Assembly (NCBI RefSeq): GCF_000422545.1
Contig: NZ_AULZ01000020.1
Span: 1 to 64,000, forward strand
Direction: 5' to 3'
DNA from: Desulfocurvibacter africanus subsp. africanus DSM 2603
GTDB taxonomy: Bacteria; Desulfobacterota; Desulfovibrionia; Desulfovibrionales; Desulfovibrionaceae
Length of the DNA stretch: 64,000 bases
Shown one piece after another: positions 1 through 64,000 of the stretch (position 1 is the first letter of the stretch; each line of letters starts with the position of its first letter). The notes beneath the pieces were generated by a model that was given only the letters and a program-made list of their open reading frames with translations, was not told the origin of the DNA and made no database searches. A program made the translations under genes and the position numbers.

Positions 1-79
1 GCCAATTTGTAGGGTAACTCGTTGCAAGCCTCGGGCTTGCGAAGTTCCTCTATCGGTTCTGAAGAGTCGGGCATGAAAA

Positions 80-110
80 GACCCCCACCAGATGTAGTCT
101 GGTGGGGGTC
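80..110. terminator. Perfect 13-bp hairpin, intrinsic terminator
   Basis: Arms 80-92 and 98-110 pair perfectly around a 5-nt loop (tgtag). A run of four T follows on the leftward strand and a weaker T-run on the rightward strand. It could end leftward transcription from the FkbM-type gene, although a repeat element lies between them, or rightward transcription from a gene outside the window. Confidence 0.75.
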
Positions 111-166
111 TCGTTTATCTCAAGGCAAGCTGGCGGGAGAATGAAAAGGCATAATGGCATGTAGAC

Positions 167-293
167 TAGAGCAGATTGCTTTTAAGACGCCCGCTCCGGC
201 GTTGACGGCGCAAGTGAATTGCGCCTACGCCTGCGCGGCGGCAAGCCATGCCGACGCATGGCTTGCAGAGCATTTTCAAAAGCAAAATGCTCT
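167..293 (+). repeat. MITE-like palindromic repeat, copy 1
   Basis: About 127 bp, bounded by imperfect inverted ends that begin TAGAGCA and finish TGCTCTA, each followed inward by a GCTTTT-type block. Inside are two smaller hairpins: GCGCAA/TTGCGC, and AAGCCATG/CATGGCTT. Four more copies occur in this window at 2574, 46570, 47321 and 50590. No coding capacity is credible. It lies just past the stop codon of the FkbM-type gene. The ends overlap TA dinucleotides, as expected if insertion duplicates TA. Confidence 0.85.
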
Positions 294-358
294 ATTGGAA
301 GCCCCTCTTCACTCGCAAAAAGGCGTCAGACAAGACTCTCAGTATCTTCAGCGCAGTC

Positions 359-1078
359 TTACAGGCGACTGTTCATGTACTTGAGGATGCCCACGTTCTC
401 CCCGCGTTCAAAGTGCTCAAGCAAGACGAAGTCCGCAAGCAGTTCGTGCATTTCCTTTTTGTCCGCCTGGCTGTGATATTCGAGATACACATGCTTGATG
501 CGCTCCAGACGGGACCCAAGGCTCTTCAGTATTTCGATTTCCGAGCCTTCGGTGTCAACCTTGAGGATGTCCACGCAGTCCAGTTGCAGGTCGTCAAAAG
601 CCTTGCCCGCATCGCACACCTGAACTGTTTCCTCGACCAGAGTCGGGCCGAAAGGCTCTCGGGTGGGTTCCTGGTTCGGCTTGAGGGAGCTTTGCCCCGT
701 CTTCACCGGGTTGAGGAAAAGAGTCTGCTCCCCATCATGATCGGACAGGGCGACCGGATGCAGGTGGATATTCGCAAAGGGTGCCGTATTGATCTCCAGG
801 GCTTTGCGCATCAGTCCTGAAGGCTCGAAACAGTGGATCGTGGCGTTGGGGATATTCAGTTTTGCGTAGATGGAGAAAAGCCCCACGTTGGCCCCGATGT
901 CGAGAACAACGACCCGGCCGAAAACCCCTTTGAGTTTGGTCAGCGGGTATTCCTCGCGAAGGAAGATGTCCCCCACCAGAAAGGCCTCGCCTTGGGGCAC
1001 AGTGAGCCTAAGGACGTGGCTTTTGTAGCGGTAGGTGACCTGGATGAAAGGGGCGGCGGAATGCGTCTGGTCGTGCAT
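359..1078 (-). CDS. FkbM-family SAM-dependent methyltransferase
   Basis: A 239-residue protein. A Rossmann motif I (VLDIGANVGLF, residues 58-68) binds S-adenosylmethionine, and the FkbM signature DILKVDTEGSE is at 170-180. The family methylates hydroxyl groups on sugars, lipids or polyketides; the substrate here cannot be read. There is no signal peptide, so it is probably cytoplasmic. The start has a plausible AGGAA ribosome site. It stands alone between a MITE-like repeat downstream and an AT-rich gap upstream. A surface polysaccharide role is possible because two GT9 glycosyltransferases lie 2 kb away, but that is inference. Confidence 0.85.
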   Translation of the reverse strand: MHDQTHSAAPFIQVTYRYKSHVLRLTVPQGEAFLVGDIFLREEYPLTKLKGVFGRVVVLDIGANVGLFSIYAKLNIPNATIHCFEPSGLMRKALEINTAPFANIHLHPVALSDHDGEQTLFLNPVKTGQSSLKPNQEPTREPFGPTLVEETVQVCDAGKAFDDLQLDCVDILKVDTEGSEIEILKSLGSRLERIKHVYLEYHSQADKKEMHELLADFVLLEHFERGENVGILKYMNSRL

Positions 1079-1494
1079 GTGGTTCCTGGGAGGACCTCTT
1101 GTGGTCTACAATGGAAGAAAGGTCGGCATTTTGTCTTATCGGAAGAAAAGGGCGGACCTGAAGAGGTTGCTTTCAGGCTGAAAATACAATTGAAAAACTT
1201 AAGAGTTTTGAAGGATTGTAACACCAGAAGTTGAGGAAGGGCCTTAACATCCCGCTATAACTAACGTATCAATCTGGTGGGAAGATAGCAAAAGAGAGGT
1301 TCCTCTACATTCAATCCTACTACAGCAAGGTTAGCATTAAGTATTATGTCGATGGAGCTTCCGTGTTGTCTATCTTGGAAGCATTGCATTTTGGTCATAG
1401 CTAAATAAGTGTTTGAATATGGCTATGCTTCCATCTGGTAGCCAGACGTTCATTGGATGTCCTACGCCATGTTCACGCGCGCTAGCCAAGGAGC
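1079..1494. other. AT-rich intergenic region, no supported gene
   Basis: This 416-bp gap is richer in A/T than its surroundings and should hold the promoter of the leftward FkbM-type gene. A 63-codon leftward reading frame (1370-1561) runs through part of it and overlaps the end of the neighbouring gene by 67 bp. It has no recognisable domain or good ribosome site, so I do not call it a gene. Confidence 0.5.
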
Positions 1495-2241
1495 TCAATT
1501 CACGAATGTGTGCTTCACGCGTTTCGAGCAAAGAAGATATATAGACCATAAGCCGACCCAAAATAATCTTCCGACCAATGATTCGATTTGCTCTTGAAAC
1601 AAGTGATTGGGTAATCCATGCCGATCAAAATATAAAGCTCTAAGCGCATCAGCGGCTAGTAAAGCGGACCAGCTTCCGATCCACCACGATGATAACCCCT
1701 TGTCTCTTCTGTAGTACAAGAAAACTATATATAAAGTTAAAAATAAATAGGCAAATGCTGGCACATAGAAGATAATTAGATCTGCATTTGTAAGAACTGC
1801 TGACCAGTTAGCTTTGATTTCATTAATGTGAATAAGATTGGCAAATGCACCAAAGGGAGGAAAAAAAATAAAGATTGAAAAAAGATACAGGAGGCCGCCA
1901 AACTTGACCTTACCCTGTGCATCGTATTTAAGTTTGAGGGAACCAATGGTTTTCTCGAATCCCTTCTGTTCTTCCTTGAATTCGCTTTTAGCCTCCAGGT
2001 AAGTGGTGGGGACGGTCGCTCCGGCAAAGGCGAATGAATCTGGCGGTGTCGGAGGTACGTCATCGTGATTGGGAGTCTGCAATGCAGAGAGGGCATAGTC
2101 AGTCTTGTCCGCTGTGGAGTCGATGTCTCGGACTGCCCGTGAAGTGGAAGGCGGCTCCATTGCCTTGTCTATCGTACTTCCGCAACTACGGCAGTAGTTG
2201 TCCTCTTCAAACAGCTTTGCTCCGCAGTTTCCACAGTACAT
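1495..2241 (-). CDS. Zinc-ribbon plus DUF2569 membrane protein
   Basis: The start at 2241 is chosen because GAGGTG sits four bases upstream and the protein then begins directly with a zinc ribbon (CGNCG, then CRSCG about 15 residues later). This gives 248 residues. A Ser/Thr/Pro-rich linker follows the ribbon, then about four hydrophobic segments. The C-terminus (SKRVKHTFV) matches the closing motif of DUF2569 proteins, a family of unknown function in bacterial inner membranes. The longer frame starting at 2355 adds 38 residues without a ribosome site. Base composition is A/T-rich compared with the core genes. Confidence 0.7.
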   Translation of the reverse strand: MYCGNCGAKLFEEDNYCRSCGSTIDKAMEPPSTSRAVRDIDSTADKTDYALSALQTPNHDDVPPTPPDSFAFAGATVPTTYLEAKSEFKEEQKGFEKTIGSLKLKYDAQGKVKFGGLLYLFSIFIFFPPFGAFANLIHINEIKANWSAVLTNADLIIFYVPAFAYLFLTLYIVFLYYRRDKGLSSWWIGSWSALLAADALRALYFDRHGLPNHLFQEQIESLVGRLFWVGLWSIYLLCSKRVKHTFVN

Positions 2242-2450
2242 ATCCACCTCAGTTGCCGGTATGGAGAATTGATTTGTCACACTCTTAAAGCGCATGGCAA
2301 ATAATTGCAACCGGTTATCCTGGCTATGGGAATAGACATCTGGCTCCAGCCCCATCGTTCGACAAGCTGGAACCTGACGCCGAGGACCTTAAAGCAAAAT
2401 GCTTTACGGCGGACAGGATTGCCCAATCCCCCGGAGGATAATTGATAAAG

Positions 2451-2477
2451 CTGGTCCGAAAAGTGCTGGGCAGGTCA
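2451..2477. mobile_element. Orphan end of an IS3-family element
   Basis: The 27-bp segment matches 48385-48411 at 25 positions. At the second site it lies just upstream of a broken orfA start, so it is best read as an IS terminal repeat ending in ...GGTCA. Here only the end survives. To its left is a short open stretch ending SPGG-stop that could be the tail of a lost transposase gene. No intact transposase is present. Confidence 0.5.
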
Positions 2478-2573
2478 CCGGCTTTATGGAAATAAGGAAA
2501 TGAGTACAAAGGTCCAAATCTCACTTTTGGGCTTGATGGCAGAGAGTGAACGCAATCTGATCTTAAAGAGAAC

Positions 2574-2701
2574 TAGTGCGGATTGCTTTTAAGACGCCCG
2601 CTCCAGCGTTGACGGCGCAAGTGAATTGCGCCTACGCCTACGCGGCGGCGAGCCATGCCGAAGCATGGCTCGCAGAGCATTTTCAAAAGCAAAATGCTCT
2701 A
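2574..2701 (+). repeat. MITE-like palindromic repeat, copy 2
   Basis: A 128-bp member of the repeat family described at 167-293. Its left end is slightly degenerate (TAGTGCG instead of TAGAGCA); the right end TGCTCTA is intact. The internal hairpin has become GAGCCATG...CATGGCTC, a compensatory change that keeps the stem paired. It lies about 100 bp beyond the 3' end of the GT9 pair. Confidence 0.85.
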
Positions 2702-2804
2702 AGGCAGGGTTGGCGCGGGTAAGGGAAGCTGGTGTGCGCTGGGAGAGGACAGCATGGCAGCGGGAGGGCAAAGCCCTTCCCGGCTCTTGCGCTGTTCCCC
2801 GTTG

Positions 2805-3881
2805 TTACCTGCGTAAGGGACTGGCCGCCTGTATGAGGGCTCGGTAGACCTCTTCGGGAGTGATCGCGGCCAGGCATTCGCGGCCTCGCACGCAACCGCT
2901 GTCGCCATGCAGGGAGCAGGGGCGGCACGGCAGGGCGCGTTCAAGGACCACGTCATGCTCACCAGAGGGAAAAAAACCCCAAGCTCGCGTGGTGGGACCG
3001 AATAGGGCCGTTACCGGCGTTCCCACGGCCGTGGCCATGTGCATGGGGCCTGAATCGCCCGTGACGCACACGCTGCAGGCTGCAAGCAAGGCGCAGCTTC
3101 CGCGCAGGTCCGAGCCCCCAGTAAGGTCTCTGGCTCCGGCGCGATCGCGCAGAAAAGGCGCTCGGTCTTGGCCGATTACGATCCAATCCCAACCGCCGTC
3201 CTCCAGCAGATCCACTAGGCGGAACCAATTCTCGTGGGGCCAAGCCTTTGCCGCGTGGGTGGCGTAGGGATGCAGGGCCGCTAGTGGGCGTTCGCCGTTA
3301 CTCACGCCTCGTTCCAGAAGGAATATGCGCGCCTGCGCCAACTCGCGCTCCTGCAGGAATATCTTGGGTCGCAGTTGTTCGGCGGACGGCGGCGGAGTGT
3401 CCAGGGCCATGGCATAGCGCTGGGGCACACTGTTCCGGGCAAGTTTGCCGCCGGCCCAGTCAAATCGGCCCAGGCGGTAGAGTCTGCGCAGCAGGGAGTG
3501 CTTGGGGTAACGCCTGACCTGACCCTTCCACAAGGAGGCCAAGAGCAGCGAACGGCCGGTGCCGTGCAGATCCACGAGCATGCGGTCGCCGTAGGTCTTC
3601 GCTAGCTCGTTGGCGGTCCTGAACCAGCATTCAAGTCCTTGGGGGGTAATGCCCACCACGCGTTCCACGGCCGGATGATGCTTGAAGAGCTTGGCAAAAG
3701 CCTCGCGGGTGATGACCGTGAAACGCAGATTGTGCCTTCTGTGCCACCAATCGAGCACGCCCGTGGTGAGCACCACGTCGCCCAGGGCGCTCAGGCGGAA
3801 CACGGCGGCTTGCGTTGACTCGATCACATGCCCGGCCTCTGAATCGGCTTCGTGCACGGTAACGCGTCCTGGCACGCTCAC
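2805..3881 (-). CDS. Glycosyltransferase family 9 (heptosyltransferase-like)
   Basis: A 358-residue protein if started at the GTG at 3881, whose GTGA overlaps the stop of the upstream gene by four bases. The N-terminus carries RLSALGDVVLT, the acceptor-side loop of ADP-heptose transferases. VTGDSGPMH near residue 273 is the nucleotide-sugar binding signature of GT9. A Cys-rich PCRPC..C..C patch near the C-terminus also occurs in the neighbour. The family adds heptose to the inner core of lipopolysaccharide at the cytoplasmic face of the inner membrane. A frame extended to 3920 would overlap the upstream gene by 43 bp and is less likely. Confidence 0.85.
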   Translation of the reverse strand: MSVPGRVTVHEADSEAGHVIESTQAAVFRLSALGDVVLTTGVLDWWHRRHNLRFTVITREAFAKLFKHHPAVERVVGITPQGLECWFRTANELAKTYGDRMLVDLHGTGRSLLLASLWKGQVRRYPKHSLLRRLYRLGRFDWAGGKLARNSVPQRYAMALDTPPPSAEQLRPKIFLQERELAQARIFLLERGVSNGERPLAALHPYATHAAKAWPHENWFRLVDLLEDGGWDWIVIGQDRAPFLRDRAGARDLTGGSDLRGSCALLAACSVCVTGDSGPMHMATAVGTPVTALFGPTTRAWGFFPSGEHDVVLERALPCRPCSLHGDSGCVRGRECLAAITPEEVYRALIQAASPLRR

Positions 3882-4945
3882 GTTGTCTCCTCGGCCAGGA
3901 CTTGGCGCACGGCCTGCCAAGCATTTTCAGGCGTTATGCGTGCCATGCACTCGTGATGGCTTTTCGGGCATTGCTGATGACCGTGCAGGCCACAGGGGCG
4001 ACAATCCAGATCGACCTCCAGCACTCGCGAGCGCGGACCCATGGGGTAGAAACCGAAGCGCTCCACTGTCGGGCCGAACAAAGCAACGACCGGAACGTGC
4101 TGGATCCAGGCCAGGTGCATGGGACCCGAATCGTTGCTCACGTACACCGATAAGCGCGCCAGATAGGCAGCCAGGGCGGGCAAATTGAGCTTGCCGGAGA
4201 GGTTGATTACCGCCTTGTCCGTGCCGTGTCGCGCTTCCGTCACGACCTGGGCGGCCATGGCTTCCTCGCCCGGCCCGGCAAAGACAATGACGCGCAGGCC
4301 ATGCTCTACGGCCAGGTCAAGCAGACGGGCGTAATGCGTGGCCGGCCAACGCTTGGTGGGCCAGACGCTGCCGGGATGCAGTCCGATCACATGCGTTGCC
4401 TGGCTATCCAAGCCATGCTCCCGCCAAAAGCGAGCCGCGTCCTCCACGGCCTTGGCCGGTGGGGTGAAATGCGGCCAATTCTCACCGGCTGTAATGCCCA
4501 GGGGGATAAGCAATCGGTTCAGGCGCTCGATTTCATGGGCCTGCCCGAAGCGGCGATCGATTACTTTGGTGTAGGACAGACGATTGAACCAAGGCGTGGA
4601 ATAGCCGATGCGCACGGGCGCCCCCACGGCCTTGGCCACAAGCGCGCTACGCAGGCTGCGATGGCTCGAGATCCACAGGTCGAAACCCATGGGCCGTAAG
4701 GCCTTGCCGTAGCGCCAGGCTCCGGGCAGCCCGCCCTGCGTGCCGCGCTTATCGAATTCATGCACACCGGCCAAGTAGGGCAAGCCGGCATAAAGCGCGC
4801 CGAATCCCCGGCGCACGAAGAAATGGATGCGCGCGACGGGATATGCTTCGGCAAGGGCCTGCAGGAGCGGCAGCGTCAACACGCTGTCCCCCAGGTAGGC
4901 GGTCTGCCACACGCCGATGGTCTGGAAAGTGGTATTGGTCATCAT
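3878..4945 (-). CDS. Glycosyltransferase family 9 (heptosyltransferase II-like)
   Basis: A 355-residue protein (354 if the second ATG at 4942 is used; neither has a strong ribosome site). It has the GT9 hallmarks: GVWQTAYLGDSVLTLPLL at the N-terminus, HPGSVWPTKRW in the middle and VSNDSGPMHLA in the C-terminal domain. The family transfers ADP-heptose during lipopolysaccharide core assembly; WaaF is the nearest familiar relative, but the exact acceptor is not readable. It is the first gene of a two-gene coupled operon with a second GT9 enzyme, suggesting successive heptose additions. Confidence 0.85.
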   Translation of the reverse strand: MMTNTTFQTIGVWQTAYLGDSVLTLPLLQALAEAYPVARIHFFVRRGFGALYAGLPYLAGVHEFDKRGTQGGLPGAWRYGKALRPMGFDLWISSHRSLRSALVAKAVGAPVRIGYSTPWFNRLSYTKVIDRRFGQAHEIERLNRLLIPLGITAGENWPHFTPPAKAVEDAARFWREHGLDSQATHVIGLHPGSVWPTKRWPATHYARLLDLAVEHGLRVIVFAGPGEEAMAAQVVTEARHGTDKAVINLSGKLNLPALAAYLARLSVYVSNDSGPMHLAWIQHVPVVALFGPTVERFGFYPMGPRSRVLEVDLDCRPCGLHGHQQCPKSHHECMARITPENAWQAVRQVLAEETT

Positions 4946-5106
4946 GTCCAGGGCAAATCAATGCGGCAGATGGCCTGGCGAGTCAAGCGCGTCCACCCAA
5001 GGGCGACTTGCGATGGGCAAGGCCATTTGGTAGTAAGATCAAGATTACCCCACACGGGGCGAAGCGTTTCTAACCACCAACCGCCAAGGCGGTTCCACAC
5101 AGCATC

Positions 5107-6204
5107 ATGTTTGAGCTTATTATGGCCATGGGCCTGGCCGCAGGCATATCGTTCGTATGTTCATTAAGCGAGGCGGCCCTGTATTCCGTGCCTTGGAGCA
5201 GGATAGAGGATCTGCGCAGACAGAAAAAAAAATCGGGCGAGATTCTATTCCAGTTCCGCGAGCACATCGAGCGCCCCATAACCGCCATTTTGACCCTGAA
5301 CACCATCGCCAATACCGCAGGGGCCTCCATAGCCGGAGCAGCCGCGGCCGAGGTCTTCGGAGCCGAATCGCTGCCTCTGTTCGTGGTTGTCTTCACCGTG
5401 ATCATCCTTATTTTTTCCGAAATCATCCCCAAGACGCTGGGGGTCAGTTATACGCGGACCGTTGCGCCGCTGCTTACCGGCCCTATAAGTATCATGATCC
5501 TGACCACTGCTCCGCTCATCTGGGCCCTTGGTTTGCCGGCACGGCTCGGCAAGCGCAGGAAGCGTGGGCCACAGACCACGGAGGACGACATCCGGGCCAC
5601 GGTCAGCCTGGTGCGCAAGGCCGGACTCATCAAGCCTTACGAGGAGTTGTCCATCCGCAACATTCTGTCCCTGGATCAGAAGAGCGTCGAGCAGACCATG
5701 ACTCCGCGCACTGTGGTCTTTTCCCTGCCTGCGGAATTGACGGTGGCCCAGGCCCGGGCGACTACCAAGCTCTGGCCGCACAGCCGCATCCCGGTATATG
5801 AAGGTGAGGACCGCGAGGACATTGTCGGCCTGGTGTATCGGCGAGAGCTGCTGGAAGCCTTGGCCAACGACCAGGACGACCTGCGCCTGGAGCAGATGAT
5901 GAAACCCGTGGAGTTCGTCCAGGAAACCACGACCCTGGACAAAGTACTCAATAAGTTCTTAGAATCCAGAAACCATCTTTTGGTGGTTTTGGACGAGTAT
6001 GGCGGCCTTTCGGGAGTAATCTCCCTGGAGGACGTGCTTGAAGAGATACTAGGCAAAGAGATTGTGGACGAGACCGATCAGGTCGTCGACATGAGAGAGT
6101 TGGCGCGGTCGCGCAAGGAAAGCCTGGTGCGCGGTACCGGCCGCGAGCCTGATGGGCGCTCGGCGCAACGAGAAGAGACACCCCCCTCTATGGAGGTTCC
6201 ATGA
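5107..6204 (+). CDS. CNNM/DUF21 membrane protein with CBS domains
   Basis: A 365-residue protein with an N-terminal DUF21 membrane domain (about four hydrophobic segments, residues 1-150, containing FSEIIPKTLG) and a pair of CBS domains (roughly 190-330, ending with VLDEYGGLSGVISLEDVLEEI). The C-terminal CorC/HlyC domain common in this family is absent; the protein ends in a polar tail. Relatives are implicated in Mg2+/Co2+ transport, and the old name 'hemolysin' is misleading. Its stop overlaps the ccmE start as ATGA, so the two are co-translated. No link to haem export is known. Confidence 0.85.
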   Translation: MFELIMAMGLAAGISFVCSLSEAALYSVPWSRIEDLRRQKKKSGEILFQFREHIERPITAILTLNTIANTAGASIAGAAAAEVFGAESLPLFVVVFTVIILIFSEIIPKTLGVSYTRTVAPLLTGPISIMILTTAPLIWALGLPARLGKRRKRGPQTTEDDIRATVSLVRKAGLIKPYEELSIRNILSLDQKSVEQTMTPRTVVFSLPAELTVAQARATTKLWPHSRIPVYEGEDREDIVGLVYRRELLEALANDQDDLRLEQMMKPVEFVQETTTLDKVLNKFLESRNHLLVVLDEYGGLSGVISLEDVLEEILGKEIVDETDQVVDMRELARSRKESLVRGTGREPDGRSAQREETPPSMEVP

Positions 6205-6617
6205 ATAACGCCAAGGGCGGCAAGGGCATCTACATCGCGGCCCTCTTATTGTTTCTTGGTGGACTCGGCTATTTGCTGTACTCCGGTCTGTCCGGAGGCA
6301 GCGTGTACTTCCTGAATGTATCCGAGGCCTTGGCCATGGAGACTGGAAAACTGTCTCAAGCCAGGCTTTTCGGCACCGTGGCCGCCGATGGTTTGCACTC
6401 CAAGGACGGCAGTCTGGGCGTGGTTTTCCAGCTTGTGGACAAGGATGACGCGAGCAAGCGCATCCGGGTTGATTACGGAGGAGCCGTGCCGGATACGTTC
6501 AAGCCGGGAGTGGAGGTCATTGTCGAAGGCGGCCTCGATCCTCAGTCGCAAGTGTTTTCGGCCTCGATGCTGATGACCAAGTGTCCCTCCAAGTACGAGA
6601 AAGAGAACCGGGGCTAG
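6201..6617 (+). CDS. ccmE: CcmE haem chaperone, Cys-type
   Basis: A 138-residue periplasmic haem chaperone: an N-terminal anchor (residues 10-30) followed by an OB-fold domain. Classical CcmE holds haem through a histidine in an HxxxY motif. Here the equivalent stretch is CPSKY (Cys128, Tyr132), so the haem ligand is cysteine. This CxxxY form is known from Desulfovibrio and archaea, in Ccm systems without CcmG and CcmH. The ATG overlaps the stop of the upstream CBS gene. A 265-bp gap with no visible gene separates it from ccmF. Confidence 0.93.
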   Translation: MNNAKGGKGIYIAALLLFLGGLGYLLYSGLSGGSVYFLNVSEALAMETGKLSQARLFGTVAADGLHSKDGSLGVVFQLVDKDDASKRIRVDYGGAVPDTFKPGVEVIVEGGLDPQSQVFSASMLMTKCPSKYEKENRG

Positions 6618-6882
6618 CCCGCGCCCAGACGGTTTTCGATGTTCTCGCTACGGGGCTTTGCACCCACGGATTGCGTGGAGTCAGGGCATATTGAACCTGA
6701 CGGACAAGTATGGGGAATGCAGATCCTTCCTCAATCTATTGCAAGCCCTGTTACGGCATTCCACGTTTGCGTTTCATGCTGTGTCTGATACCGAACTCCA
6801 CCGGGACCAAACGGCCTGGTTGAGTTTATCCTCGGAGCAGTCTATCTTCCCCACGCCCTGAAATCTTTCCGATGGAGCGCGC

Positions 6883-8793
6883 ATGATTCTCGTAGCCTAC
6901 TGGAGCCTGCTGTTCTGCCTGCTGCTAAGTCTGTTCGCTGGCGCTGCCGCGGCCTACCAGGCTTGGCAGGGTAAGGGAGAAGGCCTTGTCGTTCTGGAGT
7001 ATGCCCACCATGCCGTGGCCGCCGTGCTGACCGTGGCCTCGGCAATCCTGTTTGCCGCCTTCGTGGGCAAGGATTTTTCCTTCAAGTACGTGGCCGAATA
7101 CTCGAACTCGGTGTTACCCCTGTTCTACTCCGTGACCGCCTTCTGGGCCGGACAAGAGGGTTCGCTGCTCTTCTGGGCCTGGACCGTGGCGCTCATGGGC
7201 TCGGTCTTCCCGCTTACCAAGAACTATCGTGAACTGGCCGGGCAGACGCGCGTATTGTACTGGCTGTTCTTCTTCCTGGTGCAAGGCTTCTTTATGTTGG
7301 CTCTCACCAACTGGAACAACCCGTTCATCGAGTTCTCTCCTGCGCCGGCCGACGGTCGCGGACTGAATCCTTTATTGCAGAATCCAGGAATGATCTTCCA
7401 CCCCCCGCTGCTCTTCCTGGGCTACGGCGGCTTCACGATTCCCGCATGTCTTGCCTTGGCGGCTTGGCTCACGGGTGAGCGCCGCTCCTGGTTGGACATG
7501 GGCCGCAACTGGGCCATTCTGTCCTGGATATTTCTCACGGCGGGCATCGTGCTAGGTGCCTGGTGGTCCTATATGGAGCTGGGTTGGGGAGGATACTGGG
7601 CTTGGGATCCGGTTGAAAACGCCTCTCTCATTCCATGGTTGTCGGCCACGGCCTTCCTGCATACCGCGCTCATCGAGGAACGCCGCGGGGCGCTCAGGCG
7701 CACCAACGTAGTCCTGGTCACGGTCACTCTGGTGCTATGCTACTTCGCCACCTACCTCGTGCGTAGCGGCGTCGTGCAGTCCCTGCACGCCTTCGGAGCC
7801 GGAGGTATCGGTGGGCCGTTGCTCGCGTTCATCGCCTCCGGGCTGATCATGACTGCGCTGGTGGTTGCTGTCGGCCGTGGCGAGATGGGACGGGAGCTTT
7901 CCGGCCTATACAGCAGGCCCGGCTTCCTGGTGCTCACGGCTTGGCTTCTGCTGGCCATTGGCGGCGTCATCCTCATGGGCACCATGTGGCCGGTCATCAG
8001 CTCACTGTGGAGCTCCCAGCCCATAGGTCTCGATGCGCACTTCTACAACCGCGTGACCTTGCCGCTCTTCCTGGGTATCGCCGCCCTGTTGCTCGTCTGC
8101 CCCTGGCTGCAGTGGAGAGAAGGGCTCCGCGACAGGCGCGGCCTGGGTATCGCCGTCGGCGTGTTCGTTGCGGCCATCGTGGCATTAGCGCTGGGAGGCA
8201 TGACCAAGCCCCTGGCCATGGCAGGTACTGGACTGGCAGCGGCATGTCTGGCTGGCGTGGTACTGGTCGTGGCCCTTGATGCCAGCGTGCGGAGACGCCG
8301 CTCTTCCTTGGGCGCTTGGGGCGTGCATTTCGGCCTGGGACTCGTCGTGTTGGGAGTGGCTGTGTCGGGACCGTACCAGTTCAGCCGGGAAGCCGTGCTT
8401 CAGCCCGGCGCCTCCATGGACATGGGCGGCTATACAATGATCTACGAAGGATTCGAGGAACGCAGCAGCGAGGCCATGATCCTGGTGGAAGCCAAGGTTC
8501 GGGTCGAGCAGGGCGGTGAGCTAGTGGGCATGCTCAGGCCCCAGCGCCGTCTGTACCAGAGTTTCGATCAGCCCTTCGCCGAGGTCTCAACGGTTTTCTC
8601 TCTTGGCACGGAAGTCTATGCCACTCTGCTGGGCGTGACTCAGCAGGGCGCGGCCAGCCTCAAGTTCAGTTTGCATCCGCTGGTCAACTGGATCTGGATT
8701 GGCGGCACGCTCATGTGCCTGGCCGGATTCCTGGCTCTGCGCAGCAGATCCGGACGCCCTGACGACGCCCCGACGCAGCGGGAGCAAATGTGA
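6883..8793 (+). CDS. ccmF: CcmF cytochrome c haem lyase subunit
   Basis: A 636-residue polytopic membrane protein. The tryptophan-rich haem-handling WWD domain is visible around residues 230-245 (GGYWAWDPVENAS), along with flanking segments typical of CcmF (AGQEGSLLFW, NPGMIFHPPLLFLGY). CcmF takes haem from CcmE and attaches it to apocytochrome c on the periplasmic side. Length and order of motifs are normal for the family. A short gap of 25 bp leads into ccmA. Confidence 0.95.
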   Translation: MILVAYWSLLFCLLLSLFAGAAAAYQAWQGKGEGLVVLEYAHHAVAAVLTVASAILFAAFVGKDFSFKYVAEYSNSVLPLFYSVTAFWAGQEGSLLFWAWTVALMGSVFPLTKNYRELAGQTRVLYWLFFFLVQGFFMLALTNWNNPFIEFSPAPADGRGLNPLLQNPGMIFHPPLLFLGYGGFTIPACLALAAWLTGERRSWLDMGRNWAILSWIFLTAGIVLGAWWSYMELGWGGYWAWDPVENASLIPWLSATAFLHTALIEERRGALRRTNVVLVTVTLVLCYFATYLVRSGVVQSLHAFGAGGIGGPLLAFIASGLIMTALVVAVGRGEMGRELSGLYSRPGFLVLTAWLLLAIGGVILMGTMWPVISSLWSSQPIGLDAHFYNRVTLPLFLGIAALLLVCPWLQWREGLRDRRGLGIAVGVFVAAIVALALGGMTKPLAMAGTGLAAACLAGVVLVVALDASVRRRRSSLGAWGVHFGLGLVVLGVAVSGPYQFSREAVLQPGASMDMGGYTMIYEGFEERSSEAMILVEAKVRVEQGGELVGMLRPQRRLYQSFDQPFAEVSTVFSLGTEVYATLLGVTQQGAASLKFSLHPLVNWIWIGGTLMCLAGFLALRSRSGRPDDAPTQREQM

Positions 8794-8818
8794 ACCCAGC
8801 TTTGAGATCGGAGCCTGC

Positions 8819-9490
8819 ATGAGCGGCGAGGATCAGGTGCTGCTCGCTCTGCGCGGCGTGGGCAAGCTGTACGGACGCAAGCTCGTGGTCAAGGGCGTGA
8901 ACCTGGATGTGCGTGCCGGCGAGGTCTGGCTCGTTGTCGGCCCAAATGGCGCGGGCAAGTCCACGCTGTTGGGCATCATGGCTGGACTCGTGCGTCCAAC
9001 GGCCGGCAGCCGCGAGCTGCGTGTGGGGCAGGAGAAGCTGGCCTACCTGGGGCACCAAACGTTCCTTTATCCGCGGCTCACGGCTCGCGAGAACTTGGTC
9101 TTTTGGGCGCGCATGTACGGCCACAAGCCTCAGGCCGCGCAGATCGACGCGGCTCTGGAGCGTGCCGGGCTTGCTGCGGCGGCCGAGGAGCAGGCCGGGC
9201 GCTTTTCGCGCGGCATGGCTCAGCGTCTGTCATTGGCGCGGGTTTTTCTTGTGGAGCCTAGCCTTATATTCCTGGACGAGCCAGGCACGGGGCTTGACGC
9301 TCGCTCCATGCAGACACTTCGACATGAAATTGCCGCCGCCCGCGATCGAGGCGTAGCTCTGGTCTGGGTCAGCCATCAGGTTTCCGCGGATCTGCCTCTG
9401 GCCGATCATGTCTTGGCCATAGGCGAAAGCCGGATGCGCTACGCGGGACTGGCTTCCGACTTTGAGCCCACTGAGAGCATGCTGTGCTGA
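8819..9490 (+). CDS. ccmA: CcmA, ATPase of the haem exporter
   Basis: 223 residues from the ATG at 8819, which follows GGAG; the longer upstream frame has no ribosome site and overlaps the ccmF end. Walker A is GPNGAGKST (about residues 41-49), the signature is FSRGMAQRLSLAR and Walker B is LIFLDEPGTG. CcmA couples ATP hydrolysis to release of holo-CcmE from CcmC in the CcmABCD complex. The signature reads SRG rather than SGG, which is usual for CcmA. It overlaps ccmB by seven bases. Confidence 0.93.
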   Translation: MSGEDQVLLALRGVGKLYGRKLVVKGVNLDVRAGEVWLVVGPNGAGKSTLLGIMAGLVRPTAGSRELRVGQEKLAYLGHQTFLYPRLTARENLVFWARMYGHKPQAAQIDAALERAGLAAAAEEQAGRFSRGMAQRLSLARVFLVEPSLIFLDEPGTGLDARSMQTLRHEIAAARDRGVALVWVSHQVSADLPLADHVLAIGESRMRYAGLASDFEPTESMLC

Positions 9491-10161
9491 GCCGCGCATG
9501 GACCATTGCCGCCAAGGACTTGCGCCTGGTGCTCGCGGGAGGGCAGGGCCTGTCCCAGGCGGCGCTGCTCGGTCTTCTACTTATTTTCGTCTTCAGTCTG
9601 GCTACCCCGGTGGGCCAGATAATGCCTGCCCAGGGGGCGGCAGCCGTATTCTGGCTCTCCAGCGCCTTCGGACTGGTGCTGATTTTCAACACCTTGTATG
9701 GGCTCGAAGAGAGTGGCGGTGCGCGCATCGGACTGTTGCTCGCGCCGGTGCCCGTGCATGCCGTCTGGTTGGGCAAGGCCGTGGCCGGTCTAGCCTTGCT
9801 GTTGATGATCCAGATTGTATTCGGGCCTGCCGTGGTGGTTTTTTTGGGTCAGGATGTGCTGGGCTCTCCGTTGCCCGTGTTCGCAACGGTGCTCGCAGTC
9901 GACTGGGGCCTGGCGGTGCTGGGCTCGCTGTTGGGTGCGCTGTCCCAAGGCCAAGCCGGCCGCGAATCGCTTCTGTCCGTAGCCTTGTTTCCTTTGTTGG
10001 TGCCTGTGCTCCTGGCTGGAATCCGCATCGGGGCCGGGTTGTTTGCCCCGGCAGCGGATAGCGAGACTTCGGGCTGGCTGGGTTTGGTGCTTGGCTTTGA
10101 CGCCATGTTCACGGCCGCGGCCGTAGTGTTGTTTCCCTTCGTATTCACCGGAGAGGAGTAA
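9484..10161 (+). CDS. ccmB: CcmB, membrane subunit of the haem exporter
   Basis: A 225-residue integral membrane protein with about six hydrophobic segments, starting at a GTG that lies inside the end of ccmA. The N-terminal pattern (AWTIAAKDLRLVL) and the segment AAAVFWLSSAFGLVLIFNTL are typical of CcmB. It forms the permease part of the CcmABCD complex in the inner membrane. Position between ccmA and ccmC confirms the assignment. Confidence 0.92.
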   Translation: MLSRAWTIAAKDLRLVLAGGQGLSQAALLGLLLIFVFSLATPVGQIMPAQGAAAVFWLSSAFGLVLIFNTLYGLEESGGARIGLLLAPVPVHAVWLGKAVAGLALLLMIQIVFGPAVVVFLGQDVLGSPLPVFATVLAVDWGLAVLGSLLGALSQGQAGRESLLSVALFPLLVPVLLAGIRIGAGLFAPAADSETSGWLGLVLGFDAMFTAAAVVLFPFVFTGEE

Positions 10162-10164
10162 AAC

Positions 10165-10836
10165 GTGTCGCGCGCTGGAATTTTCGCCCTGGCCTCCATT
10201 CCGGCCCTGCTGGCCAGCCAGTGGCTAATCTGGGTTTATGCCCCCATGGAGCAGAGCATGGGGATGGTGCAGAAAATTTTCTACACGCATCTGCCCCTGG
10301 CTTGGTGGGCCATGTTGAGCTTCTTTCTGGTCTTTGCGTGCAGTGGTTTGTACTTGTTGCGACGCAAGGAAGTCTTTGACCTGCTGGCCGGCGCCGCTGC
10401 GGAACTCGGCGTGCTTTTCTCAGGCTTGGCCCTGGCCACGGGCTCCATCTGGGGTCGTGCTGCCTGGAACGTCTGGTGGACCTGGGACCCGCGGCTGACC
10501 ACCACGCTGATCATGTGGTTCATTTACGCGGCTTATCTGGTGCTGCGTGGCGCGCCATTAGGCGGCGAACGTCGGGCCATGGCCTGCGCCGTGCTGGGCA
10601 TCGTGGGATTTTTGGACGTCCCGCTGGTTTTCTATTCGGCGCGCATGTGGCGCTCCATCCACCCGGCGGTTCTTGGCAGCCAGGGCGGAGGCATGGAGCC
10701 GGCTATGTGGCATGCCGTTCTGGCCAACCTCGGCGCCATGGGCTTACTGTGGATAGCGTTGCTACTGCTGCGTTATCGCCAACTCAGCGCATTACGTCGT
10801 ATCGAAGGCTTAGCCGCTGCCAGCCAATGGGATTAA
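10165..10836 (+). CDS. ccmC: CcmC haem delivery protein
   Basis: A 223-residue membrane protein starting at GTG, three bases after ccmB. Its WWD domain (NVWWTWDPRLTTTLI, about residues 100-115) and flanking histidines bind haem and pass it to CcmE. About six transmembrane segments are visible. It belongs to the haem-handling protein family shared with CcmF. The next gene, ccmD, is 229 bp away across a region with no gene I can support. Confidence 0.93.
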   Translation: MSRAGIFALASIPALLASQWLIWVYAPMEQSMGMVQKIFYTHLPLAWWAMLSFFLVFACSGLYLLRRKEVFDLLAGAAAELGVLFSGLALATGSIWGRAAWNVWWTWDPRLTTTLIMWFIYAAYLVLRGAPLGGERRAMACAVLGIVGFLDVPLVFYSARMWRSIHPAVLGSQGGGMEPAMWHAVLANLGAMGLLWIALLLLRYRQLSALRRIEGLAAASQWD

Positions 10837-11065
10837 ATGCTACAATTGCACTCTTGGACGCATGTTCTGATTCCACAAGGTTCTGCTGGAAGCCGCCGTG
10901 TCCATCTCATTTCTACAGGAAGCGGCTTTGAGAAGACGGCTGTAAGTGCTTTTATAATTATAGCTAATCAGGAAGAGCTTACCGAATCCAACCTGCCCAG
11001 TGTCCGCAGGATTTATGAAACCGATTCTGAGCTTGGGTGGGAAGCCTGAGCAAAGGAGGGCGCCG

Positions 11066-11218
11066 ATGACTGCGACCGAATATGTTTTGACCGCCAATTG
11101 CGTGGTCTGGGTCTTTATAGGGATGTATGTGTTTTGGATGTCACGCAAGGCCGCTGAGATCGACCGGCGTATTTCGCAGCTTGAAGTTCTGCAAGAGCGC
11201 GGCGAAGGCAAGGTCTAG
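11066..11218 (+). CDS. ccmD: CcmD-like small membrane protein
   Basis: A 50-residue protein with one transmembrane segment (about residues 8-28, containing VVWVFIGMYVFW) followed by a basic, helical tail rich in Arg and Glu. The start at 11066 is set by a strong AAAGGAGGG site six bases upstream; a frame starting at 11000 lacks one. CcmD helps release holo-CcmE from the CcmABC complex. The assignment rests on size, topology and position. Confidence 0.75.
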   Translation: MTATEYVLTANCVVWVFIGMYVFWMSRKAAEIDRRISQLEVLQERGEGKV

Positions 11219-11226
11219 GAGGAATC

Positions 11227-11823
11227 ATGGTTGAGACCGCACCCGAGGGCAAGGTAAACCAGGGGACAAAACTGATGGTGGCTCTGGCCGCCATTGGGCT
11301 CGTGGTTATGTTTGCCTCGTCCGTCTTTCATAGGCTGGAGAGCCCCTCGCGCAAGGAATTCCTGGGTCAGCCGCGGCAATCTGCTTCCCAAGGCATGCCT
11401 GGTCAGCAGGATATGAGCGAAATGGGTAAGCTCATGGCTGCGTTGCGTGAGAAACCCGATGACCCGCAGGCGAATCTGGACATCGCCAAGGCTTTCATGC
11501 GCATGCAGGAAGCCGAACGGGCCGAGGTCTTTCTGCAGCGAGCCCTTGAGGCAGATCCGAACAATATCGAAGCCTTACGGCTGCTGGCCATGGCCGCTTT
11601 TCAGGCGCAGCAACACGAGCAGGCCGCCCAGACGCTCATGCGACTGCTGGCCAAGCGTCCCGATGATGCCGGCGCGCACTTTAATTTGGCAGTGCTCTAT
11701 AGCCATTATCTTAATGATGCGCAGAAAGCAGATTTTCACATGCGCAAGGCCAGAGAGCATGCCGAAGGCGATCCCCAGCTTTTGGAGATGATCGAACGTG
11801 AAGCGAAAGCCCACGGCAACTAG
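11227..11823 (+). CDS. Membrane-anchored TPR protein of the ccm cluster
   Basis: 198 residues: a cytoplasmic start, one transmembrane anchor (about residues 15-33), then three or four TPR units (about 60-180) in the periplasm. Position at the end of the ccm operon suggests the role of the CcmI/NrfG-type TPR module, which holds apocytochrome c for haem attachment. The ribosome site is AGGAGGAA. Since ccmG and ccmH are absent here, this may be the only apocytochrome-handling factor encoded in the cluster; that is inference. Confidence 0.7.
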   Translation: MVETAPEGKVNQGTKLMVALAAIGLVVMFASSVFHRLESPSRKEFLGQPRQSASQGMPGQQDMSEMGKLMAALREKPDDPQANLDIAKAFMRMQEAERAEVFLQRALEADPNNIEALRLLAMAAFQAQQHEQAAQTLMRLLAKRPDDAGAHFNLAVLYSHYLNDAQKADFHMRKAREHAEGDPQLLEMIEREAKAHGN

Positions 11824-11893
11824 CGCATTGAGCAGGGCTCAAGCCCTCCTAAAACGCAATAGTTACTGACCTGGCTACGTTCAGGTAGGCATA

Positions 11894-11921
11894 TTGACAG
11901 GACTGCAGCATTCTTTAAAAT
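11894..11921 (+). promoter_or_regulatory. Sigma-70-like promoter before the LIV operon
   Basis: TTGACA (11894-11899) and TAAAAT (11916-11921) are separated by 16 bases. The binding-protein gene begins 86 bp downstream, leaving a leader of about 80 nt. This is the clearest consensus-like promoter in the left half of the window. Confidence 0.6.
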
Positions 11922-12007
11922 GCGATATTTAGTAATATTGGAGCTTTCAAGGGAAAAGCCGACTTCAGCGATGGTCGGTCGTTCAACATTCGTTCAAGGA
12001 GAGGATT

Positions 12008-13177
12008 ATGAAACGCGTTTTTTCTATGCTGATCCTGGCATGCGTGGGACTTATCGCCCTGGCCGGTTGTGGTAACGAGCCGACGAAGGAAGAGGCCAAG
12101 ACCGAGGCCGCTCCTGAAGCTGCTCCGGCTGGTGGCTCGATCGTTCTCGGCGTGGCCGGCGCCCATAGCGGCGACTTAGCCTCCTACGGTCTGCCCTCTG
12201 TGAATGCCGCCAAGCTGGTGGCCAAGATGTACAATGACAAGGGTGGCGTGCTCGGTCGTCAGGTCGTCATTCAGGCTGAAGACGAGCAGTGCAAGCCTGA
12301 ACTGGCCACCAACGTAGCCACCAAGCTCGTTTCCGACAAGGTGACGATCGTCATGGGCCACATTTGCTCCGGCGCTACGAAGGCCGCTATGCCCATCTAC
12401 AGGGACGCCAAGCTTATCTGCATGTCGCCCTCGGCCACCAACCCGCCCCTGACCCAAAGCGGCGATTACCCCAACTTCTTCCGCACCATTGCTTCCGACG
12501 ACGCTCAGGCCAAGATGGGCGTGGACTATGCTATCCAGACTCTCGGAGCCAAGAAGATCGCCGTGCTTCATGACAAGGGCGATTACGGCAAGGGCTACGC
12601 CGAATTCGCCAAGTCCTTCATTGAGCAGGGCGGCCAGGCTCAGGTTGTGCTCTTCGAGGGCGTAACTCCCGGTGCCGTGGACTACTCCGCCGTGGTGAAC
12701 AAGGTTCGTCAGTCCGGCGCCGACGCCGTTATCTTCGGCGGCTACCATCCTGAAGCTTCCAAGATCGTCTCGCAGATGCGTAAGAAGCAAATGAAGACGC
12801 CTTTCCTGTCCGACGACGGCGTGAAGGACGACACCTTTATCAAGGTTGCGGGTGCCGACGCCGAAGGCGTCTACGCCTCCGGCCCGCGCGACATTTCGAG
12901 CAACCCGATCTACCAGCAGGCCATTGAGCAGCATAAGGCTGCGTTCGGCTCCGAGCCCGGCGCGTTCTTCCCCGAGGCCTATTCCGCAAGCCTCGCCCTC
13001 CTGAACGCCATCGAGAAAGCCGGCTCCACCGAATACGATGCCGTAATCAAGGCCCTGCGCAGTGAGTACGTGGAAACCCCGGTCGGCAAGATCTCCTTCG
13101 ACGAGAAGGGTGACGCTATCGGCGTGGGCTTCTCCATGTATCAGGTTCAGGACGGTAAGTTCGTGGAGCTCAAGTAG
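12008..13177 (+). CDS. Branched-chain amino acid ABC transporter binding lipoprotein
   Basis: 389 residues. The signal peptide ends in a lipobox (LAGC, Cys21), so the protein is lipid-anchored after export. After an acidic Glu/Ala/Pro linker comes a type I periplasmic binding fold (GVAGAHSGDLASYGLPSVNAA, then DEQCKPELA). It is the receptor of the LIV importer encoded immediately downstream; ligand preference among Leu, Ile, Val or other amino acids is not readable. Anchoring by lipid is less common for LivJ in Gram-negatives. A hairpin after the stop probably lets this gene be expressed above the permease genes. Confidence 0.88.
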   Translation: MKRVFSMLILACVGLIALAGCGNEPTKEEAKTEAAPEAAPAGGSIVLGVAGAHSGDLASYGLPSVNAAKLVAKMYNDKGGVLGRQVVIQAEDEQCKPELATNVATKLVSDKVTIVMGHICSGATKAAMPIYRDAKLICMSPSATNPPLTQSGDYPNFFRTIASDDAQAKMGVDYAIQTLGAKKIAVLHDKGDYGKGYAEFAKSFIEQGGQAQVVLFEGVTPGAVDYSAVVNKVRQSGADAVIFGGYHPEASKIVSQMRKKQMKTPFLSDDGVKDDTFIKVAGADAEGVYASGPRDISSNPIYQQAIEQHKAAFGSEPGAFFPEAYSASLALLNAIEKAGSTEYDAVIKALRSEYVETPVGKISFDEKGDAIGVGFSMYQVQDGKFVELK

Positions 13178-13203
13178 CTACCATGGCCTGACGTGATCAT
13201 CGA

Positions 13204-13228
13204 GGGGGCGGACAATGAGTCCGCCCCC
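13204..13228 (+). terminator. GC-rich hairpin between binding protein and permease genes
   Basis: A perfect 10-bp stem (GGGGGCGGAC with GTCCGCCCCC) and an AATGA loop begin 26 bp after the binding-protein stop codon. The following bases are TAATTGTTG, a poor T-run, so it may work as a partial terminator or as an mRNA 3'-end stabiliser that raises receptor levels relative to livHMGF. Confidence 0.6.
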
Positions 13229-13420
13229 TAATTGTTGCTAAACGATCCATATCCCGTTAAACCGGTGGCGTCCGCGGGTATGCTCCGCGAAACCCACGCC
13301 TCGGCCCTCCGATTTGGAACGGGCGCCGGCTTAAGCCGGGCCTTTGGACTGCCGGCGCATGCGCGCCTGCGACGGAACGGCCTTCACAATGGCGGACTCG
13401 GGAACACTCGGCAGGTAGTA

Positions 13421-14323
13421 ATGGAATTCTTCTGGGAATATTTCTTCGGTGGCTTGACCAGAGGGAGCATCTACGCGCTCATCGCTCTGGGCTACACCAT
13501 GGTCTATGGCATCATCGAGCTCATCAACTTCGCCCATGGCGAAATATACATGATCGGCGCATTCACCGGGCTGATCGTGGCCGGTGTGCTCGGAGTGCTC
13601 GGTTTCCCCGGTCTGGCCATCTTGGCCATTGCCCTTGTCGCGGCGGTCATCTGGGCCGGAGCTTACGGGTATACGGTGGAGAAGATTGCATATAGGCCGT
13701 TGCGCAATGCGCCGCGCCTTTCCCCGCTCATCTCCGCCATCGGCATGTCCATCTTTCTGCAGAACTACGTGCTGCTCGCCCAAACCTCCGACTTCCTGCC
13801 CTTCCCGAGGCTCATCCCGAACTTCGGGTTCATGGAGCCATATTCCATGGTCATGGGCTCCAGTGACTTTGTCATTGTTGCCGTGTCGGCCCTGGTCATG
13901 GTCGGCCTGACCTTGTTCATCAAGTACACGCGACTGGGCAAGGCCATGCGCGCCACGGCCCAGAATCGTAAGATGGCGCAACTCGTGGGTGTCAATGTTG
14001 ACCGCGTCATCTCCGCCACGTTCATCATCGGCTCGACCCTGGCGGCCATCGGCGGCGTGCTCATTGCCTCGCACATTGGCCAGATCAACTTCTTTATCGG
14101 CTTCATCGCGGGCATCAAGGCCTTCTCCGCCGCAGTGCTGGGCGGTATCGGCAGTATCCCCGGGGCCGTGCTCGGTGGGCTTATCCTGGGCTGGACCGAG
14201 AGTTTCGCTACCGGATATATCTCCAGCGACTACGAGGATGTGTTCGCATTCGCGCTGCTGGTCATTATCCTCATCTTCAGGCCCTCTGGCCTCTTGGGCA
14301 AGCCGCCCACGCAGAAGGTCTAA
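13421..14323 (+). CDS. livH: Branched-chain amino acid permease LivH
   Basis: 300 residues from the ATG at 13421 (AGGT upstream); the frame is open back to 13232 but that part is poor coding sequence. About eight transmembrane segments are present, with the LivH landmarks YALIALGYTMVYGIIELINFAHGE near the N-terminus (quoted in part: GYTMVYGIIELINFAHG) and AVLGGIGSIPGAVLGG near the C-terminus. It forms half of the membrane channel with LivM. Confidence 0.93.
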   Translation: MEFFWEYFFGGLTRGSIYALIALGYTMVYGIIELINFAHGEIYMIGAFTGLIVAGVLGVLGFPGLAILAIALVAAVIWAGAYGYTVEKIAYRPLRNAPRLSPLISAIGMSIFLQNYVLLAQTSDFLPFPRLIPNFGFMEPYSMVMGSSDFVIVAVSALVMVGLTLFIKYTRLGKAMRATAQNRKMAQLVGVNVDRVISATFIIGSTLAAIGGVLIASHIGQINFFIGFIAGIKAFSAAVLGGIGSIPGAVLGGLILGWTESFATGYISSDYEDVFAFALLVIILIFRPSGLLGKPPTQKV

Positions 14324-14405
14324 CCGGAGGCGCAGGTATGCTGGCCCAGGCCGGCCGTTTGCACGAGAGAACAGCACGAAATATCTAGCGACAGGGCTTT
14401 TAGGT

Positions 14406-15653
14406 ATGCACGGTCTGAAGAAATCGCTCATCATCAGCGCGTGGTTCATGTTTTTGACCTTCCCCCTCATGGTCATCCGCGTGAACACCATCTACAAAAC
14501 CATCGAATGGCGCTGGATGAACCTTTTGTGGGTCGGCTTGGGCGCCTTCATCTTGTCCTTCGTCTGGCGCTACCTTCTCCAGCGCCGCGAACTCGGACGC
14601 GCAAAGAAAGGCTCCGACCAGACTGCGAGCTTGCCTTTGGCCAAGCGACTCGCGGGGCATCGTCATTTCAGGGTGGCAGCCTTAGCCATATTGGCTACTG
14701 TCGCCGTTGTTTTTCCTTTGGTGTTCTCCACTTACCAAACCAACATCATGACCTCGACAATGTTATACGTGGTCCTCGGCCTGGGCCTGAACATCGTCGT
14801 TGGTTTAGCCGGACTGCTGGATTTGGGTTATGTCGCTTTCTATGCGGTGGGCGCCTACGCCTATGCATTGCTCAATTACCACTTCGGGCTGGGCTTCTGG
14901 ACGGTGTTGCCGGTTGGCGCTCTCTTGGGCGCCTTGTTCGGCCTGATGCTCGGCTTTCCTGTTTTGCGGTTGCGCGGTGACTATCTCGCCATCGTTACCC
15001 TGGGCTTCGGTTCGATTATCCGGCTCGTGCTGGAGAACTGGAACGAATTCTCCAAAGGTCCTAGCGGCATCTCCAACATAGCGCGACCTGGCTTCTTCGG
15101 CATGAACTTTACGGTGAGCGAGTCGGTTACGTACCTCTACTATATCATGCTCGGCTTGGTGCTCGTGACCATTCTGGTGGTTAACCGTCTCAAGGAATCA
15201 CGCATAGGGCGAGCCTGGATGGCCCTACGTGAAGACGAGATCGCCTGCCAAGCCATGGGCATCGACAAGATGAAGACCAAGCTCCTGGCCTTCGCCCTGG
15301 GAGCCACCTGGGCCGGCATCGCCGGAGTCGTTTTCGCCGCCAAGACCACTTTCATCAACCCGGCCAGCTTCACGTTCCTTGAATCGGCATTTATTCTTTC
15401 CATCGTTGTCTTGGGAGGCATGGGCTCCATTTTGGGCGTCATCCTGGGCGCGTTCATCCTCATCCTCTTGCCCGAATATATGCGCGCCTTCTCCGAATAC
15501 CGCATGCTGCTTTTCGGCGCGATCATGGTCCTGGTCATGGTCTTCAGGCCACAAGGGCTCGTGAAGTTCCAACGCAGGCACTACGAGGTAAAGGAGACGG
15601 GAGAGTCCGAAGGCGAGCGTCCCGCCATCAAGGAAGCAGGCGAGCAGGCCTGA
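14406..15653 (+). CDS. livM: Branched-chain amino acid permease LivM
   Basis: 415 residues from the ATG at 14406; the much longer open frame upstream runs antiphase through livH and is not coding. The first 110 residues hold two extra membrane segments, then the LivM core begins (LYVVLGLGLNIVVGLAGLLDLG, part shown). EAA-loop sequence MALREDEIACQAMGI contacts the ATPases, and VLGGMGSILG follows. The C-terminal 25 residues are charged. It pairs with LivH to form the pore. Confidence 0.92.
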   Translation: MHGLKKSLIISAWFMFLTFPLMVIRVNTIYKTIEWRWMNLLWVGLGAFILSFVWRYLLQRRELGRAKKGSDQTASLPLAKRLAGHRHFRVAALAILATVAVVFPLVFSTYQTNIMTSTMLYVVLGLGLNIVVGLAGLLDLGYVAFYAVGAYAYALLNYHFGLGFWTVLPVGALLGALFGLMLGFPVLRLRGDYLAIVTLGFGSIIRLVLENWNEFSKGPSGISNIARPGFFGMNFTVSESVTYLYYIMLGLVLVTILVVNRLKESRIGRAWMALREDEIACQAMGIDKMKTKLLAFALGATWAGIAGVVFAAKTTFINPASFTFLESAFILSIVVLGGMGSILGVILGAFILILLPEYMRAFSEYRMLLFGAIMVLVMVFRPQGLVKFQRRHYEVKETGESEGERPAIKEAGEQA

Positions 15654-15665
15654 GCGAGCTAAGTC

Positions 15666-16454
15666 ATGAAACCGGTTCTCGACGTACAAAAGATAAGCAT
15701 GGACTTTGGCGGCCTGCGGGCGCTGAACGAAGTCGACCTGGTCATCAACCAGGGCGAGATCGTGGCCCTGATCGGCCCCAACGGCGCGGGCAAGACGACC
15801 TTTTTTAACTGCGTCACGGGCATTTACGAGCCAACCGAAGGCAGCGTGATGATCACGCCGCCTGGCAAGGAGAGTAAGCGTATCAATGGCCTAAAGCCCA
15901 ATCAGGTCACTGAGTTGGGGATGGCGCGCACTTTCCAGAACATTCGGCTCTTCCCTTCCATGACAGTGCTGGAAAATGTCATGATCGGCCGGCATTGCCG
16001 CACCAAGACCTCGGTTTTTGGCGCGGTGCTGCGCACGCCACGCGCCCGCCGCGAGGAGGAAGAGGTGGTGGACCGCAGTTACGCGCTGCTCAAGCGCGTG
16101 GGGTTGGGCAAGTACTATAGTGAGTTGTCCAGCAATTTGCCTTATGGCGCTCAACGCAGGTTGGAAATCGCTCGGGCTATGGCCACGGATCCTTTCCTGC
16201 TCCTGCTGGATGAGCCCGCCGCAGGCATGAACCCTCATGAAACCGAGGACCTTAAGCGTCTGGTTGTGCGTATTCGCGAGGAGGATAAACTGTCCATCCT
16301 GCTTATCGAGCATGACATGAAGATGGTCATGAGCCTGTCTGACCGCATCTATGTCATGGAATACGGCAAGAAGATCGCCGAGGGCACGCCCAAGGAAGTT
16401 CGCGCCAACCCACGGGTCATCCAGGCCTACCTCGGAGAGGAAGAGAATGCTTGA
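15666..16454 (+). CDS. livG: Branched-chain amino acid ABC transporter ATPase LivG
   Basis: 262 residues. Walker A GPNGAGKTTFF (about 37-47), the family-typical ARTFQNIRLF, signature LPYGAQRRLEIARA, Walker B LLLLDEPAAGMNP and switch His in LIEHDMKMV are all visible. LivG-type ATPases carry the longer insert and the PAAGMNP box, which separates them from LivF. It overlaps livF by eight bases. Confidence 0.94.
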   Translation: MKPVLDVQKISMDFGGLRALNEVDLVINQGEIVALIGPNGAGKTTFFNCVTGIYEPTEGSVMITPPGKESKRINGLKPNQVTELGMARTFQNIRLFPSMTVLENVMIGRHCRTKTSVFGAVLRTPRARREEEEVVDRSYALLKRVGLGKYYSELSSNLPYGAQRRLEIARAMATDPFLLLLDEPAAGMNPHETEDLKRLVVRIREEDKLSILLIEHDMKMVMSLSDRIYVMEYGKKIAEGTPKEVRANPRVIQAYLGEEENA

Positions 16455-17154
16455 GCTGAGGCATGTCGATTCGTTTTACGGCAGCATCCAGGCCCTGCGC
16501 GACGTGAGCATGCGCGTGGAGCAGGGGGAGATCATCTCGCTTATCGGCGCTAACGGCGCAGGCAAGACAACTACGCTCATGTCCATCTGCGGGGTAGTGC
16601 CTCCCCGTAGCGGCGAGATTCTATTCGAAGGCAAGCCGATCCAAGAATTGTCCACGGATCAGATCGTGGCTCTGGGTATTTCCCAGGTACCAGAAGGGAG
16701 GCTCATCTTCCCGGGCCTCACGGTCACCGAAAACCTGGACATGGGTGCCTTCCTGCGTCGCGACCGAGCAGGCATCAAACGCGATCAGGAATATATCTAC
16801 GAACTCTTCCCCATCCTGTCGAGCCGACGCCGCCAGTTCGGCGGGACGCTTTCCGGCGGGGAGCAGCAGATGCTGGCCATTTCGCGCGCCCTTATGGCCC
16901 GGCCGCGCCTGCTCCTGCTTGACGAGCCGTCGCTGGGCTTGGCCCCGCTCATCATCCGCCAGATTTTCGAGATCATCGAGAAGATCAACAAGGAGAGCAA
17001 TACGACCATCTTCCTGGTGGAGCAGAATGCCAACCAGGCCCTCAAGGTCGCACATCGGGGCTACGTCATGGAGAACGGCCGCATCACCATGAGTGACGTA
17101 GCGGCGCATCTTCTGGAGAATGAGGACGTGAAGAAAGCTTACCTTGGTCTGTAG
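16447..17154 (+). CDS. livF: Branched-chain amino acid ABC transporter ATPase LivF
   Basis: 235 residues from the ATG at 16447, inside the end of livG. Walker A GANGAGKTTTL, signature LSGGEQQMLAISRALM, Walker B LLLLDEPSLGLAP (the SLGLAP box is LivF-specific) and the switch segment LVEQNANQAL are all present. It forms the second nucleotide-binding subunit of the importer. The upstream in-frame extension to 16351 overlaps livG out of phase and is not used. Confidence 0.94.
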   Translation: MLELRHVDSFYGSIQALRDVSMRVEQGEIISLIGANGAGKTTTLMSICGVVPPRSGEILFEGKPIQELSTDQIVALGISQVPEGRLIFPGLTVTENLDMGAFLRRDRAGIKRDQEYIYELFPILSSRRRQFGGTLSGGEQQMLAISRALMARPRLLLLDEPSLGLAPLIIRQIFEIIEKINKESNTTIFLVEQNANQALKVAHRGYVMENGRITMSDVAAHLLENEDVKKAYLGL

Positions 17155-17213
17155 CGCGGTCCTCAACTTTTGACATCATTTTGTCCTGCCCTCCGGAATA
17201 GTCGGGTTTGGGA

Positions 17214-18011
17214 ATGATCCTGACCATCGAAGCGCTCAACAAGCGTTTTGGCGGGCTCATGGCACTGACCGATGTCAGCCTAGTCGTGGAAGCCGGGACC
17301 ATTTTCGGCATTATCGGCCCAAACGGCGCGGGCAAAACGACTCTGTTCAACTGTATAGCCGGCGCGATCAAGCCAAGCTCCGGGCGTATCACCCTTCATG
17401 GGCTCCAAGCTCAGCGTTGGTTCTCGGGACGCAATAGCGGCGAAGGCTGCAGGATTGACGGCCTTCGCCCCGACCGATTGGCGAGCCTGGGGATTGCCCG
17501 CACCTTCCAGAATATTCGGCTCTTCGCAGAATTAAGCGTACTGGATAACGTGCGCGTGGGACGACACGTCCGCTCGCGCCAAGGTTTCTGGGGCGCGGCT
17601 TTACGCCTGCCTGTTCAGAGGCGTGAGGAGCGCGAGATCGAAGAGGCCGCCCGTCGCCAACTGGCCTTCGTAGGTCTGGAGGCCAAGACCGAAGTTCCCG
17701 CCGGCAGTTTGTCTTATGGGGATCAGCGTAGGCTGGAAATAGCCAGGGCGCTTGCCTGCGAACCGAGACTGCTGCTTCTGGATGAGCCGGCCGCGGGCAT
17801 GAATCCTCGCGAAACCGCTGGCTTGGTGGAACTTATCGGACAGGTTGCGGACTCGGGGGTGACCGTGGTGCTCATTGAACATGACATGCGCCTGGTCATG
17901 AGCCTGTGCCAGCGTCTGGCCGTGCTGGACCACGGAATCAAGATTGCCGACGGTGATCCCCGTGATGTGCGAGAGGATCCCAGGGTCGTGGAGGCCTATC
18001 TCGGCCGCTGA
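17214..18011 (+). CDS. Second LivG-like ABC ATPase
   Basis: 265 residues from the ATG at 17214 (a TTG two codons earlier is the alternative). All motifs are intact: GPNGAGKTTLF, ARTFQNIRLF, LSYGDQRRLEIARALA, LLLLDEPAAGMNP and LIEHDMRLV. It is clearly a LivG paralogue, diverged from the one 1.5 kb upstream. No further permease or binding protein follows, so it either substitutes for LivG in the same importer or serves a permease encoded elsewhere. The 59-bp gap after livF shows no terminator. Confidence 0.85.
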   Translation: MILTIEALNKRFGGLMALTDVSLVVEAGTIFGIIGPNGAGKTTLFNCIAGAIKPSSGRITLHGLQAQRWFSGRNSGEGCRIDGLRPDRLASLGIARTFQNIRLFAELSVLDNVRVGRHVRSRQGFWGAALRLPVQRREEREIEEAARRQLAFVGLEAKTEVPAGSLSYGDQRRLEIARALACEPRLLLLDEPAAGMNPRETAGLVELIGQVADSGVTVVLIEHDMRLVMSLCQRLAVLDHGIKIADGDPRDVREDPRVVEAYLGR

Positions 18012-18238
18012 GTCGTTCGCACGTCAGCGTCTGCCTTGTCTGGTAACCTTCGACTGGATGGTTGCCAGAAGCCTTCCCAAGGTATATTCTGTGTAGATAT
18101 TCATTTGATGGGGATGCGACATCCCTCTGCCCAGCACGAGCATAAAAGCAATACATGATCATGGCCGCCATTGTCCCGCGCGGACCTATAGGGAACCGAT
18201 ACCGGCGGCTACGTGAGCCATACCTGAGGGAGGTTTGC

Positions 18239-19696
18239 ATGGACAAGATTAGGGGCCAGGCGCTGACATTCGATGATGTGCTCCTCGTACCCGCCTATTC
18301 CGAAGTTACACCGGACTTGGCGGATGTATCGACGCAACTTACGCCCACCATCAGGCTGAACATTCCCATCATCAGCGCCGCCATGGACACGGTCACCGAA
18401 TCGGGCATGGCCATTGCCATGGCCCGTCAAGGCGGAGTGGGCGTAATCCACAAGAATTTATCCATTGAAGATCATGTGTACGAGATCGGCAAGGTCAAGA
18501 AGTCCGAGAGCGGCATGATCCACGACCCCGTGACCATCAGCCCCGAGTTGACCGTGGGGCAGGCTTTGGACCTCATGGGCGAGTACCGCATCTCCGGACT
18601 GCCAGTGGTAGAGGGCGACCGACTGGTGGGTATCTTGACCAACCGTGACGTGCGATTCGTGACGGATATGTCCTCCAAGGTCGCGGACGTCATGACCAGC
18701 AAGCGGCTCGTCACCGTGCCCGAGGGCACTACGCTCGAAGAAGCCAAGATGCACCTGCATGAGGCGCGCATCGAGAAGCTTCTCGTGGTTGACGAGAATA
18801 ATAAGCTTAAGGGCCTCATCACCATTAAGGACATTGAGAAAAAGGGCAAATACCCGAATTCATGCAAGGATGAAAAGGGCAGGCTGCGTGTGGGAGGCGC
18901 GGTGGGTGTGGGCGCGGACCGCGATCCTCGGGCCGAGGCACTCATCAGGGCCGGTGCCGATTTTTTGGTGCTCGACTCGGCCCATGGCCATTCCAGGAAT
19001 ATTCTTCGCGCCGTGGAGGCGCTCAAATCGCAATTCCCCAATACGCAACTCGTGGCCGGCAATGTGGCGACCTATGAAGGCGCCAAAGCGCTAATCAAGG
19101 CCGGAGCCGATACGGTCAAGGTGGGCATCGGCCCAGGCTCCATCTGCACCACGCGCATTGTGGCTGGCGTTGGTGTGCCCCAGGTCACGGCCATTATGGA
19201 AGCGGTTCGTGCCTGTCGCGAGTATGACCGCTGCTGCATCGCTGATGGGGGCATCAAATTTTCGGGCGACGTCGTCAAGGCCATTGCCTCGGGCGCGGAT
19301 ACGGTCATGATCGGCAGCCTGTTGGCGGGTACCGAGGAGAGTCCGGGCGAAACCATCCTCTATCAGGGTCGCACCTACAAGATCTATCGGGGCATGGGCT
19401 CCATCGACGCCATGCGCGAAGGCAGCAAGGACCGCTACTTCCAAGAGAAAGCCTCCAAGTTCGTGCCCGAGGGCATCGTGGGTCGCGTACCCTATAAGGG
19501 CCCGCTAGCCGAGAACATCTACCAGATGGTAGGCGGTCTCAAGTCGGGCATGGGTTATTGTGGCTGCGCCACCATAGCCGACCTTAGGGAAAAAACGAGT
19601 TTCATCCAAATATCCGCAGCGGGGCTGCGTGAGAGTCACGTGCATGACGTGATTATCACCAAGGAATCGCCCAACTATAACATGGACAAGCCGTAA
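18239..19696 (+). CDS. guaB: IMP dehydrogenase
   Basis: 485 residues from the ATG at 18239 (GAGGGAGG upstream). It oxidises IMP to XMP with NAD+, the committed step to GMP. The catalytic loop GPGSICTTR (Cys near residue 303), a CBS pair inserted at about 95-205 ([20 protein letters not shown]) and the flap region [19 protein letters not shown] are visible. Length is normal. guaA follows 121 bp later, giving the usual GMP operon. The 227-bp upstream gap shows only a weak promoter-like TTGCCA/TATTCT pair. Confidence 0.95.
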
Positions 19697-19817
19697 GCCA
19701 CGTCCTCGACAGGAAAGCTTTTTTTTACTAATGGCCTGAAGGCGTCAGGCAAGGAAACTCGCGGCTGGCAATGCGCAGACCAGAGTGACGCGCCGGAAAC
19801 GATGCCGAGGAGATAGC

Positions 19818-21359
19818 ATGGATAAGGTCGTAATACTGGACTACGGTTCGCAGTACACTCAGCTCATCGCCCGTAGAGTGCGCGAGGCGGGCGTCTATTC
19901 GGAAATTCACCCCTGCACCATCCCTGCGGCCGAACTCAAGGCGCTGAAGCCTGCCGCTTTGATACTTTCCGGAGGCCCGGCCAGCGTGCTTGCTCCAGAG
20001 TCGCCAGGCCTGGATGCCAGTATCCTGGATTGGGGCTTGCCGGTGCTTGGCATCTGTTATGGCATGCAGCTTCTGGCCCATTACCTCGGCGGAAAGGTTC
20101 ATGCGGCCAAGGATCGCGAGTATGGCCGCGCCGATCTCGAGGTAGTGAGCCCTTGCTCTTTGTTCGAAGGTTTGTCCGGCACGGCCGGCAAGCACAAGGT
20201 CTGGATGTCACATGGCGACCATGTGGACACTCCGCCGCAAGGATTCGAGATCCTGGCGCGTACCGGGTCGCTCAAGGTTGCGGCAATGGCCGATGCCAGC
20301 AGGCGCCTGTACGCAATCCAGTTCCATCCCGAGGTGGCCCACACCGATGATGGCGACCTTGTCCTGCGCAATTTCCTGTTCAAGATCGCCGGCCTCAAGC
20401 CGGGTTGGTCAATGGCTTCCTTCGTGGAGTCCACGATCAAGGATCTGCGCGATACGCTTGGTGACGACCATGTGGTCTGCGGCTTGTCGGGAGGCATCGA
20501 TTCCACGGTGGTCGCAGTGCTCCTGCACAAGGCCATCGGTAAGCGGCTGCACTGTATTTTCGTGGATAATGGGCTCCTGCGCATCAATGAGCGCGAGGAG
20601 GTCATCGACTTTCTCACTGAGTCTTTCGACCTGAACCTTAAGTACGTGGAGGCCCAGGAGCTATTCCTCTCCCCTCTTGAGGGCGTCACCGACCCCGAGC
20701 GCAAGCGGAAAATCATCGGTCATAACTTCATCGAGGTTTTCGACGCCGAGGCGCACAAGCTGCAGGGCGTAAAATGGCTCGCTCAGGGCACGCTCTACCC
20801 GGATGTCATCGAGTCCATATCCTTCAAGGGACCTTCGGCGGTCATCAAAAGCCACCATAACGTGGGCGGCCTGCCTGAGAAGATGAACCTAAAGCTCGTG
20901 GAGCCCTTGCGTGAACTGTTCAAGGACGAAGTGCGCAAGGTCGCCTACGAGTTGGGGCTGCCTGACAACATCATCTGGCGCCATCCCTTCCCTGGCCCTG
21001 GATTGGCCATCCGCGTCATAGGCGAAATCACCCGCGAACGTCTGGAAATCCTGCGCCAGGCGGACAAGATCGTGCAGCACGAGCTGCAAGCTTCAGGCTG
21101 GTACAGAAAGGTTTGGCAGGGCTTCGCAGTGCTCCTGCCGCTCAAGACCGTGGGCGTCATGGGTGACGAGCGTTCCTACGAGAGCGTCATCGCCTTGCGC
21201 ATCGTGGACAGCCTGGACGCCATGACCGCGGATTGGACGCGAGTGCCCTCGGAGATACTGGCGCGCATGTCCAATCGTATTATCAACGAGGTAAAGGGCG
21301 TCAACCGTGTGGTACTGGATATCTCCTCCAAGCCGCCCAGCACCATAGAGTGGGAATAG
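19818..21359 (+). CDS. guaA: GMP synthase (glutamine-hydrolysing)
   Basis: 513 residues from the ATG at 19818 (GAGGAG upstream). The N-terminal glutaminase domain has the nucleophile in GICYGMQL (Cys near 79) and the His-Glu pair in FHPEVAHT. The ATP pyrophosphatase domain has the PP-loop SGGIDST near 223. The C-terminus [12 protein letters not shown] is the universal GMP-binding end. It converts XMP to GMP and completes the pathway started by guaB. Confidence 0.96.
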
Positions 21360-21434
21360 CAGTCCCGGCGGAGTAGAGGAACAACCGCAGACGACGGCTG
21401 GGAATGAGTCCTGGCCGTCCATGGATGTGAGACT

Positions 21435-21890
21435 ATGTTCGGCATTGGAACCACCGAGCTGCTGATCATTATTCTCGTGGCGCTCGTCGTACTCGGCCCG
21501 AGCAAGTTGCCCGAGATCATGAAGACCGTGGGCAAAGGTTTTGCGGAATTCAAGCGCTTAAGCACGGACGTCAAATCGACCTTGGACGCCGAAGTCTCGC
21601 GTGCTGAGCGCGATGAGCGGCGCAAGGAAAAGGAACTCGCCGAGAAAAAGGCCAAGGCCCGCGAGGAATCCGCCAAAAAGGCCGAGAAGGACGAGGCATC
21701 CTTGGGCGAACAGGGGGGCGAAGCTGGTCAGGCCGATTTATCCAAGCCAGTTGACGATGCCGCGCCTACTCGTCCCGAAGCTCAGTCCGGTCCGGTCGTT
21801 GATGTTCAATCCAGTGGGCCCGTGGCCGAAACCGTGTCCAAGACGCCCACGTCCGCTGACAAGGACAAGCCCGGAGGGGACAAGGCATGA
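21435..21890 (+). CDS. tatB: Sec-independent translocase TatB
   Basis: 151 residues: a short N-terminal transmembrane helix (FGIGTTELLIIILVALVVLGP) with the TatA/B hinge Gly-Pro, an amphipathic helix (PEIMKTVGKGFAEFKRL), and a long charged Lys/Glu-rich tail. The opening MFGIGTTELL with an acidic residue in the membrane helix is closer to TatB than TatA. It is coupled to tatC by a four-base overlap, as expected for the receptor complex that recognises twin-arginine signals. Confidence 0.88.
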   Translation: MFGIGTTELLIIILVALVVLGPSKLPEIMKTVGKGFAEFKRLSTDVKSTLDAEVSRAERDERRKEKELAEKKAKAREESAKKAEKDEASLGEQGGEAGQADLSKPVDDAAPTRPEAQSGPVVDVQSSGPVAETVSKTPTSADKDKPGGDKA

Positions 21891-22786
21891 GCCAGGACAA
21901 GGACAGCCTGGAGTCTTCATCCGGTGATCAGGTCGGCTTAGCAGATTCTTCCGAGGCGATTGAGGGAGGAGACGCGGTTTCCGCCAGCTCCGACAGCCAG
22001 CCCGAAGATCAGCCCGAAGAGAAAGCCTCCGACGAGATGACCCTTACCGAGCACCTTAATGAGTTGCGCAAGCGGCTTATACGCTCCTTTATTGCCGTAT
22101 TCGTGGGTTTTCTGGCCTGCTACGCATTTGCCGAGCAGCTTTTTGACATCCTTATGGAGCCCATGGTGCAGGTGCTCCATAACAGCAACTTTATTTACAC
22201 TTACCCGCCAGAAGCCTTCTTCACGTACCTCAAAGTCTCCTTTGTAGCCGGCTTCTTTCTCGTCAGCCCCTACCTTTTTTATCAAGTTTGGCTTTTCGTG
22301 GCTCCGGGGTTGTATCAGAATGAACGCAAGTACTTGGTGCCCATAGCTATTTTTTCTGCGGTCTTCTTCACTGTCGGGGCGTTATTCGGCTATTTCGTGG
22401 TATTCCCCTTCGGCTTCGAGTTCTTCGCCTCCTACTCCACGGACAAGATAGTTTTTACGCCCAAGCTCAGTGAATACTTGAGCTTCGCGCTCAAGCTCCT
22501 GTTCGCCTTCGGCGTTGTCTTCGAGCTGCCGCTGGTCATCTTCTTCCTGGCCCGATTGGGGTTGGTCACGGCCCAGGGTCTGCGCCGGGTGCGCAAGTAC
22601 GCCATCCTGGTCATCTTCATCGTGGCGGCCATCCTCACTCCGCCCGATGTGTTCACTCAGACCCTCATGGCCGGACCAATGATTCTTCTCTATGAGTTTG
22701 GCATCATCGCGGCGCATCTCTTTGGGAAGGAAAAGAAGAAACCGGCTGCGGATGAAGACGAGGAAAACAGCGCAGAGGCCGAATAG
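21887..22786 (+). CDS. tatC: Sec-independent translocase TatC
   Basis: 299 residues. An unusually long acidic N-terminal extension (about 45 residues, Glu/Ser/Asp-rich) precedes the TatC start motif [14 protein letters not shown]. Six transmembrane segments follow, with [13 protein letters not shown] in the first cytoplasmic/periplasmic loops. An acidic C-terminal tail ([11 protein letters not shown]) closes the protein. TatC binds the twin-arginine motif of folded export substrates such as periplasmic hydrogenases and reductases. Confidence 0.94.
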
Positions 22787-22878
22787 CTTATCCCCGGCTC
22801 CCCGGACATAGCATCCGAGAGCGTCGTTGTTCCCAGGGGGGCATTTCGTGTAGCATTGCTCAGCACAAGGGGAATCGC

Positions 22879-23472
22879 ATGAATCCGCGCAATGCGGCCG
22901 TAAGCCGCGAAACCAGGGAAACGTGCATTAACGTACGCCTCGACCTAGATGGCACGGGCAAGACAGAGGTCAGTACAGGCTTCGGGTTCGCCGATCATAT
23001 GCTTACGCTCATGGCTTTCTGGGCCGGTTTTGATCTGAACCTGTCCTGTCGTGGCGACCTGCATATTGATGCGCATCATACCCTGGAGGATGTGGGCTTG
23101 TGCCTGGGCCAGTGCCTGGCCGAAGCCTTGGGCGACCGTGCGGGCATCGAGCGCGTGGGTTGGGCCAAGGTCCCCATGGACGAGGCCTTGGCCGAAGCGG
23201 TCGTCGACCTTTCGGGCCGGGCCTGGCTCGTCTACAGAGAGAATGCCGTCCTGCCGCCGGTTATCGCTGGCGAGGAAAAAGACATCTGGCGCGAGTTCTT
23301 CAAGTCGTTTGCCGCCAAGGCCGGCATGAATCTCCACGTCACTCTGGAATATGGCCAAAATGGCCATCACCTGCTGGAAGCGGCCTTTAAAGCTCTTGGA
23401 TTGTCGTTACGTCGAGCAGTGTCCCGTGGACGCAGCGGAGTGCCGAGCACCAAGGGGGCGCTGGACGCATGA
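22879..23472 (+). CDS. hisB: Imidazoleglycerol-phosphate dehydratase
   Basis: 197 residues, the usual length of a monofunctional HisB. The metal-binding His motifs are present: [27 protein letters not shown] and the late [16 protein letters not shown]. It catalyses the sixth step of histidine synthesis (IGP to imidazole-acetol phosphate). Its stop overlaps the next gene, and hisA follows that, so three genes are co-translated. Confidence 0.95.
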
Positions 23473-24116
23473 CCCACAGCGTGCGCCTTAGGATTGTCCT
23501 GCTCTTGCTCGGCGCAAGCCTGACGGCGGCTTGCGCTGCCGGAGCCCCTGCCCTGGAAAGGCCCGAAGGCTCCACCTTGGCGGTGGCGGGCTTCACCAAT
23601 CCTCAAAACACGTGGGAGCTTCTGGCCGGCTGCCTGCCGGAGCAGTGCGTGCTGGTAGAGGAGCGCGTGCTCAACAAGCTTGATCTCGCGTTCGAAGAGG
23701 TCTTGCGCGATGAGGACGTGAACTTCATCTCGCAGTCCAGGGTCAGCGGGTGCCGGGAAGTCGTGTCTCGCGAGCCCCAGGCGCAGCAGCGCATGGCCGC
23801 ATTGCGCTACTGGCTGCAAGTTGGCAAGTGCATTCCGGCGGATTACCTGCTCGTTCCCCAACTCGTCTTTTATCACGAGCGCAGGGGCGGAGACTGGGGA
23901 GCCGAAGAACCGGCTAGCGTGATCATGGATTTTTTCCTGCTGGATGTGGGCAATGGGACCATCCTGCGTAGATATAGGTTTGAGGAAACCCAGCAGCCGC
24001 TTAGTGAGAACCTGTTGGATGTGGACAAGTTCGTCAACCGGGGCGGCAAATGGATCTCGGCCGAGGAACTGACCCAGGAAGGCATTGAGCAGGCCATAAA
24101 GGAGCTCGGACTGTGA
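23469..24116 (+). CDS. Lipoprotein of unknown function between hisB and hisA
   Basis: 215 residues with a signal peptide ending in a lipobox (LTAAC, Cys at about 22). The mature part contains four more cysteines spaced through the first two thirds, and reads as a soluble periplasmic domain with no family I recognise. It overlaps hisB by four bases and hisA by four bases, an unusual place for an envelope protein. Co-translation may be a conserved gene-order accident. Function unknown. Confidence 0.75.
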
Positions 24117-24841
24117 TTCTTTTTCCGGCAGTGGACATCAAGGACGGCCAATGCGTGCGCCTGCGCCAGGGGCGCAAGGATGAAGTGACCGTCTTTTCAG
24201 CCGATCCGCTCTCCATGGCCAGCCATTGGGCTTCGCAAGGCGCCCGCTGGTTGCATGTAATTGATCTCGACGGGGCCTTTGACGGTCGACCCAAGAACTT
24301 CGATCTCGTGGCATCGATCTGTTCCGCGCTCTCCATCCCGGTACAGCTTGGCGGTGGCGTTCGGGATCTGGACACCGCCAAGGCGTATATCGATGCGGGC
24401 GTGGAACGGCTCATCATCGGCACCATGGCGCTGGAAGATCAGCAGGGTTTCGGCCGTCTGTGCGCCGAATTGCCCGGCCGCATCGGCGTGTCTCTGGATG
24501 CGGTGGATGGCCGGCTCAAGACCAAGGGCTGGGTCCATGATGCTGGCCTGGCTGTTTCCGATGTTTTGCCCAGGCTCACGGACCAGGGCGCATCCTTCAT
24601 TATCTATACTGACATCGGCCGCGACGGCATGCAGAGTGGAGTCAACCTGGAAGCGTTGGGACACTTGCTCGCACACACGGAACTGCCGGTTATCGTCGCC
24701 GGCGGCGTGGCCACTCTTGAGGATGTGCAAGTACTCGCTCCCCTGGAAACCCAGGGCCTTGAAGGCATCATCACCGGCAAAGCCATCTACGCTGGCAGTC
24801 TCGATTTCGCGGCTGCCGTGCGATGGCTTGATAACAGGTAG
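24113..24841 (+). CDS. hisA: ProFAR isomerase HisA
   Basis: 242 residues from a GTG that overlaps the previous stop. A TIM barrel with the two catalytic aspartates visible: [14 protein letters not shown] at the start and [14 protein letters not shown] near residue 165. The phosphate-binding loops are VQLGGGVRD and [10 protein letters not shown]. It isomerises ProFAR to PRFAR, the fourth step of histidine synthesis. hisB two genes upstream and hisD at the right edge of the window belong to the same pathway. Confidence 0.95.
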
Positions 24842-24885
24842 ACTGGCTTCAAGTTCAAGCCGATTCAAATAAAAGGAGGAAACGC

Positions 24886-25095
24886 ATGGCCATGGAGCAG
24901 ATCACCGTCAAGGGCATGAGGTGCCAGCATTGCGTCAAATCCGTCACCCAGGCTTTAGAGGCTCTGGACGGGATCGGTAAAGTCAAGGTGGATTTAGAAA
25001 GCGGCATGGTCATGTACGAAACCGGCAAGCCCGTGGATAAAGCGACTGTTCGCAAGGCCATCACGGACGTGGGCTTCGAGGTCGTGAACACGTAA
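24886..25095 (+). CDS. Heavy-metal-associated domain protein (CopZ-like)
   Basis: 69 residues forming one complete HMA domain: TVKGMRCQHCVKSV holds the Cu(I)/Zn-binding CxxC, followed by the typical VDLESGMVMYE strand and a C-terminal DVGFEV. Such small cytoplasmic proteins ferry copper to P-type ATPases or regulators. No partner is adjacent. A strong AAAAGGAGG ribosome site and a terminator right after it suggest it is the last gene of the hisB-hisA run or an independent small unit. Confidence 0.88.
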   Translation: MAMEQITVKGMRCQHCVKSVTQALEALDGIGKVKVDLESGMVMYETGKPVDKATVRKAITDVGFEVVNT

Positions 25096-25114
25096 GGCAT
25101 GAAATAACGCTATT

Positions 25115-25154
25115 CGAACGGCCGACTTCCTAAAGAAGTCGGCCGTTCGTTTTT
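25115..25154 (+). terminator. Strong intrinsic terminator
   Basis: A perfect 15-bp stem (25115-25129 with 25135-25149), a CTAAA loop and five T at once after the stem. It ends the rightward run that finishes with the CopZ-like gene and also faces the end of the leftward LOG-family gene. Confidence 0.93.
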
Positions 25155-25167
25155 GGAGGATGATGGC

Positions 25168-26097
25168 TTACATTTCAGCTTTTGTGACTTGCTTGCCATT
25201 ACGCTTACCGTTTCGGCCTATTTCCTTCGCCAAAATGGTCCAGGCCTCTTCGGCCGTTTCCACATATTGGAAGAGTTTAAGGTCGCGAGCTGCAATAGTG
25301 CCGGCTTCCACTAGGGCCTCGAAGTTTATGACCTTGTTCCAGAACTCGCGGCCGAAAAGGAGCACTGGAATGGGTTCAACCTTGCCGGTCTGGATGAGAG
25401 TCAAGGTTTCGAAGAGCTCGTCCATGGTGCCGAATCCGCCGGGGAAGGCCACCAGTCCCTTGGCGCGCATGAGAAGGTGCATCTTGCGAATGGCGAAGTA
25501 GTGGAACTGAAAGGATAGATCCGGGGTTATGTAAGGATTGGGAGCCTGTTCGAAGGGCAGGACGATATTCAGACCGATGGTTTGGGCGTCTACCTCGTAG
25601 GCTCCGCGATTGGCCGCCTCCATGATGCCTGGGCCGCCACCAGTCATGACCACCAGATTCTGCTCGCACTCCAATTGACAGTTGGTCGATATGAGCCGGC
25701 CGAGAGTTCGTGCTTCCTCGTAGTAGCGGCTGAAGTTCACGGCATATCGGGCGGCGGCTGCACGTTGCCGCAGCTTTGGATCATCCGGCTGTTTTTCAAG
25801 TTCGGCTTCGACCGCGCAGAGCATCTCTTGCGCTTTTGCCGGCTCCGGAACGCGCGCACTGCCGTAGATCACGACAGTGGCGTCAATATTCTGCTCGCGC
25901 ATGAGTAGCTCGGGTTTGAGCAGTTCCAACTGGAGCCGTACAGGACGCAGTTCATCCCTGAGTAGGAAATCGTCATCCTGGAAAGCCAGCTTGTATGAGG
26001 GGGTGCGGGTTTGGGGGGTTTCCTTGCGCAGCTGTGCAGCAAAGGCATCCTCATCAGCCGAGGGGAAGGGACCGCGTTTGAAAGGACCGAATATCAT
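25168..26097 (-). CDS. LOG-family (TIGR00730-type) Rossmann protein
   Basis: 309 residues. The family nucleotide-binding motif is clear: VMTGGGPGIMEAANRGA and PGGFGTMDELFE, the PGGxGTxxE signature of LOG proteins. Members hydrolyse nucleoside 5'-monophosphates to base and ribose phosphate; plant and some bacterial relatives release cytokinins. The long N-terminal half (about 100 residues before the fold) is typical of the longer bacterial subtype. The annotation 'lysine decarboxylase' seen for this family is wrong. Substrate here is unknown. Confidence 0.87.
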   Translation of the reverse strand: MIFGPFKRGPFPSADEDAFAAQLRKETPQTRTPSYKLAFQDDDFLLRDELRPVRLQLELLKPELLMREQNIDATVVIYGSARVPEPAKAQEMLCAVEAELEKQPDDPKLRQRAAAARYAVNFSRYYEEARTLGRLISTNCQLECEQNLVVMTGGGPGIMEAANRGAYEVDAQTIGLNIVLPFEQAPNPYITPDLSFQFHYFAIRKMHLLMRAKGLVAFPGGFGTMDELFETLTLIQTGKVEPIPVLLFGREFWNKVINFEALVEAGTIAARDLKLFQYVETAEEAWTILAKEIGRNGKRNGKQVTKAEM

Positions 26098-26417
26098 GGA
26101 AATGCTAGCTCCTCTTGTATTTTACTAGCTAACGTAATCATCCTGTGGCCAATATTAAAGTTCAGAAAAAGTCGTCTGGCTGAGCCGGGCGTTCTTTGGA
26201 GAAACGCCGAATCATCTTTCTAACTGCTTGAGTGAGATCGTACAAGAATCGGACCATGCAAATAGGAATTTTAATGGCCGGAAAAGAAATTTCATTATCT
26301 CAGGCAGAACAAGCTAACGTTATCTGATGAGAACAAGGATAGAGATTGGCGGGCGTCTATTCGTGGAACAGCCTTGAGGTAGGCTTCGGCGGCGTAACGG
26401 TTCTGGATCGGAAGAAA
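26098..26417. other. Intergenic region, no gene seen
   Basis: About 320 bp, A/T-rich, between the start of the LOG-family gene and the terminator of uraA. It contains two copies of GCTAACGT (about 26129 and 26312) but no frame with a ribosome site. It should hold the LOG-family promoter. Confidence 0.5.
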
Positions 26418-26438
26418 GGGAGGAGCAGCGCTCCTCCC
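26418..26438 (-). terminator. Intrinsic terminator after uraA
   Basis: A 9-bp GC-rich stem (GGGAGGAGC with GCTCCTCCC) with a 3-nt loop lies 13 bp beyond the uraA stop, followed on the leftward strand by a pyrimidine run CTTTCTT. Confidence 0.75.
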
Positions 26439-26451
26439 CAAGCGCAGGAAA

Positions 26452-27690
26452 TTACTCGTGCCGGCCGGGCAGCAGAAGATTGAGCAGCACACCGGCCACG
26501 CCGGCCAGGCCGATGCCGCCCAGGCTGAACTTTCCGATGCCCACGGTCATGCCACCGATGCCGGTGACCAGGATGATGGCTGCGATGGCCAAGTTCCGGG
26601 GTTTCATGAGGTCCTCGCCCGCGCGCACCAATGTGTTGATGCCAACAACGGTGATAGCGCCGAACAGGAGCACCATGATGCCGCCCATGACCGGTACGGG
26701 AATCGTGGACAATACGGCGCCGAGCTTGCCCACGAAGGCCAGCAGGATGGCCGTGAGGGCAGCCCAGGTCATGATGGCTGGATTGAAGACTTTGGTCAGG
26801 GCCACGGCGCCGGTGACTTCGGAGTAGGTCGTATTGGGCGGACCGCCGAGGAAAGAGGCTAGGGAAGTAGCCAGGCCGTCGCCGAGCAGGGTGCGATGCA
26901 AGCCGGGATCTTCCAGATAGTTCTTGCGCGACACCGAGCTTATGGCCAGCACATCGCCCACGTGTTCGATGGCCGGGGCAATGGCCACAGGCAGAATGTA
27001 CAGGATAGCTTCGAGGTTCCACTGCGGAAAAACGAAAGAGGGCAGGGCGATCCATTCGGCTTGGGCTATCTTGGTGAAATCCACCAGACCAAAGAAGAGG
27101 CTCGTAACATATCCCACGGCGATGCCGGACAGGATGGGCACGAGTTTGAGCATGCCCTTGGCCAACAGCGAGACAAGAATCGTTGTACCCAAGGATAGGC
27201 CCGCGACGATAATCGCGGTGGAATAGGGCACAAGCTGCACAGCGCCGTCGCCGGTGCGGCCCGAAGCCATGTGCACGGCCACTGGAGCCAGTATAAGACC
27301 GATGACCATGATGACGGGCCCTGTGACCACGGGCGGTAGCACGCGGCTGATGATACCACTGCCATAGACGCGCACGAGCAGGCTGAGGAGCACGTAGACC
27401 ACGCCTGCCGAAGCCAAGCCGCACATAGTCGCCGGAATGCCCCAGGTCTGTACGCCGTACATGATGGGCGCGATAAAGGCGAAGGAGGAGGCCAGAAATA
27501 CCGGAACCTTACCTTTGGTGAGGATCTGAAAGAGCAGGGTGCCGGCACCGGCGGTGAACAGGCCCACGTTGGGGTCCAGACCGGTAAGCAGAGGCACGAG
27601 GACCAGGGCGCCGAAGGCGACGAACAGCATCTGCGCGCCCAGCAGGCTGTCCCGGAGGCGGAATGAGTATTCGGTGTTGGCTGCGCTCAT
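26452..27690 (-). CDS. uraA: Uracil permease (NCS2 family)
   Basis: 412 residues from the ATG at 27690; the frame extends to 27765 but that part overlaps upp without a ribosome site. A polytopic NCS2 transporter with GAQMLFVAFGALVLVPLLTG at the N-terminus and the substrate-site segment AIAPAIEHVGDVLAI, whose Glu is conserved for nucleobase binding. GPPNTTYSEVTGAV follows. Placement after upp supports uracil rather than xanthine as substrate: proton-coupled uptake feeding direct conversion to UMP. Confidence 0.9.
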   Translation of the reverse strand: MSAANTEYSFRLRDSLLGAQMLFVAFGALVLVPLLTGLDPNVGLFTAGAGTLLFQILTKGKVPVFLASSFAFIAPIMYGVQTWGIPATMCGLASAGVVYVLLSLLVRVYGSGIISRVLPPVVTGPVIMVIGLILAPVAVHMASGRTGDGAVQLVPYSTAIIVAGLSLGTTILVSLLAKGMLKLVPILSGIAVGYVTSLFFGLVDFTKIAQAEWIALPSFVFPQWNLEAILYILPVAIAPAIEHVGDVLAISSVSRKNYLEDPGLHRTLLGDGLATSLASFLGGPPNTTYSEVTGAVALTKVFNPAIMTWAALTAILLAFVGKLGAVLSTIPVPVMGGIMVLLFGAITVVGINTLVRAGEDLMKPRNLAIAAIILVTGIGGMTVGIGKFSLGGIGLAGVAGVLLNLLLPGRHE

Positions 27691-27733
27691 GAAGTCTCCT
27701 GTGACGTGGTTCGCGGTAGCGGAATCGCTGTGT

Positions 27734-28360
27734 CTACTTGGTTCCGAATATCTTGTCGCCCGCATCGCCTAGGCCGGGGATGATGTAACCGACCTCGTTT
27801 AGGTGCGAGTCGATGGCGGCCGTGTATATCTCCACGTCCGGGTGGGTGGCCTCCAAACGCTTGAGTCCCTCGGGAGCGGCCACGAGGAACAGGCCTCTGA
27901 TTTTGGTACAGCCGGCTTTCTTGAGCAGCTCGATGGTGGCGATGAGCGTGCCCCCGGTGGCAAGCATGGGATCAAGGATGAGTGCCATGCGCTCCTCAAG
28001 GTTCTTGGTCAGCTTGACGTAGTATTCGACAGGCTGAAGGGTTTCCTCATTGCGGTAAAAGCCGACCACGCTGACCTTGGCCCCGGGTATCATGTCCAGC
28101 ACGCCGTCCATCATTCCCAGTCCCGCGCGCAGAATTGGGACAACGGTGATCTTCTTGCCCTTGATCTGTTCCACCTCCACCTCGCCGGCCCAGCCCTGAA
28201 CAACTGTTTTTTCAGTCTCGAGGTCCTTGGTGGCTTCGTAGGTCAGCAGGCGGCCGATCTCGGAGGCGATGTCCCTGAACTTCTGAGTGGAAATGTCGTG
28301 CTGGCGCAATACGCCTAGCTTATGCCTGACCAGGGGATGATCAACGACGTGTACAGGCAC
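27734..28360 (-). CDS. upp: Uracil phosphoribosyltransferase
   Basis: 208 residues from the GTG at 28360, preceded by CAGGAGGC; this equals the usual Upp length. The PRPP loop [14 protein letters not shown] and the uracil-binding C-terminal [12 protein letters not shown] are both visible. It makes UMP from uracil and PRPP and is first in a salvage operon with uraA, 43 bp upstream of it. Confidence 0.94.
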
Positions 28361-28596
28361 GCCTGCCTCCTGTTTCTTTTGGTTTTGGACGCGGCCGCAT
28401 GGTGGCCGCAGGCCTGTGTCGAGCTTGCGCGGAGTATGCGATTGGGCTACGGCCCTACATGCATTAGGGATAATGGGCTGGCAGGAGGGGGACCCGCAGC
28501 CAAAATCGAACCTTTCTAAAGATGTCTGTCGCACGGGTCAAGGGCAAGTAAAAGGCCGATTGCTAGCCGGTCGCCGGCTGTCGGGCAGAGGGATAT

Positions 28597-30267
28597 ATGG
28601 GCGAGGGAGAGGGCCTCACAAAGCTTTATGAAGGTGTAGCCGGGCCGAATGCCGCAGGCAAGCGTCTGGATGTATTCCTGGGCGAGCAGGTTGGCGACGG
28701 TTTTTCCCGGGGCAGGGTGCAGGAGTGGATCAAGATCGGGCTGGCCAGTGTAGACGGCAAGCCCTGGACCAAGCCGAGTCTCCGCCTGCGTGGAGGCGAG
28801 AACGTGTGTCTGCTCGGCCGGGCCGAAGGGAACTGCTTGACCCCTGAGCAGGGCGACCTCGCCGTGTTGTATCGGGATGACTGGCTGCTCGTGCTGAACA
28901 AGCCCGCGGGCCTGACCACACATCCGGCGCCGAGTTGTCCTGAAGGCACACTGGTGCACCGCCTGCTGCACCATTTCCCGGAATTGGCGGCACTGGATAG
29001 CGAACGGCCCGGCATCGTGCACCGCCTCGATAAGGACACTTCAGGCCTGCTGGTGGTGGCCTTGACGGAGCGAGCGCGACTGGCGCTCGCCGAGGATTTT
29101 GCCGAACGTCGGGTGGACAAGGTGTACCTGGCTCTGGTCCATGGCCGTCCTCAGGATCGCGGGGACATTGACCTGCCCATGGGCCGCCATCCCACGCACA
29201 AAACCCGCATGGCAGTGCTGAAGAAGGGCGGACGGCCGGCCCGCTCGGCATATGAGATGCTGTGGTCTTCGCGTGACGGCTGTTTTTCTCTCCTGCGTGT
29301 GCGCATTTTCACCGGCCGCACGCACCAGATCCGCGTGCACTTGGCCGCCATCGGTCATCCCATCATCGGCGACTCGGTGTATGGACCCGGTCCGTTTGCC
29401 GGCTGGGATAAAGACCTGCCTTGGGCAAGGTTATTGGCGAAGCGCCAAATGCTCCATGCGCACCGGTTACGCCTGGCTCATCCGGCCGACGGTCGCGAGC
29501 TGGTCTTCGTCTCCACGCCACCCAAGGATTTTCGCCGCTTGCCGCTATTGCTGGACCGCCGGGTGCAGCGCGTAGGGCTCACGGGCATGCCCGGCAGCGG
29601 CAAGTCCACTTTGCTGCGGCTCCTGGCCGAAAAAAACGTGCCGACCTTCAGCGCGGACAAGGCCGTGGCCGAGCTGTATGCGCCAGGCGGAGACGGGACC
29701 GCACTCCTGGCCCGGCGCTTCGGTGAGCGTTTTATGACCGAGGCCAGCGGCGTGAACAAGCGGGCGCTATTTCAAGCCATGTTGGAAAATTCCGCTCTGC
29801 GCCGCGAGGTGGAAGAGCTTGTGCACCCGTTGGTGAAGCATCGCATGGAGCTCTTTTTCCAGGCGCACCAACATGAACGGTTGGCGGTCGCCGAGATTCC
29901 GCTGCTTGTGGAAGCAGGCTGGGAGCAGGGAAAAGAATTTGATATGGTTGTGGGTATCGCGGCCCCGGCTTATAAGAGAAAGGAATGGCTGCATACGGAG
30001 CGGGGCCTTTCGGAACAAGCTGCGGCCGCGTTGGAAAGCTGGCAATGGCCCGAGGAGCGTAAGCTCAGTCGTTGTGATCTCATAGTGCGCAACCCTGGCG
30101 ATCTGCCTGGCTTGCGGGCCGAAGCCGGCATATTGCTGGCTGACTTGCGCCAGAGGAGGGCCAGGCAGGTGCGCGAGCTCATGGAAAGGCTGGATAGGCT
30201 CTGGAGAGCCTCGGCATCGGCCCAAGGCCGAGAGGAGGGCACATCTTCGCGTGATTCCTTTACGTGA
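28597..30267 (+). CDS. RluD-type pseudouridine synthase fused to dephospho-CoA kinase
   Basis: A 556-residue fusion. Residues 1-325 are an RluA/RluD-family synthase: an S4-like start (RLDVFLGEQ), the catalytic-Asp motif GIVHRLDKDTSGLL, and TGRTHQIRVHLAAIGHPI. Residues from about 325 are a CoaE kinase: P-loop LTGMPGSGKST, then HPLVKHRM and AEIPLLVEAGW. The two halves modify uridine in ribosomal RNA and phosphorylate dephospho-CoA, the last step of CoA synthesis. No stop or frameshift separates them. Similar fusions are, to my knowledge, found in Desulfovibrio. The functional reason is unknown. Confidence 0.92.
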   Translation: MGEGEGLTKLYEGVAGPNAAGKRLDVFLGEQVGDGFSRGRVQEWIKIGLASVDGKPWTKPSLRLRGGENVCLLGRAEGNCLTPEQGDLAVLYRDDWLLVLNKPAGLTTHPAPSCPEGTLVHRLLHHFPELAALDSERPGIVHRLDKDTSGLLVVALTERARLALAEDFAERRVDKVYLALVHGRPQDRGDIDLPMGRHPTHKTRMAVLKKGGRPARSAYEMLWSSRDGCFSLLRVRIFTGRTHQIRVHLAAIGHPIIGDSVYGPGPFAGWDKDLPWARLLAKRQMLHAHRLRLAHPADGRELVFVSTPPKDFRRLPLLLDRRVQRVGLTGMPGSGKSTLLRLLAEKNVPTFSADKAVAELYAPGGDGTALLARRFGERFMTEASGVNKRALFQAMLENSALRREVEELVHPLVKHRMELFFQAHQHERLAVAEIPLLVEAGWEQGKEFDMVVGIAAPAYKRKEWLHTERGLSEQAAAALESWQWPEERKLSRCDLIVRNPGDLPGLRAEAGILLADLRQRRARQVRELMERLDRLWRASASAQGREEGTSSRDSFT

Positions 30268-30967
30268 CAGCATTCCCAATGTACACAGGCCCAAGGCGGT
30301 TTGGCTCTTCATCATCCTCAACGCCAGCGTTTTCCTCTATGAATTGAGCCTTGGCCAGCATCAACTGTTGGATCTCTTTTTCACTTGGGGCATGGTCCCA
30401 GCCCGCCATTTCAGCCCTGGATGGACTGAAGAGGCGGCGCTGCTGAGCAGCACCGCGCCTTTCCTGACTTACATGTTCCTGCACAGCGGCTGGGCTCACT
30501 TCCTGCTCAACATGTGGGTACTGTGGATCTTCGCCGACAATATTGAAGACGTCATGGGTCCGCTGCGCTTCATTGTATTTTATCTTTTGTGTGGCATGGC
30601 AGCCCTTGCCGCGCACGTTCTCTTCAATCCTCAATCGGACATTCCGGTCGTTGGCGCATCCGGTGCCATCGCAGGCATAATGGGCGCCTATATGGTGCTG
30701 TATCCCCATGGCAAGGTGCTGACATTCATTCCTATCTTTTTCATTCCCTATTTCATCGAGATTCCAGCCGTGGTTTTCCTGGCTGTCTGGTTCGTCATCC
30801 AGATCGTCACGGGCTTGGCGACAATAGCCCAAGGCCAGGAGGGCGGCGTGGCCTGGCTGGCTCACGTGGGTGGATTCGTCGCCGGTATTGTGCTCTTGCC
30901 GCTTTTCCGGCGCCGTGACCGTTGCTATTACTGCTACGACATCAAGGCAGGCCGTCCTCAGCATTGA
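30251..30967 (+). CDS. Rhomboid-family intramembrane serine protease
   Basis: 238 residues with about six transmembrane segments, starting at a GTG that overlaps the preceding fusion gene by 17 bases. The catalytic serine lies in VVGASGAIAGIMGAY and the catalytic histidine in WLAHVGGFVAGI. The segment FLHSGWAHFLLNMWVLWIFADNIE matches the L1 loop and second helix (part quoted: GWAHFLLNMWVLWIF). A short Cys/Arg tail ends the protein. Its membrane substrate is unknown. Confidence 0.92.
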   Translation: MIPLRDSIPNVHRPKAVWLFIILNASVFLYELSLGQHQLLDLFFTWGMVPARHFSPGWTEEAALLSSTAPFLTYMFLHSGWAHFLLNMWVLWIFADNIEDVMGPLRFIVFYLLCGMAALAAHVLFNPQSDIPVVGASGAIAGIMGAYMVLYPHGKVLTFIPIFFIPYFIEIPAVVFLAVWFVIQIVTGLATIAQGQEGGVAWLAHVGGFVAGIVLLPLFRRRDRCYYCYDIKAGRPQH

Positions 30968-31094
30968 GCAGGGGTAGGGCAGCGAGCCCTTTTCCCTTGA
31001 ATTCCCTACCGGAACAGGCTTACAACGACCGCTGCGGGAGGTTCCCCCATCCTCCTGCTCTGCCAATCATTCCAGGAGACAATCGAGGAGACGC

Positions 31095-31883
31095 ATGCTT
31101 AGGATCAGCGATCTGCACGTCAGCATTGGCGATAAAGAGGTCCTCAAGGGGATCAATCTGGAAATCGCCGAGGGGGAGACCTTCATCCTCTTTGGCCCCA
31201 ACGGCTCGGGCAAGACCAGCTTGCTCATGACGCTCATGGGCTTCGACGGCTATACCGTGACTAAAGGCCGCATATACTTCAAGGGGCAGGACATCACTGA
31301 AGCCCCCACCTACGAACGCGCTCGCCTCGGCATGGGCATGTCCTTTCAGCGGCCGCCCACCATCCATGGCCTGCCCACGCGCACGCTCATCAAACTTTGC
31401 GCCCGCGGCCGGGAGGTGAATCCCGATTCCCTGGCCAAGCAGGTCAATGCCGAGCAGTTCTTGGACCGAGACATCAACGACGGTTTCTCCGGCGGCGAGA
31501 TCAAGCGCTGTGAGCTCCTGCAGCTCATGGCCCAGGATCCGGACTTCATCCTCTTCGACGAGCCCGAGTCCGGCGTGGACCTGGAAAACATGGTCCTCAT
31601 AGGCTCCACTGCGGCCAAGCTCCTTGGCGGGGGTATAGAGCCCCGCGTGGATATGAGCATCAAGGAGCAGAAACGTCGGCGCCGCAGGTCCGGCCTTATC
31701 ATCACGCATACGGGCTATATCCTCGACTACGTCACGGCCGACCGCGCCCAGGTGCTATACAACGGCAATTTGTGCTGCGAGGATCGGCCGAGAACCATCC
31801 TGGAGCACATCCGCAAGTACGGCTACAAGGAGTGCGTGCGCTGCCTGCAGAAACCAGAAACCACCCTGACGGAGTTGAGATAA
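31095..31883 (+). CDS. sufC: SufC-like ATPase of Fe-S cluster assembly
   Basis: 262 residues. Walker A GPNGSGKTSLL, signature FSGGEIKRCELLQL, Walker B FILFDEPESGVD and switch His in LIITHTGYIL; the ESGVDLE box is specific for SufC. The last 25 residues contain CVRCL. Together with the adjacent SufB-like scaffold it builds Fe-S clusters. Only these two suf genes are present, with no sufD, sufS, sufU or sufE, which matches the minimal two-gene SMS-type systems of anaerobes. The nucleophilic domain insert RVDMSIKEQKRRRRR is unusually basic. Confidence 0.9.
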   Translation: MLRISDLHVSIGDKEVLKGINLEIAEGETFILFGPNGSGKTSLLMTLMGFDGYTVTKGRIYFKGQDITEAPTYERARLGMGMSFQRPPTIHGLPTRTLIKLCARGREVNPDSLAKQVNAEQFLDRDINDGFSGGEIKRCELLQLMAQDPDFILFDEPESGVDLENMVLIGSTAAKLLGGGIEPRVDMSIKEQKRRRRRSGLIITHTGYILDYVTADRAQVLYNGNLCCEDRPRTILEHIRKYGYKECVRCLQKPETTLTELR

Positions 31884-31886
31884 GCC

Positions 31887-33050
31887 ATGTGCGCTCAGGA
31901 TATCGATCTTTCCAAATATGAGTTCGAGGGCATCGCTGCCCCCAAGCTCGGCGATCTGCGCTCACTGGATGCCGACGACCGCGAGCAGCTGCTCATGTCC
32001 GGCATCGACGTGGAGGAGCAGGGCCGCAGCGGCAGCTTCTTGCATGTAAATCATGCCAGCGCATATTGCCATACCGCGCATCCTGGCGTGGAGATCCTGG
32101 ATATCAAGGATGCTCTGGCCAAGTACGACGGGCTCAAGGATTATTTCTGGAAGCTCGTGGACAAGGACAAGGACGAATACACCCGCATGGCAGCCGAACA
32201 CCTGCAAGGCGGCTACTTCGTGCGCGTAAAGAAGGGCGTCAAGGTTCCCGAGCCCGTGCAGTCCTGTCTGTTCATAAAGGCCAACCGCACGGGACAGAGC
32301 GTGCACAATGTCGTGATATTGGAGGAGGACGCGGAGCTGCACATGATCACGGGCTGCGCCGTGTCCAAGCACTCCAAGACCGGCCTGCATCTGGGGATCT
32401 CTGAGTTCTTCGTGGGCAAGAACGCCAAGCTGACTTTCTCCATGGTGCACAACTGGGGCGAAGACACCGAGGTGCGGCCTCGCTCGGCGGGTATCGTGGA
32501 CGAGGGCGGCGTGTTCCTCAACAACTACATCCTGCTCAAGCCCGTCAAGTCCGTGCAGATGTATCCGTCCATCACCCTGGCCGGCCGGGGAGCCGTGGCC
32601 CGTTTCAACTCGGTCATGGTCGCGCCCAAGGGCTCTCACATCGATTCGGGCAACCGCGTGATCATGGCCGCTCCCGACTGCAAGGCCGAGATCATCGCCC
32701 GCACCATCACCACCGGCGGCACCATCATCAACCGCGGTGACATCCAGGGCAGGGCCGTGCCTGGCCGCGGACATCTGGAATGCAAGGGGCTTATCCTTGG
32801 GGACGGCATCATCCATGCCATTCCTGAACTGTACGCATCCGTGGAGGGCGTGGAGCTATCCCACGAAGCGGCTGTGGGCAAGATAGCCCAGGAAGAGATC
32901 GAGTACCTTATGGCCCGCGGCATGGACGAGGAAGAGGCCACTTCGACTATCGTGAGGGGCTTCCTGAATGTGGATATCATGGGCTTGCCGGCCAAGCTCA
33001 AGCAGGCCGTGGACCAGACCATACAAGAAACAGAGAAAGACATGTTCTAG
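31887..33050 (+). CDS. sufB: SufB/SufD-family Fe-S scaffold protein
   Basis: 387 residues, shorter than proteobacterial SufB (about 490). The beta-helix core and the conserved end (VGKIAQEEIEYLMARGMDEEEA, part quoted: QEEIEYLMARGMDEEEA) identify the SufBD family. It is three bases after sufC and must form the SufB-SufC complex. The family is the scaffold for new Fe-S clusters, important for a sulfate reducer rich in Fe-S enzymes. Being the sole SufBD member, it presumably works as a homodimer. Confidence 0.9.
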   Translation: MCAQDIDLSKYEFEGIAAPKLGDLRSLDADDREQLLMSGIDVEEQGRSGSFLHVNHASAYCHTAHPGVEILDIKDALAKYDGLKDYFWKLVDKDKDEYTRMAAEHLQGGYFVRVKKGVKVPEPVQSCLFIKANRTGQSVHNVVILEEDAELHMITGCAVSKHSKTGLHLGISEFFVGKNAKLTFSMVHNWGEDTEVRPRSAGIVDEGGVFLNNYILLKPVKSVQMYPSITLAGRGAVARFNSVMVAPKGSHIDSGNRVIMAAPDCKAEIIARTITTGGTIINRGDIQGRAVPGRGHLECKGLILGDGIIHAIPELYASVEGVELSHEAAVGKIAQEEIEYLMARGMDEEEATSTIVRGFLNVDIMGLPAKLKQAVDQTIQETEKDMF

Positions 33051-33536
33051 ATGAGTGGGGCGCTTCGGCGTCCCACTTTTCTTTCCATGCCAAGTAATAC
33101 GGGACATCTGCTTGGCGGCATGACCTTCGCGGTGGGAGGCGTGGCCGCCGGCTACTGGTCAGGCTTTTACCAGCCGGACTTGGTCACTGCCGGATTGCTT
33201 GTGGCCGTGGCCATCATGGCTGCGCTTTTTCCGGACGTTGACACCGATTCCCACGGTCAGCGCCTCTACTACAGCATGCTTGTGGCAGCGGACCTGCTGC
33301 TCATCATTTTCGGCCAATACCGCTGGGCCGCGCTGCTGGGACTGTTCGCCATGTTCCCGGCTGTGGGCCAACACCGGGGCTGGACCCATACCTGGTGGGC
33401 CATGCTTGTGACCCCTTTACCCATGCTTATCGTGCCGAGCATCTTCTTCGGCCTTCCGCTACGGCCCCTTACTCCCTTCTATGTCGCAGCCGTGATCGGC
33501 TATTTCTCGCATTTGGCGTTGGACCGGAAATTTTAA
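33051..33536 (+). CDS. YdjM-like membrane-bound metal-dependent hydrolase
   Basis: 161 residues (149 if started at the ATG at 33087, where the family motif begins sooner; neither start has a good ribosome site). The YdjM/LexA-regulated family motifs are visible: GHLLGG, FPDVDTDSHG and HRGWTHT, with four hydrophobic segments. The His and Asp residues are expected to bind metal at the membrane. The physiological role of the family is not known. It begins directly at the sufB stop codon and is the last host gene before the integrated island. Confidence 0.8.
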   Translation: MSGALRRPTFLSMPSNTGHLLGGMTFAVGGVAAGYWSGFYQPDLVTAGLLVAVAIMAALFPDVDTDSHGQRLYYSMLVAADLLLIIFGQYRWAALLGLFAMFPAVGQHRGWTHTWWAMLVTPLPMLIVPSIFFGLPLRPLTPFYVAAVIGYFSHLALDRKF

Positions 33537-33716
33537 GTTCTGTTTTCAAAGCCTAGCGAGACTCCATTTCCCCGAGGCATGCCTTAAGGTCATCGAGAAC
33601 TCGGACCGGGAAATGGAGGTGCTGACAATAGCGGGAGAGGTAAGGAAGCGGTATACGAATGCCAGTCGTTTGGTATTCCTGGCGGTATCCAGAGAGCTAC
33701 CAGTTGAACCAGAAAT

Positions 33717-33744
33717 GAAAATGCCCCCAGTTGGGGGCATTTTC
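33717..33744. terminator. Hairpin at the left island border, probable native ssrA terminator
   Basis: A 12-13 bp stem (GAAAATGCCCCC with GGGGGCATTTTC) with a 4-nt loop, four bases outside the left attachment site. In the leftward direction it ends in TTTTC. Before the island inserted, this hairpin would have stood directly after the 3' end of the leftward tmRNA gene, so I read it as the original ssrA terminator now displaced by 11.7 kb. Confidence 0.7.
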
Positions 33745-33747
33745 ACG

Positions 33748-33776
33748 GAAATTTGGTGGGGCGGCGTCAATCGAAT
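33748..33776. other. attL: left attachment site of the island
   Basis: Twelve identical bases (GAAATTTGGTGG) match the right border at 45409, where they include the CCA end of tmRNA. The next 17 positions continue to resemble the tmRNA T-arm (CGCCGCC, TTCGATT) with one missing base and two substitutions. This is the displaced partial copy of the ssrA 3' end. Confidence 0.85.
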
Positions 33777-33830
33777 AGAAGCTAGGTAACTCAAGTAGTT
33801 GCTTAATTTTGCCCAATTAGGGTTTTGCTG

Positions 33831-33852
33831 TTACCCCCAGAGTTACCCCCAG
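33831..33852. repeat. Arm-type repeats near attL
   Basis: Two direct copies of TTACCCCCAG at 33831-33840 and 33843-33852, 12 bp apart. The same sequence recurs next to attR at 45240-45311. Matching short repeats on both sides of an attachment site are what tyrosine integrases use as arm-binding sites. Confidence 0.6.
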
Positions 33853-34214
33853 AAAAAAATACTATCCTCCTTTCGCGTATGCATCTGCGTACTGGTGCGC
33901 ACTGCGTACCGCGCAATTTAAACGGACAGATTCTGCACCCCCTCCTGCTGCCGAACCCGCTCGGCCCATGCAATGTCAGCGATCTCGACCGGAGCATTCA
34001 GTTCGGGCTGGGACTGTGGCGGCCCAGGGTGTTATGCACGGTGTCGCCTGGGCGGTTCAGTTGGTTGATGTACTCATTCATGTGGTTATCCGCTGGTCAA
34101 ACGGGAACGGCGGTGGTATGGGGCGTGAAACCAAGTCGCCTTTATCGCGCTCTGGCACCCATGGGCTGCACAGAACGCCTGCGTGCTTTCCTAACCCGTT
34201 ATGGAGGCAAACAC

Positions 34215-34571
34215 ATGGGCTTGTTTAGTTTTCTGTCGGCTCCGCTGAAGATCGAAGAAGTTAAAATGGTACTCATTGGAAAACATGTGTTTAATCGCCT
34301 TTCTGATTACGACAAGAGAGTGGTCACGTTAGCAGCCGAGGATATATTGAGAAGGTGCGGCAGCGGGAAATTTCTAGCGTCTCTGCCGGATGTATCAAGG
34401 TACGCCCTTATATCTCTCGCGCTTGCTGAAATAGGCATAGATCATGGGCTTAATGGATTTCAGTGGATAGCGATTAAGCGCCCGCTTCTTGTACATAGTT
34501 ACGACGAATTTGTTTGGAATACCGCGCGATCAATGGTGCTAAAGGATTTCGCAGTTGAGCCAGAGCTTTGA
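34215..34571 (+). CDS. Island protein of unknown function, 118 residues
   Basis: Started at the ATG at 34215 because TGGAGG lies seven bases upstream; the same frame is open to 33825 but that 390-bp part has no ribosome site and looks non-coding, leaving a long leader or spacer after attL. The protein is mixed charged/hydrophobic with no signal peptide and no domain I recognise. It is transcribed toward the centre of the island, opposite to the replication genes, and ends in its own terminator. This position is typical of satellite cargo. Confidence 0.6.
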   Translation: MGLFSFLSAPLKIEEVKMVLIGKHVFNRLSDYDKRVVTLAAEDILRRCGSGKFLASLPDVSRYALISLALAEIGIDHGLNGFQWIAIKRPLLVHSYDEFVWNTARSMVLKDFAVEPEL

Positions 34572-34588
34572 TCTCGCCCAGCCATGCC

Positions 34589-34617
34589 AAGGCCCGCCCA
34601 TGCGGGCCTTCTTTTTT
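34589..34617 (+). terminator. Intrinsic terminator after the 118-residue cargo gene
   Basis: A 9-bp stem (AAGGCCCGC with GCGGGCCTT), loop CCAT, then a run of seven T. It begins 18 bp after the stop codon of the cargo gene. Confidence 0.92.
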
Positions 34618-34833
34618 TCTTGCCCGCCGCTTGACATCCCGAGCTCCCAGACGTGCAGACTTCCCATGGATGCTGGCGCTCATCGTCACTATGGAGCCTT
34701 CGGGCAGCCGGCGATCTTATTTGATTCATGCTTCCGCAGTTTTTGTTGTATCGCTGGGCTGCCTGTTTCATGCGGTTTCCTCTAGATATTCTATTTTTCT
34801 GATGGTATGCGTGCGGCAAAGGAGCCTAAAGCC

Positions 34834-35370
34834 ATGCGTAGTCGCTTCGTCCTGCTCGCTCTGGTGTTAATGGTTACTGTCTCGGCGTGCGCTGGGATGC
34901 AGCCAAGGCTGTCCACGCGCAGGCTGGGAAACGCTGTTGAAATCAGAAAGAGCGGAGAGAATATCCTTGTTGTCTCTGTGTCCGATTACTACCATTATGA
35001 TTTTTCTGGACCGCTCCCCTATGACAACGAATCCCAATGGTTTGATTACCGTTACAAATCTTCTCCAGACTATCTGCACATTGAGCACATACCCGTAAGC
35101 GTTGCTGCAAAGCAAGCCTTGAATGGTTTTTCTGGCCCATACCATAACTTTCTTCATGGGTGCTCAATCCGCTATACTGTCACCTACAGGGTAGAGGGCA
35201 GCAAGCGCGCTGTACGTGTTACGCTTTCCGTTAAGATGCCCGACGAAGCCGCTTGCGGGGAATGGGACTTCCAGGCCCTTACCCCAGCCCAGAAGCCCCT
35301 TGCAGAAGATGTCGAGCAGCGTATGCATGCAGCCTATTCTGTTGAGGCCAACCGTACCCCGGACGACTAA
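34834..35370 (+). CDS. Island-encoded lipoprotein
   Basis: 178 residues from the ATG at 34834 (AAAGGAG upstream). The signal peptide MRSRFVLLALVLMVTVSAC ends in a lipobox with Cys19, so the product should be an exported lipoprotein. The mature part is rich in Tyr and His with no recognised family. It has its own transcription unit, convergent with the late genes, between the cargo gene and the 465-residue gene. Envelope lipoproteins in phages often alter host receptors (superinfection exclusion); that role is only a suggestion. Confidence 0.7.
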   Translation: MRSRFVLLALVLMVTVSACAGMQPRLSTRRLGNAVEIRKSGENILVVSVSDYYHYDFSGPLPYDNESQWFDYRYKSSPDYLHIEHIPVSVAAKQALNGFSGPYHNFLHGCSIRYTVTYRVEGSKRAVRVTLSVKMPDEAACGEWDFQALTPAQKPLAEDVEQRMHAAYSVEANRTPDD

Positions 35371-35411
35371 AGCCCTCTGCCGTTGCTCATGCCGCCGCCG
35401 AAGCGCCCCCG

Positions 35412-36809
35412 CTAGTAGTTGTTCCCGGCCCCGCCGCGTCCGCCGTTTCCGCCGGCTCCGGTGTTGCCTCCGCCTCCGCTGCTGCGGAAACTTCCTGGTG
35501 TCGTGTTGCCGGTGTAGCTTCTGTTTTTAGCCTCGTTAGACCGAAGCCCGCCATTCCCGCCCGTGCTGATGTGCCCCTTGCTGCCGACGCCGGAAGGTTG
35601 ATACGAGTTCGGGTATTTGCTGGTGGTCTTAGTCGGGGCGGCCTGCTCCGGCTTCTTCTCCTCCTGCTGCTCCTTCTGCCTATTCTCCTGCGTCTGCATG
35701 CGCTCCAGGTTTTCCGCGTGGCTCATCTGGGGATTGTAGTCGTAGTTCGACACGGCCATGTCGGGGGTGCGCTCGTCCATGGCGGTCTCGGCGATGCTCT
35801 CGGCGGGCCGGTCAAAGCTCATGCGCTGATCTTGGGGTGCATCCATCGAAGCAACGTCAAAGCTCATCCTGCGGCCATCATCCACGAAGCTCATGCCGGG
35901 GTCGATGCCAAGCATGGTGTTGAGATCCTGTCTGGCCCGAGCGCCCGCCCTGGCGTCCCTGTCACGCTGGGCGACATCGCTGTCAGAGTCCCTCAGGCCG
36001 ACGGCCTCCAGGGCAGGGTTGATCAGGTACCGCTTAGCCGGGTCGACGACATAGTCATCCACGAAGCCAGTTACCGCCCGCCCAACAGTGGTATCGGCAA
36101 GCTGCTCGGTAAAGGGCCGGCGTTGTCTGTCATATGCGGCGCTGATGTTGAAGCTGTCCATGGCGGCCTGTTCTTGAAGCTCTGGCGCTATGCTGGATAT
36201 ATCGAACCCCTCAATCGGGTCATAGTCAACGCTGTATCTGTCTTCAAACCGGTTGACGCCATACATCTTGTTGAGTTCGGCCAGCGCCTTGGGGCCATAC
36301 TCGTTGAGAGCCGGCGCGGCCATGACGCCCAGGCCGACCGGGTTGGTCAGGCTGCCGAGACCCACCAGGGCATTGCCTGCCGTGCCCAATCCGGCACCGA
36401 TTGCGGCGTTGGTTCCATAGCCGGCAGCCCCGACAGCCGTGCCGGTAATCCCGCCTTGCAGCGCTGCGTCCTTGGCTCGCCCGACGACAGCGCCCTTGGC
36501 TGCATCAATCACCTGCTGCTGCGTCTCAGGGTCCAGCATGGCTTCCTTGTCCACGTTCGCCGGGTTGTAGGTGCTGCCTACGTCGGCCACCGGATCAACG
36601 GCCTGCGTCGGCGTGGCCTGCCTCTGCGGCTGGGTCTGCACGGGGGCGACCTGCACGGGGGATGAGTCGTCGTATGTGTACGGGTCGCTGTAGGGCGAAT
36701 AGATCTTGGCCGCGCCAGGCGTTTCAACATAGCGGCCAGTCGTTGCGCTGCCCTGGGCGGAACGGTTGGAAGTCGGGTTGAATACGCGAGCTGTGGGGCG
36801 TGGTACCAT
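35412..36809 (-). CDS. Glycine-rich island protein of unknown function, 465 residues
   Basis: The start overlaps the upstream small gene as TAATG, with GGAGGA ten bases before it. Regions: a Gln/Pro-rich N-terminus (1-70), a Gly/Ala hydrophobic stretch with repeated GxxxG spacing (about 100-165), a central acidic region, three copies of a MSF(D/V) tetrapeptide (about 285-320), a Gln/Glu-rich coil, and a C-terminal tail that is almost half glycine. No family is recognised. It follows the terminase-like gene, so a virion-associated or DNA-pilot role is possible. It is the longest unknown protein in the window. Confidence 0.75.
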   Translation of the reverse strand: MVPRPTARVFNPTSNRSAQGSATTGRYVETPGAAKIYSPYSDPYTYDDSSPVQVAPVQTQPQRQATPTQAVDPVADVGSTYNPANVDKEAMLDPETQQQVIDAAKGAVVGRAKDAALQGGITGTAVGAAGYGTNAAIGAGLGTAGNALVGLGSLTNPVGLGVMAAPALNEYGPKALAELNKMYGVNRFEDRYSVDYDPIEGFDISSIAPELQEQAAMDSFNISAAYDRQRRPFTEQLADTTVGRAVTGFVDDYVVDPAKRYLINPALEAVGLRDSDSDVAQRDRDARAGARARQDLNTMLGIDPGMSFVDDGRRMSFDVASMDAPQDQRMSFDRPAESIAETAMDERTPDMAVSNYDYNPQMSHAENLERMQTQENRQKEQQEEKKPEQAAPTKTTSKYPNSYQPSGVGSKGHISTGGNGGLRSNEAKNRSYTGNTTPGSFRSSGGGGNTGAGGNGGRGGAGNNY

Positions 36810-36880
36810 TAGAAGAGTCCTCCAAGCTGGCTCAGGCTGGAGCTGAGCGCAAATGTTTTTCGTGCCGTCGTACTACTCAT
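36809..36880 (-). CDS. 23-residue coupled small protein
   Basis: A very short frame, MSSTTARKTFALSSSLSQ then LGGLF. Its ATG overlaps the stop codon of the -1 frame of the terminase-like gene, and its TAA shares one base with the ATG of the 465-residue gene. This exact threading between two genes, plus the fact that the whole island uses overlapping starts, supports translation. Function unknown; it may also serve mainly to couple its neighbours. Confidence 0.5.
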   Translation of the reverse strand: MSSTTARKTFALSSSLSQLGGLF

Positions 36881-37303
36881 TGTCTTGTTCCTGCTTGCCG
36901 TCGATCACGATGGTGAGGCCCAGAGGCAGGAGCGGGGCACCGTCCCTGCCAGTGAGTTCTTGTGCATGGCGCTGCTTGTACTTTTTGGGGAAGTGGCATT
37001 GAGCAGGCAGATTAGGAGCGTGTCGCTGTACTTGCGCACGGTCCCGCACATCTCGCCGCGGTGCCATACGGGCTCATCTACGCCCTCGGCGCCGCGGCGG
37101 CGGGCCTCATCTTCGAGGCGGAAGGCACCGATCTTTGCGGCCTCTTCCCACCGGGCGGCAAACTCTGGCTCCTCGCTCCTCACCTGATAGAGGTAGACGC
37201 GGCTCAAGCCAGCTTGTTCCGCCGCCCGAGTCACGTTCCCGCAGTTGGCCAAATAAGTCAGGAATTGTTCTCGTTTTTCAGGTGTCAGCGAGTTGTCAGC
37301 CAT
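36873..37303 (-). CDS. Terminase small subunit-like protein with apparent -1 frameshift
   Basis: In the zero frame the gene runs 37303-36905 (132 residues). The N-terminal helix-turn-helix (GNVTRAAEQAGLSRVYLYQ) and the downstream RKYSDTLLICLL match phage terminase small subunits that bind cos/pac DNA. After NATSPK the zero frame turns into low-quality sequence, while the -1 frame gives the family-like KKYKQRH and then a tail ending VIDGKQEQDNE at 36873. The shift point is C CCA AAA, a slippery heptamer in the correct phase. So the product may be made by programmed frameshifting, or the gene is mutated. It overlaps the ERCC4 gene by eight bases. Confidence 0.7.
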
Positions 37304-37868
37304 GCGCCTTCGCCCTCATGATTTTTTCCTCCTGTGAAGGTTGAAGTGAACCGTCAGCCCGTGGGCTGGTTTTCGCGTCTTGAGAGTGCTCACATATGCC
37401 AACTGGAGATCCACCATGGGCTTTGATGATGGACCGTAGGCGTTCCTGAGCTTCCCTCAGGTAGTGGCGCAGGAAGTGAAAGACGGCATACTCGGCCCCG
37501 GCCCGATTGCCTGCCCAAAAGAAAGGCGAGCCATGCCGCACCTGGAAGGCCAGGACACTTTGCAAGGCAGCATGGGGCTTCATGCGTGAGCGGTAACGGC
37601 TTTCGGCCAGATCCTGGAATGAGGCCTCCACGACCACGGCGAAGCGATCCAAGGCAGCAGCTCGGGCAAGCTCGCGCTCGAATCGTTCCCGACCCGCCCC
37701 CATGAGGCAGCCGATTAAGTCATCCAGGCTCTTGCGCTCGACGGCCACGCGGTCTTCCAGACCGGCAAGTGAGTAGTCGCCAGTTGCAAGTCCAGCACTG
37801 GCCGTCTCGCACTCGTAGCGGTCGAAGGAGAAGGGGGCTTGCTCTCGGGAGTCCACGAGGATCAGCAT
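37296..37868 (-). CDS. ERCC4-domain nuclease
   Basis: 190 residues from the ATG at 37868, which overlaps the preceding gene by seven bases. The nuclease core is visible at the N-terminus: VDSREQAPF, then GDYSLAGLEDRVAVERKSLDDL, giving the GDxn-ERKx3D metal-binding signature of the XPF/ERCC4 fold. Such enzymes cut branched or forked DNA. In a mobile element it could resolve replication or packaging intermediates made by the adjacent primase-helicase. The C-terminal 60 residues are poorly conserved and polar. Confidence 0.85.
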   Translation of the reverse strand: MLILVDSREQAPFSFDRYECETASAGLATGDYSLAGLEDRVAVERKSLDDLIGCLMGAGRERFERELARAAALDRFAVVVEASFQDLAESRYRSRMKPHAALQSVLAFQVRHGSPFFWAGNRAGAEYAVFHFLRHYLREAQERLRSIIKAHGGSPVGICEHSQDAKTSPRADGSLQPSQEEKIMRAKAHG

Positions 37869-38074
37869 GCGGCCCCCGCCTGTTTCGGTTCCAGCCACTC
37901 CACGGCCGCCCATTTTGGAATGGCCTTGGTCCACTCGAAAGCGTGAGTGCAGTTCTGGCAGGTGAAGAGGAACAGGGTTTCTCCAGTGGGCAAGACGCGC
38001 TCGCCATCCAGAGCAACGGCGTCAACGGCGCATTTGGGGCATATGGGCCACCGCAGGGGGTAAACGACTTTCAT
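37862..38074 (-). CDS. Small zinc-ribbon protein
   Basis: 70 residues with two CxxC pairs (CPKC and CQNC) about 25 residues apart, enough for one zinc ribbon. It overlaps its neighbours on both sides by four and seven bases. It is probably a DNA- or protein-binding accessory of the replication block. No family name can be given. Confidence 0.7.
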   Translation of the reverse strand: MKVVYPLRWPICPKCAVDAVALDGERVLPTGETLFLFTCQNCTHAFEWTKAIPKWAAVEWLEPKQAGAAC

Positions 38075-38484
38075 TCTGTGTGCCGCCAGTTGTTGTGCAG
38101 GACGCGCCCCTTGGTCAGCTCGTGCGCGTGCTCGGCAATCAGGTCCACGGCCTTGAGGAAGTAGCCTTGCACCATGATCCGCTCGGACGGCGTGAATTGC
38201 TCGGGATAGACCAACGTGAATTGCGGTTCAGGGCTCACGGCGTAGAAGTGCAGCTTGAGCCCTTCGGCTCGGTATGCGTCCAGGCACCACAGCAGGCGAT
38301 CGAGGTCATAGTGAGCGTCGGCCTTGTCCTGCGAAATTGTCCGGGTCATCAAAAATGCGCTGGACACGTCGGACACATCGGACGGGCCATTGCCATTCCT
38401 TGCTTCCGGGCTGTCCGACGGTATTTCAGACACGTCGGACACGTCGGACACGGGCTTGCGCTTGAACAGATTTATCCAGGACAT
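38071..38484 (-). CDS. Island protein with SDV repeats
   Basis: 137 residues from the ATG at 38484 (GAGGG upstream), four bases after the primase-helicase stop. The N-terminal third holds two runs SDVSDVS, encoded by tandem 9-bp repeats that also occur inside the primase gene in the opposite orientation. The C-terminal part (DLDRLLWCLDAYRAEGLKLHFYAV) looks globular (part quoted). Function unknown. Confidence 0.65.
   Translation of the reverse strand: MSWINLFKRKPVSDVSDVSEIPSDSPEARNGNGPSDVSDVSSAFLMTRTISQDKADAHYDLDRLLWCLDAYRAEGLKLHFYAVSPEPQFTLVYPEQFTPSERIMVQGYFLKAVDLIAEHAHELTKGRVLHNNWRHTE
38362..38450. repeat. 9-bp iteron-like repeat cluster, right-facing set
   Basis: Copies of CGTCGGACA or close variants at 38367-38375, 38376-38384, 38433-38441 and 38442-38450, with an inverted copy TGTCCGACG at 38412-38420. 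They are in the coding region of the SDV-repeat protein. Confidence 0.6.
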
Positions 38485-38488
38485 GCGC

Positions 38489-41194
38489 TTAGCCCTCCTG
38501 CCCATCCGGCAGGGCCACGACATAGCAGCGCTGCCGCCCAAGACCTGGGAGTTGAACCCTTGCGCGCAGGCCCCGTTCATTGGTCCGCAGCCATCCCGCT
38601 CGCTGCAACACCTTGGCGGCTCGGTTTACGTCATGGCCGCGTAGGACTTCAGCATCAAAGACGCTCGGCAAGAAAATGAACTCATGCCCGCCCGGCGTCT
38701 TGCGTCGGAATCCGGCCCGGTTGATGCATTTTTCCGCATTGGCTTTGCCTTCCTCATCAAGGTCTTGGAAGCGGGCCGCGCCATGCTGCTCAAGGAACAA
38801 GCGGACAACGGTCAGGATCGCCCGATCCTCGGAAGCCCCGGCCCCGCCCCTTCCTGCTATCCACTCGTCAAGGCAGCGCTTAGCAGCCTCCAGGGCTTCG
38901 CCGGCCCGCCAGGGCAGGATGCCCCATTCAGCAGCCATTTCGCCGGCCACGGCGCACAGAGCAAAGCGAGCGGCCACGCGACGGACCTGACCATCGGCGT
39001 CAGCTGGGCAGGCTCCGTCTACAAAGGCCGGGATTGCCTCCAAGACACCGGTGCGGACTTGGTCCATCTCGGAGGCCATGCGCGCAACAAAAGCCCTGAA
39101 GGCATGCCCATAATGTGTGACAGCGGCCCGCTTGATGCTGTCGGCAAACAGGGTAGGTGAGGCATGACCATGAAGATCCTCGAAGAGTCCCAGTCCCTTG
39201 CCCGCATCGGCCTGAACGTCCACAAGGCGGACCTCTTGGCCGGCTTTGATAGATCGCCCGGTCTCTTCGGCAATCTTCGCGGCGAGCCCGATTTCTCCAC
39301 TCGAGAGCACCAGCGTTCGCCATGTGGCCGGCATCCTGTGCGAGCCGTCGCGGGACGCTCGAGACTTGCCGGACCCGTTTGCAAGCATGTAAGCTGCTTC
39401 GCTCACTGCCCGGGCATCAGCTTGGCCCAGCTCATCCAGACACAAAAGCGAATCGCAATGCATAGCGGCCAGACCTTCAAGGCCATTGGCCGTGGCTCGC
39501 CAGTTGCGGACATAACCGCCGATGCCTCCGCCCCCGCAAGCTGAGCCAGCCGCATGCAGCGCGGTTGATTTGCCGGTGGAGCTCCCGCCGACAAAGTTGA
39601 AGCCGCCGCTTTCCTGGCCGGCTATTTCAAGCAGAGCCGCGGCGAAGGCCGTGCATACCGCAAGCACAAGACGCGAATTGCCAGTTGCCCATGTGCCGAT
39701 AGTCGTTTGCCAGCCCTCCAGCGTTCCGCCTGTGCGGTATATGCCTTCAGCTCCTTCGCGCTGGAGGACAACCAATTCGCTTGAGTTGCCGACAGCGCTG
39801 TCGGGCAGCACGAAAAGGCCATTTTGCCAGCCTGTCCGGTTCACACAGCGCACGCGGTCTTTCGGCCTCGACGTGGCCAGGTAGGTTGCAACACCCTGGC
39901 GCGCCTTCTTGCCTGGCGCTCCAGTCCATCCCCCATCAGCAAGAGAGGAGTGCCACCCAGAATCATCCCGCGAGAGCATGGACAGGGGCATGGCCCAGCG
40001 GTGGACATGGCCATCAGGGTCGCGCCATTGGACATATAGCCCCCAGGCCGCGCCGTCGGTATCTCTGGTCATGCCCAGCACATCTAGACAGGGGCCAAGC
40101 CACACTTGCTGCACTGCGCCTTCCTGGTCTTCCTCCAGGCGGAATAGGCCAGCCTCATTGTTCAAAAAGCCCTTGGGAACGGCCACTGACGCGGCTTTGT
40201 CCGACGTGTCCGGCTGCCCATTTCCAGTGTCGGACAGCCCCTTTCCATTGGGAGAGTAGGCGTTGTCCGACATGTCCGACGTGTCCAACGGTTTTGCATC
40301 AACAAGGCAACGGCGCACGACTTCCGGTCCTTCGGCCTGGTGCAGGTCATTGAAGTCTGTTCCGCGATTGGCCGACTCGGAGAAGGTGGGCACGGCCATA
40401 AGCCCGCCCACGGCACTGGCTGCCTCGCGGGACTTTGTCAGGCCGGGATTGCCCTGCGTGGCGTGGTCATCGTCAGCGCACAAGATGATTTGCCGCTCAG
40501 GGTAGCGGTTCCGCGCAACCTGGGCCACGGCTTTTAGATTACCGCAGTTGAAGGCAGCCAAGACGGTCCCGTCAGTGACAACGTGGATGCTTGCAGCGGT
40601 AGCGTAGCCCTCGCAGATGTAGAGCGGTCCGTCGGCTCCCCTGATGGCGAAGTAGCCGCCGGCAGTCTTGCCTCCGGCCAGGAACATCTTGCCACCATCA
40701 GCATCAATGAATTGAACAGATTGCGGTTTGCCGTCCGGACCGAGGACCGGGATTACAAGCCGGCCATCCCTGGCGAGCTTAGCACCGGAATGAGCGGGAA
40801 CGCCCTTGCGTTTCAAGTATGGGTGGCCATCCGTTGCGGGTTCGGCTGACTCAAGGATGCATCTGGCCCGCTCCGCTGCTTCGGCGTGGCGTCGAACCTC
40901 TTCGGCCTCCCGGGCCTTGCGATCCGTCTTGATACGGGTCTTGATTCGTTCCCGCTCGGCTGGCGATAGGTCGCGGTCCGCCTTAGCTGTCCACGTTCCA
41001 GATTCTCCCGTTCTCCAGTCGCCATAGGCGCCAGATGCCGGGATATCAGCATGAAGCACATACCAGCCATTCTTCGAGACGGGTTTATCAGCGGTCCCAC
41101 AGCGATGGAGGTTGCCATCAGAGATGATCTCTTCGCCGGGCGCCAGGCCAGCGTTCTCCATACAACGGCGGAAGTCCGTGGTGATGTCGCTCAT
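38489..41194 (-). CDS. TOPRIM/DUF927 primase-helicase
   Basis: 901 residues. The N-terminal half is primase-like: KNGWYVLHADIPASGAYGDW resembles the P4-type N-domain, and TOPRIM follows with LYICEGYATAAS (about 191-202) and the acidic CADDDH (239-244). A Ser/Asp-rich linker (302-335) leads to a DUF927 ATPase with Walker A VGGSSTGKST (535-544) and Walker B LLCLDELGQ. Such proteins start replication of satellites and integrative elements. It overlaps the gene before it by four bases. No zinc-finger primase motif is visible. Confidence 0.88.
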   Translation of the reverse strand: MSDITTDFRRCMENAGLAPGEEIISDGNLHRCGTADKPVSKNGWYVLHADIPASGAYGDWRTGESGTWTAKADRDLSPAERERIKTRIKTDRKAREAEEVRRHAEAAERARCILESAEPATDGHPYLKRKGVPAHSGAKLARDGRLVIPVLGPDGKPQSVQFIDADGGKMFLAGGKTAGGYFAIRGADGPLYICEGYATAASIHVVTDGTVLAAFNCGNLKAVAQVARNRYPERQIILCADDDHATQGNPGLTKSREAASAVGGLMAVPTFSESANRGTDFNDLHQAEGPEVVRRCLVDAKPLDTSDMSDNAYSPNGKGLSDTGNGQPDTSDKAASVAVPKGFLNNEAGLFRLEEDQEGAVQQVWLGPCLDVLGMTRDTDGAAWGLYVQWRDPDGHVHRWAMPLSMLSRDDSGWHSSLADGGWTGAPGKKARQGVATYLATSRPKDRVRCVNRTGWQNGLFVLPDSAVGNSSELVVLQREGAEGIYRTGGTLEGWQTTIGTWATGNSRLVLAVCTAFAAALLEIAGQESGGFNFVGGSSTGKSTALHAAGSACGGGGIGGYVRNWRATANGLEGLAAMHCDSLLCLDELGQADARAVSEAAYMLANGSGKSRASRDGSHRMPATWRTLVLSSGEIGLAAKIAEETGRSIKAGQEVRLVDVQADAGKGLGLFEDLHGHASPTLFADSIKRAAVTHYGHAFRAFVARMASEMDQVRTGVLEAIPAFVDGACPADADGQVRRVAARFALCAVAGEMAAEWGILPWRAGEALEAAKRCLDEWIAGRGGAGASEDRAILTVVRLFLEQHGAARFQDLDEEGKANAEKCINRAGFRRKTPGGHEFIFLPSVFDAEVLRGHDVNRAAKVLQRAGWLRTNERGLRARVQLPGLGRQRCYVVALPDGQEG
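40198..40290. repeat. 9-bp iteron-like repeat cluster inside the primase gene
   Basis: Copies of TGTCCGACG or one-base variants at 40198-40206, 40207-40215, 40264-40272, 40273-40281 and 40282-40290, with one inverted copy at 40228-40236. The same 9-mer forms the cluster at 38362-38450. Confidence 0.6.
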
Positions 41195-41418
41195 TCCTCG
41201 GCCTCCAGAGAGTCGAGATAGAGCGACAGACGACGATTCCAGGGCCAGCCCGCCACGGCGAGCGCGTCCACGAGATTGTTTGCGATGTCCCGCCTATAAC
41301 CGCGGCTCTTTGGGCTGGCAGGAATCGTTTGCGCGCTTGCGGCATCGGCATGGCGCCGGGCTGTATGCTCCAAGATGAGTTTATCTTGATTTCTGACGAG
41401 AAAGGGCAGGGGCATCAA
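41191..41418 (-). CDS. Small island protein before the primase gene
   Basis: 75 residues, basic and alpha-helical in character, overlapping the next gene by four bases at its end and the previous one by four bases at its start. No domain is recognised. The coupling to the primase-helicase suggests a replication accessory. Confidence 0.6.
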   Translation of the reverse strand: MMPLPFLVRNQDKLILEHTARRHADAASAQTIPASPKSRGYRRDIANNLVDALAVAGWPWNRRLSLYLDSLEAEE

Positions 41419-41660
41419 ATCACCCCCTCATCTTTCGCTAGGGCCATGCACACCAGACAGAACCGCCCAAAGACTATCGTCACCTGTCCTTGTTCTTCGG
41501 TGGGCTCTACAGCAAGAAGGACTGTCGCGTGCGCCGGGCCATTGCAGTTCGAGCATGGCGCGTCATCGAGGCTCCGCACAAACCGGTTCAACTCGGTTGC
41601 CTCAGAAGGCATGAGGTCGAGCGGAGCCTGGTAGCGGTAGCAAGCCAATAGTTTTTTCAT
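41415..41660 (-). CDS. Small Cys-rich island protein
   Basis: 81 residues with CSNC in the middle and CLVC near the end, spaced about 33 residues apart, consistent with one zinc site. Four-base overlaps with both neighbours. Family unknown. Confidence 0.6.
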   Translation of the reverse strand: MKKLLACYRYQAPLDLMPSEATELNRFVRSLDDAPCSNCNGPAHATVLLAVEPTEEQGQVTIVFGRFCLVCMALAKDEGVI

Positions 41661-41983
41661 GCCACGCCCTCCCCATGTAGAACATACCGAGCCACGCGGT
41701 GTGGCTTTCCCTCAGGGGTTATGTCCTCTGTCCAGTGCGTGACGATCCGATAGCCCGCCCGACGCAGCTCCATAACGCGAGCTGCAGGGTGCAGCACGTC
41801 CAGAAGTCGGCGCGCCTCCAGGGTGGTCAAACTCGCACTATACAGGTGTTCGAGAATGCGGGTGCGCTGCGCTTCGGAAGAGTTGTCGTCCTTGCCTTCG
41901 GGGCCGGAAGCATATACAGAATTGGTGCCGCCAATTTGTACGCCCCGGTTGTCCGTCAAGGCTTCCGGGGTCTTACTTTTCAT
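41657..41983 (-). CDS. Winged-helix-like island protein
   Basis: 108 residues. The C-terminal 65 residues (TRILEHL, TTLEARRLLDVLHPAARV, ELRRAGYRIVTHWTED) fit the helix-turn-helix proteins common in prophages and satellites, in which LHPAARVxELR is the recognition helix. Likely a DNA-binding regulator or replication accessory. It overlaps the AlpA-like gene by 11 bases. Confidence 0.7.
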   Translation of the reverse strand: MKSKTPEALTDNRGVQIGGTNSVYASGPEGKDDNSSEAQRTRILEHLYSASLTTLEARRLLDVLHPAARVMELRRAGYRIVTHWTEDITPEGKPHRVARYVLHGEGVA

Positions 41984-42209
41984 CTGCGCCCCCCGACAGG
42001 TTTTCGACCAATCGTCGGATGTCTTCGGCGCGCCAGGCTGTCGTACGTGGTCCGAGCTTTACGGGCTTTGGGTAGCGACCGGACGCAACGCCAGCCCACC
42101 AAGCGGATCTGGAAACAGGAATGATCGGCGGGATGCCGCGCTTTGCATCACCCACGATCTGCCGGGCTCTGACAAAGCCATCCTTGGGAAGGGAATGCAG
42201 GTTGGACAT
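41973..42209 (-). CDS. AlpA-type transcriptional regulator
   Basis: 78 residues from the ATG at 42209; AAGGAG lies five bases upstream, within the second arm of a 12-bp hairpin. The body (FVRARQIVG, PVSRSAWWAGVASGRYPKPVKLGPRTTAWR) is the compact winged helix of AlpA/Vis regulators, which switch satellites such as P4 between silent and active states and may act as excisionases. The longer frame to 42245 would include the hairpin and lacks a ribosome site. Confidence 0.85.
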   Translation of the reverse strand: MSNLHSLPKDGFVRARQIVGDAKRGIPPIIPVSRSAWWAGVASGRYPKPVKLGPRTTAWRAEDIRRLVENLSGGADEK

Positions 42210-42214
42210 AAAGG

Positions 42215-42310
42215 CTCCTTGGTTAGCCGTTACTGGACTAACCAAGGAGTAGTTACTACCGGCTGTGGTAGTCGCTGGTACTTCTGGTAGTGCGAATGGT
42301 AAAAACGGTA
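42215..42310 (-). promoter_or_regulatory. AlpA leader hairpin and GGTA operator-like array
   Basis: A 12-bp inverted repeat (42215-42226 with 42238-42249, 11-bp loop) contains the AAGGAG ribosome site of the AlpA-like gene in its proximal arm. Just upstream, TGGTA or CGGTA recurs at 42266, 42276, 42285, 42297 and 42306, spaced 9-12 bp, about one helical turn apart. Confidence 0.6.
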
Positions 42311-42330
42311 GGCGTTGCGTAAAACTTTAG

Positions 42331-42954
42331 CTAGGCAGCCTCGGGTCTCAACATGGATTCATGTTTCTTGCGGAGCTCGCGCGTGTATTGCCTAGCGCGT
42401 TCGGGTCCTATGCTCTTATCATCATGAAGCAACCAGCCAATCTTCTTCTGTTGCTTTGGAAAAGACTTATTCAGGACCCATGCTTGTTCTGGCAACCCAC
42501 AGCCATTTTCCCTCAAACTGGTCGCCAATTCCTCCAGGCTTACTTGGGGAGTAGCGGCTAGGGTGGTCGATCTCGTTGGCGGTATCTCTTCTTGCACTTC
42601 TCGTGGTACATCCGTTTCATTGACATGCTGATTGGCAAAATTGGATTGTACAAAAGCTTCAACATCCTTTCTCGAAAATCGGAGATGCAAAGCAAAAGCT
42701 AAAGTAATTCTTTCATCTATAAGGCCTTTGCAGGTATCTTCTCCATATATTGGCTCAAGACAAGAGCCGCCAATTTCCTTCTCCTTCCAACTACGAGTAA
42801 GCTTGGCATATCTCTTGACTTCTTTATATGAGTTGAACTTGTTAAACCCTTCTTTGATTGGAAGAAGCTCCTCCTTAATTATCAACTCGCGAAGAGTTTC
42901 TGCATTGATTCCCAATCGCGCCACAAGCTCCTTGCCGGTGAACTGTAATTGCAT
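42331..42954 (-). CDS. Putative DNA-binding island protein, A/T-rich
   Basis: 207 residues from the ATG at 42954 (232 if started at 43029; neither start is well marked). The N-terminus (GKELVARLGINAETLRELI, then FNSYKEVKRY) resembles an excisionase/MerR-type helix-turn-helix, and SRKDVEAFVQSN resembles a second. The codon use is A/T-richer than in the rest of the island, suggesting separate acquisition. Function not established; a repressor is possible given its place between integrase-side genes and alpA. Confidence 0.55.
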   Translation of the reverse strand: MQLQFTGKELVARLGINAETLRELIIKEELLPIKEGFNKFNSYKEVKRYAKLTRSWKEKEIGGSCLEPIYGEDTCKGLIDERITLAFALHLRFSRKDVEAFVQSNFANQHVNETDVPREVQEEIPPTRSTTLAATPQVSLEELATSLRENGCGLPEQAWVLNKSFPKQQKKIGWLLHDDKSIGPERARQYTRELRKKHESMLRPEAA

Positions 42955-43198
42955 GAGGTTCCCTGCCTGCGCTCCCAAGATTATCCAGCCAAGGCGGCGG
43001 GAGTACCGCCCTTTCGACATAGGTAGCAATCTACATCTAGGCCGGGAGATGGAGGGGCGTTATCTTGCCATCTCGGTTGACCGAGGATGACTTATTAAGC
43101 CCAATACGTAGTAAATAATTGCAGAACAGGTGAGAGCTCGTCAATTCTTTTGGGCTGGCAGCCACGCAGCGCGCCTTCCCTGGCAGGCTGCGCGTAAG

Positions 43199-43498
43199 CT
43201 ATTTCTTGCGCCTGCCCGCTATCAACTCCTCAACCATGCTTGTCATGGCGAGCAGTTCCTTGCGCGCTGAGTCATGAAGCACCTGGCCCACTCGACAGAC
43301 ACTATGAAGGTCGGGATTGTCTGCTCCATGTTCACCAGCGGTGCGGCCGGCAAGCAAAAATAGGTCATCGATTGGCCCCAGGGCATTGTCTATGCTGTCA
43401 TTAAGCAAGCTGACGATAAGTTCGCGAAGGCTCACGGCCCGGACAGCTTCGGCCATGTCGCTTATTTCGCCTGAGATGGCGGCTTGGATCTCAGACAT
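43199..43498 (-). CDS. Island protein of unknown function, 99 residues
   Basis: Started at the ATG at 43498, eight bases inside the preceding gene. The protein is helical, with AVRAVSLRELIVSLLNDSIDNALGPIDDLFLLAG in the middle (part: SLRELIVSLLNDSIDN). No domain recognised. Confidence 0.6.
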   Translation of the reverse strand: MSEIQAAISGEISDMAEAVRAVSLRELIVSLLNDSIDNALGPIDDLFLLAGRTAGEHGADNPDLHSVCRVGQVLHDSARKELLAMTSMVEELIAGRRKK

Positions 43499-43901
43499 AG
43501 TGGGCCTCTTTCTCCAGCAGGAGGACGGGCTCCTGTCTGCCGCCCTTATTGCGAAACACCTGCACTCCGATGCAATCACCAGCCACACGAGCCTTCCGGC
43601 ATTCCTTACCCCAGGTGAAGCGATCAATTCTGATAGTGCCGAAATGTCGCTCAATCAGGTTGAAATTCTCCACCATCTCGCGCTTGGCATTTTTCAGAAG
43701 CTCAAGGCCAATGTCGGCAATCATCATCTTTTCGGGACCGGCACAGTCGGAAGTCATCTCGAGGAAGCCTTCAAGACGGCCGATGGCTTGAAACATAATA
43801 TCCTCTAGGCAGGTGGAAAACGTGGAGAGATCTCGAAAGCCTGGAATAACTGGAGCGGGTTGCAAAGCCTGGTCGCGGTAGATAAGGGATTGCTCAGCCA
43901 T
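43491..43901 (-). CDS. Island protein of unknown function, 136 residues
   Basis: A soluble, helical protein with a single Trp-Gly-Lys-Glu-Cys patch (FTWGKECRKARVAGDCIGVQVF) toward the C-terminus, shown in part. It is coupled to the 99-residue gene by an eight-base overlap and starts after an AGGAGGAAC site. No domain recognised. Confidence 0.65.
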   Translation of the reverse strand: MAEQSLIYRDQALQPAPVIPGFRDLSTFSTCLEDIMFQAIGRLEGFLEMTSDCAGPEKMMIADIGLELLKNAKREMVENFNLIERHFGTIRIDRFTWGKECRKARVAGDCIGVQVFRNKGGRQEPVLLLEKEAHYV

Positions 43902-44012
43902 GGCCGTTCCTCCTGTTCAGGACGGTTGTGGTTAGGTCCGGTCTTTGGTGCTGGTAACACCTGGCCGGACCGCTTTCTATGCGCTGCCCGATTGATTCGG
44001 GCGGATCGCCAT

Positions 44013-45221
44013 CTAAGCCACTTGGCCGGTGCGGAAGGGAATGATCTTCGTCCCTGAGCGTAGCGCGTCCAAGTAATCACTCCAACTCTGCATCATCCTC
44101 CGGCGCTCGGGCAGAAACTCAGCATAGTTGTAGGCGGCGCGGACTGAATTGCGCTCGGCATGGGCAAGCTGGCGCTCAATTGCGTCACGGTTCCAGCCCT
44201 GTTCATTCAGAATGGTGGACGCCATGGAGCGGAAGCCGTGGCCGGTCATTTCGTCCTTGGAGTAGCCCAGGCGGCGAAGAGCGGCGTTAACCGTGTTCTC
44301 GCTCATGGGCCGGGCGCTGGTCCGCACGCTCGGGAAGAGGTACTTGCCCTGGCCAGTCAGTGCATGAAGTTCGCGCATGATCTCCACGGCTTGTTTGGAG
44401 AGGGGAACGATATGCATCGTGCGCGCTTTCATCTTCTCGGCAGGGATGCGCCATTCGGCATGGTCAAGGTCGATCTCGGACCACTCGGCATGGCGAAGCT
44501 CGCCGGGCCGGACAAAGACCAGCGGAGCTAGGCGCAAGGCGCAGCGCGTGACAAAAGAGCCCTCATAGTCATCGATGTCGCGCAGGAGAGCGGCAACGGC
44601 TTTGGGGTCCGTCAGGCTGGCATGGTGCTTTTCTTCGGAAGGGGGGAGGGCGCCGCGCAAATCGCCGGACGGATCACGTTCGGCCCGGCCGCATGCGACG
44701 GCATAGCGGAAGATTTGGCCGCAGTTCTGCAGGGCACGGTGGGCAGTCTCGACAGCCCCGCGTGTCTCGATGCGGCGGATTACCGCCAATAGGTCAGGTG
44801 CGGATATGGTTTTGATCGGCCGGGAGCCCAGCCAGGGGAAGATATTCTGTTCAAGGCGGCGAAGAATGCGCATAGCATGAGAGTCGGACCAGGAGGGCTT
44901 GAACTTGTCGTACCATTCACGGGCCACTTCCTCGAAGCTGTCCGCTTGGCTGTTCTTCTCCGCCTTGCGCGTCTCGCTCGGGTCAATGCCATTGGCGAGC
45001 AGCTTCCGGGCTTCGTCGCGGCGCTCTCGGGCCTCCTTCAAGCTCACATCGGGATAGACGCCGAGGGAAAGAAGTTTTTCCTTGCCCTTAAAGCGATACT
45101 TGAAACGCCACCATTTCCCCCCGCTGGGGGTAACAAGCAGGAACATACCCCCACCATCGGATAACTTGCGGGGCTTGGACTCGGGCTTGGCATTGCGGAC
45201 GGACGTATCGGATAGCGGCAT
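44013..45221 (-). CDS. int: P4-type tyrosine integrase
   Basis: 402 residues. The N-terminal arm-binding domain has the P4-integrase pattern KLSDGGGMFLLVTPSGGKWW and YPDVSLKEARERRDEARKLL. The catalytic residues can be followed: Arg in RPGELRHAEW, HGFRSMAST (HxxR), LAHAERNSVRAAYNYAEF (His and the nucleophilic Tyr). It lies 188 bp from the right att site, in the standard position beside the intact tmRNA gene, and catalyses integration and excision there. Confidence 0.95.
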   Translation of the reverse strand: MPLSDTSVRNAKPESKPRKLSDGGGMFLLVTPSGGKWWRFKYRFKGKEKLLSLGVYPDVSLKEARERRDEARKLLANGIDPSETRKAEKNSQADSFEEVAREWYDKFKPSWSDSHAMRILRRLEQNIFPWLGSRPIKTISAPDLLAVIRRIETRGAVETAHRALQNCGQIFRYAVACGRAERDPSGDLRGALPPSEEKHHASLTDPKAVAALLRDIDDYEGSFVTRCALRLAPLVFVRPGELRHAEWSEIDLDHAEWRIPAEKMKARTMHIVPLSKQAVEIMRELHALTGQGKYLFPSVRTSARPMSENTVNAALRRLGYSKDEMTGHGFRSMASTILNEQGWNRDAIERQLAHAERNSVRAAYNYAEFLPERRRMMQSWSDYLDALRSGTKIIPFRTGQVA

Positions 45222-45239
45222 AGCGGGGGCTCCAAGACG

Positions 45240-45311
45240 TGTGGGGGTAACTCAAGCGTTTTTTTGCGCTTCGAAGCTCGCCTACCCCCATGCTTACCCC
45301 CAGTTACCCCC
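45240..45311. repeat. Arm-type repeats near attR
   Basis: TACCCCC-type sites at 45283-45289, 45294-45301 and 45304-45311 on the plus strand and a reverse copy GTGGGGGTAA at 45241-45250. They match the TTACCCCCAG pair beside attL. The last two are spaced 10 bp apart. Confidence 0.6.
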
Positions 45312-45361
45312 GGATGTCAAAAGACGAGACTGGACTATGCCGGACACTAGAAAGCAGAAAA

Positions 45362-45378
45362 GCCCGCTATTTGCGGGC
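45362..45378 (-). terminator. Island-supplied terminator for ssrA
   Basis: A 6-bp GC stem (GCCCGC with GCGGGC), extended by weaker A-T pairs, and a 5-nt loop, followed on the leftward strand by TTTTCTG. It is 37 bp beyond the tmRNA 3' end, inside the island. Confidence 0.75.
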
Positions 45379-45408
45379 CTTTCTGATTCCATTGGACTTG
45401 GTGGGATA

Positions 45409-45437
45409 GAAATTTGGTGGAGGCGGCGGGAATCGAA
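45409..45437. other. attR: right attachment site at the ssrA 3' end
   Basis: Contains the 12-bp core GAAATTTGGTGG identical to attL and continues into the tmRNA acceptor stem and T-arm (GGCGGCGGGAATCGAAC). The tmRNA gene remains complete because the crossover lies in its last bases. Confidence 0.85.
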
Positions 45438-45766
45438 CCCGCGTCCGAGAACGCTTAGCTCATGGCATCTACAGGCTTAGTTCAGGTTTTATTTAACCGA
45501 AGGAACGCCCCTGAACGGGCTTTTCTTCTGGTGAGTCCGCAAAAGTTCTCGCGCTCGGCGTCACGGACACCGCGTTGCGCCAGTCTGATGTTTTGGCACT
45601 TCGACCCGGCGTATCAGACATCTGCCGGCGAAGCGCTGGCTAGCTAAGCTGCCAGGGAGTAATTGTAATCGTTGGCGATTATTCAGTTGCCGCTTTTTAC
45701 GAGGCCAGCGGCTCCTCGGCCTGCAACCAAGGCTTCGACTATCCCCGTCGAAACCAGTGCGCCCCC
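45415..45766 (-). ncRNA. ssrA: tmRNA
   Basis: The 5' end GGGGGCGCACTGG and the 3' end, reading CGCCTCCACCA on the leftward strand, pair into the tRNA-like acceptor stem, and GTTCGATTC is the T-arm. Length is 352 nt. The tag frame (45644-45676) reads ANDYNYSLAA-stop, ending in the usual hydrophobic ..LAA degron. tmRNA with SmpB rescues ribosomes stalled on broken mRNA and tags the product for proteolysis. The first tag codon is GCC. The gene is intact despite the island in its 3' end. Confidence 0.96.
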
Positions 45767-45773
45767 TTCAAAG

Positions 45774-45801
45774 AACATATGAAGCGACTTATTCGCTTCA
45801 A
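45774..45801 (-). promoter_or_regulatory. ssrA promoter
   Basis: On the leftward strand TTGAAG (45796-45801) and TATGTT (45774-45779) are 16 bp apart and the -10 box ends eight bases before the tmRNA 5' end. A 7-bp dyad (GAAGCGA...TCGCTTC, 45781-45799) fills the spacer. Confidence 0.65.
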
Positions 45802-45864
45802 AATGAAATATAATACCCATACACGCATTGGCAAGGACTGGTAGACATTCTTTTTGCGAGCTAC

Positions 45865-46407
45865 TCAGTACCATGAGCTAGTCCTCAGGGCTAAGTCGGG
45901 ATCTATCAGTGAGGCGACATCGTCCCCCTGCAGCCTGTAATCCTCCGCGGCGATGATGACGCTGTCCTTGGCCCGCACCAGCTTGGCGGACACGTAGACC
46001 TGCTCTCCTGCCGGCGCATACGTCCCAATAAGTACAGCCTGCGCTCCAAAGCTAGCTGAAAGGTTGCGAAGCTCGTTGGAGAGAAGCATCTCTCCGGTAC
46101 CAGTCAAAGTGTACAGATTTTCTCGATCAAGTTTGATCTCCAGAACAGTATACCCTTGCTGGGCCAGGCGACCGGCCAACATGTCCGCGGTAATAAGGCC
46201 AAAACGGGATGTTTTGGTCAAATCAGCGACATCCATGATGGTGGCAACCAAAATGGGTTTGCCCTTGTCGAGTGAAGCGCCGGCCTTGAGAAGCAGTGCG
46301 TCTGCAGCCTCATGGTTTCGGTCGACAAGGTTGATATTTCGAGTGGCGCAAGCCTGAAACTGACCCATCAAAATACACAAAGCAAGAAGTAGGGAGAGAG
46401 AGCGCAT
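45865..46407 (-). CDS. FlgO-family outer-membrane lipoprotein
   Basis: 180 residues. The signal peptide ends near FQAC (Cys at about 20). The mature domain has the FlgO-like pattern PILVATIMDVADLTKTSRFG, MLAGRLAQQGYTVLEI, LIGTYAPAGEQVYVSAKLVRA (parts shown). FlgO was described in Vibrio as a flagellar assembly lipoprotein but the domain also occurs in other envelope lipoproteins. No flagellar gene is nearby, so a motility role is uncertain. It starts the leftward strand just before ssrA. Confidence 0.8.
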   Translation of the reverse strand: MRSLSLLLALCILMGQFQACATRNINLVDRNHEAADALLLKAGASLDKGKPILVATIMDVADLTKTSRFGLITADMLAGRLAQQGYTVLEIKLDRENLYTLTGTGEMLLSNELRNLSASFGAQAVLIGTYAPAGEQVYVSAKLVRAKDSVIIAAEDYRLQGDDVASLIDPDLALRTSSWY

Positions 46408-46569
46408 ATTTAGATCTCCGGGGCAGAGAGCAGGTTAAGGATACTTCCATGTTGAAATTTCTACATCTCCCGGGAGAATTCTGGCAAGGATAATCAGCCG
46501 AATGCAGGTATAGAACAGAGATCAGAGTCAGGGGTGGTCCCGATTGTCTGGACAGGTCGGCGGCAGAAA

Positions 46570-46697
46570 TAGAGCATTTTGCTTTTGAAAATGCTCTGCA
46601 AGCCATGCGTCGGCATGGCTTGCCGCCGCGTAGGCGTAGGCGCAATTCACTTGCGCCGTCAACGCCGGAGCGGGCGTCTTAAAAGCAAGCTGCTCTA
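46570..46697 (-). repeat. MITE-like palindromic repeat, copy 3
   Basis: A 128-bp copy in inverted orientation relative to copies 1, 2 and 4. Ends are TAGAGCA at the left and TGCTCTA at the right. It borders the IS3-family relic on its downstream side. Confidence 0.87.
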
Positions 46698-47320
46698 AGA
46701 TGTAGCCAGTTTGCTTGTCACGCCGCCAGGCGGGATGGTGACATGCCCGGAGCATTCCCCGGTCCAGGCAATAACGCCTCCGCATATACATCGTCGGGAG
46801 TTCCGCCATCCAGACTGGAGTTGGGATGATTGGAATTCTAGCAGACAAGCCCCTTGCCGATTTCCAGCCGGGCCTGGCTGCCCCTTTTGAAGGCATGCAG
46901 GTAAACGCACTTGTACGTGAGCGAGTGCCACAGCCGCTCGACTATGGCGTTGTCCATCCACCGGCCTGTCCCGTCCATGGGAGACCCTGACTCCGGCATT
47001 CTTTAGCGTTTGGGTCAATCAAGGCTCGTGAATTGGCTGTCTTGGTCGGTGTTGAAGATCTCGGCTAAAAATCTCGTTCGACCGCAAGCTGGCCGATCTT
47101 GGCATGCAGTTCCTTGACCTCGGCCTCCCGAAAGCTGCTCGCCATATCGGGCTTGCCGGCGAAAGCTACCGTCAGCCCTTCAATGGACTGCTTTCTCCAC
47201 TGCGCACCTGGTTCGGATGCACGCCAAATCTTAATGCAAGCTGGGCTAGCGTCTCGTCCCACTTGATGGCCTTTTGGCGACCTTGGCCTTGAACTCTGCC
47301 GAATACCGTGTCCTCTGCTC
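46698..47320 (-). pseudogene. IS3-family transposase relic, internally deleted
   Basis: Read leftward, an orfA start (RTRYSAEFKAKVA, then AIKWDETLAQLALRFGVHPNQV) is followed by AQWRKQSIEGLT and ELHAKIGQLAVERDF in other frames, then directly by orfB C-terminal parts: FNTDQDSQFTSLD, DGTGRWMDNAIVERLWHSLTYK and NSSLDGGTPDDVYAEAL. The middle of orfB, with its first catalytic residues, is gone, and at least four frameshifts are needed. This relic cannot move itself. MITE copies flank it on both sides. Confidence 0.85.
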
Positions 47321-47448
47321 TTAAGCATTTTGCATTTCAGACGCTCCCTTCGGCGTTGACGGCGGAATTACATTCCGCCTACGCCTGCGGGGCGGCAAGC
47401 CATGCCGACGCATGGCTTGCAGAGCATTTTCAAAAGCAAAATGCTCTA
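47321..47448 (+). repeat. MITE-like palindromic repeat, copy 4 (divergent)
   Basis: 128 bp, in forward orientation. Its left half is the most changed (TTAAGCATTTTGCATTT, TTCGGCGTTGACGGCGGAATTACATTCCGCC), with GGCGGAA/TTCCGCC replacing the usual GCGCAA/TTGCGC stem, again preserving pairing. The right half is nearly identical to copy 1. It starts immediately at the broken orfA end of the IS3 relic. Confidence 0.8.
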
Positions 47449-47590
47449 AAGCTGTCTCCTCTCGTTCATCGGCTACACCTTACAGGCCTGTCTGAATTTG
47501 GGGGGACCGCCTCTGGCTTCCTTGGGCAAGAGCATAAGCGACTCTCAGGTGTTTAACACCGAGAGCATATGGTTCTCGTAAAGGTTATCA

Positions 47591-47749
47591 TTAGTACTTC
47601 AAAATAACATAAATGGCATGGATAATGCCTGGAATGTATCCAAGCAGCGTTAAAAGAATATTGATCCAAAATTGAACACCTATTCCTACTTGTAAAAAAA
47701 CACCCAAAGGTGGAATTAGTATCGCCAGTAAGATGCGCAGAATGTCCAT
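47591..47749 (-). CDS. Pmp3/YqaE-family small membrane protein
   Basis: 52 residues with two transmembrane helices: MDILRILLAILIPPLGVFLQ then a second helix ending GYIPGIIHAIYVILKY. The PPLGVF and GYxPGIxHAxY motifs define the Pmp3 (UPF0057) family of stress-inducible membrane-potential proteins. It is too short for ordinary gene-length cut-offs. Base composition is A/T-rich compared with the core, and it is neighboured by a CsbD-like stress gene and IS relics. Confidence 0.9.
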   Translation of the reverse strand: MDILRILLAILIPPLGVFLQVGIGVQFWINILLTLLGYIPGIIHAIYVILKY

Positions 47750-47896
47750 ACTAACCTTTGCGTGGTTATAGATTTGTTGCGATAACGTTTGGCTTTCCGT
47801 TATAAAACATCATAAATGCTAAACAAAAGCCAGGAGCAAACTTCATAACATGTGAGTAGTTCTGCCTGCACCTTATCTGCGACAGATCAATCCAAA

Positions 47897-48097
47897 TTAA
47901 TGAGTGCTAGAGATCCACTTGTTTACTTCTTTCTCAGCCTCATCTTTCTGTTTGCCGTAACGTTCTTGTATTTTCCCAATGAGCTTGTCACGATCTCCCT
48001 CTATCATATCTAGATCATCCCCTGTGAGTTTGCCCCATTGACGTTGAGCCTCACCCCGCATTTGCTTCCATTTTCCTTTAAGAATATTAACATCCAT
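47897..48097 (-). CDS. CsbD-family stress protein
   Basis: 66 residues from the ATG at 48097, which has GGAGG eight bases upstream; an ATG at 48112 has no such site. The sequence NILKGKWKQMRGEAQRQWGKLT and DLDMIEGDRDKLIGKIQERYG is a clear CsbD domain (parts shown). The family is induced by osmotic and general stress; the biochemical role is unknown. It lies next to the Pmp3-like gene on the same strand. Confidence 0.9.
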   Translation of the reverse strand: MDVNILKGKWKQMRGEAQRQWGKLTGDDLDMIEGDRDKLIGKIQERYGKQKDEAEKEVNKWISSTH

Positions 48098-48179
48098 TAG
48101 TGTTTCCTCCATTTCGAAGTGCTTAAGATATTGTACTCCAACGTATTTCTATGTTCTTGTTAATCGGTTTATTCTTTCA

Positions 48180-48411
48180 AGTATATCGGAGAGCCCCTAA
48201 AAAAGGAGTCAGTGCTGGAGCTTCTTTCCGGTAAGATTTGGTCTGACACGAGACTGCCCTCCCTGATCTCTGGGGAGCACTACAATTCGCTTCGCGCAAG
48301 ATGTTCACCATCTGCTCGTCGGCAAAACGTGCATTTCTCATGACTCCCTCCTTTTCGGCTGGGAGCCACGTTCTTAAGTTTCAACTGGTCCGAAAAGAGC
48401 CGGGCAGGTCA
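48180..48411 (-). mobile_element. Left-end remnant of an IS3-family element (IS407-like)
   Basis: The terminal repeat (48385-48411) is followed by a leftward orfA start, MRNARFADEQMVNILREA, preceded by a GGAGGGAG ribosome site. After 18 codons the sequence no longer resembles a transposase and stops at about 48180. The ends match the orphan at 2451-2477 at 25 of 27 positions, so both come from the same IS type. Confidence 0.7.
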
Positions 48412-48457
48412 GAAACCCGAGGGCCGCTGTGAGGCTACCCCTATTCCAAGAGTAGAC

Positions 48458-49279
48458 TTAAATGAATAGGAGCAGGCTCAGGGCCATGACAAGCATGCCG
48501 GCCACAAGCCCATAGATGGATAGATGATGGTGGCCGTACTCCTGAGCCGTTGGCAGCAGTTCATCCAGCGAGATGAAGACCATAATGCCCGCCACGGAGG
48601 CAAAGAGCAGGCCAAAGGTCAAGCCGTTGAAGAAGGGCAAAAGCAAGACATAGCCGATGATAGCGCCCAAAGGCTCGGACAAGCCCGACAGGAACGACCA
48701 CGCAAAGGCCTTTTGGCGGCTGCCTGTGGCGTAGTAGATGGGCACGGACACGGCGATGCCCTCGGGAATGTTGTGGATGGCCACTGCCACGGCGACCGGC
48801 ACGCCCAGGTTCGGGTCGTGCAGGGCCGCGGCGAAGGTGGCCAAGCCCTCCGGAAAGTTGTGGATGCCGATGGCCAGGGCCGTGAACAGGCCCATGCGCA
48901 TCAGGGCTCCATTCGGGATACACGCTGCCGGCCCGCAGAGTTCCTCCACCTTGTGTACTTCGTGGGGATTTTCTTCGCAGGGCACCAGCCTGTCGATAAT
49001 CCCGATGAGCAGAATGCCCGCGAAGAACGCGCCGACCGCGGCCCAGGTTCCGTCAACCTCGCCCAACTCTCCTGCCAATGACAGCTGTGCCTTGCGCATG
49101 ATCTCCATGAAGGAGACGTACAGCATGACGCCGGCCGAAAATCCCAGCGAAGTCGACAGAAAGCGCGTGCTGGTCTGGCGGGTGAGGAAGGCCAGGGCGC
49201 TGCCGATGCCTGTGGCCAGCCCGGCAAACAGGGTCAGTCCGAAGGCGAACCACAGGGATTCGCTGGTTGCTTCAAGCAT
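48458..49279 (-). CDS. ZIP-family metal transporter (ZupT-like)
   Basis: 273 residues with eight hydrophobic segments. The metal-binding helices show [16 protein letters not shown] and [16 protein letters not shown], the paired HNxPEG motifs of ZIP transporters, and [17 protein letters not shown] near the end. The loop between helices 3 and 4 contains [20 protein letters not shown], a Cys/His patch that could sense or capture metal (shown in full, 20 residues). ZupT imports Zn2+ and other divalent ions. Confidence 0.9.
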
Positions 49280-49433
49280 TAGTCAGTGCTTCCTTGTCGC
49301 TACTGCCGGGGCATCCGCAGTTCCGGAGCGAGCAAAACCAACCCAGCTTTCCGTTAAAGGAAATGAAGCTACTTGCTCAGGAACTTGGTCAAGCCGGATC
49401 GGAATCCGCTGGGTTGCCTTCCGACAAAACGGC

Positions 49434-50483
49434 CTAGGCCAAGCCTATGCTTTTGTCCAGGTAGACGTCCTGGATGGCCTGTAGCAGCGCCACGCCGTCT
49501 GGCATGGATCTCTGGAAAGCCTTGCGGCCCGAGATGAGGCCCATGCCCCCGGCCCGCTTGTTGATAACCGCCGTGCGTACAGCCTGGGCAAGGTCGTTTT
49601 CGCTCGAGGAACCACCGGAGTTGATGAGCCCGGCCCGTCCCATATAGCAGTTGGCTACCTGGTAGCGAGTCAGGTCGATGGGATGGTCCGTGGCCAGATC
49701 CGAGTACATGCGCGGATCGGTCTTGGAAAAGCCGATAGCCTTGAAGCCCCCGTTGAGGGTGGGCAGCTTCTGCTTGACGATATCGGCCTTGATGGTCGCA
49801 GCCAGATGGTTGGCCTGGCCGGTCATGTCCGCCGAAGTGTGATAATCCTTGCCGTCCTTTTTGAAGCCTGGGTTGCGCAAATAGGACCACAGTACGGTGA
49901 CCATGCCCAGCTCGTGAGCAGCCTCGAAGGCGGCCGAGACCTCCTCTATCTGGCGGTTGGATTCCTCGGAACCAAAATAGATTGTCGCGCCGACGGCCAC
50001 GGCGCCCATCTCGAAGGCTTGCTCCACCGAGGCAAACATGTGCTGATCCCACTTGTTGGGATAGGTCAGCAGCTCGTTGTGGTTGAGTTTGAGCAGGAAA
50101 GGTATCTTGTGCGCATACTTGCGCGCCACCGAAGCAAGCACGCCCAGTGTTGAAGCCACTGCATTGCAGCCGCCCTCCAGGGCCAGCTTGACTATGTTTT
50201 CAGGGTCGAAAAAGGCCGGATTGGCGGCGAATGACGAGCCAGCCGTATGCTCAATGCCTTGATCCACGGGCAGGACGGACAGGTAGCCCGTGCCTGCCAG
50301 GCGGCCGGTGTTGAAAATGAGCTGCATGTTGCGCAGCACAGGCACGGGGCGGTCGCCACTGGCCATGATCCGATCCACGAAATCCGACCCAGGCGCGTGC
50401 AGGACCTCCTTGGGGATGGTCGTGCATGTATGGTTGAGCAGGGAGTCGGCTTCACTGCCGAGAAGCTTGGGAATGTCGGTCAT
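49434..50483 (-). CDS. Class I fructose-bisphosphate aldolase (archaeal type)
   Basis: 349 residues from the ATG at 50483 (GGAGG upstream), in place of the frame start at 50504. The N-terminal [17 protein letters not shown] and the late [12 protein letters not shown] are landmarks of the DhnA-type class I aldolases, which form a Schiff base through a lysine. It cleaves or forms fructose 1,6-bisphosphate in glycolysis or gluconeogenesis. Its relationship to class II enzymes is distant. A MITE copy lies in its promoter-side intergenic region. Confidence 0.88.
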
Positions 50484-50589
50484 GATCGCCTCCGCTCTAT
50501 TCAAGTGAGGTTCTGAGTGTGACGGCCTGGTGCGAGCATACCCGATCTGTCAGATCAGGTAAAAAGAACGTTTCATTTCCTTCTCGAGT

Positions 50590-50718
50590 TAGAGCATTTT
50601 GCTTTTGAAAATGCTCTGCAAGCCATGCGTTGGCATGGCTTACCGCTAGCTTTGGCGTAGGCGCAATTCACTTGCGCCGTCAACGCCGGAGCGGGCGTCT
50701 TAAAAGCAATCTGCTCTA
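50590..50718 (-). repeat. MITE-like palindromic repeat, copy 5
   Basis: A 129-bp copy in the same orientation as copy 3, ends TAGAGCA and TGCTCTA. The inner stem is partly changed (TACCGCTAGCTTTGGCG instead of GCCGCCGCGTAGGCG). It separates the aldolase promoter region from the 3' end of the rhodanese gene. Confidence 0.85.
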
Positions 50719-50763
50719 AGTGCCTTGGAAATCTTTAACATCGACAACTCGGGTATCAGCCGG

Positions 50764-51714
50764 TCATTTGTTTGCCGCAGGATAGAACAATTGGGGCTGG
50801 CCCCAGCCTTGCCAAGAGTGATCATAAAGAATGACGTCCTCAAAGCCCATCAGCCGAAGAATGAAATAGCTGAAAGAGCTTCGCCGGCCGGAATGGCAGT
50901 AGGCGATCACAGCCTTGGTGGGATCAAGCTCACCATACAGTCGGCGGAGTTCCGCATACGGCTTGATCGCCTTGTCTTGGCCCCTCCAGTTGAGCGTGTA
51001 GTCTACATTGAACGCCCCCGGTATATGCCCTGGTTTGAGTGGAGTCCCGTCCAGGGCGGTATTGATCCTCTTGCCAATGTACTCGTCTTGAGAGCGCGAA
51101 TCGAGAATCTGGTAATAAGGATCTCCCAAACGGCTCATGATGAACTGCTCCTCGGTCAGCCTGCGTAAACGCACCTCTTCCCAGGATGCTTCATATCGCT
51201 TCGGGGTAGGCTTGGCTGACTCGCTGGTCACAGGCAGCCCGGCCTCTTTCCAACCATCGATGCCGCGCTCAAGCAGGGCCATTTTTTCATGGCCGAGCAG
51301 GTCCAGGACCCAAAAGACATATGAGGCCGTGGCCCCGCCGTCCCTAGCTACGGAATCATAAAGAACGACCATGTCGTTTCGGCTGATGCCATGTTGAGCA
51401 AGGATATCCAGTGCCCTGACTGTGCCTACGAACACGCCCCCCATGTTTCGGGTAGGATCGGACTGCGTGAAGAGCGTCCAGGGCATGCGTACTGCTCCCG
51501 GCAACAGCCGGCCATCGAAGTCCTTGTCGTCACGGGCATCGACGACCACCACACCATCCTTTTCGAGTAGTGCATGGAGCTTGGTGGCCGAAAGAAGGAA
51601 CTGCCCATTGGGATATGCCTTGTCGCCCTGTTTGGCCGCAAGCGCCACTGGCAAGTGGACGCCGAGCAACAGCAGCATGATCAGAGCGGCGTACAGATGT
51701 GATCTCTTTGCCAT
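50764..51714 (-). CDS. Exported tandem-rhodanese sulfurtransferase
   Basis: 316 residues with a signal peptide (residues 1-26, ending VALAA). Two rhodanese domains follow. The C-terminal domain has the active Cys in AYCHSGRRSS; the N-terminal domain has VVLYDSVARDGG at the same place and lacks the Cys, as usual for thiosulfate sulfurtransferases. It transfers sulfane sulfur in the periplasm, which suits an organism living on sulfur compounds. It is transcribed leftward, away from the flavodiiron gene. Confidence 0.9.
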   Translation of the reverse strand: MAKRSHLYAALIMLLLLGVHLPVALAAKQGDKAYPNGQFLLSATKLHALLEKDGVVVVDARDDKDFDGRLLPGAVRMPWTLFTQSDPTRNMGGVFVGTVRALDILAQHGISRNDMVVLYDSVARDGGATASYVFWVLDLLGHEKMALLERGIDGWKEAGLPVTSESAKPTPKRYEASWEEVRLRRLTEEQFIMSRLGDPYYQILDSRSQDEYIGKRINTALDGTPLKPGHIPGAFNVDYTLNWRGQDKAIKPYAELRRLYGELDPTKAVIAYCHSGRRSSFSYFILRLMGFEDVILYDHSWQGWGQPQLFYPAANK

Positions 51715-51730
51715 TATGTCACGCCTCGCT

Positions 51731-51913
51731 TTAGTAATCCTTTAAAATAATACAAGTCTGCCAACGACTTGCATCAGGGGAAACATAGCACACCCGCTGG
51801 ACGGTGCAAGTAAAGCCACCCTGACATACTTCCTTGATCTGGCACACGGGGCAGCTTGGCCGGCGAATGATCCTGGCGTTTGATTCTGGGCGGCAATGCT
51901 GTAAGCAGTTAAT
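51731..51913 (-). other. Cys-rich open stretch between roo and rhodanese
   Basis: On the leftward strand the frame is open over 60 codons and ends 16 bp before the rhodanese start. It reads ..CLQHC..CPVCQIKEVCQGGFTCTVQRVC..C.., with eight cysteines. No ATG, GTG or TTG with a ribosome site begins it, and the promoter of the flavodiiron gene must overlap it. Either a Cys-rich peptide with an unusual start, a decayed gene, or chance. Confidence 0.3.
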
Positions 51914-51959
51914 AAGGTCGGGATTGCTCCGGCTTAACGTACGGCAGCGAGGAGGAATC

Positions 51960-53150
51960 ATGAGCTTTTCCGTCACCAGAAATGTCACCTGGGTTGGCAA
52001 AATAGACTGGGAGTTGAGGAAATTCCATGGCGAGGAATACACTACGGCTCGTGGCTCATCCTACAATTCCTATCTGGTTCGTGGGGAGAAGACCGTACTC
52101 GTGGACACGGTCTGGTCGCCTTATGATCGGGCTTTTGTCCAGGATTTGGAGCGGCTCGTGGACCTCCAAAAAATCGATGCGGTGGTGGTTAACCACGCGG
52201 AAGTCGATCATAGCGGCGCGTTGCCCGAGTTGTTGAGCCGCATCCCGGATGTGCCCCTTTATTGCAGCAAGAATGCAGTAAAATCGCTCACAGGCTACTA
52301 TCATAAGGACTGGAATTTCCAGGTCGTGCGCACTGGAGACAAGTTCAGCCTGGGAAACATGGATCTTGTTTTCATTGAAGCTCCGATGCTGCACTGGCCG
52401 GACAGCATGTTTTGCTATCTTACCGAGGATAACATTCTGTTTTCCAATGATGCCTTCGGACAGCACTACGCATCCGAGTTCATGTACGATGACCTGGTGG
52501 ATCCTTGCGAACTGTTTGATGAAGCTCTCAAGTATTACGCCAATATCCTAACCCCGTTCTCTCCCTCGGTGCGCAAGAAAATCGACGAACTCAAGAGCAT
52601 GAACGTGCCCCTGAACCTCATCTGCCCGAGTCATGGCGTCATTTGGCGAAGCAGGCCCATGAACATCGTGGAGAAGTATGAGGAATGGGCCGACGACTAC
52701 CAGGAAGATCAGATCACGTTGCTGTACGATACCATGTGGAACGCCACACGGGTCATGGCCGAAGCCATTGCCGAAGGCATTCGCGCCGCCAGTCCGAGTA
52801 CGGAAGTGAAGCTGTACAATATAGCCAGGAGCGACCGCACCGTTATGGTTACGGATGTATTCCGTTCCAAGGCCGTGCTCGTGGGTTCTTCGACCATCAA
52901 CAACGGCATACTCTCCTCTGTAGCCGGAATCATTGAAGAAATTCGAGGCATGAAGTTCAAGCAGAAGAAGGCGGCGGCCTTTGGTTCCTATGGCTGGAGC
53001 GGTGAGTCAGTGAAGCTCATCACGCAGCGTCTGCGGGAAGGCGGATTTGAACTGGTCAACGACGGCTTCAAGCTGCTCTGGCAACCAGGTGAAGAGGGCC
53101 GGGAGCAATGCCGGAAGTGGGGGCGGGAATTCGTGAATTCGTTAGGCTAA
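51960..53150 (+). CDS. roo: A-type flavodiiron protein (rubredoxin:oxygen oxidoreductase)
   Basis: 396 residues from the ATG at 51960, preceded by GAGGAGG. The N-terminal metallo-beta-lactamase domain has the di-iron ligands in NHAEVDHSG, MLHWPDSM, SNDAFGQHY and CPSHGVIWR. The C-terminal flavodoxin domain binds FMN (LYDTMWNAT and FGSYGWSGE). It reduces O2 to water, or NO to N2O, with electrons from rubredoxin, protecting the anaerobe. No rubredoxin gene is adjacent. Confidence 0.93.
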   Translation: MSFSVTRNVTWVGKIDWELRKFHGEEYTTARGSSYNSYLVRGEKTVLVDTVWSPYDRAFVQDLERLVDLQKIDAVVVNHAEVDHSGALPELLSRIPDVPLYCSKNAVKSLTGYYHKDWNFQVVRTGDKFSLGNMDLVFIEAPMLHWPDSMFCYLTEDNILFSNDAFGQHYASEFMYDDLVDPCELFDEALKYYANILTPFSPSVRKKIDELKSMNVPLNLICPSHGVIWRSRPMNIVEKYEEWADDYQEDQITLLYDTMWNATRVMAEAIAEGIRAASPSTEVKLYNIARSDRTVMVTDVFRSKAVLVGSSTINNGILSSVAGIIEEIRGMKFKQKKAAAFGSYGWSGESVKLITQRLREGGFELVNDGFKLLWQPGEEGREQCRKWGREFVNSLG

Positions 53151-53230
53151 GACGAACTGTCCTTTAGCGGCTAACATAGCCAAGGCGGCTAGATGGCTAT
53201 GCTTGGACTAGGTGCAGACGACCTTTGCAA

Positions 53231-54145
53231 CTAGCTGCTCCTGCTGACTGCTCTTGATCTTCTGAGAATGACGGCAGTCTTCAGATTGGGCAGGATGACG
53301 CCCGCGAGGATCAGCAGCATGCCCATGACCTGTAGCGTGACTATGGGCTCACCGAGGATGAGGTGTGCCGCCACCAACGCGGCAACAGGCTCGGAAGAGG
53401 AGAAGATGGCGGCGTGAGCGCTGCCGATGCGCTCAATGGCCAGGAAGAGCAGAGTTATGGCCAAGGCCGTCGGGATGAATCCCAGGCCAAGGGCTATGGG
53501 CAGGTTCGACATGCGCAACGAGGCCAGGGTGCCGGGTCCTTGCAGGAGCAGGAAGCTCAGGCCCGTGAAAAGGATCATGTAGAAACTCACGGAGAGTGGA
53601 TGGCGTCCCTGCATGACCTTTTGTACCAGCAGAAGGTAGATCGTGAAGCATCCCAAGGCGCCGAAAGCGTAAAGCAGACCTGTGGGATTGAGTTCGCGCA
53701 GGAAGGCGTCATAGCAGATAAGGCCGCAGCCGGCGCTGACGAGGATGAGCGAGAGCACGAGCAGCCTGGTCAACCTTAGCTTGTACAGGACAACCGAGAG
53801 GAGCGTCACTGTCACGGGATAGCCGTAGAGGATGAGCACCGTGGTAGAAACCGGGATGTGCTCCACTGAGTGAAAGAAGAAAGAACTCTGGGCATAGTAG
53901 AGCACCATGCCGATGGCGGCCACCATGGCCAGGCCGGGCAGGTCAAGGCGCAGGAGCCGGCGGCGCCAGCCCAGGAGGAACAGGAACATGAAGGCCGCGC
54001 CGAACAGAAAACGGCATTGGAGCACGAGGCCCACGGGCATGTTCTGGGCATAGCCAAGCTTGGCCAGTACGCCCAGCAAGCCGAAAGCAATGCCCGAGAG
54101 CAGACTGAAGAAGGTGCCTTGCCACATGGGTGCTGTCTCTAGCAC
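53231..54145 (-). CDS. EamA/DMT-superfamily exporter
   Basis: 304 residues with ten hydrophobic segments arranged as two EamA repeats (first ending at VLYKLRLTRLLVLSLILVS, second starting near LNPTGLLYAFGALGCF; parts shown). SSEPVAALVAAHLILGEP is the family's late motif. Members export amino acids, nucleotide sugars or drugs; the cargo cannot be inferred. It ends in a basic, Ser-rich tail. Confidence 0.85.
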   Translation of the reverse strand: MLETAPMWQGTFFSLLSGIAFGLLGVLAKLGYAQNMPVGLVLQCRFLFGAAFMFLFLLGWRRRLLRLDLPGLAMVAAIGMVLYYAQSSFFFHSVEHIPVSTTVLILYGYPVTVTLLSVVLYKLRLTRLLVLSLILVSAGCGLICYDAFLRELNPTGLLYAFGALGCFTIYLLLVQKVMQGRHPLSVSFYMILFTGLSFLLLQGPGTLASLRMSNLPIALGLGFIPTALAITLLFLAIERIGSAHAAIFSSSEPVAALVAAHLILGEPIVTLQVMGMLLILAGVILPNLKTAVILRRSRAVSRSS

Positions 54146-54188
54146 TCACGGATTGCCGAGACAATCGAAATAGTTGGATATTCAGAGT

Positions 54189-54938
54189 TCAGGCAGGCTT
54201 TTGGAAGCAGGCCAGGTATTCCTGATTGCCTTTCGGTCCCTTGATGCGCGAAGGAGCGACACCGGAAAGACTCAGACCCAACTCCTGGTTGGCGAAGGCA
54301 ATAATCTTATCCACGGCTTTGCGCTGCAGGGACTCATCGCGCACCACGCCCTTACCGATCTCGTGGGGCTCAAGCTCGAATTGGGGTTTGACCAGCGCGA
54401 CGACAAGGCCGCCGGGCTTGAGGAAGCGCATGCAGGCCGGAAGCACGAGGGTTAACGAGATGAAGGACACGTCGGCAACCACGGCATCCACAGCCTCGGG
54501 GATCAATTCCGGCCCCGCATGGCGCAGGTTCACGCCTTCCAGGCTTACCACGCGCGGATCTTGGCGCAGCTTTTCGTGCAGTTGGTGCGTGCCTACGTCC
54601 ACGGCATATACACGCCGCGCTCCATGCTGCAGGGCACAGTCCGTAAATCCGCCCGTGGACGCCCCGGCATCGAGCACCACCAGATCGGTGAAGTCCAACT
54701 CGAACTCCTCGATGGCCGTAAGCAGCTTATAGCCGCCGCGGCTTACGAAGCGTTCGCCCTCCTTGAGCACGAGCACGTCGTCAAGCGCAACCTGTTGGCC
54801 TGGCTTGGCCACGAGTTCGAACCTGCCGCCGCGTTCAAGCAGGACCTGTCCGGCCATGATGAGCCGCGTGGCCTTCTCGCGATCACTAACCAAGCCCTGC
54901 TCGTACAGAGCCTGGTCGGCGCGAATTCTTTTGGCCAT
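54189..54938 (-). CDS. tlyA: TlyA-family RNA 2'-O-methyltransferase
   Basis: 249 residues from the ATG at 54938, eight bases after the thrC stop. An N-terminal S4 RNA-binding domain (RADQALYEQGLVSDREKA) is followed by an FtsJ-like methyltransferase with SAM motif LDAGASTGGFTDC and the catalytic Asp in ADVSFISL and Lys in LVKPQFEL. TlyA enzymes methylate ribose in 16S and 23S rRNA; they are often mislabelled as hemolysins. It is the last gene of the leftward block. Confidence 0.92.
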   Translation of the reverse strand: MAKRIRADQALYEQGLVSDREKATRLIMAGQVLLERGGRFELVAKPGQQVALDDVLVLKEGERFVSRGGYKLLTAIEEFELDFTDLVVLDAGASTGGFTDCALQHGARRVYAVDVGTHQLHEKLRQDPRVVSLEGVNLRHAGPELIPEAVDAVVADVSFISLTLVLPACMRFLKPGGLVVALVKPQFELEPHEIGKGVVRDESLQRKAVDKIIAFANQELGLSLSGVAPSRIKGPKGNQEYLACFQKPA

Positions 54939-54945
54939 GCCGGGC

Positions 54946-56397
54946 CTAGCGCTTGCGTTCCACGCCAAGCCGCGAGGCCACGGTCTCGGCGGCCTTGAGC
55001 GTGAATTCCTCGGGCGTCAGGCTTTGCTTGTCCTGCATGGACAGCACGGGCAGGGGAGCATTGGTCATGGCCGGGTCGGGCGATACGCCGTACTCGGGCG
55101 GGAAGGTGTTCTGGAAATACATTTCCTGGAAGCCGATGAACTTGAGCATGTGTGCCGTAGCATCGAGCACGGCCAGTTCGTCCTTGGATATGAGCTTCTG
55201 GTCCATGGCGGTCATGAGCCCGGCCAGGCATTCACCGCCTTGGGTGTCGGCGATGTGGCCATGGCGGTTGGCCAGCAGCATGGCTTCCATGATGGCTTGT
55301 TCAGTGACCTGTAGCACCTGGAAGGCGTCCCGGCCGCCGATGGCCGTGTACTGGTCTACGAAGTGCTTCACGCGTGGAAAGGAAACCGGATTGCCTATCA
55401 TGGCTGCCTGAGCAACCGAAGGCGTTACCTTGACCGGCTGGTATGTGCGCTTGGTCGGGTCGGATTCGTTGTAATAGCGGTAGACCGGGTCGGCATGGTG
55501 CGACTGTACGCCGAATACGCGCGGCAGCTCGTTTATAATGCCCAGGCGGTGAAGCTTGAGGAAGCCGCCCATGATGGCCGTGACGTTACCGGCATTGCCG
55601 ATAGGCACGAACACGCACTTGCCGGCCATGTCCCAATCGTACCACTGAGCAACCTCGAATGCGTAGGATTCCTGTCCCAGGATGCGCCAGGCATTCTTGG
55701 AGTTGAGCAGGGCCACGCGGTAGTTGTCGGCCAGGTGCTCGACCACCTTCATGCAGTCATCGAATACGCCGGGAATCTCCATGACCACGGCGCCGCTGCC
55801 GAGCGGCTGGGCCAGCTGCTGGGGCGTGACCTTACCCTGGGGCAGCAGCACCACAGTGCGGATTGCTCCACCCACATACGCGCCGTAGAGTGCGGCCGCG
55901 GCCGAGGTGTCGCCAGTGGAGGCGCAGATGGTCAGCACGCTGTCCCACTTGTGCTTGCGGATGAGCGCCTTGAGGTAACTGTAGGCGCAGGCCATGCCGC
56001 GGTCTTTGAAAGACGCGCTCGGGTTTTGGCCGTCGTTCTTATAGGCCATGCGCTGGCCGCCCAGGCGTTGCTGCAGGGCTGGGCTGGCCTCCACGATAGG
56101 CGTGTTGCCCTCGCCTAGGCAGATGATGTCCTCGGATTCGAGCACCGGAGCCGTGATCTCGTAAAAGCGGAAGATGCCGCGCAGGAAGGCGCGCTTCTCG
56201 CCCGCTCGGGCATCGAATATCTCACGCCACCCTTCGCCGGGAGTTTCGCGCAGCTTATCGAAGTCCAGGTCTTCCAGCAGGAATACGCCGCCGCACTCGG
56301 GGCAAGTGTACAGGAGCTGGTCGATTCCATAGCGCGCACCGCAACCCAGACAGAAGTATTCCATGCGGCCGCGATGCAGTGGAAATAGCGTAGCCAT
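54946..56397 (-). CDS. thrC: Threonine synthase
   Basis: 483 residues from the ATG at 56397, with GGAG upstream. It begins with a zinc-ribbon-like CLGCGARYG..CPECGG, found in the bacterial long form of ThrC. The PLP lysine lies in NPSASFKDRGMA, and the phosphate cradle in VPIGNAGNVTAI. It converts O-phosphohomoserine to threonine. It is coupled to tlyA and follows the DUF456 gene after 54 bp. Confidence 0.92.
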   Translation of the reverse strand: MATLFPLHRGRMEYFCLGCGARYGIDQLLYTCPECGGVFLLEDLDFDKLRETPGEGWREIFDARAGEKRAFLRGIFRFYEITAPVLESEDIICLGEGNTPIVEASPALQQRLGGQRMAYKNDGQNPSASFKDRGMACAYSYLKALIRKHKWDSVLTICASTGDTSAAAALYGAYVGGAIRTVVLLPQGKVTPQQLAQPLGSGAVVMEIPGVFDDCMKVVEHLADNYRVALLNSKNAWRILGQESYAFEVAQWYDWDMAGKCVFVPIGNAGNVTAIMGGFLKLHRLGIINELPRVFGVQSHHADPVYRYYNESDPTKRTYQPVKVTPSVAQAAMIGNPVSFPRVKHFVDQYTAIGGRDAFQVLQVTEQAIMEAMLLANRHGHIADTQGGECLAGLMTAMDQKLISKDELAVLDATAHMLKFIGFQEMYFQNTFPPEYGVSPDPAMTNAPLPVLSMQDKQSLTPEEFTLKAAETVASRLGVERKR

Positions 56398-56451
56398 GCG
56401 GGACTCCATCATGCGGAATTAGGTGATCCGACCCATACGGTCGGCGAACAA

Positions 56452-56958
56452 TCAATTTGGCCAAATTCTGGGAATCGACAGCACGAGCATGGTGATGCCC
56501 AAGGCAAGCTTGAGCACGTTGCCTAGGATGCGCCCGTACATATTGCCCAGGGCGGAGCGGTGCGCTTCGACAAAAGGCCGCTCGTGCATGAGTTCGAAGA
56601 TCAATCCACCGGCATAGGCCCCCAGGAGCGCGCCTGGGATGGCGCCCAGCCCGAACAGGATCGGCGCGCCCATGATCGCACCTGCGAAGCCGCCGATGAA
56701 CGCGCCGAGCAGGCCCCGGCCCGAGCTGCCGTAGCGTTTGCCGCCGACGATCTGCACAACCTGCTCGATGATCTCGCCGGCCAGGGCCAGGCCTGCCAGC
56801 AGGCCGAAGAACCACCAGCCAGCGTCCATGGCTGGGTGCGTCCACTTCCAGACGGCCACCAGCCCGAGCAGTATCCAGTTGGCTGGCAGGCTGAGCAGGT
56901 GCAAGACCAGCACTGCCAGCAATAGGGCGATGAACGCAGCAGCCAGGACCGTCGCCAC
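56452..56958 (-). CDS. DUF456-family membrane protein
   Basis: 168 residues from a GTG that shares one base with the stop of paaK. About five hydrophobic segments; the Gly-rich GGFAGAIMGAPILFGLGAIPGALLGAYAGG in the second half marks DUF456 (part: GAPILFGLGAIPGALLGAYA). The function is unknown. Coupling to paaK may be positional only. Confidence 0.85.
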   Translation of the reverse strand: MATVLAAAFIALLLAVLVLHLLSLPANWILLGLVAVWKWTHPAMDAGWWFFGLLAGLALAGEIIEQVVQIVGGKRYGSSGRGLLGAFIGGFAGAIMGAPILFGLGAIPGALLGAYAGGLIFELMHERPFVEAHRSALGNMYGRILGNVLKLALGITMLVLSIPRIWPN

Positions 56959-58253
56959 TAGTTCGTCTCCCGTGCATCCACCACGCGCTTGGCCTTGCCT
57001 TCGCTTTGGGGCAGGGTGCCACGCTGCACCAGATCCACGCGCGGAGTGATGAGGATTTCGTCGTGCAGCTTGTGGGCGATCTTCTCCTGCAGGGAGCGCA
57101 ACCCCCGCATGTCCTCCACGAAATACTCATCCTGGATTTCCACCTTGATGCGTAGCTGATCAAGGTAGCCTTCACGCTCGATGATGATAAGATAGTTTTG
57201 CCCCACCTCAGGCATGGTCATGAGCACCTGCTCGACCTGCATGGGGTAGATGTTCACGCCCTTGATGATAAGCATGTCGTCGGCGCGGCCGGAGATGCGG
57301 TCGATGCGGCGGTGAGTCCGGCCGCAGGCGCATTGGCCCGGTAGCAGGCGCGTAAGGTCGCGGGTACGGTAGCGGATGATGGGCATGCCTTCGCGAGTGA
57401 GCGTGGTGAGCACCAGTTCGCCAACTTGGCCTTCAGGGACTGGCTCCAGCGTGACCGGGTCGATCACCTCCACGATGTAGGCGTCCTCCCAGATGTGCAT
57501 GCCGCTCTGCTCGGTGCACTCGAAGGCCACGCCCGGGCCGTTCATTTCCGACAGGCCGTAGGAATTGAATGCTCGCAGGCCCAGGAGTTGCTCGATGCGC
57601 TTGCGCGCCTCGTCGGTATGCGGCTCCGCGCCGATGAGTGCGATGCGCGGTGGAAAGTCCTCGGGCCGGATGCCCTCTTTTTCCAACACACTCCCGAAGT
57701 AGAGCGCATAAGACGGGATGATGTGCAGGGCGGTGACTTCGAAGTCCTGGATGAGCTTGATCTGGCGCTTGGTGTTGCCCGCACCGGCCGGAATGGTCAA
57801 GCAGCCCAGCCATTCGGCCCCATAGTGGATGCCAAGGCCGCCGGTGAACAGGCCATAGCCCGCAATGTTCTGGAACACGTCGCCCTTGCGCATACCCACG
57901 GAATACATGCAGCGGGCCACCAGCGCGGCCCATTGCTCCAAGTCCTTCCGGGTATAGAGTACTGCTGTGGGATTGCCTGTGGTGCCCGAGGATGCATGCA
58001 GACGAACCAGTTCGCGACGATCACAAGTCAGAAATCCATAAGGATAATTGGAGCGTAGATCATCCTTGCCGGTCAGGGGAAATTTGCGGATGTCTTCGGG
58101 CGAGGTCACCGAAGCGGCAGAGAGTCCAGCTTCGGCAAGCCGCTTGGAATAGAAAGGGGACTTGGCGGCTCGCTCGACGGTTGCTCGCAACCGATCAGTC
58201 TGCAATTGAGCAAGCGCATCTCGCTCCAGGGCTTCCACCGGGTCGAAATACAC
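56958..58253 (-). CDS. paaK: Phenylacetate-CoA ligase family enzyme
   Basis: 431 residues. The AMP-binding motif LHASSGTTGNPTAV, NSYGLSEMNGPG and RTRDLTRLLPG identify the PaaK branch of adenylate-forming enzymes, with the C-terminal swinging domain INVYPMQVEQVL-like segment (GVNIYPMQVEQVL). It makes an aryl- or acyl-CoA from the acid with ATP. In sulfate reducers such ligases may serve indole/phenylacetate use in oxidative amino acid breakdown. No paa pathway is nearby, so the substrate is uncertain. Confidence 0.88.
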   Translation of the reverse strand: MYFDPVEALERDALAQLQTDRLRATVERAAKSPFYSKRLAEAGLSAASVTSPEDIRKFPLTGKDDLRSNYPYGFLTCDRRELVRLHASSGTTGNPTAVLYTRKDLEQWAALVARCMYSVGMRKGDVFQNIAGYGLFTGGLGIHYGAEWLGCLTIPAGAGNTKRQIKLIQDFEVTALHIIPSYALYFGSVLEKEGIRPEDFPPRIALIGAEPHTDEARKRIEQLLGLRAFNSYGLSEMNGPGVAFECTEQSGMHIWEDAYIVEVIDPVTLEPVPEGQVGELVLTTLTREGMPIIRYRTRDLTRLLPGQCACGRTHRRIDRISGRADDMLIIKGVNIYPMQVEQVLMTMPEVGQNYLIIIEREGYLDQLRIKVEIQDEYFVEDMRGLRSLQEKIAHKLHDEILITPRVDLVQRGTLPQSEGKAKRVVDARETN

Positions 58254-58286
58254 GCGATCCTCCTGGATGCTGGCGCCGGGCCGCGC

Positions 58287-59723
58287 CTAGAAGCTGGAGG
58301 CTTCCGAGGGCGAGGGCTCCGGCTGGTGGGACAAGTCGCGAAAGGCCGTGCTTTTGCCGATGAAGGCCAACTCCACAGCGCCCACAGGACCGTTGCGCTG
58401 CTTGCCGACAATGATTTCGGCCACTCCCTTTTTGGGGGAGTCCTCGTTGTATACTTCGTCACGGTAGATGAAGCAAATCACGTCGGCGTCCTGCTCAATG
58501 GCCCCGGATTCGCGCAGGTCCGAGAGCATGGGCCGCTTGTTGGTTCGCTCTTCCACCTTTCTGTTCAGCTGCGACAGAGCGATAACCGGCACATGCAGTT
58601 CCTTGGCCAGGGCCTTCAGGTTGCGCGAGATATCAGAGATCTCCTGCTCGCGGGAGTCCGTGCGCCGGCTGGCGCGCATGAGCTGCAAGTAGTCCACCAC
58701 GACCAGTCCGAGGCCTTTGTCCATCTTGAGCCTGCGGCAGCGGGAGCGGAGTTCCATGGCAGTGATGGCCGGAGTATCGTCGATGACGATGGGAGCGCGG
58801 GACAAGGCATCGGCCGCGTCCGTGAGCTTGGCCCAATCCTCGTCGCCCAGGAAGCCGTTGCGCACGTTCTTGAGATCGACCAAGCCATGGATGCACAACA
58901 TGCGCATCATGAGCTGATCCATGCCCATTTCCAGGGAGAAGATGGCTGTGGGCACTTCGTCGTGAATAGCCGCGTTCATGGCCAGGTTCAGGGCGAAGGC
59001 CGTCTTGCCCATACTCGGGCGGCCGGCGATGATGATGAGGTCTGTTGGCTGCAGACCGGAAGTTATCTCATCGAATTTCGTATAGAATGTGCGGACACCC
59101 GTGATGAGTTCGCCGCGGTTGGCGCGTTCGGTTAGCTTGTCGAAGACTTCCGTGACAAGTTCGGCGCTGGATCGGTACGGCTGCGTGCCGCGGCTTTGGG
59201 AAATATGGAAAATAGCCTGCTGCGAATGGTCCAGCAATTCGGTGACGCCGGTTCCAGGCTCGAAACATTCGCCGATGATGTCCGTGGCAACGCGGATGAG
59301 TCGGCGTTGAATGGACTTTTCCTTGACGATTTCGGCATGATAGACCGCATTGGCCGCGGAGATGACGCCTCCGGCCAGTTCGGCAAGGTAAGGCTGGCCG
59401 CCGATGGTGTCGAGTTGACCGCTCTTGTGCAGTTCATCGGCGACGGTGAGCAGGTCGACGGGAATGGATTTGCGGAAAAGCTCCGTAAAAGCAGCGTATA
59501 TCCGTTGATGGGCCGGGGAGTAGAAGTCATCCTCATCCAGCAGATCTAGGAGCTGGGGAAATACGGAGCTGTTCAGAAATACCCCCCCCAGAACGGCCTG
59601 TTCAGCCTCCAGATTCTGGGGGGGGATTTTACGCAGAATATCCTGGGAAACTTTCCCAAGAGCTTCCTGTGTGAGCTGGGAGCCGGCGGCCCCTGGGGAA
59701 GAAGCGCGCCTGTTCCCGTTCAT
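58287..59723 (-). CDS. dnaB: Replicative DNA helicase DnaB
   Basis: 478 residues from the ATG at 59723; the longer frame to 60203 runs out of phase through rplI and is ignored. The N-terminal domain (NLEAEQAVLGGVF) contacts DnaG primase. The RecA-like domain has Walker A IIAGRPSMGKTA, IFSLEMGMDQL and DYLQLMRA. It unwinds the chromosome at the fork. The gene order rpsF-rpsR-rplI-dnaB is common and conserved in many bacteria. Confidence 0.95.
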   Translation of the reverse strand: MNGNRRASSPGAAGSQLTQEALGKVSQDILRKIPPQNLEAEQAVLGGVFLNSSVFPQLLDLLDEDDFYSPAHQRIYAAFTELFRKSIPVDLLTVADELHKSGQLDTIGGQPYLAELAGGVISAANAVYHAEIVKEKSIQRRLIRVATDIIGECFEPGTGVTELLDHSQQAIFHISQSRGTQPYRSSAELVTEVFDKLTERANRGELITGVRTFYTKFDEITSGLQPTDLIIIAGRPSMGKTAFALNLAMNAAIHDEVPTAIFSLEMGMDQLMMRMLCIHGLVDLKNVRNGFLGDEDWAKLTDAADALSRAPIVIDDTPAITAMELRSRCRRLKMDKGLGLVVVDYLQLMRASRRTDSREQEISDISRNLKALAKELHVPVIALSQLNRKVEERTNKRPMLSDLRESGAIEQDADVICFIYRDEVYNEDSPKKGVAEIIVGKQRNGPVGAVELAFIGKSTAFRDLSHQPEPSPSEASSF

Positions 59724-59727
59724 GTCT

Positions 59728-60252
59728 CTACTCGGCAGCGCCCTGGGCCTGAGTCTCGGGCTCGGCAGCCGGAGCCGCCTCGGCCTGGGCCTCTTCAGTA
59801 TGGCCAAGCCGGACCACGGACACATTGAGTTCGGCACGCACCTGAGGATGCAGGCGTACGTCAATGGTATAGGCTCCCGTGGAGCGGATCGGCTGATCGA
59901 GCTGAATCTTGCGCTTGTCGAGCTCAATGCCCTTAGCTGCCAGGGCGTCGGCAATATTGCCGGCAGTGACGGAGCCGTAGAGCTTGTCGCCCTCGCCCAC
60001 ACGCACCTCGATGACAACCTTGGCATCGTTGATCTGGGCGGCAAGAGCTTCGGCGCCGCCGCGGGCAGTGTCGGCCTTGGCTTGCAGTTTCTTGCTTTCC
60101 AGCTCGAACTGCTTGCGGTTGGACCCGGTGGCGGGCATGGCCAAGCCCTGCGGGATGAGATAGTTGCGAGCGTAGCCGGGCTTGACGGCGACTTCGTCGC
60201 CAAGCACGCCCAGGTTATCCACGTCCGCGCGCAGTATGATCTTCATGGGCAT
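59728..60252 (-). CDS. rplI: 50S ribosomal protein L9
   Basis: 174 residues, about 25 longer than typical L9 because of an Ala/Glu-rich C-terminal tail (AQAEAAPAAEPETQAQGAAE). The N-terminus (MPMKIILRADVDNLG, VKPGYARNYLIPQG) binds 23S rRNA. The start at 60252 is preferred because GGAG lies eight bases upstream; MKIIL at 60246 is an alternative. dnaB begins five bases later. Confidence 0.94.
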   Translation of the reverse strand: MPMKIILRADVDNLGVLGDEVAVKPGYARNYLIPQGLAMPATGSNRKQFELESKKLQAKADTARGGAEALAAQINDAKVVIEVRVGEGDKLYGSVTAGNIADALAAKGIELDKRKIQLDQPIRSTGAYTIDVRLHPQVRAELNVSVVRLGHTEEAQAEAAPAAEPETQAQGAAE

Positions 60253-60263
60253 GGCGGCTACTC

Positions 60264-60524
60264 CTAAATGGTCTTCTTGCGCACGTAAGTGGCGTGCGTT
60301 GTGGTATAGAAGAGCAGGGCCATCTGCCGGGAGCGCTTGATCGCGGTGGTCAGTCTCCGCTGGTGCTTGGCGCAGGTGCCGGTGATGCGGCGGGCGATGA
60401 TCTTGCCGCGATCAGTGATGAAGTCGCGCAGCAGGTCCGCGTTCTTGTAGTCGATGGCCACGTTCTTGTCCGCGCAAAAGCGGCAATACTTTTTCCTTGG
60501 GGCAAAACGTCTCTTGAATGCCAT
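60264..60524 (-). CDS. rpsR: 30S ribosomal protein S18
   Basis: 86 residues. [10 protein letters not shown] gives the Cys pair seen in C+ forms of S18 that bind zinc; [11 protein letters not shown] and [23 protein letters not shown] follow (parts shown). It pairs with S6 on the platform of the small subunit. It lies between rpsF and rplI, three and 11 bases away. Confidence 0.95.
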
Positions 60525-60527
60525 GGC

Positions 60528-60836
60528 TTACTCCTCCCCCGCCTGGAAGTTCTCGTCCAGCTTGACTGTGACGAACTTGAGGATGCCGTCGGTGATCCGG
60601 ATATTGCGCTCAAGCTCGGCAATGAGCGGGCTGGGACCGGCGTACTCCAGACGGACATAGTGACCGCGAGTGAACTTGTTCACGGCGTAGGCGAGTTCGC
60701 GGGAGCCCCATTCATCCAGCATAAGAGTCTGGCCCTGCTCGCGCGCCACGATGGCGCCGAGGTTGTCCAGAATCTCCTTGCGGTTTTCTGTCGTCAGCTC
60801 GGGACTGAACAACAGAAGCGTTTCGTACTTGCGCAT
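60528..60836 (-). CDS. rpsF: 30S ribosomal protein S6
   Basis: 102 residues from the ATG at 60836, with AAGGAGG seven bases upstream; the frame to 60929 precedes the ribosome site and is rejected. MRKYETLLLFSPEL and YAVNKFTRGHYVRLEYAG are typical of S6. It binds S18 and the platform of 16S rRNA. It heads the rpsF-rpsR-rplI-dnaB run. Confidence 0.95.
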   Translation of the reverse strand: MRKYETLLLFSPELTTENRKEILDNLGAIVAREQGQTLMLDEWGSRELAYAVNKFTRGHYVRLEYAGPSPLIAELERNIRITDGILKFVTVKLDENFQAGEE

Positions 60837-60989
60837 AAGCGTCCTCCTTGTGGTCTTACGGCCCTTCCTTACATGGAGGAAGAGCAAGGCAAGAGGAAGC
60901 TTGTTAGTCCTCGATATTCTTCCTGTCAAGGACTTCGGTTACTTCCTGTCGTCATCCCGGGGGCGCGGACCGCACCCACCGCGCGGATT

Positions 60990-61079
60990 TCAGCCGCCCA
61001 TGCCCATGCGCGGAAAGACCACGCGCACGAGCAGGATACAGACGATGGCAATGCCCAATATGGTCAATAGCTGATACAT
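60990..61079 (-). CDS. 29-residue single-pass membrane peptide after fabI
   Basis: Begins MYQLLTILGIAIVCILLVR and ends VVFPRMGMGG-stop: one hydrophobic helix with a basic end. An AGGGG site precedes the ATG, and it lies 20 bp after the fabI stop, on the same strand. Too short to confirm by composition. If real it is an uncharacterised small membrane protein between fabI and rpsF. Confidence 0.4.
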   Translation of the reverse strand: MYQLLTILGIAIVCILLVRVVFPRMGMGG

Positions 61080-61099
61080 GCGGGGAATCCCCTAAATGC

Positions 61100-61864
61100 T
61101 TAAAGTCCCATGATGTTATAGCCGGAGTCCACGAAAAGCACTTCGCCGGTGACGCCGGAAGCGAGATCCGATGCCAGATAGAGGGCGGTCTTGCCCACGT
61201 CGTCAATGCTGACGTTGCGCTTGAGCGGCGCTCTTTCCTCTATGTGGTTGAAGATGGACTTGAAGCCGGAGATGCCGCTGGAAGCCAAGGTCTTGATGGG
61301 ACCCGCGCTGATGGCGTTGACGCGCACGCCCGAGGCTCCCATTTCATGGGACAGGTAGCGCATGCTCGCTTCCAGAGCGGCCTTGGCCACGCCCATGACG
61401 TTATAGTTCGTGACCACCCGCGTGGAACCCAGATAGGTCATGGTCATGACGGAAGCACCCGGCGCAAGCAGGGGCTCGAAAGCCTTGCACATGGCCACGA
61501 GCGAATAGGCCGATATGTCCAGGGCCAGCTTGAAGCCGTCGCGCGAGGTGTCGATGAAGCGGTTCTTGAGATCGTCTCTGTTGGCGAAGGCCACGGAGTG
61601 CACGAGCACGTCCACGCTGCCCCATTTCTCCTTTACAATCTGGGCCGCGGCGGCGAGCTGCTCGTCCGAGGTCACGTCGCAGGGGAAGGTGAAATCTCCG
61701 CCGATCTCCTCGCTGATGGGATCGACGCGCTTTTGAATGGCTTCACCGGGGTAGCTGAAGCTGAGCCGGGCGCCATGTTGCTTGAACTGCTGGGCAATAC
61801 CGTAGGCAATGGACTTGTCGTTGGCCACGCCGAAGATGGCGGCCTTCTTATCTTTAAGCAGCAC
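61100..61864 (-). CDS. fabI: Enoyl-ACP reductase FabI
   Basis: 254 residues. The SDR-type enoyl reductase motifs are in place: GVANDKSIAYGIA for NADH, TYLGSTRVVTNYNVMGVAKAAL holding Tyr144, Tyr154 and Lys161 (part: YNVMGVAKAAL), and AISAGPIKTLASSGI. It performs the last reduction of each fatty acid elongation cycle. Its ribosome site GGAGG lies six bases before the ATG. Confidence 0.95.
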   Translation of the reverse strand: MLLKDKKAAIFGVANDKSIAYGIAQQFKQHGARLSFSYPGEAIQKRVDPISEEIGGDFTFPCDVTSDEQLAAAAQIVKEKWGSVDVLVHSVAFANRDDLKNRFIDTSRDGFKLALDISAYSLVAMCKAFEPLLAPGASVMTMTYLGSTRVVTNYNVMGVAKAALEASMRYLSHEMGASGVRVNAISAGPIKTLASSGISGFKSIFNHIEERAPLKRNVSIDDVGKTALYLASDLASGVTGEVLFVDSGYNIMGL

Positions 61865-61920
61865 GGAGAACCTCCTTGAAGCTGAGCAGTCGATGGAAGA
61901 TGTGTTTGTCTGTTCCTGTA

Positions 61921-62817
61921 TTAAACACTGAGTGACGCGCCGGTCAATCGTTCATAGGCCTCCAGGTATTTATCCCTGGTTTTTTCAATTACCTCCAGCG
62001 GCAGGTGCGGCGCGGGCGGTTGCTTGTTGAAGCCTATCTGCTCCAACCAGTCGCGTACGAACTGTTTATCAAAGCTGGGCTGTCCTTGGCCGGGTGCATA
62101 ACCATCCATTGGCCAGAAACGTGAGGAATCTGGCGTAAGCACTTCATCAATGAGCAGGAGCTTACCGTCGATCGTGCCGAATTCGAACTTGGTGTCGGCG
62201 ATGATGATCCCGCGTGAACGGGCGTAGTCACGGGCTCGGGAGTAAATCTCGATGGACAGTTTTTCCACTTGAGCCACCATGTCGCGGCCAGCCATGTCCT
62301 TGGCCTGCTCCACGGTGATGTTTTCGTCATGCTGGCCGATTTCCGCCTTGGTCGAGGGCGTGAATAGGGGAGTGGGCAGCATCTCGGACTCCTGGAGCCC
62401 GACCGGGAGCTTGTGGCCCGAAACCGTGCCGGTCTTGCGGTAGTCCTTCCAGCCCGAGCCGGTGATATAGCCGCGTACGATGCACTCTATGGGCAATGGC
62501 TTGGCCCGCTTGACGAGCACCGAGCGACCGGCCAGTTCCTCGGCATAGGGAGCGAGTTCGGGGGGAAAGTCCTTTGTCTCGGAAGCCAGCACATGATTTT
62601 CCACCAGATCCTTGAACTTATCCATCCAGAACAGAGTGATCTGGTTAAGGATAGCGCCTTTGAGCGGCACAGGGTCAGGCAGAACCACGTCGAAAGCCGA
62701 GATGCGATCCGTGGTAACGATGAGCAGCCGCTCAGCGTCAATCCCATAGATGTCACGAACTTTGCCCCGGTGGAGCAGGGGAAATTCCTTGATGTCGGTC
62801 TGAATGACTGTCTTCAT
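61921..62817 (-). CDS. purC: Phosphoribosylaminoimidazole-succinocarboxamide synthase
   Basis: 298 residues from the ATG at 62817; the long frame reaching 63306 overlaps hisD out of phase and is discarded. HRGKVRDIYGI begins the ATP-binding fold, PIECIVRGYITGSGW is the substrate loop, and IIADTKFEFG, IDEVLTPDSSRFW finish the active site. It joins aspartate to CAIR in purine synthesis. The length matches the long bacterial/yeast-type PurC. Confidence 0.95.
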   Translation of the reverse strand: MKTVIQTDIKEFPLLHRGKVRDIYGIDAERLLIVTTDRISAFDVVLPDPVPLKGAILNQITLFWMDKFKDLVENHVLASETKDFPPELAPYAEELAGRSVLVKRAKPLPIECIVRGYITGSGWKDYRKTGTVSGHKLPVGLQESEMLPTPLFTPSTKAEIGQHDENITVEQAKDMAGRDMVAQVEKLSIEIYSRARDYARSRGIIIADTKFEFGTIDGKLLLIDEVLTPDSSRFWPMDGYAPGQGQPSFDKQFVRDWLEQIGFNKQPPAPHLPLEVIEKTRDKYLEAYERLTGASLSV

Positions 62818-62836
62818 GGCAAGTCCTTGTAATTCA

Positions 62837-64000
62837 TCATCTATTCGTCCTGATCTCCGCCGAGCGGGCATGGGCCTCCAAACCTTCCAGGCGAGCCAAG
62901 CGGGCGATCTTGGCAGCATTATCAGATACGTATGCGCATGAGGTGGCCACAAGGCTGGTCTTCTTGCAAAAAGTCTCAACGGACAAGGCCGAGGCGAAGC
63001 GCGCAGTGCGCGTGGTGGGCAGCACATGGTTGGGGCCGGCGAAATAGTCGCCCACGGCCTCGGGGCAGTGGTTGCCCAGGAACACGGCTCCGGCGTGCCG
63101 CACCTTGCCAAGCAGAGACCATGCGTCGGCCACGGCCAGCTCCAGGTGCTCGGGCGCAATGGCATTGACCAGTCCCAAACCGACATCCAGATTGGGCACG
63201 AGCACGATACTTCCCCAATCCTTGAGCGCGGCGGCCGCAATATCATGGCGGGGCAGTGATTTGACCTGCCTTTCAAGCTCATCCTTGACGCGTTCGGCCA
63301 GATCACGGCTGGCAGTCACCAGGATGGCGGCGGCAAGCGTGTCGTGCTCGGCCTGGGAAAGCATGTCCGCGGCCAACCAGGACGGATTGGCCGAATCGTC
63401 GGCCAGCACGGTGATTTCGCTTGGCCCGGCCAGCATATCGATGCCCACTTTGCCCATGAGCAGCCGCTTGGCCGTGGTGACATACAGGTTGCCCGGTCCG
63501 GCGATGACATCCACGGGGTGGACGATTTCAGTGCCCAGGGCCAGGGCCGCTATGGCCCAGGCGCTGCCGGCCGCGTAGATTTCACTTATACCCAGCATGC
63601 CGGCAGTAGCCAGGATATGTGGGTTGATCGTGCCGTCTTTGCGCGGCGGCGTGACCACGGCGATTTCGGACACTCCGGCGACCTGGGCCGGCACGGCATT
63701 CATGATCAAGCTGGAAATGAGCGGCGTCTGGCCGCCGGTGCCACCCGGCACATAGAGTCCAACTCGGTCCACTGGGCGTACAAGTTGGCCCAGGACCGTG
63801 CCGTCCTCGCGTGTGGTCATCCAGGATTGCTGGACTTGGCGTTGGTGGAAGTCGCGTACGTTTTCGGCGGCTTCGGCCAGGATCTCCAGATCCTTATCCG
63901 GGACCGCGGCCATGGCGGACTGTATGGACTCGTCCGGCACGCGCAGCATGGACAAGTCGAAGGAGTCGCAGTCGAAGCTCCGGGTGTACTCGACCAGGGC
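62837..64000 (-). CDS. hisD: Histidinol dehydrogenase (5' end outside the window)
   Basis: 388 codons are present and the frame remains open at the right edge (visible part starts ALVEYTRSFDCDSF), so about 40-50 N-terminal residues are missing. Motifs: PGGTGGQTPLISSLIMNAVPA, GPGNLYVTTAKR, DMLAGPSEI, NAIAPEHLELAV and the metal-binding AGAVFLGNHCPEAVGDY (parts shown). It catalyses the last two oxidations to histidine. It stands 19 bp upstream of purC, away from hisB and hisA at 23-25 kb. Confidence 0.95.
   Translation of the reverse strand, partial: ALVEYTRSFDCDSFDLSMLRVPDESIQSAMAAVPDKDLEILAEAAENVRDFHQRQVQQSWMTTREDGTVLGQLVRPVDRVGLYVPGGTGGQTPLISSLIMNAVPAQVAGVSEIAVVTPPRKDGTINPHILATAGMLGISEIYAAGSAWAIAALALGTEIVHPVDVIAGPGNLYVTTAKRLLMGKVGIDMLAGPSEITVLADDSANPSWLAADMLSQAEHDTLAAAILVTASRDLAERVKDELERQVKSLPRHDIAAAALKDWGSIVLVPNLDVGLGLVNAIAPEHLELAVADAWSLLGKVRHAGAVFLGNHCPEAVGDYFAGPNHVLPTTRTARFASALSVETFCKKTSLVATSCAYVSDNAAKIARLARLEGLEAHARSAEIRTNR

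Follow-up and report, generated by a model that had tools for sequence, protein, structure and literature searches.

The 3' end of ssrA in Desulfocurvibacter africanus subsp. africanus DSM 2603 is occupied by an 11.7-kb island flanked by a 28-nt imperfect repeat. On balance, we favour reading it as an integrated PICI-like island of the phage-satellite type, belonging to a family present in several Desulfovibrionaceae, in which the packaging gene has decayed and whose group recruits podophage DNA-ejection genes. The features of the island are collected in Table 1; the window is the whole 64,000-nucleotide stretch of DNA that was analysed.

Table 1. Features of the ssrA island, in window coordinates
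Feature	Position	Strand	Remarks
Left attachment repeat	33748..33775	-	imperfect direct copy of ssrA 3' end
118-aa ORF	34215..34571	+	ORF only
Lipoprotein-like gene	34807..35370	+	without recognised family
p465	35412..36809	-	intact frame; paralogue of C40 prophage morphogenesis-module gene
Recombination scar, 23-codon ORF	36809..36880	-	between TerS and p465
terS, phrog_4044 family, frameshifted	36905..37303	-	frame A ends here; phrog_4044 1.3e-29
ERCC4-type nuclease	37296..37934	-	PF02732 2.4e-13, phrog_3490 3.7e-24
70-aa ORF	37862..38074	-	ORF only
169-aa ORF	38071..38580	-	homologue on C15, 52% over 147 aa
Toprim + DUF927 primase-helicase	38489..41194	-	PF06048 8.6e-75, phrog_1139 9.6e-109
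75-aa ORF	41191..41418	-	ORF only
81-aa ORF	41415..41660	-	without family in Pfam/PHROG matches
Winged helix-turn-helix protein (HTH_39)	41657..41983	-	PF14090 6.2e-21
AlpA-type regulator (Phage_AlpA)	41973..42245	-	PF05930 6.3e-05, above its cut-off
232-aa protein, weak HTH_17	42331..43029	-	below cut-off
136-aa ORF	43491..43901	-	without Pfam family; best PHROG 0.081
Tyrosine integrase with arm-binding domain	44013..45221	-	PF22022, PF13356, PF00589
Right attachment repeat, at ssrA 3' end	45409..45437	-	gapped alignment
ssrA (tmRNA)	45415..45766	-	tag ANDYNYSLAA

Insertion into ssrA, proposed by an earlier sequence-only reading, is borne out by the repeat: in gapped alignment the left copy matches the ssrA 3' end with a score of 41, whereas none of 200 shuffles exceeded 32, and contains an exact 12-bp core, CCACCAAATTTC. 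An ungapped 32-nt scan for the left repeat did no better than shuffles. The gene to the left of the island is present in 95 of 199 genomes; ssrA did not lie within ~1.5 kb of it in the 19 loci scanned, so that a search for empty sites through this gene is uninformative. No near match of the whole island was found in phage records or in plasmid records.

Pfam and PHROG matches recover every component that reading had listed (integrase, AlpA regulator, primase-helicase, nuclease and a TerS-family gene). The island thus has the integrase (Pfam domains) and own attachment site (gapped repeat alignment) of a PICI, together with a regulator of the AlpA/MerR/Stl type two or three ORFs from int and a primase/replication module (DUF927 plus Toprim). 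Remnants of large terminase, portal or capsid genes inside the borders had been named as grounds for abandoning the satellite interpretation; no TerL, portal or major capsid family was detected among the proteins scanned there. Yet p465 is homologous to a prophage morphogenesis-module gene. The homologue of the 169-aa ORF occupies the equivalent position in a second relic, on C15.

Gram-negative PICIs such as EcCICFT073 (PMC6092414) resemble the island in having int at one end, AlpA, a primase/replication gene, an optional TerS, an own attachment site and no detectable capsid gene. The window island differs in its ERCC4 nuclease after the primase, its ssrA site, its frameshifted TerS and the podophage virion-module gene aboard. 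The main text of that paper contains no word beginning Desulfo. P4-like satellites, as generally known and as described in part in PMC6092414, likewise combine an integrase, an AlpA-like regulator and a primase-helicase; unlike them, the island has TerS, and no Sid, Psu or Delta family is among the matches listed. Pseudomonas phage phiAH14b (KU708005; 16.8 kb) has a 46% identical integrase, AlpA and a two-part primase/helicase matching that of the window, followed by an annotated tail assembly protein I and a lipoprotein; no capsid gene is annotated. Unlike the window island, it gave no ERCC4 or TerS match.

Other Desulfovibrionaceae have compact islands at tRNA genes with the order int-AlpA-primase-ERCC4, in some of them followed by a TerS-like gene. 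Among 62 genome loci with ERCC4, eight also have the window-type int, AlpA and primase, and three more lack AlpA only. We found no capsid genes in these related islands, several of which lie on short contigs, with room for such genes beyond the contig ends. Attachment repeats of at least 22 bp delimit five of them: L127 (39 bp, span 9.2 kb), L115 (32 bp, span 11.4 kb, inside two tRNA-Leu copies), L062 (28 bp, span 17.0 kb), L114 (22-23 bp, span 9.2-9.5 kb) and G139 (44 bp, span 20.4 kb). No repeat of at least 13 bp was found in 10 of 16 loci tested and merely 13-14 bp in 2 of the 16; none was found at L133. Close relatives of the window primase were not confirmed in genome_contigs or viral_contigs.

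Islands unrelated to phages can have integrases, AlpA and DUF927 primases too. Hence the element might be an integrative genomic island that does not parasitize phages, carrying TerS and p465 as hitch-hiking debris, and several related islands whose scanned genes gave no terminase match (L127, L119/L066 and L064) fit this explanation. We consider it quite improbable, as TerS-like genes of different families recur after ERCC4 in the window, L137 (phrog_51, Terminase_2) and L141 (phrog_51). DUF5681-type genes, whose products may act as TerS, come after ERCC4 as well in L115, where the match exceeds the Pfam cut-off, in L087, where it stays below, and in G139 and L133 (common PHROG matches and inspection by eye); in L062 such a gene comes after the primase. 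When 74 proteins from seven islands were scanned, the matches listed named a single terminase family, that of the TerS in the window.

The terminase small subunit claimed by the sequence-only reading is right as to family, and its frame is broken after about residue 106. Frame A matches intact TerS only to about residue 106-107, the 20 listed of 89 phage matches all ending at residue 106 or 110, and the C-terminal block runs on in frame B (36873-37067). The sequence at the frameshift is CCCCAAAAAG. Given this break, the packaging step has probably been lost in the island copy, which is likely to remain stranded in the absence of a helper that provides TerS or a common packaging site; the window copy is probably inactive. 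Conceivably, an error in the assembly or programmed slippage accounts for the frameshift, and the satellite is intact with a functional TerS. The C-terminal block kept recognisable in frame B (a 22-residue match at 45%) and the open state of the other core genes, p465 included, agree with this. We regard it as unlikely: against it are set the reading of the frameshift in one assembly of one genome and the result of the following terminase search.

A co-resident prophage with a matching large terminase, which the same reading had proposed to look for, did not emerge. A phrog_2 profile search of the genome returned four TerL-like places, of which one is weak (2e-5). L070, the nearest relative of the TerS, lies in a phage module with TerL and a major head protein; since the matches of that TerL do not include phrog_2, phrog_38 was searched separately. 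No TerL of the phrog_38 type, to which the TerL next to the closest intact TerS belongs, was detected in the host genome.

Between TerS and p465 lies a recombination scar. Its ORF begins at the stop codon of TerS frame B, and its last codons are those of the gene located just before the p465 paralogue on C40; DNA homology to C40 extends past the p465 start by 42 bp on the upstream side and stops at 36851. Over 469 aligned positions p465, a full-length paralogue, is 50% identical to the C40 gene in the same genome (dN 0.40, dS 1.17). The signal region of the neighbouring lipoprotein-like gene resembles that of a lipoprotein-like gene beside the paralogue (29 residues, 66%; 78% over 125 bp of DNA). 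The C40 module is interrupted, with connector to ejection genes at 184.7-196.6 kb, capsid and portal at 234.3-239.3 kb and TerL at 254.5-256.1 kb; from gene order and strand we infer a single prophage. The best family match of p465 is weak (phrog_1533, 4e-4), phage records gave no match, and no close relatives were confirmed in viral_contigs with single-sequence and two-row alignment queries. Its AlphaFold2 model has a mean pLDDT of 37 and no usable fold, and we read p465 as an ejection protein solely because of gene position.

TerS, scar and p465 form virion-gene remnants in phage order, as in a defective prophage. A single deletion could have removed everything from terL through the gene before p465 from a temperate podophage, with terS decaying by frameshift afterwards, and the window copy would never have had a satellite cycle. 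The scar, linking the end of TerS to the last codons of one virion-module gene and then to an intact one, fits such a deletion, as do the terS frameshift, the phage module around L070, and IMG/VR phages with ERCC4 a few kb before a TerL (L086 and L088 by tblastn; L084 and L085, which by eye have a capsid-like gene). ERCC4 occurs in phages, and L087, as seen by eye, adjoins tape-measure-like genes on the opposite strand; a full phage with the int-AlpA-DUF927-ERCC4 set was not seen. We hold the deletion origin possible but doubtful. The early-module backbone is common to compact islands at different tRNA genes. Neither the window-type primase nor ERCC4 occurs in the available DNA of the eight TerS loci examined, of which L070 and L075 have DNA reaching just 2-4 kb upstream of TerS. 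Moreover, two Fundidesulfovibrio islands (L133 and G139) keep the same gene order although their two long proteins are only 33-49% identical, and no capsid gene was found in either. The satellite-like class proposed earlier is supported by the backbone shared with compact tRNA-linked islands in which no capsid gene was found. The argument that a lone TerS redirects helper packaging is unsupported for the window copy, because its TerS carries a frameshift, the genome gave no phrog_38-type TerL and the scar fits a prophage deletion.

For the favoured satellite-type island, a cycle can be proposed from gene content. A helper podophage would switch on AlpA, the integrase would cut the island out of ssrA, the DUF927 primase-helicase would replicate it, the ERCC4 nuclease might process replicating DNA or helper DNA, and TerS would steer packaging into helper capsids. 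In this scheme a podophage akin to the C40 prophage would be the source of p465, and the p465 protein would act as a virion (ejection) protein provided by the satellite.

In L133 and G139 the two long proteins (592 and 760 aa in L133) form a virion-type cassette, which comes after ERCC4, a DUF5681-type gene and a small gene. In G139 the first of them has an internal-virion-protein transglycosylase domain (phrog_342, 8e-21); in L133 the same domain is indicated by T7-like phage matches over residues 114-245. No relatives of these virion-type proteins were found in viral_contigs, and the model of the 760-aa L133 protein reached a mean pLDDT of 37, too low for a fold search. The domain is shared with the T7-type internal virion (ejection) proteins gp14/15/16, which, as PMC8954989 describes, belong to a full virion module in phages, whereas in L133 and G139 it follows a TerS-like gene and no capsid gene was found. 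The window island and these two relatives seem to carry genes from the DNA-delivery machinery of short-tailed phages; we found no description of this arrangement in the literature.

Satellites are known to reshape the capsids of their helpers, to supply capsids themselves or to divert packaging. We tentatively suggest that podophage satellites of sulfate reducers carry their own DNA-ejection proteins beside TerS, loading helper-built particles with satellite injection machinery, which may suit a small satellite genome or a different host envelope. If so, such satellites would exploit the helper at another point, by replacing its DNA-delivery proteins, and satellite host range could be decoupled from that of the helper. 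Through relatives with open TerS-like genes (L115, G139, L133 and L137), satellite biology in Desulfovibrionaceae can be tested directly.

Opposite ssrA, the other end of the island carries a copy of the gene's 3' end (28 nt, one gap), whose alignment scores 41 against a maximum of 32 in 200 shuffles. GC content of the island is 0.585 versus 0.586 and 0.579 for its flanks, the left end and the 42-44 kb stretch being richer in AT (genome, 4.4 Mb in 40 contigs; window, C16:1-64000). The integrase, AlpA regulator, primase-helicase, nuclease and small terminase (TerS) listed in the sequence-only reading agree with family matches. The window also contains a ~130-bp interspersed repeat in both orientations; by eye it is MITE-like, and pieces of its reading frame turn up in ORFs of other contigs.

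By its sequence, the window terS is a broken gene. Its frame A can be aligned to intact relatives only up to about residue 107 (identity 55% to L070 and L073, 48-51% to L074 and L075, 44% to L072), and the C-terminal block carries on in frame B, with 45% identity over 22 residues to L070, the closest intact relative. Phage records matching the window TerS number 89, and the best 20 all stop at residue 106 or 110 of 132. The genome contains phrog_4044 only as the window copy, read with an internal stop. In known TerS proteins, contact with the packaging motor is made by the C-terminal part; hence, with the match lost after about residue 107 and the block displaced to frame B, the motor-contacting part would be changed.

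The gene following terS, p465, has one strong relative among 288 family genomes, a paralogue on contig C40 of the same genome (50-54% identity); the other match, in G236, is weak (2.1e-4). Neither a search of 50,697 phage records nor a pattern search of IMG/VR yielded a relative. Window-C40 DNA homology continues upstream beyond the p465 start for 42 bp, into the terminal 3' part of the phage gene before it; it stops at 36851, 21 bp past the TerS frame-B stop. At the TerS stop, an ATG starts a short ORF of 23 codons, which ends with the C-terminus of the C40 gene that precedes the paralogue; according to ORF calls, in L070 and L073 the TerL start overlaps the TerS stop. Judged from these sequences, the TerS-p465 junction is a recombination scar, in which, taken alone, deletion and capture look alike. 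The two paralogues (dN 0.40, dS 1.17, both lineages pooled) show divergence indicative of purifying selection over both lineages together.

The genes around the C40 paralogue make up a module that includes a head structural protein (phrog_399, 3e-17) and a protein with weak virion-RNA-polymerase similarity (phrog_2206, 9e-8). TerL (phrog_979), portal (phrog_156) and major head protein (phrog_9953) genes lie on the same strand, separated from this module by other genes. The region resembles a prophage of short-tailed type into which ~36 kb of other genes seem to be interposed; by eye, large repeat-rich, secreted-looking genes form a run between TerL and portal.

Primase matches at 1e-20 occur in 152 of the 288 family genomes; many of these matches are partial, and the primase domains are widespread. 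Compact loci combine integrase, AlpA, primase and ERCC4, and the ERCC4 alignment as query recovered 62 genome and 32 IMG/VR loci. Window-type integrase, AlpA and primase accompany ERCC4 at eight of the 62 (near-twins L137 and L138 among them), and three more lack AlpA only. A narrow query panel gave no TerL, portal or capsid match at the 62 genome loci; TerL matched at three of the 32 viral loci (L086, L088, L102), and viral loci L084 and L085 are phage-like by eye. Scanning 74 proteins encoded by seven islands gave matches to 65 families. TerL, portal and capsid families are absent from the best 25, while the other 40 matched one protein each at E-values >1e-12, where a weak match could hide. 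In nine relatives, no phrog_2 TerL was found in the 60 kb around the island on its own contig; most TerL matches sit on other contigs, phrog_2 misses the L070-type TerL, and in genomes G046, G108 and G158 the island is on contigs of 4-11 kb, too short to show a distance. Attachment repeats of at least 22 bp were found for L127, L115, L062, L114 and G139 (44 bp of tRNA-Arg); among 16 loci tested together, 10 had none of at least 13 bp and two only 13-14 bp. By eye, the satellite-like island of L087 has tape-measure-like genes next to it, encoded on the other strand.

Tail/virion names among the best 25 families belong to long proteins of L133 (Fundidesulfovibrio agrisoli) and G139, of the same genus group. 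L133 runs integrase, regulators, primase, ERCC4, DUF5681, a 77-aa gene, 592-aa and 760-aa proteins and a regulator, beyond which the chromosome resumes (by eye); an attachment repeat was looked for and not found. The order is repeated in G139, where a DnaB-type helicase replaces the primase; aligned between the two islands, ERCC4 shows 76% identity and the long proteins 33% and 49%. The first long protein carries an internal-virion-protein transglycosylase domain, recognised in G139 by phrog_342 (8e-21) and in L133 by matches of residues 114-245 to T7-like phages (364 records). The pair profile also matches an L070 phage-module protein located after a 213-aa gene (1.9e-9), which may reflect the transglycosylase domain alone. 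The second long protein matched no family and no phage record; of 348 genomes in the order, 2 have it. Virion-type genes thus adjoin a TerS-like gene in two lineages, that of the window island and that of Fundidesulfovibrio; a capsid gene was found in neither. Domain and position, the latter by comparison with the operon layout of internal virion (ejection) proteins in an excerpt of PMC8954989, suggest a putative role in DNA ejection. An excerpt of PMC7290940 describes the phage 80alpha ejection protein gp44 as dispensable for SaPI transduction, which speaks against a general requirement for ejection proteins of this sort; according to its authors, the satellite tested, which was packaged in large capsids, may be unrepresentative. 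Among matches listed (titles and abstract openings, subscription literature mostly outside), no description of satellites in sulfate reducers or of satellite-borne ejection proteins was found.

A search of the genome for a helper's TerL of the phrog_38 type, which adjoins L070 TerS, found none; phrog_2 TerL-like places exist on C40 (two), C3 and C11 (weak). Since other phrog_4044 loci have different TerL genes (by eye), TerS and TerL types are not necessarily linked, and a helper is still conceivable. A second relic with the same backbone (primase part 77%, ERCC4 75%) adjoins transposase-like genes on C15; it also holds a 169-aa homologue, and a CBASS-type nucleotidyltransferase-like gene is nearby (by eye).

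Genes after ERCC4 vary. A Terminase_2/phrog_51 protein is found in L137 (likewise by eye in L138) and a phrog_51 protein in L141. DUF5681-type proteins follow in L115, where the match exceeds the Pfam cut-off, in L087 and L126, where it does not, in L123 and G139, which share PHROG families with these, and in L133 (by eye). L128 has a weak phrog_57 match, L113 and L114 a 262-aa protein of no assigned family, and the genes scanned in L127, L119/L066 and L064 no terminase match. By eye, a small coiled-coil-like gene comes directly next to the DUF5681-type gene, on its downstream side, in four islands. The DUF5681 gene of L062 comes after primase. PADLOC hits on the related islands are to PbeA, PbeC, DndD and methyltransferase, and its output does not name the members; placed by content, the Pbe/Dnd hits suggest a Pbe/Dnd-like defence cluster in L062.

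Coordinates of features in the window, its genome and related islands
Feature	Location	Strand	Remark
ssrA	window 45415-45766	-	
ssrA 3'-end copy	window 33748-33775		
~130-bp repeat	window 46559-46699; 47324-47459; 50589-50720		
p465 paralogue	C40:188110-189525		
TerL, portal, major head protein	C40:234-256 kb		
Apparent split prophage	C40:184754-262929		L006, L014-L016
Second relic, backbone	C15:74863-78911		
Second relic, extended	C15:71153-78911		L059
Satellite-like island beside tape-measure-like genes	L087:8865-10162		by eye
Small coiled-coil-like gene	L115:10946-11176; L126:11194-11424; L133:11039-11272; L178:12779-13015		by eye
Putative Pbe/Dnd-like cluster	L062:482-7650
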